Made by a program: the position numbers and the translations under genes. Source: Candidatus Loosdrechtia aerotolerans (GTDB taxonomy: Bacteria > Planctomycetota > Brocadiia > Brocadiales > Brocadiaceae). Taken from it: a DNA stretch of 40,403 nt. A model generated the notes under the pieces. The model did no database searches and was not told where the DNA came from. It saw only the letters and a list, made by a program, of their open reading frames with translations. The stretch covers positions 1-40,403 of the forward strand of contig SOER01000031.1 of assembly GCA_021646405.1 (NCBI GenBank), in the 5' to 3' direction. Shown here piece by piece: positions 1 through 40,403 of this stretch. The number at the start of each line of letters is the position of its first letter. Position 1 is the stretch's first letter.

Positions 1-15
1 TCATGGAGTTTTATG

Positions 16-104
16 TCACCCTTTCAGGGTGAATTCTCTTGTTTTTTCATTATCCCAGGGTAAAAATTTACCCTGGGCTATCAGAGAAAAGCCCTTTGGG
101 CTTT
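16..104. repeat. Three consecutive perfect hairpins
   Basis: Three inverted repeats follow each other within 90 bases: TCACCCT/AGGGTGA (16-22 and 26-32), CCCAGGGTAAA/TTTACCCTGGG (54-64 and 67-77) and AAAGCCC/GGGCTTT (88-94 and 98-104). None is followed by a clean T-run, so a classical terminator is not clear. They may be the 3' end of a transcript from the left, or small palindromic repeats. No gene is visible in this stretch. Confidence 0.55.
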
Positions 105-282
105 AAAAAGGATTTGGTTTTATAGGTCTTCATAAATACTCCTTTCTCTTGTCAAAGTAGTATACCTACCCGCGACAATTTTAATGAAAAACGTTACCTA
201 TATCCTACATTCCGCACGTAAAAGTCATAAGTTGTTCAAACTCCTTATTAATAAAAACGTACAAAAATTTGTGGTCAGGTAC

Positions 283-486
283 TTATAACCCTTCTTTAAA
301 AAACCATATGAACCACTGAATTGTCTCAACACCTCTATTCATATTTTTGAGGATCTCTTCATCTGGAAGTCTTATTCCTCTCAATCCTGTTTGCTGGTTG
401 CTGTTCCAGTCATGATAGTTTGTTTTGTTTGCTTTCAGATTCTTTCTCTTTTTAAATTTCTTCCCTCCCCATTCACCCCATATGCA
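283..486 (-). pseudogene. Start-less ORF remnant, unknown family
   Basis: The minus strand is open for 67 codons, closed by TAA at 283-285 and preceded by an in-frame TGA at 487-489. No ATG, GTG or usable RBS is seen in frame. The translation does not look like random AT-rich sequence: a lysine-rich segment is followed by NSNQQTGLRGIRLPDEEI and an aromatic C-terminus QWFIWFFKEGL. I do not recognise the family. It could be the 3' end of a decayed gene, which would fit the surrounding non-coding, repeat-containing spacer. The composition argument is an inference from reading the peptide only. Confidence 0.35.
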
Positions 487-509
487 TCAAGCTAAGGAAT
501 AATGTGGTA

Positions 510-650
510 CTTTTTTCTGATCCTCACACAAAACCACAAAGCCACAAAAATACCAAGATATATAGTATGTCCCCATTCTATATTCCTGACATTCTGTCCT
601 TTACCATTCTTTATTCATTTTATTCTTAGTGTCTCCGCGTCTTTGTGTGA
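510..650. repeat. Interspersed inverted repeat, copy 1
   Basis: The element begins TTTTCTGATCCTCACACA, runs into CACAAAGCCACAAA-type sequence, contains CATTCTTTATTC, and ends with the inverse arm GTCTTTGTGTGA. The same layout recurs at 17671-17795, and the left arm alone at 32183-32220. The outer arms are imperfect inverted repeats of each other. It carries no coding potential and looks like a MITE-like or REP-like intergenic element. Confidence 0.65.
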
Positions 651-684
651 TGAAGATACCTCAGCTTGAATGAAAGGATTATCA

Positions 685-734
685 TGTGTCGTGTCACATT
701 TTAAAACAAAACATATTTTGTGTCATGTCACACC
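685..734 (+). repeat. Direct repeats TGTGTC(G/A)TGTCACA
   Basis: TGTGTCGTGTCACA (685-698) and TGTGTCATGTCACA (719-732) are direct repeats with one difference, 34 bases apart start to start. A third relative, GTGTCATGTTACACC, lies near 19845-19859. The spacing is close to three helical turns, so a protein binding site is possible, but no gene start is nearby except the tiny ORF at 816. Confidence 0.4.
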
Positions 735-815
735 AGGCTGCATTGATAACCTTCCCGTTTAATTACATCTTAACTGAGTAAAACAATTATCATATTTTCT
801 ACGTAAAGGAGAAAA

Positions 816-941
816 ATGAAAAGTAGTACCATACCTGTAAAATACGTGGAGGGGCAGTAAGATAATCGTAAGATTACGCAAGAGACGACCTTATCCACAC
901 AGTATCCTGAGACTCACGACAAGACCAAAATGTACAAATAA
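816..941 (+). pseudogene. Tiny ORF interrupted by in-frame TAA
   Basis: A strong ribosome binding site (AAAGGAG, 805-811) sits at good distance before ATG 816. The frame reads 14 codons (MKSSTIPVKYVEGQ) to TAA 858-860, then stays open for 26 more codons to TAA 939-941. The second part has mixed polar composition. Either this is a 14-residue leader-type peptide, or a 41-codon small gene broken by a nonsense mutation. No homology is recognised. An open run of 26 codons can easily arise by chance, so only the RBS plus ATG is notable. Confidence 0.3.
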
Positions 942-1147
942 TTATTTTTACTTTTGTTATCTGTTTATTTTTCATTCTTATCGCTAACTCTGTAATTCAA
1001 CGGTCTAAATTTTGCTACCCATAGAACAATAGGGATCTGTATGTTTATAAATACTTGTATTAAAAAGGTTTATGTTGTTTGTTCTTGACTGGTTATTCTT
1101 GGGGGTGGGGGCGAATCTTGGAGACGTCAGGGAGTATTTATAAAATA

Positions 1148-2275
1148 ATGGATGAAGAGCAATCGAGGTTATTACTATCAGGTGTAACGGACCTTTTGTT
1201 TGTTTATGATACATCAGGGAACGTGGTATTTGTCAATAAGGTATTTGAAAAATTTACCGGGTACAGACCGGAAGAATTCTATGGGAAACCGTTTTCCCCG
1301 CTCTTTAATAAATTTAACCTGGAAAGAGCAGTAAATGCTTATAAATTAGCATTAACAGGGGAGTGTTCGCAATCCGAGATTTCTTTTAAAAATACCAAAA
1401 TACTCTGCGAATACCGAAATTTTCCGTTACGGGATAACAGGGGAGACATCATTGGAGTTATGGGTATTGCAAGAGATATTACTGTTCGTAAGCAACGTGA
1501 AGAGGAATTGAAGGCGATGAATGAATTGTTAGAAAAGCAAGTAGTTGAACATTCAGCAAGGTTATCAGAAATGAACGGGGAACTCGTGGAAGAGATGAAC
1601 GACCACAAGAGGATAGAGAGAGAGTTAAAACAGAGTATCGGGAAGCTGCAAAAATCTTTAAGGATAGTTATTCATAGTTTGGCATCAACTATTGAATTAA
1701 AGGACGCCTATGCGGCAGGTCATCAGAAAAGGGTAGCCCAGCTTGCACGTTGTATAGCTGAAGAGATGGGTCTTCTGAAAAGCAGGGTAGACGCTGTTAG
1801 TTTAGCTGCAACACTTCATGATATTGGTAAAATATCAATACCAACTGAAGTTCTCGGTAAAACAGATCAGCTTACACCATACGAGCTTCATATGCTGAAA
1901 ACTCATCCTCGCGTAAGCTATGATATTCTCAGAGAGATAGAGTTCCCCTACCCTGTTGCTCAAATTGTACTCCAACACCATGAGAGGATGAATGGTTCGG
2001 GATATCCCTCCGGTGTATTTGGAAAAGATATCCTTTTAGAGGCAAAAATTCTGGCAGTTGCTGATGTTATTGAGGCAATGCTAACGCCTCGCCCTTACAG
2101 ACCAGCTCTTAATCTGGATAAAGTATTAGAGTATGTTTCTGAACAGAGAGGTATCCTGTATGACGCTCATGTGGTATATGCCTGCTTGGTTATTTTTCAC
2201 GAGAAGGGGTTTCGATTTGAACCGGAGTTCAATTCAAATATACGATTCATTGAGGAAGTTTTGTTAAAGGTTTGA
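1148..2275 (+). CDS. PAS sensor / HD-GYP c-di-GMP phosphodiesterase
   Basis: Predicted cytosolic signalling enzyme that hydrolyses cyclic di-GMP. From Met at 1148 (375 residues): a PAS domain at about 6-112, ending in the usual ARDIT motif, then a charged coiled coil to about 170, then an HD-GYP domain. HDIGK at 224-228 gives the metal-binding HD pair, HH at 277-278 supplies further ligands, and GSGYP at 283-287 is the diagnostic loop, so the active site looks intact. No membrane segment or receiver domain is seen, so the PAS domain is the likely sensor; its ligand is unknown. The frame extends to a TTG at 1079 with AAGG upstream, but the extra 23 residues are not PAS-like. I prefer ATG 1148, although its GGAG lies rather far upstream. 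The next gene, 67 bases on, makes the same messenger. Confidence 0.88.
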   Translation: MDEEQSRLLLSGVTDLLFVYDTSGNVVFVNKVFEKFTGYRPEEFYGKPFSPLFNKFNLERAVNAYKLALTGECSQSEISFKNTKILCEYRNFPLRDNRGDIIGVMGIARDITVRKQREEELKAMNELLEKQVVEHSARLSEMNGELVEEMNDHKRIERELKQSIGKLQKSLRIVIHSLASTIELKDAYAAGHQKRVAQLARCIAEEMGLLKSRVDAVSLAATLHDIGKISIPTEVLGKTDQLTPYELHMLKTHPRVSYDILREIEFPYPVAQIVLQHHERMNGSGYPSGVFGKDILLEAKILAVADVIEAMLTPRPYRPALNLDKVLEYVSEQRGILYDAHVVYACLVIFHEKGFRFEPEFNSNIRFIEEVLLKV

Positions 2276-2342
2276 TCCAGAAGTATGTATCTGTTTATTA
2301 CGAATGCGCACAGGTCAGGTTTTCTTAGAGAAGTAAAATAAC

Positions 2343-3287
2343 GTGAAATTAGAAAAAAAACATTATAACTTTGTAGAAACATTTGTAGATGCCATTATAT
2401 CAGCAGATGCGGAAGGGTATATTATTTATTGCAACCCTGCCGCGAAGAAGATGTTTGGATACGAAAACGATATAGTTGGCAAGAATATTACTATCCTGAT
2501 GCCGGAGCGATTCAGGGTAAAATATAGAATAGGTATGAACAGATATGTAAGCACAGGATTAACGAGCCTTATTGGACGAACTGTCGAGTTGACTGGGTTA
2601 AAAAAAGATGGTACTGAATTCCCTGTAGAATTATCGCTATCAGTATGTACCGTGGATAACAATTGTCATTTTATCAGTACTATTCGGGATATTACCCAAA
2701 GAAAGCATATGGAACTTACCCTGTTGGAGTCTAATAAAAAGTTAAAAAATCTCTCAATGAAGGATAGTCTGACGAATTTATACAACCGGCGTTACATGTA
2801 TGAAGTATTAGAAAAAGAATTCAGGAGGGCGAAAAGATACAGGAATAATCTTTCCTGTATAATGGTTGATGTAGATTACTTCAAAAACATAAACGATCTT
2901 TATGGACACCCCTTTGGGGATAAGGTACTGATAGATTTTTCTTCATTTTTGTGTGGAATGGCAAGGTCTACGGATATTGTTTCCCGGTATGGAGGTGAGG
3001 AATTTTTTATCATTCTTCCTGATGTGAGTATCCACGGTGCTGTAGATTTTGCTGAAAGGTTAAAAAAAAGCATAGCAAAACGCAGAATAGAGGATAAAGA
3101 AGAGAATATCGCCGTTCTATTGAGTATTAGTGCCGGAGTAAGTTCATTTTCAAGATATACCCTTAATAAAGAAGTGTTAGTAAACCAGGCAGATATGGCC
3201 CTTTACGAGGCAAAAAGACTCGGGAGAAACAGGATATGCTGTTATAGACATAAAAAAACTGCGCAAAAACAGTGTGTTTCACAGTGA
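2343..3287 (+). CDS. PAS / GGDEF diguanylate cyclase
   Basis: Predicted diguanylate cyclase making c-di-GMP from two GTP. It has 314 residues with a GTG start. A PAS domain covers about 5-120, followed by a linker and a GGDEF domain at about 138-305. The catalytic motif is GGEEF at 217-221, and the product-inhibition site RxxD is present at R208-D211 with the usual five-residue spacing, so both activity and feedback control look intact. The PAS domain resembles the FixL type (LMPERF, then a basic segment and the RKDG-type turn), but the position of the FixL haem histidine is Tyr61, so classical haem-based O2 sensing is unlikely. It probably forms an operon with the upstream HD-GYP phosphodiesterase, giving paired synthesis and breakdown. 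The Shine-Dalgarno sequence is weak. Confidence 0.9.
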   Translation: MKLEKKHYNFVETFVDAIISADAEGYIIYCNPAAKKMFGYENDIVGKNITILMPERFRVKYRIGMNRYVSTGLTSLIGRTVELTGLKKDGTEFPVELSLSVCTVDNNCHFISTIRDITQRKHMELTLLESNKKLKNLSMKDSLTNLYNRRYMYEVLEKEFRRAKRYRNNLSCIMVDVDYFKNINDLYGHPFGDKVLIDFSSFLCGMARSTDIVSRYGGEEFFIILPDVSIHGAVDFAERLKKSIAKRRIEDKEENIAVLLSISAGVSSFSRYTLNKEVLVNQADMALYEAKRLGRNRICCYRHKKTAQKQCVSQ

Positions 3288-3498
3288 TGTGAATTAAACA
3301 CCCTCCATCCTAAAATAACCATCAATGACGTTATTTACCACATAAATATTTTTCCTCTGTGTTTTATTATCTTTCCATCAGGAGAACCTTCAGCATTGAA
3401 AATGTGGTTGACATTAATTTTATAAACTTGTAAAATGCCATTTTTGTAATAATAGATACTCTTCATACAAATAGTTACAATAATTATAGAAGTGAAGT

Positions 3499-3879
3499 AT
3501 GTACATTGGGATTGACATTATAGAAATAAAGCGTATTGAAAAATTATTCTCTTCTCATGAAAGTTTTTTAAAGAAAATTTACACAGAAAAAGAGATCGAA
3601 TACTGTAAGCCTAAAAAAAATAAGTATCAACATTTCGCCGTTCGTTTTGCTGCAAAAGAAGCTGTTTTTAAAGCCTTAGGTACTGGCTGGATTGGTACAA
3701 TGAAATGGACGGATATTGAATTGCTCAATGATGAGCTTGGTAAACCATATGTACATCTCTACGGGAGTGTAAAAGAATTAGCAGATAAGAAAAATATTCA
3801 TACCATTCCCGTATCGGTATCTCATTGTCAGGAGTATGCCATTGCTCAGGTTTTACTGATACCAAAGTCAGTAATTTAG
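3499..3879 (+). CDS. acpS: Holo-[acyl-carrier-protein] synthase
   Basis: Transfers the 4'-phosphopantetheine arm from coenzyme A to the serine of acyl carrier protein, activating it for fatty acid or polyketide synthesis. At 126 residues it has the normal family length. The two Mg-binding signatures are visible: GIDIIEI with Asp6 at the N-terminus, and FAAKEAVFKALG with Glu54. The C-terminal SVSH segment of the beta core is also present. The ATG at 3499 is the natural start because the signature begins at residue 4. It lies 96 bases before a B12-type radical SAM gene and about 1.8 kb before two ketosynthase genes, so it plausibly serves a dedicated acyl carrier protein, although no carrier protein gene is in the window. 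Confidence 0.93.
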   Translation: MYIGIDIIEIKRIEKLFSSHESFLKKIYTEKEIEYCKPKKNKYQHFAVRFAAKEAVFKALGTGWIGTMKWTDIELLNDELGKPYVHLYGSVKELADKKNIHTIPVSVSHCQEYAIAQVLLIPKSVI

Positions 3880-3975
3880 ATGCTCTTATGAAAAAATACT
3901 TTAAAAAACAATGATACGATAAGAGATTACAAGGGTTACAGAAATATAAAGGTATAAAATACGAGGAAAATATTC

Positions 3976-5460
3976 ATGAGAAAACTTGTCCTGATTAATC
4001 CTCACCCGGTTGGGAATGTTGGAGAGGAAAATGTTTCTGTATTAAATCAGATGCCGGTGAATCTTGGTTATTTAAAGGTATTGACACCAAAACACTGGCA
4101 GGTTGATATTATTGACGAAACACAGGAGCCTGCTATTGATGGGGACTCTGGAGATATTACCTTTGGCGGTGCAGACCTGGTAGGTATTACTTCAGTAAGT
4201 TATCAAGCTCACCGGGCATACCAGATAGCTACTGCCTGTAGAAAACGGGGTATACCGGTAATTATGGGTGGGATTCATGCTACAAGCTATCCGGAAGAGG
4301 TGGCAAAATATGTGGATTGCGTTGTAACAAGAGAAGCTATAACCCTCTGGGAAAGAGTCATTACCGATTTTGAAAAAGGTGCACTCCAAAAGAGATACGA
4401 GGGTGAGCTAACACCTATGGGGCTTTACAATTCTATAAGGTCTGACAGGGAATATCTGAAGAATAAATACCATTATCGGTACTCAGGAATTATAACAACG
4501 GCCGGATGTCCGTTTGGCTGCGAGTTCTGTTCCGTACCGCAATTTCAGGGCAAAAAGTATCGCGAAAGGCCCATTGAGGATGTCCTTGATGAACTAGAAT
4601 CCATTAAAGGTCAATATCGTGGCCTGATATTGACTGATGAGAATTTCTACGGACACAGCAGAAAATCAAATGAACGTGTTCGCGATCTTTTTAAAGGTAT
4701 GGTGGAAAGAGGTATTTATCAAAATTGGTTTGGTTTTACATCTCTTAATATCTATAAAGACGATGAAACCCTTGAATATATGGTAAAAAGCGGATGTGTT
4801 GGTGTGCTCATCGGGATTGAATCTATTAATGAAGAAACCCTGAAAACGATGAATAAAAATGTAAATTTGCGCATTACCATAGAAAAGTATTTTGAGGCTA
4901 TTGCCAATATCCGTAAGCACGGCCTTGCGGTATGGGGAACTATGGTTTTTGGGAATGATGCAGATACACCAGAGACCTTTAGACAAGTGGCCGATTTCGT
5001 CCTGGGCTCCCGGGTAGACATCATGACCTGTGGCATTTTATGTCCATTTATTAATACGCCGCTTTATAAAAGATTAAACAGTGACCATAGGCTTATCAGA
5101 ACAAACTTTCCTGAGGACTGGAAGTATTATACCTCTCATCATCTTACCTATATCCTTAAAAGTATGCCTCTCCAGGAGTTCATAGATGGCTTCCAATATT
5201 TGTATGATAAAATCTATACTACAGAAGTATTGCGTCAAAGATTCCAGAATGCCAGAGAGGTATTAGGCAAGAGTAATATGAATGCTGCTATGTTTGCATT
5301 CAGGGTTAATCTGGATTGGCAAAATGTGTATCAGCATTTACTTCAAAATTTGAAAGAATTGCAGGCATCCGGATATTATGACGAGATGGTGAAACGTTAC
5401 AATCAGTCAGTAAAATCCGGGAAAAAGGTAGACTTAACACCGGCAGAGATAATACCCTAG
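3976..5460 (+). CDS. B12-binding-domain radical SAM enzyme
   Basis: A 494-residue protein of the cobalamin-binding-domain radical SAM class. Residues about 1-140 form a Rossmann-like domain (VNLGYLKVL, VGITSVSYQAH, IPVIMGGIHAT) like B12-binding domains but without the DxHxxG base-off motif. The radical SAM core follows, with C178, C182 and C185 as the CxxxCxxC ligands of the 4Fe-4S cluster and GIES further on as the SAM-contact segment. The C-terminal third is helical and of unknown role. Family members perform methylations, ring contractions, cyclisations and other radical chemistry; the substrate cannot be read here. Its place between acpS and a ketosynthase pair suggests lipid or polyketide modification. 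Published comparative genomics of anammox bacteria proposed radical SAM enzymes near fab genes for ladderane lipids; applying that here is inference. Confidence 0.85.
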   Translation: MRKLVLINPHPVGNVGEENVSVLNQMPVNLGYLKVLTPKHWQVDIIDETQEPAIDGDSGDITFGGADLVGITSVSYQAHRAYQIATACRKRGIPVIMGGIHATSYPEEVAKYVDCVVTREAITLWERVITDFEKGALQKRYEGELTPMGLYNSIRSDREYLKNKYHYRYSGIITTAGCPFGCEFCSVPQFQGKKYRERPIEDVLDELESIKGQYRGLILTDENFYGHSRKSNERVRDLFKGMVERGIYQNWFGFTSLNIYKDDETLEYMVKSGCVGVLIGIESINEETLKTMNKNVNLRITIEKYFEAIANIRKHGLAVWGTMVFGNDADTPETFRQVADFVLGSRVDIMTCGILCPFINTPLYKRLNSDHRLIRTNFPEDWKYYTSHHLTYILKSMPLQEFIDGFQYLYDKIYTTEVLRQRFQNAREVLGKSNMNAAMFAFRVNLDWQNVYQHLLQNLKELQASGYYDEMVKRYNQSVKSGKKVDLTPAEIIP

Positions 5461-5516
5461 AACAGAAAAGTTATAGTATTTACATAGTGAAACTGGTCAT
5501 TACAGAGACAGGGTGG

Positions 5517-5540
5517 CATGGACAAACTGGTTTGTCCGTG
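5517..5540. promoter_or_regulatory. 24-base near-perfect palindrome
   Basis: CATGGACAAACT pairs with GGTTTGTCCGTG; all positions are Watson-Crick except two G-T pairs. It lies 57 bases after the radical SAM stop codon and has no T-run after it. It could be an operator for the downstream ketosynthase genes or a 3' stabilising stem of the upstream mRNA. Confidence 0.4.
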
Positions 5541-5550
5541 CTTATAGAGT

Positions 5551-5595
5551 TAATTCCGATTCATTGTGTTCGGTTTCATTTCTGGGTTACTATCG
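5551..5595 (+). repeat. Interspersed 45-base repeat, copy A
   Basis: AATTCCGATTCATTGTGTT, then (C/T)GGTT(T/C)CATTTCTGG and a TTAC-containing tail, is nearly identical to the reverse complement of 27871-27920. Both copies lie upstream of a protein-coding gene. The function is unknown; it could be a mobile short element or a shared regulatory site. Confidence 0.6.
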
Positions 5596-5635
5596 TTAAG
5601 TAATTGTAATGAATAGAAATAATTGTGCGTAATAT

Positions 5636-5693
5636 TTTACCCCCTTTGTTCACCACTGCATTAAGGTGAATAAAGGGGGTAAATGTTTTTTTT
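5636..5693 (+). terminator. Terminator-like hairpin in the ketosynthase leader
   Basis: TTTACCCCCTTT-G-TTCACC (5636-5654) pairs with GGTGAA-T-AAAGGGGGTAAA (5665-5683), giving a 19-bp stem with one G-U pair and a 10-base loop, followed two bases later by eight Ts (5686-5693). This is a textbook intrinsic terminator. Only 15 bases separate the T-run from the GTG start of the next gene, and those bases hold its RBS (AGAAGAG). A promoter cannot fit in between, so ketosynthase mRNA must read through the hairpin. It is therefore probably a conditional attenuator rather than a simple end of the upstream transcript. Confidence 0.75.
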
Positions 5694-5708
5694 AGAAGAG
5701 AAATTACT

Positions 5709-6917
5709 GTGTCAAAAGTCGTAATAACTGGATTAGGGCTTGTTACGCCCGTTGGAATTGGTGTTAAAGAAAGCTGGGCATCCTTCATCCGGGGTAGGGA
5801 TGGGGGTAATGAGATGAAGTCCTTCGACACTTCCCTGTATAAGATTCACCGTTCCTGTGAGGTAAAGAATTTTCATCTGGATGTCGAATTAGAAAATCAG
5901 ATCCGGGAGAATACCATTCATAAATATGTTTATTCTGCTGCCCGGGAGGCATTGCAGGAGAGTGGCTTACTCGGGGATGAAAAATTCGACAGGGAGCGCT
6001 TTGGTATCGCTATCGGTACCTTAGCCGCTGAATTAACACCCCACGAAAGGCTCCTGAGACTTGATACCTCGAGAAAAGACAATGGTTTCGATAAAACGGT
6101 TGCGGCTGTCTATCCTCCAAATTCTATTACGAATATCCTTGCCAAATATTTTGATTTTGAAGGGCCGGCGATGATTTCGCTCAATGCCTGCTCATCAGGT
6201 AATCATGCAATAGCATGGGCCTACGATCTCCTTACAGAAAACAAACTTGATGTTGTAATGGTTGGCGGGGGAGATATGATTCCTCAAACTGAATTTACTC
6301 ATTTCCATAATCTTAAGGCATTAACACCCGAACGGTGTCAGCCCTTCGATAAAAATCGGCAGGGACTCATGATTGGAGAAGGTGCCGGAATACTCATCAT
6401 GGAACGTGGCGAATTTGCTAAAAAACGTGGAGCAACTATTATTGCTGAGATGGCAGGATATGGGTTGAGTTGTGACGGGTTTCATATGACAGCACCACAT
6501 CCTGAAGGCGAAGGTGCTGTAAAATGTATGAGTGATGCATTGAAAATGGCAAGACTTTCCGGGGCAGATATTGGTTACATTAATGCCCACGGTACAGGAA
6601 CACCGCATAACGATAAAGCCGAGACAACAGCTATAAAACGTGTATTCAAGGAACATGCTTACCGGATTCCATGCAGTTCAACAAAATCCATGATCGGCCA
6701 CCTCATGGGTGCGGCAAGCACAGTGGAATCGGTTATCTGTTGCCTTGTACTAAGACACGGAATACTACCTCCAACGATTCATTACGAAACACCTGATCCG
6801 GAATGCGATCTTGATTATATACCGAATATATCACGGGAACTCAAGGTTAAACATGTGCTAAACAACTCGTTTGCCTTTGGCGGTAATAACGCCACAACGA
6901 TATTTAGCAGCGTATAG
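5709..6917 (+). CDS. FabF-like beta-ketoacyl-ACP synthase
   Basis: Condensing enzyme that extends an acyl chain with malonyl-ACP. It has 402 residues of KAS II (FabF) architecture, a tandem thiolase fold. All catalytic residues are present: nucleophile Cys161 in NACSSGNHA, His294 in NAHGTGTPHND and His331 in KSMIGH, with the conserved Lys327. The GTG start at 5709 is set by the canonical N-terminus VVITGLGLVTPVG and by AGAAGAG just upstream. The leader contains the terminator-like hairpin 5636-5693. The next gene, 54 bases on, is a homologue without these residues, so the two may form a heterodimer like KS and chain-length factor in type II polyketide synthesis. It could also be one of several housekeeping FabF copies, but the company of AcpS and a radical SAM enzyme argues for a specialised lipid pathway. 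Confidence 0.9.
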   Translation: MSKVVITGLGLVTPVGIGVKESWASFIRGRDGGNEMKSFDTSLYKIHRSCEVKNFHLDVELENQIRENTIHKYVYSAAREALQESGLLGDEKFDRERFGIAIGTLAAELTPHERLLRLDTSRKDNGFDKTVAAVYPPNSITNILAKYFDFEGPAMISLNACSSGNHAIAWAYDLLTENKLDVVMVGGGDMIPQTEFTHFHNLKALTPERCQPFDKNRQGLMIGEGAGILIMERGEFAKKRGATIIAEMAGYGLSCDGFHMTAPHPEGEGAVKCMSDALKMARLSGADIGYINAHGTGTPHNDKAETTAIKRVFKEHAYRIPCSSTKSMIGHLMGAASTVESVICCLVLRHGILPPTIHYETPDPECDLDYIPNISRELKVKHVLNNSFAFGGNNATTIFSSV

Positions 6918-6971
6918 TTTAACAGTTTCTGTTTCTTTATATTTGAGCAACAAGTTCATTTACCGATACGT

Positions 6972-8207
6972 ATGAAAAAAAGAGTTGTTGTCACAGGAAT
7001 GGGTGTAGTGTCACCCCTTGGATGTACCAAAGAGGAGTTCTGGGATAATCTTCTTAATGGAAAATCCGGAATAGAACCAATGACGACCCTTGACCTTTCT
7101 CCTTATAAATGTAAGTTAGGTGGAGAGGTGAGGGACTTGCATCCCGAGATCCATCTGGGAAGTAAGGGGTTAAAATATTTAAATAAGGGAACCCGGTTTC
7201 TGGGATCTGCCGCTAAAATGGCCCTCAATGATGCACAATTGCCTCCTGATGGTTCTTTATCAGACCAAATGGGGGTGGTTATTGGATCTTCCCTTGGTAA
7301 CTTTTCAGAAACAACGGATTATTTCTATGAGATTATCAGAAATAATCCATCTGAATTATCACCAATGCTCAGTTACGACGTTGCATTAAATTCCTCGATT
7401 AATTATGTCTCTGTTGTCTTTAAGATAAAGGGTCTTGCACGTACTATTTCATCAGGTTTTACATCAAGTGTCGATGCAGTAGGAAATGCATTTACGATGA
7501 TCCAGCGGGATATGGCCAGGGTTATTATTACAGGTGGAGTCGAGCAGATTTCTATCGACCTCTATCTGATATTTTATATAAGAGGTCTCCTCTCCGGCCT
7601 TGACGGGAAGAGAGAGGGTAGTACACCTTTTGATAAGGAAAGAAACGGCTTTGTAATGTCCGAGGGGAGTTACGTGGTAATCCTGGAGGAACTTCAACAT
7701 GCCCTGGACCGGGGAGCGCATATTTATGCGGAAATACGGGGTTTTGGAAATACCTTTGTCGGGGGAAGGGATTATTCACAAGAGGAAAGAATTCGCCGTG
7801 CTGAAAAGGCCATGTATTATGCCCTGGAAGATGCGAATATCAAAAAGGAAGATATCAATATCATTGGTGCAAACGCAAACGGATGTCAAATGCAGGACGC
7901 AGTTGAAGCAAAGGCCATTCAATCCTTTTACGGTCCGGCCAGTCAGCATATCCCGGTCTCCGCCATAAAATCGAATATAGGTGAGTCCTACGGCACTGCA
8001 GGCGCGGCTCAAGTTATTTCAACGATCATGTCTATGAATACAGGTACCGTACCGTATATCATCAATTATAAAGAAAGGGACCCTGAAATCTCCCTCAACC
8101 TCATTTCAGAAACCCCTCTGAAAAGAGACATCAGGAATGCAATGATAAACAATTTCGATTATGAGGGGAATAATTCATGTTTGATAGTGAGCAATTTTAA
8201 CGGATAA
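6972..8207 (+). CDS. Ketosynthase homologue lacking the catalytic triad
   Basis: A 411-residue protein with clear KAS fold: VVVTGMGVVSPLG at the N-terminus, the FDKERNGFVMSEG segment and a KSNIG loop. All three catalytic positions are changed. The Cys region reads SSGFTSSVDAVG with Phe163 at the nucleophile site, the NAHGTGT histidine is Asn303 (in NANGC), and the GH histidine is Glu338 (in NIGES). Normal decarboxylative condensation should not be possible. The reading frame is intact and the rest of the fold is conserved, so this is not simple decay. Chain-length factors of type II polyketide synthases also lack the Cys and act as partners of an active KS, although their usual replacement is Gln. 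The upstream intact ketosynthase is the likely partner. It starts at ATG 6972. Confidence 0.88.
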   Translation: MKKRVVVTGMGVVSPLGCTKEEFWDNLLNGKSGIEPMTTLDLSPYKCKLGGEVRDLHPEIHLGSKGLKYLNKGTRFLGSAAKMALNDAQLPPDGSLSDQMGVVIGSSLGNFSETTDYFYEIIRNNPSELSPMLSYDVALNSSINYVSVVFKIKGLARTISSGFTSSVDAVGNAFTMIQRDMARVIITGGVEQISIDLYLIFYIRGLLSGLDGKREGSTPFDKERNGFVMSEGSYVVILEELQHALDRGAHIYAEIRGFGNTFVGGRDYSQEERIRRAEKAMYYALEDANIKKEDINIIGANANGCQMQDAVEAKAIQSFYGPASQHIPVSAIKSNIGESYGTAGAAQVISTIMSMNTGTVPYIINYKERDPEISLNLISETPLKRDIRNAMINNFDYEGNNSCLIVSNFNG

Positions 8208-8253
8208 TATAAGTCCTTTTTCCCAAATATTTTTTATATAAGCGGCCACACTG

Positions 8254-8397
8254 TTACCACCCCAGCGACCAGTTTTTATCCCGCACTCTCTGTACTGGTT
8301 TACCAGAGGCAATATGTGCCAATGCCGGATATCGTTCCCTCAGACGCTTATTTTCAATAGCGACACTTTTCTGAAGCAGGATTTCAGCTTTTTTAAA
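8254..8397 (-). pseudogene. Decayed ORF remnant between operons
   Basis: The minus strand is open for 47 codons plus TAA (8254-8256), with an in-frame TAA just upstream (8398-8400) and no start codon of standard type. The peptide looks protein-like: a helical AEILLQKSVAIENKRLRERY segment followed by GKPVQRVRDKNWSLGW. I do not recognise it; the style resembles the C-terminus of a DNA-binding or transposase-related protein, but that is a guess. It lies in the 200 bases before the nickel operon promoter. Confidence 0.3.
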
Positions 8398-8410
8398 TTA
8401 TAAAAAATCC

Positions 8411-8438
8411 TTGATATTGCCATAAATGGTGTTACAAT
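8411..8438 (+). promoter_or_regulatory. Promoter of the nickel transporter operon
   Basis: TTGATA (8411-8416) and TACAAT (8433-8438) are separated by 16 bases, a reasonable sigma-70-type promoter. The -10 box lies inside the inverted repeat 8429-8455, so a repressor bound there would block RNA polymerase. Confidence 0.55.
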
Positions 8439-8455
8439 ATTTATATTAGTAACAC
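8429..8455. promoter_or_regulatory. NikR-type operator GTGTTAC-N13-GTAACAC
   Basis: A perfect inverted repeat: GTGTTAC (8429-8435), 13 bases, GTAACAC (8449-8455). This matches the NikR site type GTGTTAC-N13/14-GTAACAC described in comparative genomics of nickel regulation and for Geobacter NikR. It overlaps the -10 box upstream of an ECF nickel/cobalt transporter, which supports nickel-dependent repression and points to nickel rather than cobalt as the substrate. No nikR gene is in this window. Confidence 0.8.
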
Positions 8456-8503
8456 TATCTGTTTCAATGTGTTTAACACCGATAAACAATCGGGGAACTT
8501 TTG

Positions 8504-9109
8504 ATGCATATCAGTGACGGGGTTCTTTCTCCTGCTGTTGTTGGAATAGGCTGGACAATAGCTTTGCCATCTTTGGCAATATCAATTCGCCGTTTGCAGA
8601 CTGATCAGGTGGGCGCCTACGGAGTGGTTGCTGCGGCCTTCTTTGCAGGTTCCACGATCCATTTACCCGTTGGCCTTTTTAGCATGCACCTCGTGCTTAC
8701 AGGTATTGCCGGACTTTTGCTTGGCTGGGGCGCTTTAACCGTAATCACCGTGGGTCTTCTCCTGCAAGCATTGTTTATTGGTTTCGGAGGACTTATTATT
8801 CTAGGTATTAATATTTCAATTATGGCTTTGCCCGGCGCCATGATGGGAGTGTTCGGACGTTACTGGATACAACGACTTGCATCCAGAAAACAGCCATGGA
8901 TAGGAGTACTTGTATGTAGCGGAACCATTTTTATTTCTGCAACTTTACTCTTTGCCACTTTAGCAACTACTCACCCCGGGCTAAAAGTGCTTGCAAAATT
9001 GGTATTTTTAGGACATTTACCTGTTGCTGCCGTAGAAGGGATCATTGGTTTTTGGCTTGTATATTTTCTGCAAAAAGTAAAACCATCATTGCTTGGGATC
9101 CAACCATGA
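8504..9109 (+). CDS. nikM: ECF nickel/cobalt transporter substrate component (NikM/CbiM)
   Basis: Substrate-binding membrane subunit of an energy-coupling-factor transporter for Ni(II) or Co(II), in the inner membrane. It has 201 residues with about six hydrophobic segments. The N-terminus MHISDGVLSP is the family signature; in this family the free amino group and His2 bind the metal, so the start must be ATG 8504, although an upstream in-frame TTG exists at 8501. GGGGA lies just before it. His residues in TIHLPVGLFSMHLVLTG form the other expected ligands. The stop codon overlaps the next ATG (ATGA), and four genes follow as a tight operon. The NikR-type operator upstream favours nickel. Confidence 0.9.
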   Translation: MHISDGVLSPAVVGIGWTIALPSLAISIRRLQTDQVGAYGVVAAAFFAGSTIHLPVGLFSMHLVLTGIAGLLLGWGALTVITVGLLLQALFIGFGGLIILGINISIMALPGAMMGVFGRYWIQRLASRKQPWIGVLVCSGTIFISATLLFATLATTHPGLKVLAKLVFLGHLPVAAVEGIIGFWLVYFLQKVKPSLLGIQP

Positions 9110-9537
9110 GAATATTTTACATTCTTCTTTTTTGTATTCTTTCTTTGTTTCCTTCGGCAGCAATTGCGCACGGATTATATCTTACTTCAAAGGACGGGAA
9201 AATATTTGCTCATTTTAGTGACCACTCTCCAGCCGCCCACGCTGTAGTGTGTATCGTTGATGAGGATGGTATCGAAATTCTTAGAGAAACATTGGATGAG
9301 AAAGGAAGCTGGCAACTACCAGATAGTTTTAATAATATACCGCACATGATCATTATTGAAGCTCCAGGTGGGCATCGCACTTATATGACCTGGGAGGAAG
9401 TCGTACAAGGAACTTCCCGGAAATTCTTCAATTATCTTATTATTCGTACCGCATTAGGAGTTGTCGTTCTCTGTTGCTGCGGCTTTCTTATAAAACACTT
9501 TTTAAAACCGAGATCCAAAATTTCTAATCCAAAATGA
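9106..9537 (+). CDS. Small membrane-anchored subunit of the nickel ECF transporter (NikN/NikL-like)
   Basis: A 143-residue protein with an N-terminal hydrophobic segment (residues about 3-20, ending SAAIAHG), an extracytoplasmic stretch of about 90 residues and a C-terminal transmembrane helix (about 112-130) with a basic tail. The His just after the possible cleavage site and further His residues (HFSDHSPAAHA) suggest metal handling. This two-helix layout and its place between the M and Q genes match the NikN, NikL or CbiN accessory subunits, which help the M component load metal. The sequence is too divergent for me to choose among them. Start ATG 9106 overlaps the nikM stop by four bases, and its own stop overlaps the next ATG in the same way. 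Confidence 0.7.
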   Translation: MRIFYILLFCILSLFPSAAIAHGLYLTSKDGKIFAHFSDHSPAAHAVVCIVDEDGIEILRETLDEKGSWQLPDSFNNIPHMIIIEAPGGHRTYMTWEEVVQGTSRKFFNYLIIRTALGVVVLCCCGFLIKHFLKPRSKISNPK

Positions 9538-10202
9538 ACAAGTCTTCCCCTTCAACCCGAACCGGAACCGTACTTATTCTGTTAATTCTAACAGGACTTG
9601 GATTGCTCGATAATCTTTTCTTTCTTCTTACCTGTTTACTCACTATTGGTATATTCGCAGCGTTGGTAGTAAGAAAAACATATGTTACCGTATGGCGTTG
9701 TAAGGAAATACTAATCTTTTTTATACTTACAGGTGTAAGCCTGCTTTTGACAAAGGACGGAAGGTTTCTTGCCCCTCCTTTGATAACTAAAATGCTATCC
9801 ATGTGGTTGTGGGTTGTGCTCTGGATTAACTGGGTTGGATTTGAGCGAATCCTGTCAACCTTTGAAAGATTAGGTATACCTTCAATCCTAATACATATTA
9901 TAGCCTTTACTGCACGGTTTTTACCGATTTTGTCTGAACGGTCAAGAATGATGTTCGCCGCTCAGGCATCCCGGGGATCAAAATCAGGCATACACCCTTT
10001 GCAATTGCGTAACCTTGCATGGGGAATCGGCTGTTTACTGCTAACAAGTTTTGAGCAGGCTGAAAATGTTGAACGCGCCATGAAGTCCCGCGGGTTTAGC
10101 GGTACATTCCCAATCCTCGTTGAAGATACAGTTGTGGTTCCCTACGGTAGTTTGATTTTTTTATTTATCTTTACAGGTATTGTGTGGTTTGGAGTCTTTT
10201 GA
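9534..10202 (+). CDS. nikQ: ECF transporter transmembrane component (NikQ/CbiQ)
   Basis: The T-component that couples the ATPase to the substrate-binding subunit in the inner membrane. It has 222 residues with four to five hydrophobic segments. The two diagnostic coupling motifs are visible: AAQASRG at about 144-150 and AMKSRGF at about 183-189, whose Ala-Arg-Gly pattern contacts the ATPase. Start ATG 9534 overlaps the preceding stop by four bases and the stop is one base before the ATPase start, so translation is tightly coupled. The product is assigned to nickel with the rest of the operon; CbiQ for cobalt is the alternative. Confidence 0.88.
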   Translation: MNKSSPSTRTGTVLILLILTGLGLLDNLFFLLTCLLTIGIFAALVVRKTYVTVWRCKEILIFFILTGVSLLLTKDGRFLAPPLITKMLSMWLWVVLWINWVGFERILSTFERLGIPSILIHIIAFTARFLPILSERSRMMFAAQASRGSKSGIHPLQLRNLAWGIGCLLLTSFEQAENVERAMKSRGFSGTFPILVEDTVVVPYGSLIFLFIFTGIVWFGVF

Positions 10203-10203
10203 G

Positions 10204-10926
10204 ATGTCCTGTGTTATACGTGCCCTAAATTTATCCTTCAGATACCAAAATGGTGAGCCGGCACTATCTGAACTATCATTAGCAGTCCATCAACATGAAA
10301 AAGTGGGAGTAATAGGACCAAGCGGGGCAGGGAAAACTACCTTTTTCTGGCATTTGAATGGTTTGCTAAAGCCCACTTCAGGGTGTATAGAGGTATTAGA
10401 CCGCCCTCTTTCCGAACATAAGAATGTTAATGAAGTCAGACGTCACGTGGCGCTGACGTTTCAACAGGTAAACGACCAGATCTTTTGTTCTTCTGTATGG
10501 GAAGAAATCGCCTTTGGCCCGAAAAACTTAGGATGGTCGAAACAAAAGGTAGATGAAACGGTAGAACGTTGGCTGACTTATTTTAACTTGAAGGATGTGA
10601 GCCATCGGCCTCCCCACCATTTATCGGGTGGGCAGAAACGAAGCGTTGCCTTAGCCGCTGCAATGGCCATGGAACCACAACTATTAATTCTTGATGAACC
10701 CGCTAATGACCTTGATCACAGGAACCGCCGCAAATTGATCACGTATCTTAAAGACATACAAATAGCCATTATGGTAGCTTCTCATGATTTATATTTTATT
10801 TCAGAAGTCACAAAACGCTGTATTTTAATGGGCAGTGGTAGAATTGTTGCTGATAAGCCAACCGTTGAGTTAATCCACGACGAGGATACACTACGGCAAT
10901 ACGGAATGGAGGCGATAAAAATGTAA
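10204..10926 (+). CDS. nikO: ECF transporter ATP-binding protein (NikO/CbiO)
   Basis: ABC ATPase that powers nickel or cobalt uptake from the cytoplasmic face. It has 240 residues from ATG 10204; a GTG-type extension to 10180 would overlap nikQ and is not needed. The Walker A motif is GPSGAGKT (38-45), the signature LSGGQKR at about 139, and Walker B LLILDEP with D-loop NDLD at about 160, followed by the switch His (ASHD). All catalytic motifs are intact. A single ATPase gene suggests a homodimer, usual in dedicated Ni/Co ECF transporters. The operon continues after 75 bases into a secreted beta-barrel-like protein. Confidence 0.92.
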   Translation: MSCVIRALNLSFRYQNGEPALSELSLAVHQHEKVGVIGPSGAGKTTFFWHLNGLLKPTSGCIEVLDRPLSEHKNVNEVRRHVALTFQQVNDQIFCSSVWEEIAFGPKNLGWSKQKVDETVERWLTYFNLKDVSHRPPHHLSGGQKRSVALAAAMAMEPQLLILDEPANDLDHRNRRKLITYLKDIQIAIMVASHDLYFISEVTKRCILMGSGRIVADKPTVELIHDEDTLRQYGMEAIKM

Positions 10927-11001
10927 AAAAATTTTTTTGCCTTTAGTAGCACGATTAATTTAAATGTAATACCATTTTAACCGGGAGATAGGGAGGTATA
11001 A

Positions 11002-12021
11002 ATGTTATCAAGGAAAAGATACAGACAATATTTTGTATGCTTTATTTTGTTAGTTTTTATTTTTATAATAAATGCAAATAGTGGTTTTGCCCATCACGGT
11101 GGGGTATCTGCGGCATTTGGACCCGGAGCGCCTGTTGAAACAGCTTCCCCATTGGCCCTTGGCAAGGGGACTTTTTTACTATACGAAAAGTTTGAGTATG
11201 TGCCTTTTGAACACAAAAACCATGCTGAACCTGAAAACATCAATACTTTCACGTTTTTCAATACCCTTATCGGATATGGGCTTACCGATGCATTAAGTAT
11301 TTATGCCACGTTACCGGTTGCAATAAAAAACCAGGATAATCTGGGTACTTCGAGTGGGTTGGGAGACTTAGGGTTCATAGTCCAGTACGGTTTCAAGATT
11401 GGTGAAAGAGACGGTATCCGCGGCTTATATAGTTTTGGCCCCGAAGACTCTTACGGCGAACTTTATAGTCTGGATGATATCAAGATGTCTCTGTTTGCTG
11501 GTTTTACTGTGCCGAGTGGAACTACGTCAAATCGTGACAATAGCGGAAATACCTTCGACATGGGTATGCAGCCTGGGTTTGGTGCTCCCAGTTTCAATTT
11601 TGGCTTTGCGGCATCAAAAATGATTATTCCCCATCTCACCCTGACAGGAGACACTTCACTTACTGTATTTACGGAGCATAACGATGGTAAGCCAGGTAAT
11701 GAAACCCGTTTTAACCTGGCAGTCGGATATGAAATCTTCGAAAAAAAGAATGGTTTTCTCTCCAGGCTGGATATTATTGGTGAATCGAACTTACTTCATC
11801 TGACGAAGGATCAGGATGATCAAAGAGAAAAAGACGATGCTACCGGTGGGGTTATCCTTTATCTTTCTCCGGGTTTGAGGGCAACCTTTGGCGAATATAT
11901 TAGCATCGGGGCTTTAATTAAGTTCCCTACATGGCAGGATCTTAATAATGAATCAGAACAGCAGGGTTCCGAAGGCCTGGAAAAATACAGGGCGATAATC
12001 ACCTGTTCCGTATCTTTTTAA
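11002..12021 (+). CDS. Secreted beta-barrel-like protein with HHGG start
   Basis: A 339-residue protein with a clear signal peptide (residues about 1-30, cleaved near GFA-HHGG). The mature part is Gly-, aromatic- and Thr-rich with alternating strands (LALGKGTFLLYEKFEY, LGDLGFIVQYGF, LFAGFTVPSGT, YLSPGLRATF) and ends in VSF, typical of outer-membrane beta-barrels; it resembles the transporter family sometimes named MetA-pathway-of-phenol-degradation. A strong RBS (GGGAGG) precedes ATG 11002. It follows the nickel ECF genes on the same strand, so it could be the outer-membrane entry route for the metal, and the mature N-terminus beginning with two His could bind metal. This role is inferred from context. 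Confidence 0.7.
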   Translation: MLSRKRYRQYFVCFILLVFIFIINANSGFAHHGGVSAAFGPGAPVETASPLALGKGTFLLYEKFEYVPFEHKNHAEPENINTFTFFNTLIGYGLTDALSIYATLPVAIKNQDNLGTSSGLGDLGFIVQYGFKIGERDGIRGLYSFGPEDSYGELYSLDDIKMSLFAGFTVPSGTTSNRDNSGNTFDMGMQPGFGAPSFNFGFAASKMIIPHLTLTGDTSLTVFTEHNDGKPGNETRFNLAVGYEIFEKKNGFLSRLDIIGESNLLHLTKDQDDQREKDDATGGVILYLSPGLRATFGEYISIGALIKFPTWQDLNNESEQQGSEGLEKYRAIITCSVSF

Positions 12022-12063
12022 TGAAATAATTAAATTAGGTCTGCGACTACTGAAAATGTAAAA

Positions 12064-12155
12064 TTTCCCTCCCTTGATGAGAGGGACTAAGGGAGGGTGA
12101 CCAACTTGCTTTTCCACCCCACCTAACATCCCTCATCGAGAGGGGAGGAGAAAAC
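12064..12155. repeat. Imperfect long inverted repeat
   Basis: The left half (TTTCCCTCCCTTGATGAGAG, then GGACTAAGGGAGGGTGA) and the reverse complement of the right half (CTCCTCCCCTCTCGATGAG, then GGATGTTAGGTGGGGTG) align as an imperfect inverted repeat around a short centre. It sits between two convergent genes and encodes nothing. This style of CCCTCCC/GGGAGGG intergenic palindrome is common as a non-autonomous repeat and could also end transcription from either side. Confidence 0.5.
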
Positions 12156-12198
12156 TTGATTTCGATTTCCATTGTATAGAAATTTCATTATTTAAGGT

Positions 12199-12753
12199 CT
12201 ATTGTCTGCTGTATTTCCCTATCAGTTGTCCTTCTGCAAGGATATGTCCCTCCATTGCACCGAGCAACTGCTTTTTTGTGATACCTGCATCAAGATTGAT
12301 CTCTGTGTCTAGTGCATAAAGTTTAAAAAAGTACCTGTGTGTACCGCTTGGTGGGCATGGCCCTCCATAACCAATTTTCTTAAAATCAGTTGTACCCTGT
12401 TTGGCACCATTCTCAAGTACCTTTTCCGGTGGTATGTTTTCAGATAATTCCCGGACGTCTGCGGGGAGATTAAAGAGTACCCAATGGACCCATGTCCCCA
12501 TTGGTGCGTCGGGATCATCCGAGATAAGGGCGATGCTCTTTGTTCCATCCGGAACAGCGGACCATGATAAAGGAGGTGAAATATCCTGACCATCACAGGT
12601 ATATTTCTTCGGTATCATGCCTCCCTCCTCGAAGGCTGAGCTTTTTACTTGGATTCCCATTTTACGTTCTCCTTTTGGACTGGCATCCGATAGAGTGTGA
12701 TAAGAGTAAAATACGATGAGTGCGATGAAGAAGCAATTCATTTTTTTTAACAT
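12199..12753 (-). CDS. Exported PEBP-family protein (YbhB/YbcL-like)
   Basis: A phosphatidylethanolamine-binding-protein family member of 184 residues. A hydrophobic signal segment (residues about 5-22) precedes the PEBP domain, so it is probably periplasmic. Family motifs are DDPDAPMGTWVHW and GPCPPSGTHRYFFKLYALD, which form the anion-binding pocket. The start is ATG 12753, with GGAGGAATT at ideal distance; a frame extension to 12798 lacks an RBS. The bacterial family is widespread and its role unclear; the pocket suggests binding of a phosphate-bearing ligand. It lies 88 bases after the second ABC permease on the same strand, possibly in the same transcript. Confidence 0.9.
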   Translation of the reverse strand: MLKKMNCFFIALIVFYSYHTLSDASPKGERKMGIQVKSSAFEEGGMIPKKYTCDGQDISPPLSWSAVPDGTKSIALISDDPDAPMGTWVHWVLFNLPADVRELSENIPPEKVLENGAKQGTTDFKKIGYGGPCPPSGTHRYFFKLYALDTEINLDAGITKKQLLGAMEGHILAEGQLIGKYSRQ

Positions 12754-12841
12754 AAATAATTCCTCCATAAATACTCGACCACAATCTATTCCTATCATAA
12801 TTCAGTCCCTCTGTCAATTCATGGATAAAAAATAAAGGGAA

Positions 12842-14008
12842 TTACCTTGCCCTCAGTGCATCAACAATATTCATTCTGGATGCGCGATATGCCGGGAGGA
12901 CTCCTCCGGCAAGTCCCATGATAAGGGAGAAGATGAGAGACTGGGAAATGATTTTACCGGTCAGGGTAAATGAAAATGCGAGTTCAGAGAATGTCTGCCA
13001 GTTGACGGTAGAGATGGTGAGGATTTGCATGAAAGAGGAAAAGACAAGCCCAAGAAACCCACCGATAGAGCTCATCAGTATTGATTCTGCAAGAAAGGCG
13101 ATAAGGATACTTCTCCGTTGAAAGCCGAGTGCTCTCAGGGTACCAATTTCACTGATGCGGTTTGCCACCGCTGAATTCATGGTAATCATTGCGCCGATCG
13201 TTGCACCAATAGAAAATATTAACGTTAAGGATATTCCGAGTATACGGAGGAATTTTACCATAAACACAGACTGATCAGCGTAATACTGTATCTCACGTTT
13301 GGCTTCAAGGTTTAACCGAGGGTCGTTTTCGATCCGTTCTTTGACGGTATCAAATTCAGTATAATCGCGGAGCTTAAAGGTAACCGATGAATAGACAGGC
13401 CTCCGAAATGCCTGCATAAACTGATCAGCATCACCCCATATTTCTGAATTGAACCCCGTATTATCAGCATGAAATATACCAACTACCGTCCATCCCCTCA
13501 GGGCAAAACGGAGTGTCTCTCCTATATCACAACCTTTAAATCTTTTTGCAATGCTTTCTCCTACGGCAATTTCAGAAGAACCCGTTTTCGGCATACGGCC
13601 TCTGATAAGTTTCACTTGTGTCCGCAGGGAGAGTGACTGATTGCTGATTCCTCTGAGGGTAACGTTTGAGGGCTTTTCACTTCCTTTCTTTCGTAAGTTT
13701 ATGATAACAGCGAGTTCCCTGGCGATAAGTTTTCGCCCGCTTTTATCAATTGCTATTTCTGGTTGGGTTTCAATGACAGATGCCTGATACCTGTCTATCC
13801 CACTCTGTATTTCAGAATTTGAGCCCCGCCGGAGAACCAATACGTTATCGTATGAACCCGTGTTTACCATAGTCCTGCGGAATCCCTCAGCAAGCATAAG
13901 GGTAGTAGCAAATACAAAGACAACGAGTGCCATCCCCGCAGCCGTGAGGGCTGTTGTAAGGCGTCTCGTTATAAGATTGCGAAAACTATACGATAAAGGT
14001 ACTCCCAT
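12842..14008 (-). CDS. ABC exporter permease, MacB/FtsX type (second)
   Basis: A 388-residue inner-membrane permease. It has one N-terminal transmembrane helix (about 15-40), a large periplasmic MacB-type domain (about 45-250) and three C-terminal helices forming the FtsX domain, ending with a characteristic PAYRASRMNIVDALRAR tail. It starts four bases after the stop of its paralogue, with AGGAGG upstream. Together with the paralogue, the LolD-like ATPase and the HlyD-type adaptor it forms a type VII (mechanotransmission) ABC system. The cargo is unknown: macrolides, peptides, siderophores and lipoproteins are known for relatives. Confidence 0.88.
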   Translation of the reverse strand: MGVPLSYSFRNLITRRLTTALTAAGMALVVFVFATTLMLAEGFRRTMVNTGSYDNVLVLRRGSNSEIQSGIDRYQASVIETQPEIAIDKSGRKLIARELAVIINLRKKGSEKPSNVTLRGISNQSLSLRTQVKLIRGRMPKTGSSEIAVGESIAKRFKGCDIGETLRFALRGWTVVGIFHADNTGFNSEIWGDADQFMQAFRRPVYSSVTFKLRDYTEFDTVKERIENDPRLNLEAKREIQYYADQSVFMVKFLRILGISLTLIFSIGATIGAMITMNSAVANRISEIGTLRALGFQRRSILIAFLAESILMSSIGGFLGLVFSSFMQILTISTVNWQTFSELAFSFTLTGKIISQSLIFSLIMGLAGGVLPAYRASRMNIVDALRAR

Positions 14009-14012
14009 ATTT

Positions 14013-15170
14013 TTATCCTATCCTCCTGAGACCTTCGGCAATCCGGATCCGGGTGGCATGCCAGGCAGGGGCGACGGCAGCCATTATACCAACCAGGGTT
14101 GAAGCTGCCAGTGAAAGGAGCATGGTATTGAGTGATATAGTGAAGACGGGAAAGTAAGTGCCTATGTGTTCTCTAAAGATTTTTGCACTTGGGAAGGTAA
14201 GGGCAACACCAAATACACATCCAATGGTAGTGATCAGTAACGATTCACCGAATATCAGTACTGATAAGTGCCAGCCGCCAAACCCGAGTGTCTTCATAAT
14301 CGCATACTCACCGATTCGTTCACGTGCAGTCATAACCATGGTATTGGCTACCACAGCCATTATAATAATAATTACCATGAAAGAGACGAGCTGGATTACG
14401 ACAACAATTGCTTCTGTCATAGAAATGAAACTAAGCTGGAAGGATTTTTCTGTTTCCGTCAGGGTTTCTGCAAGGGAGTTCTTAAATGTTTCATCTATTG
14501 CTTCGGATACCCGGGGTGCCAGATCAGGGTCTGCTATTTTTTCTATGTATATCCCTACCTGATCAGCCCGGTTTGGTAAGGACTTCTTTAAACTTTCATT
14601 CAGATAATTCCAATGAAAAAAGAACTGTGTTTCATCGGTATTTTTTTCTGCCCCATGATAAATACCCCGTAAGGTGAAATTCCACGTACCGGGATAAATA
14701 GTACCTATCAGGGGTATTGTATCGCCGATCTTCCAATCAAACCTCTCTGCTACTTTCCGGCCGGCAATGACTGCTCCCCGGTCCCGGAAGAATGCGGCTT
14801 TTTGGTCATCCGGTAAAACATACTCCGGATATATTTCAAGGAATGATTCCGGTTCAATGGCAAAATTGGGTATGAAGTTTTTTTCCGAGATATAGGTGCC
14901 ATTGAACCATACGGCATACGATACGTTTTCCACGCCCGGTATTCGCTGGATTTTTTCTTTATAAGAGAGGGGAAGGGGGAAAACAAGGGAGATTGAGTTT
15001 CTGGTAATAAGGCGAACAGAGGAAGATGCCTCTACTCCTGCGTACCATGCGTTTACTAAGGTTCTCAAAATACCAAAAGCCAGGATTGCAATGGTAACCC
15101 CCAGGATAGTTAACCAGGTACGTTGTTTGTGGCGAAATGTGTTCCTGTAGATAAGCTTAAACAGGTGCAC
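14013..15170 (-). CDS. ABC exporter permease, MacB/FtsX type (first)
   Basis: A 385-residue permease with the same layout as its downstream paralogue: N-terminal helix (TWLTILGVTIAILAFGIL), periplasmic domain, and C-terminal FtsX helices including ARERIGEYAIMKTLGFG, the usual coupling-helix segment. I place the start at GTG 15170, which has AAAGG nine bases upstream and overlaps the ATPase gene by 14 bases; a TTG at 15188 is the alternative and lacks an RBS. Two non-identical permeases imply a heterodimer rather than the MacB homodimer, as in YknZ-like or other split systems. Confidence 0.87.
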   Translation of the reverse strand: MHLFKLIYRNTFRHKQRTWLTILGVTIAILAFGILRTLVNAWYAGVEASSSVRLITRNSISLVFPLPLSYKEKIQRIPGVENVSYAVWFNGTYISEKNFIPNFAIEPESFLEIYPEYVLPDDQKAAFFRDRGAVIAGRKVAERFDWKIGDTIPLIGTIYPGTWNFTLRGIYHGAEKNTDETQFFFHWNYLNESLKKSLPNRADQVGIYIEKIADPDLAPRVSEAIDETFKNSLAETLTETEKSFQLSFISMTEAIVVVIQLVSFMVIIIIMAVVANTMVMTARERIGEYAIMKTLGFGGWHLSVLIFGESLLITTIGCVFGVALTFPSAKIFREHIGTYFPVFTISLNTMLLSLAASTLVGIMAAVAPAWHATRIRIAEGLRRIG

Positions 15171-15849
15171 CGAGGATACCTTTCTCAAAAGTTATAATCG
15201 TATGTGCCTTTTCCGCTGCGTGAGGATCGTGGGTAACCATGATAATTGTTTTGCCAAACTCACGGTTTAAAAGGGCCATGAGCCCCAGGACACTTTCTGC
15301 CGAAGCCCTGTCAAGATCACCCGTTGGTTCATCTGCAACCAGGATAGTTGGGTCAGTAACAATAGCGCGTGCTATGGCAACGCGCTGTTGTTGTCCACCC
15401 GATAACTGACCGGGATAGTGATCCATCCGGTCGGAGAGATTGACCATCCGGAGGGCAGCCTCTACATGCTCCCGTCTTTCTTTCCGGGAAAGCCAGGTTA
15501 AGAGAAGGGGCAGCTCTACATTTTCAAACGCTGTAAGTACCGGAATTAAATTATAGAATTGAAAAATAAACCCTACATTAATAGAACGCCAGTAGGCTAA
15601 TTCAGACTCCGTCATTGAAGTTATATCTACCCCACCGACGAGTATCATACCGCTATCGGCACCATCAATGCCGGCAATAAGATTGAGCAGGGTACTTTTG
15701 CCGGAACCTGAGGGGCCCATGAAGGCAAGGAACTCTCCTTCCGGAATATCAAGATTAATATTCTCGAGGACAGATATTACCTCGGATCCACGACGGTAGG
15801 ATTTCGAGAGATTTCTTATTTCTACGATTGGCTGCTTTCGGTTTCCCAT
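15157..15849 (-). CDS. ABC exporter ATPase, LolD/MacB type
   Basis: A 230-residue ATPase. Walker A is GPSGSGKS (45-52), the Q-loop is in [20 protein letters not shown], the signature is [15 protein letters not shown], and Walker B is [12 protein letters not shown] with the switch His in VTHD. The [17 protein letters not shown] segment and TGDLD are typical of the LolD/MacB/FtsE group, which drives periplasmic movement instead of transporting through the membrane. The start is ATG 15849 with AAGGAAAA upstream, 13 bases after the adaptor gene. The stop lies inside the first permease gene, so translation is coupled. Confidence 0.92.
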
Positions 15850-15862
15850 GCGTTTTCCTTCG

Positions 15863-17080
15863 TTATAATTCCTTCACCTTGATTTTCGACCCGTTCTGTA
15901 ATGTTTCCGGTGGATTTATTACCACCCTGTCCCCGGGTTTGGCTCCCTCCAGGACTTCTATCATATTATCGAGCCGGGTGCCTGGTATTATTGTTGTTTT
16001 GGTTACACGGTTTCCATGTACAAGAAAAATAAATTTTTTGTCGTCCTGAACTACAACAGCATGAACATTTACTGCGGTTATTGGTTTTCGTTCTTCTGGT
16101 TCAAGTGTTCTTTCAAGGAAAGCAACCTTTGCACTCATTTCAGGAAGGGTACGGTCATCCTTATCCAGAAATCCTACTTTTGTCATAACCGTCGCCTTAC
16201 TGCGGTCTGCTGTAGGTACAACCGTATGTACAATCCCCCGGAAGCGGGTCTCCGGAAATGCATCCAGTTGTATTTCGCACGGTTGTCCTATCTGCACTTT
16301 TTGTATACTTGATTCAGAGACATCAACTTCCACAAGGAGGGAATCCATATCTGCAATGGTAACAACAGCGGCCTTGGCAGTAGCTGCTGCGCCTATCGGT
16401 GTAATAATATCGCCAATATCGGCATTCTTTGTTAATACAACAGCATCGAAAGGTGCACGGATAATAGTATACTGTACGGCAACGGTTGCTGAACGCAGTG
16501 CAGCCCTGGAAGCATTTACTAACGATTGTGCGGCAGTGAAAGAAGCCTGCGCTCTATGATACCGTGCTTGCGCAATGTCAAATTCAGATTGTGATATAAT
16601 GCCGTGAGGAAGAAGTTCTTTTAGACGGTTATAATGCAATTCAGCATCCTCCATTTCAACCTTAGCTGCCTCCAGGTTAGAGAGCGCATTCTGTAAATTC
16701 GCCATTGCCTGGTCGCGGGCAGCAATTGCATCTTTACCCTCGAGTCTTGCAATTATTTGTCCCTCTTTTACATAGCTGCCTTCCTCAACTCCAAGCCATT
16801 CAAGTTGCCCGGTAATTTTCGAAGCTACTGATGCTTTTCGTTGTGCAACAACATAACCACTGGCATTTAATAAGGTGATTACCTGTGAAGGATAAACTTG
16901 TGAGACCGTTGATACCTCAATCTCAATAGTAGGGTTAATGACGAACCTGTAGATGATAAGGCCTATGATAAGAATAAGTATAAAAACCGTTATCCATAAT
17001 GGTAATCTTCTCCGTTTGCTGCGATAATACCTTGTACCGGATTTATCTATTTTTAGTTTTGATATATCTTCGTTTGCCAT
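15863..17080 (-). CDS. Periplasmic adaptor (HlyD/MacA family)
   Basis: A 405-residue membrane fusion protein. After a basic cytoplasmic tail comes one transmembrane anchor (about 29-48), then a barrel-sandwich half (GYVVAQRKASVASKITGQLEWLG), an alpha-helical hairpin at about 125-190 (alanine- and glutamate-rich), the second lipoyl half (YTIIRAPFDAVVLTK) and beta-barrel and membrane-proximal domains. It would bridge the ABC permeases to an outer-membrane channel; no TolC-like gene is in the window. It is first in a four-gene minus-strand operon, followed by ATPase and two permeases with 13-base or smaller gaps. ATG 17080 is preceded by AAGGATGG. Confidence 0.9.
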   Translation of the reverse strand: MANEDISKLKIDKSGTRYYRSKRRRLPLWITVFILILIIGLIIYRFVINPTIEIEVSTVSQVYPSQVITLLNASGYVVAQRKASVASKITGQLEWLGVEEGSYVKEGQIIARLEGKDAIAARDQAMANLQNALSNLEAAKVEMEDAELHYNRLKELLPHGIISQSEFDIAQARYHRAQASFTAAQSLVNASRAALRSATVAVQYTIIRAPFDAVVLTKNADIGDIITPIGAAATAKAAVVTIADMDSLLVEVDVSESSIQKVQIGQPCEIQLDAFPETRFRGIVHTVVPTADRSKATVMTKVGFLDKDDRTLPEMSAKVAFLERTLEPEERKPITAVNVHAVVVQDDKKFIFLVHGNRVTKTTIIPGTRLDNMIEVLEGAKPGDRVVINPPETLQNGSKIKVKEL

Positions 17081-17243
17081 TATCCATCCTTATAAGGAAC
17101 CAGAACTTATATGCATTATTTTAATACTATATGGAATATTTTTTTAGTAATTTTTATTATTCTATATATAAGGTAACTATTTGGAGTATTTATACATCAA
17201 TAATGCAATATATTGTATCAGAAACAGTTATCCATTCCGGGAT

Positions 17244-17271
17244 TTGAAAAATTGACATTTCGTGATATAAT
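17244..17271 (+). promoter_or_regulatory. Promoter of the structured RNA
   Basis: TTGAAA (17244-17249) and a consensus TATAAT (17266-17271) are separated by 16 bases. Transcription would start at about 17278, exactly where the closing stem of the predicted RNA begins. An alternative -35, TTGACA at 17252-17257, pairs with a weaker TATGGA (17275-17280) at 17 bases. Confidence 0.65.
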
Positions 17272-17277
17272 ATGTAT

Positions 17278-17580
17278 GGAGACTGAGGATAGGTGTGTGG
17301 GGTTGAAGGTTCCCCAAGGTATAGGTTGGCGATACGACCTGCCTCGAAGTACCAGAAAACACCTATCCTCAGCTCCTGACATACAGCCCCTTAAAAGACA
17401 AAAGCCATGTCTGGGTATGTAGGGCCAGTGGTAGCAGAGCAGGTTGTATATATTGTCCTGCATGAAGAATGCAGGGTAGGATATGCAGGTTGTATATGCG
17501 CAAATGACCCTACAGCCCAGGCATGGCTATTAATAAACAGCTCGGTATATGTCTTTTGGACATATACCGGGCTGTTTTTA
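17278..17580 (+). ncRNA. Candidate free-standing structured RNA, unknown class
   Basis: About 300 bases with no convincing ORF but exceptional pairing. GGAG-A-CTGAGGATAGGTGT (17278-17296) pairs with ACACCTATCCTCAG-CTCC (17359-17376), giving 18 bp with one bulged A. Inside are GGGG/CCCC (17299-17302 and 17312-17315), GGTA/TACC (17318-17321 and 17350-17353) and AGGT/ACCT (17323-17326 and 17337-17340). A second domain is closed by GCCATG/CATGGC (17404-17409 and 17522-17527), CTGGG/CCCAG (17411-17415 and 17516-17520) and GTAGGG/CCCTAC (17419-17424 and 17508-17513). Within it CCTGC (17457-17461) can pair with GCAGG at 17439 or in a 7-bp hairpin with ATGCAGG (17469-17475), and GCAGGTTGTATAT occurs twice (17439 and 17485). 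A consensus promoter precedes it and a strong terminator ends it. The next gene is on the other strand, so it is not an mRNA leader. I see no signature of tmRNA, RNase P, SRP or 6S RNA. Confidence 0.72.
17536..17580 (+). terminator. Intrinsic terminator of the structured RNA
   Basis: AACAGC-T-CGGTATATGTC (17536-17553) pairs with GACATATACCG-G-GCTGTT (17559-17576) around a TTTTG loop: 18 bp with one U-G pair, followed by a T-run (17575-17579). It is one of the strongest hairpins in the window. Confidence 0.88.
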
Positions 17581-17670
17581 TTATTAGACGTGAGTACAAG
17601 TGTTCCGCCGGGATATTTCAATTGTCGTCAAGAAGCGGTTCATGTAGGAGTACGGCGGAACGGATACCGC
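17581..17670. other. Spacer with inverted TTCCGCCG/CGGCGGAA
   Basis: Between the terminator and the next interspersed repeat, GTTCCGCCG near 17602 and CGGCGGAAC near 17653 form a wide inverted repeat around about 42 bases. No coding potential is seen. Confidence 0.35.
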
Positions 17671-17795
17671 ACTTTTTCCTGATCCTCACACAAAGATACA
17701 GAGACACAAAGAAATATGATATGTTCCCATTTACGTATGCTTGTATTCTATCCTTCATCATTCTTTATTCTTTGTATCTCTGTGTCTTTGTGTAA
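17671..17795. repeat. Interspersed inverted repeat, copy 2
   Basis: It starts CCTGATCCTCACACAAAG and ends TCTGTGTCTTTGTGTAA. Between the arms lies CATTCTTTATTC, shared with copy 1 (510-650). The inverted arms (CACAAAGA... and ...TCTTTGTG) would fold into a long stem. It abuts the 3' end of the DinB-like gene. Confidence 0.65.
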
Positions 17796-17861
17796 TTACT
17801 TCTTTTGTCTATATGTTTACATCCTATTTTTCACAGAATCAGTTTATGCCGACTTTGTTCT

Positions 17862-18473
17862 TTATTGGGTATCAGGCCGCTCTGTGCACGGATTATCACC
17901 TGGTCCTGGTAACGGTGCCTTTGCGCCACCTGTAGATTCTCCGGCAATAAGCCTGTCTATAGACGGGTAAGGATATATTGTCTTTGCGTTGTATTGCATG
18001 AGACCACCGGTATCGGCTGATGGACCATATGTGCTGTAAATCTCCCTCCCCAGTATGCGTAGCATTATTGTCAATTGCCCGCGGTGATGTGATGAGTGAG
18101 CAATCCTTCTCGTCATGACCCATGTTCGCAGCCGTCTGACGTCAAAGAAGGGCACCTCTTCTTCCCACCAGGCCTTATTCTTAGCCTGTAGTACTTCGAG
18201 GCGTTTTCCGGAATCTTCAGCATATTGCTTTATAAACTCCAGACGGGTTTCCTGCTGTGGTAGCGGTGGTGCACCAACGTCAATTCCCAACATATTACGG
18301 AACCAAAGATCTTCGCTGATGCACTGGTGTACCATATGTTCTAGAGCATTTCTGCCTCGTTTGTCACCTGGGAGGGGACGTATTTGCAGGTCCTCATCCT
18401 TGAACATACTCCAGGCACTTAGTATCTTAACCCGTTCGGTGCCATACGTTTCAATTAAAAAATCATATTCCAT
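17862..18473 (-). CDS. DinB-fold (DinB/YfiT-like) protein
   Basis: A 203-residue helical protein of the DinB superfamily. The four-helix-bundle metal site is suggested by ALEHMVHQC at about 44-52 and RIAHSSHHRGQL at about 130-141, the second being the usual C-terminal histidine motif of the family. Members are often thiol-dependent metalloenzymes or stress proteins, but the reaction here cannot be read. The C-terminal 30 residues (GESTGGAKAPLPGPGDN) are Gly/Pro-rich and probably disordered. ATG 18473 follows GGGAGAAC. It is a single gene, convergent with the structured RNA. Confidence 0.85.
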   Translation of the reverse strand: MEYDFLIETYGTERVKILSAWSMFKDEDLQIRPLPGDKRGRNALEHMVHQCISEDLWFRNMLGIDVGAPPLPQQETRLEFIKQYAEDSGKRLEVLQAKNKAWWEEEVPFFDVRRLRTWVMTRRIAHSSHHRGQLTIMLRILGREIYSTYGPSADTGGLMQYNAKTIYPYPSIDRLIAGESTGGAKAPLPGPGDNPCTERPDTQ

Positions 18474-18512
18474 AAAATGTTCTCCCTATTATTTCATATA
18501 TCCTGCAATAAT

Positions 18513-18542
18513 AGTGTAATATATTTCTCAATAATGAGTCAA
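18513..18542 (-). promoter_or_regulatory. Possible promoter of the DinB-like gene
   Basis: Reading the minus strand, TTGACT (18542-18537) and TACACT (18518-18513) are 18 bases apart, 40 bases before the start codon. Both boxes are near consensus. Confidence 0.4.
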
Positions 18543-18653
18543 TGCACAACTACATTTAAAGTTTCTGATAAATGGGTAACGAAATGAATCTCAGTTGATA
18601 GTATATACTAATATGACTATTTGTGGATAGGTAATGCCTTCCTTTTGCCCGCT

Positions 18654-19382
18654 CTACCTGGCGGTACTTCCAGGGGATGAAGTGATTTTAATTTGAAAGT
18701 TTTTTATGTATACATCAATATATGATGTAAGGGCATAAATAAAAACGGTAATGCCTGCCATCTCCATACATTCTTCAACTGTTGTGATAATAAAATACCT
18801 TATAGTCTTCTCCGCTTCTTCTCCATGCAATTCATAGAAGCGCCCGCCAATGAGTTCCATACCGAACGCACCGGTAATATATATGAGACCAGCGGTGGCA
18901 AAGAGAATTTGTGTTTTCCTGGGAAGGTTGAGGAAAAATTTTAAATAAATGAGTGCGAATACAAGCAGGGCAATACCGTAGGGAATGACCCATGCAAAAT
19001 AAAAAATGCCAGAGGTTTGTATGGCGGATTGTAAGGGTATGACTAAACGTTCATGAAGAACCGCAAATTCATCAATGGATAAAAATAGAAAAATAGCAGC
19101 CATGCTTAACCAAAGGAGATAACCCTCTCCTGTCTTCCTTTTTGCAAAGGTAATAGCTGCCAGAAGGGTTGAACAGGTCAGCAGGGCAGCGGTAGTGAAA
19201 AATGTCGGAATGTTTCTTTCTCTGTCCAGATCAAATAACATAATAAGATCAAAAAGCCCGAATATATGGCGATTTCCGACAAAAAAGGAGGCAGATTTTA
19301 CCGTGATGTGTACCAGGGTAATAAGGATAAAAACAAGAGCAAAAAATTTCGCTATTTTTTTGGGAGGTAATACTATGTCCAT
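18654..19382 (-). CDS. Multi-pass membrane protein, function unknown
   Basis: A 242-residue integral membrane protein with about seven hydrophobic segments (about 12-30, 62-77, 87-104, 124-147, 155-175, 190-205, 208-225). Conserved-looking acidic/histidine patches, LSIDEFAVLHERL at about 100-112, the segment around FYELHGEEAE, and TVEECMEMAG, lie near membrane borders and could bind metal or lipid head groups; a hydrolase-like activity is conceivable but not shown. I do not recognise the family with certainty. ATG 19382 has AAAGGGG upstream. It stands alone between the DinB-like gene and a repeat-rich spacer. Confidence 0.8.
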   Translation of the reverse strand: MDIVLPPKKIAKFFALVFILITLVHITVKSASFFVGNRHIFGLFDLIMLFDLDRERNIPTFFTTAALLTCSTLLAAITFAKRKTGEGYLLWLSMAAIFLFLSIDEFAVLHERLVIPLQSAIQTSGIFYFAWVIPYGIALLVFALIYLKFFLNLPRKTQILFATAGLIYITGAFGMELIGGRFYELHGEEAEKTIRYFIITTVEECMEMAGITVFIYALTSYIDVYIKNFQIKITSSPGSTAR

Positions 19383-19568
19383 TTTTATCTGCCCCTTTCT
19401 GAAAGGACGGTAAAATGCATCATCGGAAATAAGACAATTTATAGACGAGAAATAACTTTAATCTTTTAGAAGCAATCTACATACCAAGTCCTTTAGCATA
19501 CCTGTCATTAACCGTATCTTTTAAAAACACGAAGTACCTGGCGCGGTCTTTGGCTGCAACCAAAGTGG

Positions 19569-19960
19569 AAAGCTCCGTTAGGAGCGATATATGAATAGAA
19601 AACAATGAGTACCACTCTTGAGCTCCAGAGGAGCGGCATAGAAGACACGGAAACAATTGATGCTAATCGTACCGAATCTTTATACCATCCAAACAGTCCT
19701 TTTCCTAACGCTTTTAACCTTTAACCCTGAACCCTGAACCTGAGGAGTTACCAACATGTCGCTCCTCTGGAGCTTACTATGGAGGTACATTCTCGTTCTA
19801 TTACCATATCGCTCCTCCGGAGCTTTCTGCATCCATAGTGAAAAGTGTCATGTTACACCCATACGCTGACACAGACTGTGACGTAATACGTAATGAATAG
19901 AGAAGTTGACCTCGTCTTTTCGATTGTTTCTGTGTTTTCTATGCCGCTTCTCCGGAGCCT
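19569..19960. repeat. Cluster of five GCTCC-N4-GGAGC palindromic repeats
   Basis: A roughly 20-base unit of the form AGCTCC(N4)GGAGCGAYAT occurs five times: forward at 19569-19590 and 19621-19639, reversed at 19756-19775, 19806-19825 and 19941-19959. The tail after GGAGC (GATAT, GGCAT, GACAT) is conserved as well as the hairpin, so each unit has an orientation. Between them lies a short (AACCCTG)n-like tract near 19708-19743. The two forward units face the three reversed ones, a layout like paired REP elements. No gene is seen in 19383-20056. Confidence 0.65.
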
Positions 19961-20056
19961 GACAGGGGTATGCGCAGATACAATAATTTTCTTCTTTTTT
20001 CTCTGCCTTTATGGTATCAAATAAAAACATATCGACAGAGGATGCATCCGGTCTGT

Positions 20057-20905
20057 TCATGGTATGGATGATAATGGCAGGAGAATATCTTCCGGAATGT
20101 CAGGGAGTAATTTGCTTCTCCTTGCCTGTTCAAATACGGTGGTTACTGCCATCCTCCCAATTCCTCCCAGATCAACGGTATATTTATTTACGTAGAGTTG
20201 TATGTGCTGATTCCTCACATTTTCATTCATCTCCTGTGCGTATCGTTTGACATATTCTCTTGATGATTCAGGGTAGGCAAGTGCATACTCTACACTCTTT
20301 CGCAAGATACGGTTAACTTTTTGCGAAATTTCACAGGGTATGCTTCTTTTTATGGCAATTCCGCCTAAAGGGATGGGAAGATTCATCCGTGACTCCCAAT
20401 GTTCACCAAGATCCAAGATTTTTACCAGTCCTTTATCTTCGTAGGTAAACCGGTTTTCATGGATAATTACACCTGCATCCACTGTATCGCACAGGATTGC
20501 ATTTTCTATATCAGAAAAGCGCATTTCCGTTTTTTTTATTGCCCCGGGAAATGCCAGATGTAACAGAAGATGGGCTGTGGTATATCTTCCGGGAATAGCA
20601 ATGGTAAGATCTTCGACATTTGCTGTTTGGTTTTTTGGTTTTGAGATTAATAATGGTCCGCACTTATTGCCTAAAGCACTTCCCGCGTGGAGCAATACAT
20701 ATTCTTTCATCACATGGGCATAGGCATAATAGCTGAGTTTTGTTATATCCAGCGAGTGTTGAAAGGCTAACCTGTTCAATTCTTCCACATCGGCAATAAC
20801 TGCCGGCTCAAAAGATAATCCCTCCGTATCGATCTTTGCGTGTACCAGGGCATCAAATATAAAAGTATCATTCGGGCATGGGGAAAAACCGAGGGTTAAT
20901 TTCAT
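20057..20905 (-). CDS. mqnD: 1,4-dihydroxy-6-naphthoate synthase (futalosine pathway)
   Basis: Converts cyclic dehypoxanthinyl futalosine to 1,4-dihydroxy-6-naphthoate in the alternative menaquinone pathway. It has 282 residues and a periplasmic-binding-protein-like two-lobe fold. The family N-terminus TLGFSPCPNDTFIFDALV is clear, followed by LNRLAFQHSLDITKLSYYAYAHV and the PGRYTTAHLLLHLA segment. The start overlaps the mqnB stop by four bases (ATGA), so the two menaquinone genes are co-translated. Menaquinone is the expected quinone of anaerobic planctomycetes. Confidence 0.92.
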   Translation of the reverse strand: MKLTLGFSPCPNDTFIFDALVHAKIDTEGLSFEPAVIADVEELNRLAFQHSLDITKLSYYAYAHVMKEYVLLHAGSALGNKCGPLLISKPKNQTANVEDLTIAIPGRYTTAHLLLHLAFPGAIKKTEMRFSDIENAILCDTVDAGVIIHENRFTYEDKGLVKILDLGEHWESRMNLPIPLGGIAIKRSIPCEISQKVNRILRKSVEYALAYPESSREYVKRYAQEMNENVRNQHIQLYVNKYTVDLGGIGRMAVTTVFEQARRSKLLPDIPEDILLPLSSIP

Positions 20906-21600
20906 ATCTGTGAATTATCTGTTCCTTGATGAATAATTTTTCTGGCGGTTTTATTCAAATTTTTAATAGCCAAAGGAATATCCCATGTATCCTTATTCAA
21001 ATGCTCTACATAATTAGAGATACCTCTGATCTGCAGGCAAGGAACATGTTCATGTAAACAGGCATAGAGAAAGGCAGCTCCCTCCATGCTTTCCACATCT
21101 GGCTGATATTTTTGAAGAACCGTGTTAATCGTAACCTGATTGCCGTGTGCCGTATTTACGCTAATACCTTTTACCTTTTTCAGTTCTGGTATTTTATATA
21201 TTGAATGAGGGGGCTTATTCACAAGTTTACCAGAATTATAGGGGAACTGGTCGGGATGTAATAAATTCAGTTCTATAATATCTAAAAAATTTTCTTTATC
21301 TTCGATACCTAAATCTGCAATCTGTTCTTCGGTAACGTTTACTACCTCTCCAATAGATATATCCCTGCGAAAACTCCCGGCAATCCCAAAATTTACAGCC
21401 AAATCGTATTTTTGGCGTGCCAGGGTCTTTCCCATACAATAAGCAGTATGCATTAACCCTACTCCCGTAATTAATACATCTATGCTTGATTGATGATAGT
21501 GGAAGGTTTTTATCGTAAATTTTTCGCCTTCTTTGTATCCGATAGATAATAAAAGCGGTTCAATCTCAAAATAGGTTGCTGAGACAACAAGTATTCTCAT
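20902..21600 (-). CDS. mqnB: Futalosine hydrolase
   Basis: Removes hypoxanthine from futalosine to give dehypoxanthine futalosine in menaquinone synthesis. It has 232 residues with the nucleoside phosphorylase/MTAN fold: TGVGLMHTAYCMGK and NFGIAGSF near the N-terminus form the base and ribose site, and DVESMEGAAFLYACL is the typical substrate-binding acidic segment, followed by IRGISNYVE. It differs from MTA/SAH nucleosidase by this neighbourhood and the ISNYVE motif. It is coupled to mqnD by a four-base overlap. The other mqn genes are not in the window. Confidence 0.9.
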   Translation of the reverse strand: MRILVVSATYFEIEPLLLSIGYKEGEKFTIKTFHYHQSSIDVLITGVGLMHTAYCMGKTLARQKYDLAVNFGIAGSFRRDISIGEVVNVTEEQIADLGIEDKENFLDIIELNLLHPDQFPYNSGKLVNKPPHSIYKIPELKKVKGISVNTAHGNQVTINTVLQKYQPDVESMEGAAFLYACLHEHVPCLQIRGISNYVEHLNKDTWDIPLAIKNLNKTARKIIHQGTDNSQI

Positions 21601-21703
21601 TTTTATTTCTTAACAAAAACATATGGTTTTTTAGAAATATATACGCTGTATATCAAAAAGCACCTGTAGAGCTTTACCGATAGTTTACTATGTATTGGTA
21701 TTT

Positions 21704-22129
21704 TTATTTATGATCTTTTTGGGCATACTGGGCCTGTAAATAAGCGATAATTTGTTTTGCTTCCTCTTCCGGAATAGGGGCACCATGTGTATGAATCATC
21801 TTATCAACTATGGTATGCCATGCAGACGCTGAAAGTTGCGGTTGCATGGAGATATATGTGGTACTATGACAGAACCGGCAGTAGGTCTGAGTAATCTCAA
21901 GACCCTCGCCCCGGATCAACTCGGGGGTATTGAGCGGATATGTCCCTACAAGGTATATGGTATCAGGAGAATACCGGATCGGGCCTGGCTGGGAGATACT
22001 ACCCAATATGCCTTGTTGATACTGGCCACTTTGAGTCAACCCAGGCAGTTCATTTTGAGCGAGGGGAGTCTTACCGGGCATAATCACAAAAAGACTGATC
22101 AGGATACATCTTATCTTTGCCATTTTCAT
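21704..22129 (-). CDS. Periplasmic monoheme cytochrome c, sulfite dehydrogenase partner
   Basis: A 141-residue protein with an N-terminal signal peptide (about 1-24) and one haem c site, CRFCH (84-88). The C-terminal helix (EEEAKQIIAYLQAQY) is typical of small class I cytochromes. It begins 40 bases after the molybdoenzyme gene and is probably the SorB-like electron acceptor that takes electrons from sulfite oxidation. A Met sixth ligand may be in DKMIHTHG. The RBS GAGAGG supports ATG 22129. Confidence 0.88.
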   Translation of the reverse strand: MKMAKIRCILISLFVIMPGKTPLAQNELPGLTQSGQYQQGILGSISQPGPIRYSPDTIYLVGTYPLNTPELIRGEGLEITQTYCRFCHSTTYISMQPQLSASAWHTIVDKMIHTHGAPIPEEEAKQIIAYLQAQYAQKDHK

Positions 22130-22169
22130 CCTGTTATACCTCTCGTAATCTTGTTAAAGACAATCTATA

Positions 22170-23465
22170 CTACTCAGAAACACCAATGACAACTTCCTGT
22201 CGCTCAATTTTGTTCCAGAGATACCCGCCGGGGTTCCAGATTCCCTCATCGGCCTGGGTATTGCCTTTTTCATCGGTTGCCCGTACGGTGAGTGTATATT
22301 TACCAGTGTGCTTTGGTATCCATGCAGCTTTCCACGTGCGGAAGGAATACCGGCCATAGTTTTTTCCGAGTTTGGCCTGATGCCAGGTTATACCATTATC
22401 GTCGGAGAATTCAACCTTGACGATTTGCCCATGACCACTGAAGGCGATACCTTGCAGGGTTAATGGCATTGCTAACGGAATCATGTCCGATCCATCAGGG
22501 GTAATAAGAAAAGAGCGAACAGGCATTGTTCCAATAGGAATTTGTTTTATCTGTTTACGTTCCATATCTTCGGGAGTAGTATTGCCATGCGGTGTATCAG
22601 GAATACAATATGCCTTTGTCATCCAGAAGTTGGTATCAGGTTCGGTTATTATTCGAATCCAGGTTAATGCCTTTATCCAGTAAGTGGCAAACTTACCAGG
22701 AACTACAAGACGTACAGGAAACCCGTTCAGTATCGGAAGGGGGGCACCATTCATTTCATAAGCTATAACAACTTCATGCAGGATGGGGTCATTGAGATAT
22801 AAGGACTTTTGATACCGGTACGAACCTTTGTCTTTTGGTCCCCGGCCGCGGTCCAACCCCTCACATTGTACCTGTAATGAACCTGATTTGATTCGTGCGG
22901 CATCTAATACATCTTTAAGACGAACCCCTTTCATGGTGGCATTTCCCATAGCACCGTTGCCCCACTGGCCGCCTGGTATGTGGGGCTGAAAACGGCTGCG
23001 ACTGTTGCCCGAACATTGGTTAACGGCGGTGACGGAGACCTGCTTGAATTTTTTCATGAGGTCGTTTAAGGATAAAATCAAAGGCCTTTCAACATTTCCT
23101 TCGACAAAGAGACGCCATTCGGAGAGGTTTATAGCATTTGGTATCTTATCCAGATGCCATCGTACAAAAAAAGCCGCATTGGGAGTAAATGGAGTAAGGA
23201 AATAATGCCGGGGTGTTTCAAGCTGGACAGGACGATCGGTAATTTGAATTAACGGGAGTTTTTGGGGATAAACGACAAAAGGGCCTGTCGAATTCCAGTA
23301 AGGGTTCCTGTTTGGTCCGGTAAGGCTTGGAAGCAGTTGAACTGCTTGACCTGAAATCTGAGCCCATGCTGAATTCAATTGAGTGAATCCCAATCCGGCA
23401 ATTCCTCCACTCATTATTTTTAACAAAAACCTTCGTGATATTGTTTTGGATGTATCTTCTGTCAT
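22170..23465 (-). CDS. sorA: Tat-exported sulfite dehydrogenase, Mo subunit (SorA-like)
   Basis: A molybdenum-cofactor enzyme of the sulfite oxidase family, predicted to oxidise sulfite to sulfate in the periplasm. It has 431 residues. The Tat signal carries SRRFLLK (10-16) and ends near AWA. The Moco domain holds the ligand Cys151 in NQCSGNSRS and the anion-site residues R102 and H104 in FFVRWHLD. The C-terminal Ig-like dimerisation domain includes VKVEFSDDNGITWHQA. No haem b5 domain is present, so electrons should pass to a separate cytochrome, which is the next gene. The pair matches the bacterial SorAB type. Sulfite detoxification, or energy from sulfite, is inferred. Confidence 0.9.
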   Translation of the reverse strand: MTEDTSKTISRRFLLKIMSGGIAGLGFTQLNSAWAQISGQAVQLLPSLTGPNRNPYWNSTGPFVVYPQKLPLIQITDRPVQLETPRHYFLTPFTPNAAFFVRWHLDKIPNAINLSEWRLFVEGNVERPLILSLNDLMKKFKQVSVTAVNQCSGNSRSRFQPHIPGGQWGNGAMGNATMKGVRLKDVLDAARIKSGSLQVQCEGLDRGRGPKDKGSYRYQKSLYLNDPILHEVVIAYEMNGAPLPILNGFPVRLVVPGKFATYWIKALTWIRIITEPDTNFWMTKAYCIPDTPHGNTTPEDMERKQIKQIPIGTMPVRSFLITPDGSDMIPLAMPLTLQGIAFSGHGQIVKVEFSDDNGITWHQAKLGKNYGRYSFRTWKAAWIPKHTGKYTLTVRATDEKGNTQADEGIWNPGGYLWNKIERQEVVIGVSE

Positions 23466-23524
23466 TTATGAAACCCGCGGCATTGGGTTAAGCATTTATA
23501 GAATACCTATGGCTCTATTCCTGT

Positions 23525-24223
23525 TTAAAAAAATAAAGTACTGATAAAACCAATGAAGGCGCCAAAAACCCCTCCCCAGACAACAAGCCAACCCAGGTGC
23601 TCCCGGATAACCTCTTCAACCATCTCTTTTACCTTTTGTGGTGTAAGTTCGTTTAGCCGATTATCAACCATTGAACTGATTTTTGATCTAAACGTATTGA
23701 AATCTGTTTCTTTTTGGAGAATTGAGACGATATCGATATCAGACAGGATCTCAGCCGCCTGTTTTTCGAATTCCATTTTAAAAGGTTTTCGTAAAGGTTC
23801 AAGGGCTTTTTCTCCGCCAAATAAGCTTAGCATACCGCCAAAGGATGAGTCTTTCACTACTCCTATAAAACCATGAAATATCTTGTCAAAATCGATTTTA
23901 TCCATAACCAATTTCGGTTGTATTTCATGGGGTAATGCCTCTCCGGTGACCTTAATAAAATTCTCTTCAGTAAAGAAATTTTCCAGAATGAGGGTGCGGA
24001 TACTTTCTTTAAATTCTTTAAATTTCAATGAAATAATACCAGAGCCATAGAGTCCCGGTATCCTCTCAAACAACATATATACGGCTAACCAATTGGTTAG
24101 TGCGCCAGAAAGCGAAAAAAGACTTGCCACAGCAATAGCGTTTTTACCCGGAAATTCAGGTACCGCATAAACAATTCCAAATACTATGGCAGCAGATACA
24201 TTCGTTACAAGACTTTTATTCAT
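23525..24223 (-). CDS. DUF445 family membrane protein
   Basis: A 232-residue protein with hydrophobic segments at both ends (about 8-22 and 33-47; about 212-230) and a helical, charged middle, the layout of DUF445/YheB-like proteins. The family motif ALTNWLAVYMLFERIPGLYGSGIIS is clear. The function is unknown; relatives have been linked to envelope or cell-surface organisation. I take ATG 24223 as start because AGGA lies six bases upstream; an ATG two codons earlier sits directly on that RBS. Confidence 0.85.
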   Translation of the reverse strand: MNKSLVTNVSAAIVFGIVYAVPEFPGKNAIAVASLFSLSGALTNWLAVYMLFERIPGLYGSGIISLKFKEFKESIRTLILENFFTEENFIKVTGEALPHEIQPKLVMDKIDFDKIFHGFIGVVKDSSFGGMLSLFGGEKALEPLRKPFKMEFEKQAAEILSDIDIVSILQKETDFNTFRSKISSMVDNRLNELTPQKVKEMVEEVIREHLGWLVVWGGVFGAFIGFISTLFF

Positions 24224-24358
24224 ATGCATTCCTAAGTATTAAGTTGCCCCTGTTTTAAATAATGCTCTTTTTCATATTTACAGTATCGTATTATTTGAAA
24301 ACATTTATAGTAACCATAAAAGTACCGGTACATCAAGTTTTTTCCTGCTGTTTTTCCA

Positions 24359-25363
24359 TTATGTATGACCAATGGCCTTCCGGATTTTTTCCATAAAAGG
24401 TGTAGCAAGTGACCTTGCTCTCCGGGCGCCCTCATTAAGAAGGGTATCCATTTTTTGTTGGTCTGTCATCAGTTGATTATACAGCTGCCGGGGTTTTTCA
24501 AGGAATACGTTTAATATCTCAAATAACTCCTGTTTGGCATCTGCCCACGATATACCGTTATAATAACGGTTTTGCATTGTTTCTACTTGTTCCGGACTGG
24601 CAAATTCTTTATAGATATGAAAGAGTGGGGAGGTGGCGGGGTTCTTGGGTTCTGTAGGGAGGGATGAATCTGTTTTAATCCTGAAAACAAGTTTACGAAG
24701 TTTTTCCGATGAAACGAATAATGGAATCGTATTATCATAACTTTTACTCATCTTACGACCATCTAAACCGGGTAATGATGCTGTTTCTTCCTCCCGGGTA
24801 AGATACCTTGGTAAGATGAACACCTTTCCATACGTATGATTAAAACCCTGGGCGATATCATTGGTAATCTCGATATGTTGTATTTGATCTTTTCCAACGG
24901 GAACCACGTCTGATTGAAAAAGCAGGATATCGGCGGCCATAAGAACGGGGTAATTATAAAGACCCATATTTATCCCTGAATCTACATCGGAAATTCCACT
25001 TGCCAGGTTTTGTGCAATTGCTGCTTTATATGCATGGGCACGATTCATGAGACCTTTCGGGGTAAGGCATGCAAGTATCCAGGTTAATTCGAAGATCTCG
25101 GGTATATCAGACTGACGGTAAAAAATTACCTTGTCAGGATCCAACCCTAATGCTAACCATGTGGCTGCAACCTCATAACAAACATGGCGGAAATACTCCG
25201 GTTCTTTGATAGCGGTCAGGGCATGGTAATCAGCGATAAAATACAGTGCCTGATAGCGTTCATCCTGTGCTAGAGACAAGGCTGGTTTGATAGCACCCAG
25301 ATAATTACCGAGATGCGGACTTCCTGTTGGCTTTATTCCTGTCAGAACAATTTTCTTTTCCAT
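24359..25363 (-). CDS. trpS: Tryptophanyl-tRNA synthetase
   Basis: Charges tRNA-Trp with tryptophan. It has 334 residues from ATG 25363, the usual length for bacterial TrpRS. The class I signatures are SPHLGN (the HIGH equivalent, near residue 17) and GRKMSKSYDN (the KMSKS loop, near 195). The GIKPTGSPHLGNYLGAIK N-terminus fixes the start; a longer frame to 25411 opens with TTG and adds non-homologous residues. The RBS is weak. No T-box-like leader is evident upstream. Confidence 0.95.
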   Translation of the reverse strand: MEKKIVLTGIKPTGSPHLGNYLGAIKPALSLAQDERYQALYFIADYHALTAIKEPEYFRHVCYEVAATWLALGLDPDKVIFYRQSDIPEIFELTWILACLTPKGLMNRAHAYKAAIAQNLASGISDVDSGINMGLYNYPVLMAADILLFQSDVVPVGKDQIQHIEITNDIAQGFNHTYGKVFILPRYLTREEETASLPGLDGRKMSKSYDNTIPLFVSSEKLRKLVFRIKTDSSLPTEPKNPATSPLFHIYKEFASPEQVETMQNRYYNGISWADAKQELFEILNVFLEKPRQLYNQLMTDQQKMDTLLNEGARRARSLATPFMEKIRKAIGHT

Positions 25364-25524
25364 ATTTCGAAACCATGTGCTGAGTCTGCCGAAGCATCTG
25401 TTTGGGAACAAGCAGGCGAGCAGGGTAGAACATTGCCTGCCAAAATATCTTCCGTCAGTTAAGATATGTTCGATTTCATCCTTGGGACTACTATAAAGTG
25501 ATACGATATTTTAAGGCTTTTTAC

Positions 25525-26316
25525 TTATTGTAACATATCGAGTAATTGTTTTGCATTCATAATTGATTTTCCGGCATGACAGTTATTAAACATGACAATA
25601 GTCTTTCTGGCAGAATTCGTTATATGCCTTATATCAGGTACAAAAGACTGTAATTCTTCTTTTGTGTAAAGATAATCGTATCTTTCTGCCACGGATGCCT
25701 GAAACCAACGGGGATTTCTTCCGTGGAATCTGAAGTATCCAAGATCCGTTGTAACGATTGGATTATATGGCATAAGATTTTTGAATTTTGGTTCGTCCAC
25801 GATACAGTATCCGATCCGGTTTTGCTTAAGGAATGTTACGCTTTTTTGATTATGCCAGTTGACGTTTCTAAATTCTACTACCAATGGGAGATTGTTTAAT
25901 TTCTCTTTAAAGGTCCTGATATAGGCGTAGTTGTCTTCTGTTGTGTGAAAACTGTAAGGAAATTGTGCCAGGAGAGCGGTCAATCTGCCCTCATTTTGTA
26001 AAGGTTCCAAAGAATAGAGAAAGCGTTTGAAGGCATCACTATTATCAACGAACCTCCCTGTATCCTTATCCCGTATTTCATGGGTGAGTGATTTATGTGC
26101 TTTCACGGTAAATTCGAAATCAGGAGAGGTCTTATTCATTATTCCCATGAATGATTTTTGGGAAGGTATTGTATAATAGGTAGCGTTTATCTCTGTTATT
26201 TTAAAACCAAGGTACTTTTCATAATAAGGGAGCATATCTCCTTTTTTGATATGTGGTGGATAGATGGTGCCTATCCAGTCCTGAAATGAAAAGCCCGATG
26301 TACCAACTTTGATCAT
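25525..26316 (-). CDS. DUF72 family protein (YecE-like)
   Basis: A 263-residue TIM-barrel-like protein of the DUF72/YecE family. Characteristic segments are KVGTSGFSFQDWIGTIYP at the N-terminus, TEINATYYTIPS, AQFPYSFH, VVEFRNVNWH and YFRFHGRNPRWF, and the C-terminal FNNCHAGKSIMNAKQL. These carry the conserved His, Arg and Asn residues of a putative active site, but the biochemical role of the family is not established. It is a single gene, 161 bases upstream of trpS on the same strand. Confidence 0.88.
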   Translation of the reverse strand: MIKVGTSGFSFQDWIGTIYPPHIKKGDMLPYYEKYLGFKITEINATYYTIPSQKSFMGIMNKTSPDFEFTVKAHKSLTHEIRDKDTGRFVDNSDAFKRFLYSLEPLQNEGRLTALLAQFPYSFHTTEDNYAYIRTFKEKLNNLPLVVEFRNVNWHNQKSVTFLKQNRIGYCIVDEPKFKNLMPYNPIVTTDLGYFRFHGRNPRWFQASVAERYDYLYTKEELQSFVPDIRHITNSARKTIVMFNNCHAGKSIMNAKQLLDMLQ

Positions 26317-26423
26317 AAATTATAAAGAGAAGTTAAACCCTGGATGAACATTGAACCTGAGTAATTACTGTAAATCTTAAATATCAAATGCCTGTACACA
26401 TATATACATAGAGAGAGGTTGCG

Positions 26424-26633
26424 TTAATTATCCGCTTTGGCGATCTGATGCCTGTATGATTCCAGGAGTGTCATAAATTCATCAAATTTACGTTCGGGTA
26501 CGTTGAACTTGTACAGGCTGGTCTTGATCTCAGTCATAACGGCATCAAACTCACGATTAGTAATATTGAGGGGGCATGAGCTTTGTCCAGCGGTCTGCCC
26601 GGATATATTTTTGGACTACAATAGTTGCCATAG
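26424..26633 (-). pseudogene. Truncated hemoglobin (trHb1-like) pseudogene fragment
   Basis: Two adjacent frames on the minus strand together give the C-terminal half of a truncated hemoglobin. The upstream part reads KIYPGRPLDKAHAP, matching the E-F region with the proximal histidine (KAH). After a run of five Cs at about 26570 the frame shifts by one, and the next frame reads LNITNREFDAVMTEIKTSLY, then KFNVPERKFDEFMTLLESY to the TAA at 26424-26426. This is the G-H helix pattern (FDAV, L..SL, VP). The N-terminal half with the distal haem site is missing; the fragment runs straight into the end of proC. A frameshift plus truncation makes a functional globin unlikely. Confidence 0.65.
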
Positions 26634-26641
26634 TTGTTGTT

Positions 26642-27457
26642 TTACCTCTGTTTCCCCAGTTTTTTTGATTTTACAGTGGCAGATTTAACTGCATTTATAA
26701 GACATGCCCTGAACCCGCCATCTTCCAGCGTGCTTATTCCCGCGATAGTTGTCCCCCCGGGTGAGGCTACATCGTCCTTTAGTTTTGCCGGATGCTGTCC
26801 TGTCTCCAGCACCATCTTTGCTGCACCAAGAGTGGTTTGTGCTGCAAGGGTAGTTGCAACGTCTCTTGGCAACCCCATTTTTACACCACCATCGGATAAA
26901 GCCTCAATAAACATATATACATATGCAGGGCCGCTTCCGCTGAGTCCTGTCACGGCATCCAGATATTTTTCATCCAGTTGGAACACCTTTCCAACAGCTT
27001 GAAATATATCTGATACTAATCGTCCATCTGTTTCTGTAGCGTATGTACCTAGGGCAAAAACGGTAGCGGAAACACCAACAAGACATGGAGTGTTAGGCAT
27101 TACGCGGACTATTCTGGCTCCTGTCTGTAATCCGGATTCAAGAAACCGCAGTGGTATGCCTGCAGCAATGGATATTACTAAATGCCGGCTGTCGATATCG
27201 TCTTTTATCGTATTGAGTACCTCTCCCATTATTTGTGGTTTTACTGCCAGGATAATAACATCGGCAAATGAAACAACATCTTTATTACGCTGTGTAGTAT
27301 GTATGCCGGTTTCTGCATGCAAAGCCTCGCATCGCTCGGTAAGTACATCACTAACCATAATATTCCTGGTTTCACTTACTTGTGCATGAATAATACCCCT
27401 GCAAAGGGCCTCTCCCATCTTTCCGCCACCAATAAATCCAATCTTTTCTTTGAGCAT
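26642..27457 (-). CDS. proC: Pyrroline-5-carboxylate reductase
   Basis: Final step of proline synthesis: reduces 1-pyrroline-5-carboxylate with NAD(P)H. It has 271 residues. The Rossmann dinucleotide site is IGFIGGGKMGEA at the N-terminus; AVKPQ, RVMPNTPCLVG and the long C-terminal signature GLSGSGPAYVYMFIEALSDG, followed by SPGGTTIAGISTLE, are all present and complete. ATG 27457 is the natural start. The end of the gene abuts a globin pseudogene, suggesting that a deletion brought them together. Confidence 0.96.
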   Translation of the reverse strand: MLKEKIGFIGGGKMGEALCRGIIHAQVSETRNIMVSDVLTERCEALHAETGIHTTQRNKDVVSFADVIILAVKPQIMGEVLNTIKDDIDSRHLVISIAAGIPLRFLESGLQTGARIVRVMPNTPCLVGVSATVFALGTYATETDGRLVSDIFQAVGKVFQLDEKYLDAVTGLSGSGPAYVYMFIEALSDGGVKMGLPRDVATTLAAQTTLGAAKMVLETGQHPAKLKDDVASPGGTTIAGISTLEDGGFRACLINAVKSATVKSKKLGKQR

Positions 27458-27948
27458 GCAACCCGTCCTTTCAAGTGGTTTTGTGATTACATTCCGGTTT
27501 TCCGGATTTTCTTATTTAGTTGCACCGTAGTTTTTTGACAAATTTCAATCTCTAAAATTTAGCCTCACGATTACTTCATGATTTCTTTTGGTTTAGCTTT
27601 TCGATTACTCTCAATGTTGTTTTTCATATTCTCATAAGAGTTATCAAAATGAAGCATATACAAAATGTTTCTACATACCATATGTATCTTTCTTTACGAT
27701 CCTGTACGGATATTTTTCCGCAATATATGATCATTATATGGTGAGTTTTAATACAATTTCAAGATTTCTTTGGGTTCTTTGAAAAAGAGGCAAAGTATTA
27801 TCCCTTTTCTGGCAATTTTTATATTTTCCCGGAATACTCTTGTTGTATATAATATAATCACTTTATGAGAGCTATTGTAAGCCAGAAATGGAACCAAACA
27901 CAATGAATCGGAATTGATTCCATTCTATTCGAGGATATTTGAGGAAAT
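27458..27948. other. 491-base AT-rich spacer between divergent genes
   Basis: No ORF is supported. It must contain the promoters of proC (-) and of the amidase gene (+). Two overlapping TATAAT hexamers at 27848-27858 are possible -10 boxes for the plus strand, but no good -35 is seen. ATATATGATCATTATAT near 27724 is a small palindrome. A copy of the 45-base interspersed repeat lies at 27871-27920. Confidence 0.4.
27871..27920 (-). repeat. Interspersed 45-base repeat, copy B
   Basis: The reverse complement reads AATTCCGATTCATTGTGTT, then TGGTTCCATTTCTGG, CTTACAATAGC, matching 5551-5595 with only a few changes over about 40 bases. It lies 30-80 bases before the amidase start codon. Confidence 0.6.
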
Positions 27949-28734
27949 ATGATGAATGTCGGGTTTTTTCAGACAAATCCAGTATTTGGGAAAAAAACAG
28001 ACAACATACAGAATGCAATTACAGAGATAAGAGGCCTGAACGCCGATTTGGTTATTTTACCTGAGCTCTTTAATACGGGATACCAATTTGTATCAAAAGA
28101 AGAAGCATTTTCCCTTGCAGAGCAGGTCCCTGAAGGACAGACTACACAGGCGTTAATACGTTTAGCAGAGGAGAAACAGGTGCATATTGTAGCCGGTCTG
28201 GTAGAACGGGAGGGTGAATATTGTTATAATTCTGCAGTACTGGTAGGTCCGGATGGATATATTGGCTGTTACAGAAAGCTCCATCTTTTCTCTGACGAGA
28301 AACTCTGGTTTGAACCCGGAAATACCGGATTGAAGGTTTATGATATCGGACAGGCAAGGATCGGTATCATGGTCTGTTTCGACTGGTTCTTTCCTGAGGT
28401 TGCCAGGTCCCTTGCATTAAAAGGTGCTGATATTATCTGTCATCCTGCCAATCTTATTCTGCCGTATTGTCCGCACGCTATGATTACCCGCTGTATAGAA
28501 AACAGGGTGTTTGCTATTACAGCAAATCGGACAGGTGTTGAGAGACGCTCAAAAGATACGCTTGCGTTTATTGGTACGAGCCAGATTGTAGGAACAAAGG
28601 GAGAGATTTTATATCGTGCCTCTGCAGACCAGGAAGAATCAATGGTTATAGAGATTGATCCAAATGTTGCCTGTGATAAGTATATAACCCCGGTGAATCA
28701 TCTCTTTAACGACCGACGGGTTGAATTTGATTAG
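27949..28734 (+). CDS. Nitrilase-superfamily amidohydrolase
   Basis: Carbon-nitrogen hydrolase of 261 residues. The catalytic Glu-Lys-Cys triad is present: E39 in ILPELF, K110 in CYRKLHLF and C143 in MVCFDWFFPE. The segments GADIICHPANLILPYCPHAM and ENRVFAITANRTG are typical of the omega-amidase/N-carbamoylputrescine-like branch, so the substrate is probably a small amide, but the exact one is not readable. GAGG stands four bases before the first ATG and seven before a second one directly following it (27952); either may be used. Confidence 0.9.
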   Translation: MMNVGFFQTNPVFGKKTDNIQNAITEIRGLNADLVILPELFNTGYQFVSKEEAFSLAEQVPEGQTTQALIRLAEEKQVHIVAGLVEREGEYCYNSAVLVGPDGYIGCYRKLHLFSDEKLWFEPGNTGLKVYDIGQARIGIMVCFDWFFPEVARSLALKGADIICHPANLILPYCPHAMITRCIENRVFAITANRTGVERRSKDTLAFIGTSQIVGTKGEILYRASADQEESMVIEIDPNVACDKYITPVNHLFNDRRVEFD

Positions 28735-28804
28735 TATCTGTTCTTCTGTGTTCATACATTTTTAAAAATATACGTTCATATATCAAAAACCCTGGATTTT
28801 TACC

Positions 28805-29437
28805 ATGAGTATCGTTATAGAAATCGATTACCGTGAAAGAGGTTCCGGGATTGTAGAAATATTACGAGCCAAAGAAAATTTTATTGTAGTGGTAAAGAAA
28901 TTATCCATTGGCGATTATTGCATTAACAAACGCATTGCTGTTGAACGGAAGACGACGAAGGATTTTGTTCTGTCCATTATTGATGGACGGTTATTCTCTC
29001 AGGCATCCCGGTTAAAAAGGCATGCTGATGTACAACTCATGGTGATAGAGGGTACCGATCTGTTCCATACAGGGTACCAAATAGACGCACAGGCGATTAA
29101 AGGAGCGCTTGTCTCGCTGTCTGTTTCCTGGCAAATCCCCTTAATTTTTTCAAAATCTCCCCGGGGCACTGCAGATGTACTGATTATGGCGGGAGATCAG
29201 GATATAAAACACTGTGAAGGTATATTAAAGAGAACAGGGAAAAAACCGAAGCGCATACAAACACAAAAGGTGTATTTTCTCCAGGGATTACCCGGTATTG
29301 GGCCAGGGATGGCAAAAAGGATTTTAGAGTACTTTGGGAGTATAGAAAGGGTCATTACTGCAGACGAACAGGAGCTTACCTGCATAGATGGAATTGGCAG
29401 GAAGAGGGCATCCATGATCCGTAAAATCATCAGATAG
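28805..29437 (+). CDS. ERCC4-type nuclease with helix-hairpin-helix domain
   Basis: A 210-residue protein with the XPF/MUS81 (ERCC4) nuclease core: IDYRERGSG (7-15), GDYCINKRIAVERKTTKDF (36-54) with the ERKxxxD-type active site E47-R48-K49 and D53, and Asp8 and Asp37 as further metal ligands. Two tandem HhH motifs at the C-terminus (LPGIGPGMAKRILEYFGS; IDGIGRKRASMIRK) should bind DNA. This compact nuclease plus (HhH)2 form is the archaeal and eukaryotic XPF arrangement without the helicase part and is found only patchily in bacteria. A role in processing branched or flap DNA is expected from the family. It follows the amidase gene after 70 bases. Confidence 0.88.
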   Translation: MSIVIEIDYRERGSGIVEILRAKENFIVVVKKLSIGDYCINKRIAVERKTTKDFVLSIIDGRLFSQASRLKRHADVQLMVIEGTDLFHTGYQIDAQAIKGALVSLSVSWQIPLIFSKSPRGTADVLIMAGDQDIKHCEGILKRTGKKPKRIQTQKVYFLQGLPGIGPGMAKRILEYFGSIERVITADEQELTCIDGIGRKRASMIRKIIR

Positions 29438-29456
29438 CAGGCATATATTTTTCATT

Positions 29457-30503
29457 TTAATGCCATCTCGTGCTTACTCGTTGGCTCCAGATTCTTTTGA
29501 CAATTCCATCATCATCCTCGTCGTAAATCTCTCCGACAACCTCTTCCATAATATCTTCTAATGTTACAATTCCCAAAGACTGATCATTTTTACGTACAAT
29601 GGCCATATGGATTCGATTCCCTTGAAATTCCTTAAGGACCTCAAGGATAGATTCATTCACATTGATAAAATACGGTTTGCGGAGTAAACTTACCAGGGAG
29701 AATTCTATTTTGGTATCCATCATGGTTATAAACTCTTTTGTATGCAGGATGCCTATTACTTGCGGTTCTGTATCATCCGACAGCACAGGTAATCTTGTGT
29801 GTCCGCAAGCAATAATAATCTTGAATATTTCTTCTTTTTTCATTGAACTGCGGACCGTAACCACCTTCGAAAAGGGGAGCATAACCTCTGATGCCTTTTT
29901 AAAACGCAGGGCAAATAAATTCAGAATATAGTCTCTGTGAAACGGATGGAGCGATTTTAATGAAATTTCAGATACGGTTTCATCTGAAGAAGGAGACGGG
30001 CCGATACCTACCAATGAGAGGAATTTTACCGTCGATTTTTCGAGGATATGAACTACTGGCGCCGCAGTCCTTGTCATAATAGTTAACAAACGACTGGAGG
30101 CTAACGATACCTCTTCAGGATAGCGGATAGCAATAGCTTTAGGTATCAGTTCGCCGACAACAACAGTAAAAAAAGTAAATGGAATAGCAAAAAGTGCGAT
30201 TCCGAATAATTCTGCTGTTGTTTCAGAAACCCCTAAGAAGTTTTTTATATAAGGAAGCATGGACTGTGTTACTTCACTGCCTCCAAGTGCTGCCGACAAT
30301 GTTCCCACTAAGGTAATACACACCTGAATAACAGCAAATGTTCTTTCTGGCCTGGCCTTTAAGCAAAGAAATACTCTTGCGGTTTTGTTGCCCTTCGAAG
30401 CCATATCTCTTAAAAGCGGGACATTGGTAGATGCGAATGCCATTTCTATGCACGAAAATACACCATTAAAAAGGAGCAATATAATTACGAGTATCCATTC
30501 CAT
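29457..30503 (-). CDS. CNNM/CorC-type DUF21-CBS membrane protein
   Basis: About 348 residues from ATG 30503. The N-terminal DUF21 transmembrane domain (MEWILVIILLLFNGVFSCIEMAF and two or three further helices, with VVGELIPKAIAIRYPE) is followed by a CBS pair with VMLPFSKVVTVRSSM and LGIVTLEDIMEEVVGEIYDEDDD. It ends there, without the CorC/HlyC transporter-associated domain. Family members are linked to Mg/Co export or homeostasis. The frame extends to a GTG at 30635 with AAGG close upstream, adding 44 hydrophobic, low-complexity residues. I prefer 30503 because homologues begin at this helix, but it lacks a visible RBS, so the longer form is possible. Confidence 0.82.
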   Translation of the reverse strand: MEWILVIILLLFNGVFSCIEMAFASTNVPLLRDMASKGNKTARVFLCLKARPERTFAVIQVCITLVGTLSAALGGSEVTQSMLPYIKNFLGVSETTAELFGIALFAIPFTFFTVVVGELIPKAIAIRYPEEVSLASSRLLTIMTRTAAPVVHILEKSTVKFLSLVGIGPSPSSDETVSEISLKSLHPFHRDYILNLFALRFKKASEVMLPFSKVVTVRSSMKKEEIFKIIIACGHTRLPVLSDDTEPQVIGILHTKEFITMMDTKIEFSLVSLLRKPYFINVNESILEVLKEFQGNRIHMAIVRKNDQSLGIVTLEDIMEEVVGEIYDEDDDGIVKRIWSQRVSTRWH

Positions 30504-30771
30504 ATGATATTTAATAATTTTAATGAACGTGGTAAACTTTAAGTTTAAGATGATTTTATTCAGAACAATGGATAAAATGAACGGTAAGGACGTATATTTA
30601 TTCGCCCCTGAAAATATCATTATTAGTATTTTCACACCATCCTTTATAAATTCATGTACCGTTATAATAACAAAATATCTTTTCTAATGCTAGGGGAGAT
30701 CGAATATACCTTTACTTTCATTCCCTATACTCAGTTAGTATCAGGGAGAGCAAAATAAAATAACCGAAAGA

Positions 30772-30801
30772 TTGACAGCACAATACTCTCTTTATTATGA
30801 T
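30772..30801 (+). promoter_or_regulatory. Promoter for the TolB-like gene
   Basis: A consensus TTGACA (30772-30777) and TATGAT (30796-30801) lie 18 bases apart, leaving a leader of about 140 bases before ATG 30951. The rest of the spacer 30504-30950 shows no gene apart from the possible N-terminal extension of the CNNM-type protein. Confidence 0.5.
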
Positions 30802-30950
30802 ATCGTATATCTGACATTTAAGAGATTTCCAGAAAATTTCTACAACATGACAGGAAACTTCTTGAATGTATAGTATAACTTCTTAATTTATTTATAAGTT
30901 TTACTTGTTTAAAGGTTTATATTGGCCAGCAGGAGAGAGGGTTTTTTACC

Positions 30951-32114
30951 ATGAGGCAAAAGATTTTAACAGGTGTTTTTACAATACTGCTAGGGATTAT
31001 TTTCTTAAGTTACGGCACAGTTAAAAGTAACGGAGGCGAGAAGGGTGAAGAACAATTTTTAACGAATATTAAGCAATTAACTAAACAGGGCAGGAGTGCC
31101 GGGGAAGGATATTTCTCGCCTGACGGTAGATTTTTGATATTCCAGAGTGAGCAGGAGCCTGAGAATCCTTTCTATCAGATCTATATAATGAACCTTGAGA
31201 CAGAAGAGACGCATCGGGTTTCTCCAGGAACGGGTAAAACCACTTGTTCATTTTTCAGACCTGATTCCAATGAGGTCCTCTTTGCCTCAACCCATTTGGA
31301 TCCAATGGCAAAGGCAAAGCAGCAGGCAGAAATCGAATTTCGCAAGTCTGGGAAAAAGCGCCCGTTTACCTGGGATTATGATGATCATTATGATATTTTC
31401 TCAGCGCAGCGGGACGGAAGTAACCTGAAGCGTTTAACAAATGCGGTCGGATATGATGCAGAGGGTGCTTATTCACCTGACGGGGCCAAGATCGTCTTCT
31501 GTTCTTTACGGGACGCCTATCCGGTCGGAGAACTCTCTCCTGATGACAAAAAACATTTTGAGCGTAACCCTGCTTATTTTGGCGAGATTTATATTATGAA
31601 TGCCGATGGTTCAGACCAAAAGCGATTAACCGACTGGCCCGGATATGACGGTGGCCCTTTTTTCAGCCCGGATGGAAAGAGGATCATCTGGCGGCATTTT
31701 AGTGATGACGGTATGTTAGCCGATGTATATACCATGCGAATTGACGGATCGGATACACGCAGGTTAACCGATTTCGGTTCAATGTCCTGGGCTCCCTATT
31801 TCCATCCTTCCGGTGAGTATGTTATCTTCCATTCAAATAAGCACGGGTTTGCAAATTGTGAGCTATTCATTGTTGATTCATTAGGTGAAAAAGAGCCTGT
31901 ACGGGTAACTACGAACACTATGATATTCGATGGATTGCCGGTTTTTTCCCCGGATGGAACACAACTCTCATGGACTTCTGGCCGGACATCCAACGGAGGG
32001 ACCCAGCTTTTTCTGGCAGACTGGAATCACGAAGCTGCATTAGAGGCACTGAAAAGAGCAAAGCCGCGGACTCGGTCTGAGCAGAAATCCGGTGTTTCCA
32101 AGGTTTCAGATTGA
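30951..32114 (+). CDS. Exported TolB-like PD40 beta-propeller protein
   Basis: A 387-residue protein with a signal peptide (about 1-26) and five or six PD40/WD40-like TolB repeats, recognised by FSPDGRFLIFQS, YSPDGAKIVFCS, FSPDGKRIIWRH, FHPSGEYVIFHS and FSPDGTQLSWTS. It lacks the N-terminal TolB domain and the peptidase domain found in related proteins, so it is a stand-alone periplasmic propeller, probably a binding scaffold. GGAGAGAGGG precedes ATG 30951. No tol or pal gene is near, so a role in the Tol-Pal system is not supported. Confidence 0.85.
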   Translation: MRQKILTGVFTILLGIIFLSYGTVKSNGGEKGEEQFLTNIKQLTKQGRSAGEGYFSPDGRFLIFQSEQEPENPFYQIYIMNLETEETHRVSPGTGKTTCSFFRPDSNEVLFASTHLDPMAKAKQQAEIEFRKSGKKRPFTWDYDDHYDIFSAQRDGSNLKRLTNAVGYDAEGAYSPDGAKIVFCSLRDAYPVGELSPDDKKHFERNPAYFGEIYIMNADGSDQKRLTDWPGYDGGPFFSPDGKRIIWRHFSDDGMLADVYTMRIDGSDTRRLTDFGSMSWAPYFHPSGEYVIFHSNKHGFANCELFIVDSLGEKEPVRVTTNTMIFDGLPVFSPDGTQLSWTSGRTSNGGTQLFLADWNHEAALEALKRAKPRTRSEQKSGVSKVSD

Positions 32115-32182
32115 GGTAATTTCGATGTGACCGCAAATGTAACCGCATCCCTTTTGGGTACGTTTCATGCGGAAGTGAGGAC

Positions 32183-32220
32183 TCTTTTCTGATCCTCACA
32201 CAAAGCCACAAAGATATAAG
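32183..32220 (+). repeat. Interspersed repeat, partial copy 3
   Basis: TTTTCTGATCCTCACACAAAG, then CCACAAAGATATAAG, matches the left arm of copies 1 and 2 (510-650 and 17671-17795). The right arm is missing. It lies between two convergent genes. Confidence 0.6.
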
Positions 32221-32246
32221 GTGATTTTATATTCCGGCTCAAAAAT

Positions 32247-33569
32247 TTAAGAAAAAACCTGGTATTCTGAATGTATAAATCTGTCTTCCATACATAGATA
32301 GACAGGGACAGAGGTACAATAGTGGCGGATCCAGGATATCATGTTTCTGTATAGAGAAATTCTTATCCGCTTGGGGTATCTAAGCTTACCATCATGACCA
32401 GTAAAAAATTCTTCGTCCAGGATCGTGTTATCCGGGAAGCGGTTTTCAATAATCTTTTTCAGACGTGGTGTCATACGTAACGTTCCAAGACTTATCCAGG
32501 CAATATGCCTTCCATCGATAGTCGTCAGGAGAGTATGAATAAGTTCCTTATAATCGGATTCCCATCCTTGATAGTAAATAATGGGATCAAAATGAAAGGC
32601 AACCCGGTACCCGCATTTAACGCATGTTTGTGCAGCCTTTAATCGTTCTGTCATTGAAGCGGTAAAATATTCAACGGTTTCTACAACAGACTGAGGATTC
32701 ACAGACCATGAAACAATGACATTTTTCGCTCCTGGTGCGGAGGTTAGGAGTCCGATGTTATTGCTTTTTGTTTTAAATTCAAAGCTACTGTCCGGATAGT
32801 GCCGGAAAAACTCAACGATTTGCGGTGAATACCCTGTAATATGATCAAATACCAGGGAATCGGTTAATTCGCCGGAACCACAGCGGATGTTCTGTTTACT
32901 GTTTTTAAAAACACTGAAAAAGTCCTCAATGTTTGCCGGCAGTATAATACCGGGTGAATTAATATAATCCTGAAGGATGCAATAGGAACACTCATACGGG
33001 CATCCGCTTCCTAAATTAACGACAATATAACCACAGGATGCCGATTCATTGGAACACGGACATCGTTTGTAAAAATCAAAATTTTCCCGTATAAGGTAAA
33101 AATCCTGTAACCTGCGATTATAGTCGTCAATGCTCAGCCGTCTCTTCCCTATATGGTCTTTGTATGTTTTGATTATTTCAACCTTGCTGTCAGGGAAAAG
33201 ATTCCTTATCCTTGTAGCGAACCCTGTGTGGAAAACAGATTCCTCAACAAAAAGAGTTTTGGGGTATATTACCGGTTTTGAATCTTTATCTACCCGGAGA
33301 TCCGGACGAAGAGAAATATCAAAGAGAGATGGCCTGATTCCCTGATTCTCTTCGGTTAAAGACGGATAACGCCGCCTTAACAGGTAATCTTTAATGTTGG
33401 TAAAACGGCTCGGTGGCTTCGGTAACTCCTGAGCGATTTTTGTATAGTCAATACGTTCTCGCTTGGCAATCTCAAAGAGAAGTCGGGATATTTCCTGTTG
33501 TTTATTTTTACCAATATAGGTATAGGTTGTACTTACAAACGTTTTGATATGTTCCGGATTGGGAATCAT
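32247..33569 (-). CDS. Radical SAM protein, spore photoproduct lyase-like
   Basis: A 440-residue protein. The radical SAM cluster motif is C190, C194 and C197 (CPYECSYC), preceded by extra cysteines in KRCPCSNESASCGY that could bind a second metal site or be structural. FHTGFATRIRNLFPDSKVEII and GCPYECSYCILQDYINSPGIILPAN are typical of the SPL-like family, although it is not from a spore former. Members outside Bacilli are of unknown function, possibly DNA photoproduct repair or other radical chemistry. The start ATG 33569 overlaps the stop of the aldo/keto reductase gene (TAATG), which indicates translational coupling; a longer frame to 33677 would lie inside that gene. Confidence 0.82.
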   Translation of the reverse strand: MIPNPEHIKTFVSTTYTYIGKNKQQEISRLLFEIAKRERIDYTKIAQELPKPPSRFTNIKDYLLRRRYPSLTEENQGIRPSLFDISLRPDLRVDKDSKPVIYPKTLFVEESVFHTGFATRIRNLFPDSKVEIIKTYKDHIGKRRLSIDDYNRRLQDFYLIRENFDFYKRCPCSNESASCGYIVVNLGSGCPYECSYCILQDYINSPGIILPANIEDFFSVFKNSKQNIRCGSGELTDSLVFDHITGYSPQIVEFFRHYPDSSFEFKTKSNNIGLLTSAPGAKNVIVSWSVNPQSVVETVEYFTASMTERLKAAQTCVKCGYRVAFHFDPIIYYQGWESDYKELIHTLLTTIDGRHIAWISLGTLRMTPRLKKIIENRFPDNTILDEEFFTGHDGKLRYPKRIRISLYRNMISWIRHYCTSVPVYLCMEDRFIHSEYQVFS

Positions 33570-34498
33570 TATTCTGCGATTACCGTAAAATGCCTCTCGA
33601 TAAATGCCACTTGTTCCGGAGACAAATCCCATTGTACCGATTCCGTATTTGTGAGGGCTTGTTCCCTGTTGCGGCATCCGACTAAGACGCTTGTGATACC
33701 CTCCTTTTGCCGGATATAGTTGATTGCAATCTGATATAAGGGGCGTTCTATTTCTTTCAGTTTTTCCAGACTGGTCTGTATTTGTTCGAATTGTTTACTT
33801 TGATAAAATTTATAAAAAAAGTTTCGGGCATCGCTGCTGGTGAAGTGCGGTTGTTTGTGATATTTACCTGATAGTATGCCTCCTCCAAGAGGACCGTAAG
33901 CTAAAATACCGATCTGCTTCTCCCGGCAGAAGGGAAGCAGGTCTTTCTCAATGGACCGGTTTAATAAGGAATACTGAACCTGAAGAGAGACAACCGGAGC
34001 AAATGACAGGGCGTTTTTCAAGAGGTCTAAATCAAAATTCGATATACCAATATGCCGGATTTTGCCCTGTGATTGTAATTGTAACAGCGTTGACATGGTC
34101 TTTTCAATGGGTGTATCCGGATCAGGCCAGTGACATTGATACAGATCAATGCAGTCAATTTGTAAACGCCGGAGAGATGCTTCGACCTCTTTTTCTATTG
34201 ATTCCGGGCTCAGGTTAAAGGTAATCCTTTTGCCGTCCTTGATCAAACCACATTTGGTGGCAACAATAATGCGATTGCGGTTTGATTTCAACACCTCACC
34301 AATAATTTCTTCAGACAGTCCATCGCCGTAAATAGGAGCAGTATCGATGAAGTTAACACCATGTTCAATAGCCGCATGAGCGGCATTGATACAATCCTTT
34401 TTTTCTGCGCCGCTCCAATGACTTGAACCAAACACCCATGTTCCCAGACCAATGGTTGAAATTTTGAGATCTGTACTTGGTAGAGTTATATAGTTCAT
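33569..34498 (-). CDS. Aldo/keto reductase
   Basis: NADPH-dependent oxidoreductase of 309 residues with a TIM barrel. The catalytic tetrad is complete: D52 and Y57 (NFIDTAPIYGDG), K82 (IIVATKCG) and H123 (DLYQCHWPDP). The cofactor-binding C-terminal SVLVGCRN segment is present. It resembles the AKR11/YhdN-like stress-type reductases. The substrate is not readable. It is directly coupled to the downstream SPL-like radical SAM gene (TAATG), so the two may act in one process. Confidence 0.92.
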   Translation of the reverse strand: MNYITLPSTDLKISTIGLGTWVFGSSHWSGAEKKDCINAAHAAIEHGVNFIDTAPIYGDGLSEEIIGEVLKSNRNRIIVATKCGLIKDGKRITFNLSPESIEKEVEASLRRLQIDCIDLYQCHWPDPDTPIEKTMSTLLQLQSQGKIRHIGISNFDLDLLKNALSFAPVVSLQVQYSLLNRSIEKDLLPFCREKQIGILAYGPLGGGILSGKYHKQPHFTSSDARNFFYKFYQSKQFEQIQTSLEKLKEIERPLYQIAINYIRQKEGITSVLVGCRNREQALTNTESVQWDLSPEQVAFIERHFTVIAE

Positions 34499-34546
34499 TT
34501 TATATCAGAATGTATTTTCAAAAAGTTTCAAAAAATAGTCCGGTAT

Positions 34547-35875
34547 TTACCGTAATCTCATCTCCCTTTTTCTTTTGATCTCTGCCTCCTCCTGCAATCT
34601 TCTCGCTTCATTTCTTATCATGTTCATATCCTTTTGTAGTTCCGCTAATCCATAAAAATATGTGTATGGAAAATTCATATGGTATGCCCCCTTTGAGGCT
34701 ACGGTTGCACTGCACAGGAGTTTATTGTAGAAATGTACGATATCTGATCTCCCGTGATACGTCTGTAAATTTCCAAGAATAATGGCGTGGTAAAGGGATG
34801 GTGTATCAGAAAGTTCTTTGCTTGAGAGATAGAGGATACCATCCTCTTCCAATCCAAGGATAATATCCTTTGCCTTACGAATACTGTCGGTCACGTCTTT
34901 GTGGAGTAAATCTGCATCCGCCAGTACCTCTTGTGCAAAACTTGAAGTATGGCATCTCGCACAAATGGATACCATATCACGTCTATCGGCTGTTTCAGCC
35001 CTGCCGGCAGCAATGTTGTTTTCCCTTGTATAAGATACGTTACCTTCTTCAGGTCCATGAGTAATCCCAAAACTTACATTATGGGTACCTTGAGGCATAT
35101 GGCAGGTAACACATACCGGGGATCGTAAATCGTAAATTGACTGGGATTCTTTCGGCAGAGCAGTCTGGCCTGCTGTATGAACGGCTCCGTGTTTTGATGA
35201 AATATAGATATCATAATACGGCTGATCCGGTCCTGTATGACATGTTCTGCAAGCCTCAGGGGATCTTGCCCCGGCTGGAGTAAAGGTATGTCGTGTATGA
35301 CACGAATTGCATGTAAATTGTATATTGTGGCACTGCCCGCATTTCGATGCCCGTACATCCCCGGGGAGTGCTGCAAATTGTTCGTATTCCTGTATCTTCC
35401 GCCAGGCAGTGGAATGGCGGCTCTTTAAAAATTCGTTGTATTCCTTGCTGTGACATTTTCCGCACGTACCGGCAGAGACACGGCGGTATACCTTCTCGTC
35501 CTCACAATTACCTCTCTGTGCAGAAAGATACGCTAATTCATCAGCGTCCCTACGTTCCGGTTCCGGGGCCGAGTTCACATGGCACGCCTCACAACCAACA
35601 CCCTTTCTGGCGTGTATGCTGCCATCCCAATCTGTAATCCCGCCATACGTTACACCACATTCTTTATGGCATGATATACAATACAAAGACTCCTCTGTAA
35701 TTCCTTTTTCAGCTCTTTCTGCTGCAACTGTTTTGGCCTTGGGTTCTTCCCGGGAAGTAATTACCATTTCCATTTTTGTAGAACAGCCTGTAAGCCAAAG
35801 CGATTGTATGAAAAAAATTGCGAGAAAAGAAAATTCAATGCCTGAGGTTCGCCAGGTAAAAAGACATGTCATCAT
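34547..35875 (-). CDS. Octaheme c-type lipoprotein, hydroxylamine-oxidoreductase-like
   Basis: A 442-residue exported multiheme cytochrome. A signal segment ends in a lipobox with Cys31 (LWLTGC), so it is a probable lipoprotein facing the periplasm or anammoxosome lumen. Eight CxxCH motifs occur at C66, C95, C138, C179, C189, C209, C255 and C305. The spacing, the HGAVHTAG segment and the aromatic C-terminal GAYHMNFPYTYFYGLAELQ helix resemble octaheme hydroxylamine oxidoreductase-like proteins. Anammox bacteria encode about ten such paralogues, some acting as oxidases and some as nitrite reductases. I cannot confirm a cross-linking tyrosine, so the direction of catalysis is open. The C-terminal tail is a charged helix. 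ATG 35875 or the adjacent ATG 35872 follows GGGAGAG. Confidence 0.85.
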   Translation of the reverse strand: MMTCLFTWRTSGIEFSFLAIFFIQSLWLTGCSTKMEMVITSREEPKAKTVAAERAEKGITEESLYCISCHKECGVTYGGITDWDGSIHARKGVGCEACHVNSAPEPERRDADELAYLSAQRGNCEDEKVYRRVSAGTCGKCHSKEYNEFLKSRHSTAWRKIQEYEQFAALPGDVRASKCGQCHNIQFTCNSCHTRHTFTPAGARSPEACRTCHTGPDQPYYDIYISSKHGAVHTAGQTALPKESQSIYDLRSPVCVTCHMPQGTHNVSFGITHGPEEGNVSYTRENNIAAGRAETADRRDMVSICARCHTSSFAQEVLADADLLHKDVTDSIRKAKDIILGLEEDGILYLSSKELSDTPSLYHAIILGNLQTYHGRSDIVHFYNKLLCSATVASKGAYHMNFPYTYFYGLAELQKDMNMIRNEARRLQEEAEIKRKREMRLR

Positions 35876-36095
35876 TTCTCTCCCTTTAAGAACAGGTTTT
35901 CAAGATTGTGTAATTTTATTCCAAAGGAATTAAAGAAAAGGTAAGTCTTATAATTTATTATATCGATTGAATTTCGAAACGAAAGTGAATTCCTGCTGAA
36001 ATTCCTGTCAAAAATAAAATATTTCATAGTATTTCTGCCTCTGAATCTTGTAATATTAACAAGTTATTTCAGGAGGGTTTCTGCTCCTTTTTACC

Positions 36096-36188
36096 TTTTT
36101 TGATGGCTTTTGATAGAGTTTGATTTGTCCGGTATTCACAAGGCTTTTGAGGGAATTTGATTTCTATACTTTTTGATAGCTTTTGATA
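36096..36188. repeat. Direct repeats rich in TTTTGAT
   Basis: TTTTTTGATGGCTTTTGATA (36096-36115) and TTTTTGATAGCTTTTGATA (36170-36188) are near-identical direct repeats 74 bases apart, with further TTTGA units between them. The spacer 35876-36265 holds no ORF. Confidence 0.45.
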
Positions 36189-36204
36189 CTTTCTTATGAC
36201 AAGG

Positions 36205-36225
36205 TACGACATAAGTACGACATAA
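36205..36225. repeat. Tandem TACGACATAA direct repeat
   Basis: TACGACATAA occurs at 36205-36214 and 36216-36225, an 11-base period equal to one helical turn. It lies 40 bases beyond the 3' end of hicA, where an operator for the toxin-antitoxin pair would not be expected. It may belong to a remnant of an integrated element. Confidence 0.4.
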
Positions 36226-36265
36226 AATTAAGGGGGTATCTTCTCAGTGAAGGTATCTCCTGCTA

Positions 36266-36493
36266 TTAAAGTTGGTTAAATTCTTCTATGGTAAGCCCTG
36301 CCTCTCTGATTATTGCGCGCAAGGTTCCTTTGGGTATGTCTTTCCCTTGATGATTCGGAATGACTGTTCGTTTGTGGGTAATTGGGTTATACCAGATTTC
36401 ATGACTTCCCTTTGCATGGCGGTCAAATACGAAACCTGCCCTGCGTAGTTTATGAATGACTTCAATAGGCTTTAGGGATGGGAGTCCGCTCAT
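36266..36493 (-). CDS. hicA: HicA-type mRNA interferase toxin
   Basis: A small toxin of 75 residues with the double-stranded-RNA-binding-like fold of HicA. The motif LRRAGFVFDRHAKGSHEIWYN contains the catalytic His31 (GSHEIW), followed by VIPNHQGKDIPKGTLRAIIREAGL, the typical C-terminal half. Such toxins cleave mRNA until neutralised by HicB. The start overlaps the antitoxin stop by four bases (ATGA). Confidence 0.93.
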   Translation of the reverse strand: MSGLPSLKPIEVIHKLRRAGFVFDRHAKGSHEIWYNPITHKRTVIPNHQGKDIPKGTLRAIIREAGLTIEEFNQL

Positions 36494-36744
36494 ACCTCTA
36501 AGGGAACGGGAATTTTTATTTCAAAGCTTTTTGCTTGTCCTGATGCTGTAAGTAATTCCTTAGGGAGAGGGTCATTATGTTCTATGCAGGATTCAATAAT
36601 TTTTCGTGCTACATCCTGAGCTATCTCTATAGTTTCAGCAATAGTACGGCCCTGAGCAATAAGTCCCTGAATTACAGTACTTGTGGCAAGATAGCCGCCT
36701 TCTTCCAGGGGTTCAATCAATATCGGGATTAAATATTCAGACAT
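36490..36744 (-). CDS. hicB: HicB-type antitoxin
   Basis: An 84-residue antitoxin with the partial RNase H-like HicB fold: EYLIPILIEPLEEGGYLATS, IQGLIAQGRTIAETIEIAQD and a short C-terminus. No ribbon-helix-helix or HTH DNA-binding tail is evident, so autoregulation may need another route. ATG 36744 has GGAGGAAA upstream; the frame extends to 36804 without homology. The antitoxin gene comes first, the reverse of classical hicAB. The pair stands alone in a repeat-bearing region, typical of mobile stabilisation modules. Confidence 0.88.
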   Translation of the reverse strand: MSEYLIPILIEPLEEGGYLATSTVIQGLIAQGRTIAETIEIAQDVARKIIESCIEHNDPLPKELLTASGQAKSFEIKIPVPLEV

Positions 36745-37068
36745 GTATTTCCTCCATAAAGGGAAGTTTATCATGCAAACATATAGCATGTCAAGCAAAT
36801 GCATCTCGATTTATCTGCTGGTATCATGCAGACGGGAATAAACATCAACAAATAAAAAAAGATTGAAGTGCGTGAAAGAAGTTGGTATTATGCCCTTGAT
36901 TAATTATGCATATAAAATATACCAGTGCTTATACAATAGTTTGGCTTAAGGTTAAGACATCAGAGAGGCTAAAGGTGTGGTTTGGGATCGAATAATAAGT
37001 TTTACTCCTTGCATGCCTGATTCAGGCACTGCAGTTATCATTGTACATTCTAAAAGAGGGGGATAGGT
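36745..37068. other. Spacer between hicB and the SBBP gene
   Basis: 324 bases with no supported ORF. It must carry divergent promoters. A GAGGGGGAT ribosome binding site stands just before ATG 37069. TTGATT near 36897 with TATACC 16 bases on is a weak promoter candidate for the plus strand. Confidence 0.35.
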
Positions 37069-39618
37069 ATGAAAATACCACTGAAAAGATGTACTTTTTT
37101 ATTACTGTTGGTGTGTGGAGTACTGTTCAGTTTTACCTTAAGTGCCGAATCAAAGTCTCATGAAGTAGTCGATAAAGGCAGAAGCGAAAGTCTGGATGAA
37201 ACAAGACGTATGCAGATAACAGAGGATTACGGCAGGCTGCCCCTCTGTTTCATTCAAAACGACGGGCAGATGGATGAACGGGTACGGTTTTATGAGAGGG
37301 GAAATGGGCATGCCATGTTTTTTACCAAACGGGGTGTTTGCCTGTCACTGCATCAACCATCTCCGGCAGGGGAAAAGGATATTAAAGTCAGAGGACAAGA
37401 GACACACGACCAGCAGCAAGCATCTCAAATCAATAACCCCTACCCCGAAACCATACGCCTGATTCCCTTAGGGGCAAACAAAGACCCGGAGATTGTTGCC
37501 GATGGACTACAGGAAGGCAGGGTTAATTATTTTGTTGGCGATGACCCGGAAAAATGGAAGACGAATATCCCTACCTATAGCTCGGTAATGTACAAAGAGA
37601 TCTACCAGGGTATTGACATGAAATTCTACGGGAATAACCGTCAGATGGAATATGATGTTATCGTCAAACCCGGTGCACATCCGTCCCGGGTACAGTTCTC
37701 CTATGAAGGTATAGAAGATTTAAGGATTACTGAAGAAGGAGAACTGGAGATAGGTCTCAAAGAGGGCAAACTTATCCAGAAGAAACCGTATATCTATCAG
37801 GAGATAGAGGGAAAAAGGGTAAGGGTTGAAGGAAGCTTTAAGGTGCTGGGTTCAGATGCCGGGACACAAGACCGGAAATCCTTTCTGTATGGTTTTCAGG
37901 TTACCTCCTATGACAAAAAGTATCCACTCATTATAGACCCTGTCCTGACGTACTCCACATACCTGGGGGGAAGTAGGGGTGATTTTGGCAATGGAATAGC
38001 CGTAGATAGCTCAGGAAATGCTTATGTTACTGGGCGGACTAATTCCGCCTACTTTCCAATGGCGAATGCACTCTATGGAAGCTATAATGGTGGTTCTGAT
38101 GATGTCTTTGTTACCAAAATTGATGCTACTGGAAGCAGCCTTCAGTATTCTACATACTTGGGGGGAGGCGAATCTGACTATGGTAATGAAATAGCAGTAG
38201 ACAGCTTAGGGAATGCTTATGTTACTGGACGGACTAATTCCACTGACTTTCCAATGATGAATGCCTTCATTGATAGTCATGGAGGTGATTATGATGCTTT
38301 TGTTACTAAGATTGACGCTACTGGCAGTAGACTTCAATATTCTACATATCTGGGAGGGAGTCGTGATGACTGGGGTTATGGAATAGCAGTAGACAGCTTA
38401 GGAAATGCTTATGTTACTGGACGGACTAATTCCACCAACTTTCCAACAGCGAATGCCCTCTATGGAATCAATAGTGGTAATTGGGATGCCTTTATCACCA
38501 AACTTGATGCCACTGGAAGCAGCCTTCAGTATTCTACATACTTGGGGGGAGGCAAATCTGACTATGGTAATGGAATAGCAGTAGACAGCTCAGGAAATGC
38601 TTATGTTGCCGGAGAGACTTATTCTACTGATTTTCCAACGGCGAATGCCCTTTATGGAAGCCATAATGGTTATTATGATGTCTTTGTTGCTAAGCTCGAT
38701 GCCACCGGCAGCAGCCTTTTGTATTCCACATACCTAGGGGGAAGCGATTATGACCACGGTCAGGGAATAGCAGTAGACAGCTTAGGAAATGCTTATGTTA
38801 CCGGACGGACTGAGTCCACTGACTTTCCAATGATGAATGCCTTCATTGATAGTCATGGAGGTGGTTATCATTATTATTTCGATGCCTTTGTTACCAAAAT
38901 TGATGCTACTGGCAGTAGTCTTCAGTATTCCACATACCTGGGAGGGAGTGGTGATGACATGTGTTATGCGATAGCAGCAGATAGCTCTGGAAATGCCTAT
39001 GTTACTGGAACTACTAATTCTACTGACTTTCCAATGTCGAATGCCCTCTATGAGAGCAAGATTGGTAGTTATTATTATTTCGATGCCTTTGTTACTAAGA
39101 TTGACGCTACTGGTAGCAGCCTTCAGTATTCCACATATTTGGGAGGAGATGAAGATGACAACGGTTATGGCATAGCCGTAGATAGCTCAGGAAATACTTA
39201 TGTTACTGGATATACTAAATCGACTGACTTTCCAATGTCGAATGCCCTCTATGGAATCAATAGTGGTTACTCTGATGCCTTCATAGCAAAAATAACCCCC
39301 GATGATCAGTTTGTATGCGAAGCGGATTCGATAACAACGTTTCCTGATAGATTGATAATCGGTAAGGGTAAAAAGCGCCTGATAAAAGTAACGGTAATGG
39401 GTGCGGGTGGCTGTCCCGTCGAAGGCGCAACGGTTGTCGCACATACTAGAAAAAAAGGAAGGGAGTATATATCGGTCTCTCCGAGGTTTCAAACGACAGA
39501 TGCTAATGGGCAAGCGGTATTTGTCGTTAAAGCTAACGAAACCGGTAAGACATTCGTGCTATTCAAGATAAAGGGTTTAAAATCTTTTGCAGTTGTCAGG
39601 GTTGGAGTGAAGCAATAA
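37069..39618 (+). CDS. Secreted seven-repeat SBBP beta-propeller protein
   Basis: An 849-residue exported protein. A signal peptide (about 1-27) is followed by an N-terminal domain common to SBBP proteins (PYPETIRLIPLGANKDPEI, NYFVGDDPEKWKTNIPTY, YQGIDMKFYGNNRQMEYDV). Seven SBBP repeats of about 65 residues come next, each of the form YSTYLGG...GIAVDSSGNAYVTG...FP..NAL...DAFVTKIDATGSSLQ; they begin at 37951, 38146, 38338, 38530, 38722, 38926 and 39127. Seven fits a closed propeller. The C-terminal 100 residues form an Ig-like (Big_1-type) domain (KVTVMGAGGCPVEGATV, TTDANGQAVFVV). A cell-surface or adhesion role is likely from the family. The repeats are very similar in DNA, showing recent duplication. 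The last 23 bases overlap the convergent RNase H gene. Confidence 0.9.
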   Translation: MKIPLKRCTFLLLLVCGVLFSFTLSAESKSHEVVDKGRSESLDETRRMQITEDYGRLPLCFIQNDGQMDERVRFYERGNGHAMFFTKRGVCLSLHQPSPAGEKDIKVRGQETHDQQQASQINNPYPETIRLIPLGANKDPEIVADGLQEGRVNYFVGDDPEKWKTNIPTYSSVMYKEIYQGIDMKFYGNNRQMEYDVIVKPGAHPSRVQFSYEGIEDLRITEEGELEIGLKEGKLIQKKPYIYQEIEGKRVRVEGSFKVLGSDAGTQDRKSFLYGFQVTSYDKKYPLIIDPVLTYSTYLGGSRGDFGNGIAVDSSGNAYVTGRTNSAYFPMANALYGSYNGGSDDVFVTKIDATGSSLQYSTYLGGGESDYGNEIAVDSLGNAYVTGRTNSTDFPMMNAFIDSHGGDYDAFVTKIDATGSRLQYSTYLGGSRDDWGYGIAVDSLGNAYVTGRTNSTNFPTANALYGINSGNWDAFITKLDATGSSLQYSTYLGGGKSDYGNGIAVDSSGNAYVAGETYSTDFPTANALYGSHNGYYDVFVAKLDATGSSLLYSTYLGGSDYDHGQGIAVDSLGNAYVTGRTESTDFPMMNAFIDSHGGGYHYYFDAFVTKIDATGSSLQYSTYLGGSGDDMCYAIAADSSGNAYVTGTTNSTDFPMSNALYESKIGSYYYFDAFVTKIDATGSSLQYSTYLGGDEDDNGYGIAVDSSGNTYVTGYTKSTDFPMSNALYGINSGYSDAFIAKITPDDQFVCEADSITTFPDRLIIGKGKKRLIKVTVMGAGGCPVEGATVVAHTRKKGREYISVSPRFQTTDANGQAVFVVKANETGKTFVLFKIKGLKSFAVVRVGVKQ

Positions 39619-40123
39619 AGGAGTGTTGTGTGAGAATCGTGGTAGGGCTCTGGGGAGGTCGGTTTCCCGGCCCTGCCGCTAATCCATAATCTTCTAACAA
39701 ATCGTATCCCGATGCAGCCATTTGTGCAATATAGTCACATCTCTCATTCTCTTTGTTGTTGTTGTGTCCTTTCACCCATTGAAAATTAATCACATGATAT
39801 TCTGACAGGGCAAGTAGGCGTTCCCACAGGTCAGCATTTATTGCTCTACCGGTTTTATTCCTCATCCATCCATTTGCCCGCCAGCGTCTCACCCAACCCT
39901 TTTTTATGCCATTTATTACATACAAAGAATCTGAATATAAAACTATAGCTTGTTTATCTTCAAAGGTTTCGAGCCCTTTAATACATGCTAACAACTCCAT
40001 ACGGTTGTTTGTGGTGGATTTATAACCGCCGGATAGTTCTGTACGTTTTTCTTTATCTGATATAACAACGCCATAACCGCCGGGCCCACCAGGGTTCTTC
40101 AAGCATGACCCGTCCGTATACAT
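39596..40123 (-). CDS. rnhA: Ribonuclease HI
   Basis: Cleaves RNA in RNA-DNA hybrids. The RNase H fold is complete for catalysis: MYTDGSC (first Asp), NNRMELLACIKGLE (Glu), LYSDSLYVINGIKKGW (Asp), QWVKGHNNNKENERCD (His loop and last Asp). From ATG 40123 it has 175 residues, but this start cuts into the first beta strand, since the in-frame codons before it read VTGDII. The frame stays open further upstream and encodes an RNase H1 hybrid-binding domain (listed separately) without a standard start codon. The C-terminal Pro-rich tail is longer than usual and the gene overlaps the SBBP gene by 23 bases tail to tail. Confidence 0.88.
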   Translation of the reverse strand: MYTDGSCLKNPGGPGGYGVVISDKEKRTELSGGYKSTTNNRMELLACIKGLETFEDKQAIVLYSDSLYVINGIKKGWVRRWRANGWMRNKTGRAINADLWERLLALSEYHVINFQWVKGHNNNKENERCDYIAQMAASGYDLLEDYGLAAGPGNRPPQSPTTILTQHSFIASLQP

Positions 40124-40330
40124 AATAATATCTCCAGTAACGGGTATTTTATCAGGAGATTTTGTGATATGTTGATAATCACGTCTTTTTTCATTAATCC
40201 ACTCTTGTGCTTCTTCGTAGGAATAAAATCCCTTGTAGACTGCTCCGGGATATTTGTGTATTTGCGCTTCACAACCGCCCTCTGTGTCTATAATAGTTGG
40301 ACATTTTCCTTGTAATAGTTTAGTGTAGGG
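40124..40330 (-). other. In-frame hybrid-binding (viroplasmin-like) domain of RNase H without start codon
   Basis: Upstream of the RNase H ATG the same frame reads PYTKLLQGKCPTIIDTEGG, CEAQIHKYPGAVYKGFYSYEE, AQEWINEKRRDY and a linker. This aligns with the RNase H1 hybrid-binding pattern YxVxxGxxPGIYxxWxEC, then QVxGFxGAxYKxFxTxEEA. It is free of stops up to TGA near 40384, but contains no ATG, GTG, TTG or CTG. Either a rare start codon (such as ATT or ATA) is used, a start has been lost by mutation, or the sequence has an error here. Confidence 0.65.
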
Positions 40331-40348
40331 CGAGGAGGAAAAACAACT

Positions 40349-40403
40349 ATGAGAAAGAGTAATAAAAGTATGGGAACTACCATATCAGCGTTGGTGGAAA
40401 CGG
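40349..40403 (+). CDS. Start of a gene running off the right edge
   Basis: GAGGAGG (40332-40338) lies ten bases before ATG 40349, and the frame is open for the remaining 18 codons (MRKSNKSMGTTISALVET). An internal ATG at codon 8 could also be the start. Too little is present to name it. It would be divergent from, and very close to, the RNase H N-terminal region. Confidence 0.4.
   Translation, partial: MRKSNKSMGTTISALVET

Follow-up and report, generated by a model that had tools for sequence, protein, structure and literature searches.

Introduction

Structured RNAs of bacteria include dual-function small RNAs with a short ORF, such as SgrS, and large orphan RNAs, such as OLE, GOLLD and ROOL. 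Other RNAs carry boxA: boxA-bound NusB-S10 has been proposed to shield untranslated RNA from Rho and to aid rRNA maturation (PMC4807359), and a boxA likewise serves ahead of CRISPR arrays (PMC7862264). In the Kuenenia transcriptome paper, reads from 53 structural RNA genes were taken out and intergenic RNAs go unmentioned (PMC7438415), and in the open-licence literature we found no description of an RNA such as the one reported here, nor of any anammox regulatory RNA.

Here we analyze a 40,403-nucleotide stretch of DNA from Candidatus Loosdrechtia aerotolerans (hereafter the window), whose genome encodes hydrazine synthase alpha and is therefore of the anammox type. Part of the window appears to encode an RNA of about 300 bases with its own start and stop signals. 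An earlier note, made from the sequence of this stretch, had suggested a new class of free-standing structured RNA; the lack of an Rfam match and covariation in homologues, both checks that the note had proposed, uphold that suggestion. The window copy is atypical for its family, which was invisible from its sequence alone.

Results

The putative transcription unit lies on the forward strand and begins with a promoter (17244-17271) made up of TTGAAA (17244-17249), a 16-nt spacer with an extended -10 TGA at its end, and TATAAT (17266-17271). The number of promoter matches, 7 against 5.7 expected, is unremarkable by itself; the -10, the extended TG and the 6-nt gap to the first helix are the same in most relatives, promoter sequence and spacing both having been kept. 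Domain 1 follows, a junction of helices P1, P2 and P3 with a T-loop-like hairpin. P1 is the 18-bp closing stem that the earlier note had described: in the predicted fold GGAG-A-CTGAGGATAGGTGT (17278-17296) pairs with ACACCTATCCTCAGCTCC (17359-17376, placed also by the model from relatives) as 4+14 pairs with one bulged A. P2 is the hairpin TGGGG-TTGAAGGTT-CCCCA, with a 9-nt T-loop-like loop (17298-17316), and P3 is a predicted hairpin, GGTAT...GTACC (17318-17353), whose position is kept in relatives and whose paired letters differ. Beyond an unpaired linker (17377-17402), the site of boxA in typical members, lies a second domain predicted to fold as a long imperfect hairpin (17403-17528). The three stacked helices proposed to close it were all located with their complements (GCCATG 17404/CATGGC 17522; CTGGG/CCCAG; GTAGGG 17419/CCCTAC 17508). 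The unit ends at an intrinsic terminator (17535-17580), which the note had pointed out, with a T run and a 20-pair stem (17535-17577 in all) whose sequence, AGCYCGGTATAT, is common to the family. The predicted minimum free energy of the window RNA is -152.9 kcal/mol, compared with -89.9 +/- 5.1 for dinucleotide shuffles (z = -12.5; 0/200), and z is -10.7 with the terminator left out.

That the stretch holds no ORF worth the name was right in part: short ORFs do overlap the RNA (for example 91 aa at 17407-17682), but none of those in the window is common to relatives, whose sequence differs at that place. Nor is there a same-strand gene downstream, the first gene encoding a DinB-family protein on the opposite strand (17862-18473). 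Just 3' of the terminator is a 26-nt inverted repeat, ACACAAAGATACAGAGACACAAAGAA, with arms at 17688-17713 and 17768-17793, 54 nt apart.

Comparison with catalogued RNAs was negative throughout. Rfam 15 gave no match at the gathering threshold across the whole window; in the RNA region at E up to 10 it gave only miRNA-like matches on the terminator and other spurious matches far below threshold, and in the relatives' loci at E up to 0.1 none that was credible. ARAGORN found no tRNA or tmRNA in the window. Two classes whose signatures the note had called absent could be excluded directly: tmRNA, whose model is unmatched in the window and which is encoded elsewhere in all five genomes tested; and 6S RNA, which is encoded elsewhere in three genomes (G010, G012 and G020) and matches no copy of this RNA, and which was not found in the window's own genome (G000). 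The size and free-standing layout would suit a divergent housekeeping RNA (tmRNA, 6S, RNase P or SRP), but in addition to these separate tmRNA and 6S genes there are several copies of this RNA per genome, and Rfam matched none of the window and nearby loci scanned; such an origin, already largely refuted for tmRNA and 6S, is barely conceivable.

Searching 59 related genomes by DNA produced matches that reach from the promoter into domain 1, covering its first part. A covariance model built from eight aligned relatives, with the window left out (R1), recovers the window's 5' domain at 33.2 bits (E=1.8e-5 in 63 kb, 9e-4 genome-wide); as this model comes from relatives only, we count its match for the window's membership in the family. 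A wider model that includes the window (R2, cut-off E=1e-4) finds 51 copies in 75 genomes of the class, placing the RNA in 30 of 33 Brocadiaceae genomes, with a cut copy in a 31st, and in two genomes of a second, Scalindua-type family. The RNA was not found outside Brocadiales among 392 genomes sampled across the phylum, and the named records matched by a DNA pattern scan are Brocadia, Brocadiaceae, unclassified Planctomycetota and Candidatus Scalindua sediminis. Judged by these models, the window RNA belongs, as a divergent copy, to an uncatalogued RNA family that nearly all Brocadiaceae carry. We regard the existence and novelty of this Brocadiales family as nearly secure.

Other candidates were rejected. 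Bacteroidetes and Methanolobus contigs that match the DNA pattern lack domain 1, as does one matching viral contig, and a search for viral contigs with PyrI found nothing. A weak domain-1 match in the window's genome (G000:C61) has neither promoter nor hairpin, and weak matches at L112, L113, L115, L116 and L125 were likewise dismissed on inspection. A link to anammox metabolism was also rejected, because the RNA and the hydrazine synthase gene do not co-vary in occurrence: the RNA is found without an hzsA match in genera g6 and g7, and hzsA without the RNA in f2.

The window's genome has a second copy of the RNA (L072, G000:C60:67778-67923). A copy in G010 lies on the minus strand at C1:3774411-3774688, with an expected transcript of ~345 nt from GGAAC to the terminator. 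In the other genome of the window's genus, two near-identical full copies lie 2.7 kb apart (L098, 4001-4105 and 6749-6853, reverse strand), and truncated remnants occur at L090, L106 and L114. At L110, 3' of the match at 1301-1398 on the reverse strand, an RNA remnant is followed by a small ORF, MGHKKLSEYEVPHVTTYTDEEILEELGPAHTCYAINHG, which we take to resemble a peptide natural-product precursor. Several copies per genome at unrelated loci, together with the tandem pair and the remnants, might indicate a dispersed selfish or mobile sequence kept by spread and not by function. However, no terminal repeats were seen; promoter, covarying helices and terminator are maintained; and the pyrI locus is common to genera g6, g7, g9 and g11, which argues for vertical maintenance. 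We consider persistence by spread very unlikely.

Covariation in the homologues is strong, both in P1/P2 and in the long-range helix P4. Across 49 copies, 95.2% of P1 and P2 cells are paired, with a covariation score of 0.524 compared with 0.261 in shuffles, which ignore kinship, and with at most 0.22 when the partner strand is slid; P1 has two-sided changes at all 11 aligned pairs. P3 is kept with differing sequences, at least AGGTGT/ACACCT, GGCATA/TGTGCC and AGATATA/TGTATCT. The P2 hairpin, GGUUNAANGUUCC, is near-invariant over the same 49 copies, and its stem covaries; it appears to fit the T-loop signature UUNRA, from which L072 departs at R. P4, which starts a few nucleotides after boxA and takes the form CAGTAGCGA/TCGCTACTG or CAGTAACATT/AATGTTACTG in typical members, is 95.9% paired, with a score of 0.360 against 0.181 in shuffles that again ignore kinship, and 5 of its 10 pairs have changed on both sides.

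A typical member is ~270-350 nt long and consists of an extended -10 promoter, domain 1, an rrn-type boxA, P4, P5 (a helix at the SD-like site and the start codon), a mini-ORF and the terminator. The boxA matches GTTCTTTGAAA at 9 or more of 11 positions in 41 of 52 copies, a level that 1.2% of random stretches reach. In five of the same genomes the rRNA leaders have GTTCTTTGG, GTTCTTTGA or GTTCTTTTA at the usual place before 16S, so the motif in the RNA is like the native boxA of these organisms. In predicted folds boxA has an openness of 0.47 against an average of 0.41, a difference too slight to be informative. Within the 447 kb examined, the terminator stem AGCCYGRTAT occurs with this RNA only, and the window's terminator conforms to it.

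The mini-ORF, identified by script in 35 copies, mostly has 5-9 codons and mostly reads M-R-[EK]-x-x-x-stop, with products such as MREFGK, MREFKQ, MRKLER and MRKVDE. In some copies the SD-like site is complementary to the 16S end over as many as 10 nt (AGGAGGTGAT), but in many the complementarity is close to background. It may be the peptide that matters, in a micropeptide gene or dual-function RNA whose domains control translation through P5 holding the start codon. The motif's recurrence supports this, as does its survival in distant copies with different upstream sequence: most of those found by a covariance model of boxA and P4, or domain 2 (R3), still end in a recognisable mini-ORF. But neither the window nor L072 has the mini-ORF, in a few other copies it is disrupted, codons 2-3 also lie in P5, so that RNA pairing may account for their conservation, and a six-residue product with no export signal would be unusual. 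We think a peptide function unlikely.

The genes downstream of the RNA vary from locus to locus and at many loci are convergent, with PyrI at 14 copies; this variety of neighbours identifies the RNA as free-standing. A distant copy at L171 (reverse complement, ~3350-3800) runs into a gene on the same strand that encodes a split-Soret cytochrome c-like protein, the start of which is of the twin-arginine type, and no terminator is visible there. L171 is the sole sign of a cis role and the one exception to the lack of a consistent same-strand downstream gene. A cis-acting leader, whether riboswitch or attenuator, would accommodate L171 and also the placing of start codons in a helix adjoining the terminator. 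Yet it would have to control downstream genes that are unrelated between loci and often convergent, and nearly all copies are followed by a terminator; we hold it to be quite unlikely.

Upstream of the RNA at the pyrI locus, on the same strand, is a second small RNA candidate of ~76 nt (L003 (-) 1389, L005 (-) 1406, L007 (-) 1375, L008 (-) 1388, L081 (-) 3833 and L082 (+) 1575, positions on the named strand). It has a GAGCCGGAGGTGG stem, two conserved hairpins (TTTTAGGG..CCCTA and CTAGCGCCCCAACGCTGG), a TATAAT-like -10, often a T-rich end, and a predicted MFE of -34 to -38 kcal/mol; in the loci scanned, Rfam did not match it at E 0.1.

The window copy retains the promoter, domain 1 and the terminator. 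The rrn-type boxA of typical members is absent from it, as are P4 and a comparable mini-ORF, and its middle is a hairpin of its own, for which neither the DNA search of 59 related genomes nor the domain-2 model gave a homologue. R3 matched neither the RNA-encoding portion of the window nor L072, and L072 likewise lacks boxA, P4 and mini-ORF. Because these two copies have lost all three elements, any function common to all copies should sit in domain 1. The private hairpin bears GCAGGTTGTATAT twice (17439 and 17485), and CCTGC, its possible partner, occurs at 17338 and 17457; the earlier note had read this as a conformational switch. The repeats and partners are there, but with the whole second domain confined to the window copy comparative support is absent, and a single long hairpin dominates the predicted ensemble (-155.8 kcal/mol, against an MFE of -152.9, with a near-identical centroid). 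A switch is hardly credible. The window's DinB gene has close relatives in four other genomes, with no RNA copy reported at those places, so the window's lineage has probably acquired the RNA at this locus.

Discussion

We propose that the window RNA is a diverged copy of an undescribed family of free-standing Brocadiales RNAs, and that typical members of the family work through Nus factors and the ribosome; to this combined reading we assign a probability of roughly 0.4. Its mechanistic part, a trans-acting RNA that engages Nus factors and ribosomes, is put forward tentatively. In this mechanism boxA would recruit NusB-S10 and associated factors to the polymerase, as it does in the leaders of rRNA and CRISPR transcripts, allowing a largely untranslated RNA to be completed and folded. 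Once finished, the RNA would regulate in trans while bound to protein or ribosome; domain 1 would be its chief module for recognition, and the mini-ORF would be where ribosomes engage. Since the window copy is without boxA and mini-ORF, the Nus and ribosome part cannot apply to it; with promoter, domain 1 and terminator only, it could use only the domain-1 part.

We count for this explanation the covariation of P1/P2 and P4, the presence of the RNA across the family, the promoter, boxA, mini-ORF and terminator stem, and the neighbouring genes. Against it we count that boxA is barely more open than average, that in many copies SD complementarity hardly rises above background, and that L171 lies in a gene leader. 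Conservation, covariation, free-standing layout, the boxA sequence, the mini-ORF and absence from Rfam were all observed in comparisons of genomic sequence; from these we infer transcription, Nus-factor binding, translation or ribosome engagement, and action in trans. As a long shot, a stand-alone Brocadiales RNA might sense or titrate ribosome-assembly factors through its NusB-S10 and 30S sites and so control ribosome synthesis in trans, copies of the window type having shed both sites and acting by the T-loop domain alone.

The family adds a conserved, covarying, free-standing RNA to the anammox-type bacteria, and the occurrence of boxA inside a short independent RNA with a putative ribosome-binding mini-ORF makes a link between small RNAs and the Nus/ribosome machinery testable. 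It belongs to no described class that we found; "new" applies to the family, the mechanism being our proposal. With 6S RNA it shares a long closing stem and its own promoter, but it has a T-loop-like hairpin junction instead of a large central bubble, and three genomes encode a separate 6S. Dual-function RNAs of the SgrS type are likewise structured, with a short ORF after an SD-like site; here the ORF, mostly of 5-9 codons, ends at the terminator, and no base-pairing target was identified. Like OLE, GOLLD and ROOL, it is multi-domain, covarying and lineage-restricted, but it is smaller, has boxA and a mini-ORF, and matches nothing in Rfam by sequence or structure. In the boxA leaders of rRNA operons and CRISPR arrays the likeness lies in boxA itself, the GTTCTTTGAAA of typical members being close to the rRNA-leader boxA of the same genomes and to the CRISPR-leader boxA GTTCTTTAAAA (PMC7862264), and in the long-range helix that follows it; in contrast to those leaders this RNA, whose window copy has no boxA, is short and free-standing, with a terminator of its own in place of rRNA or a repeat array.
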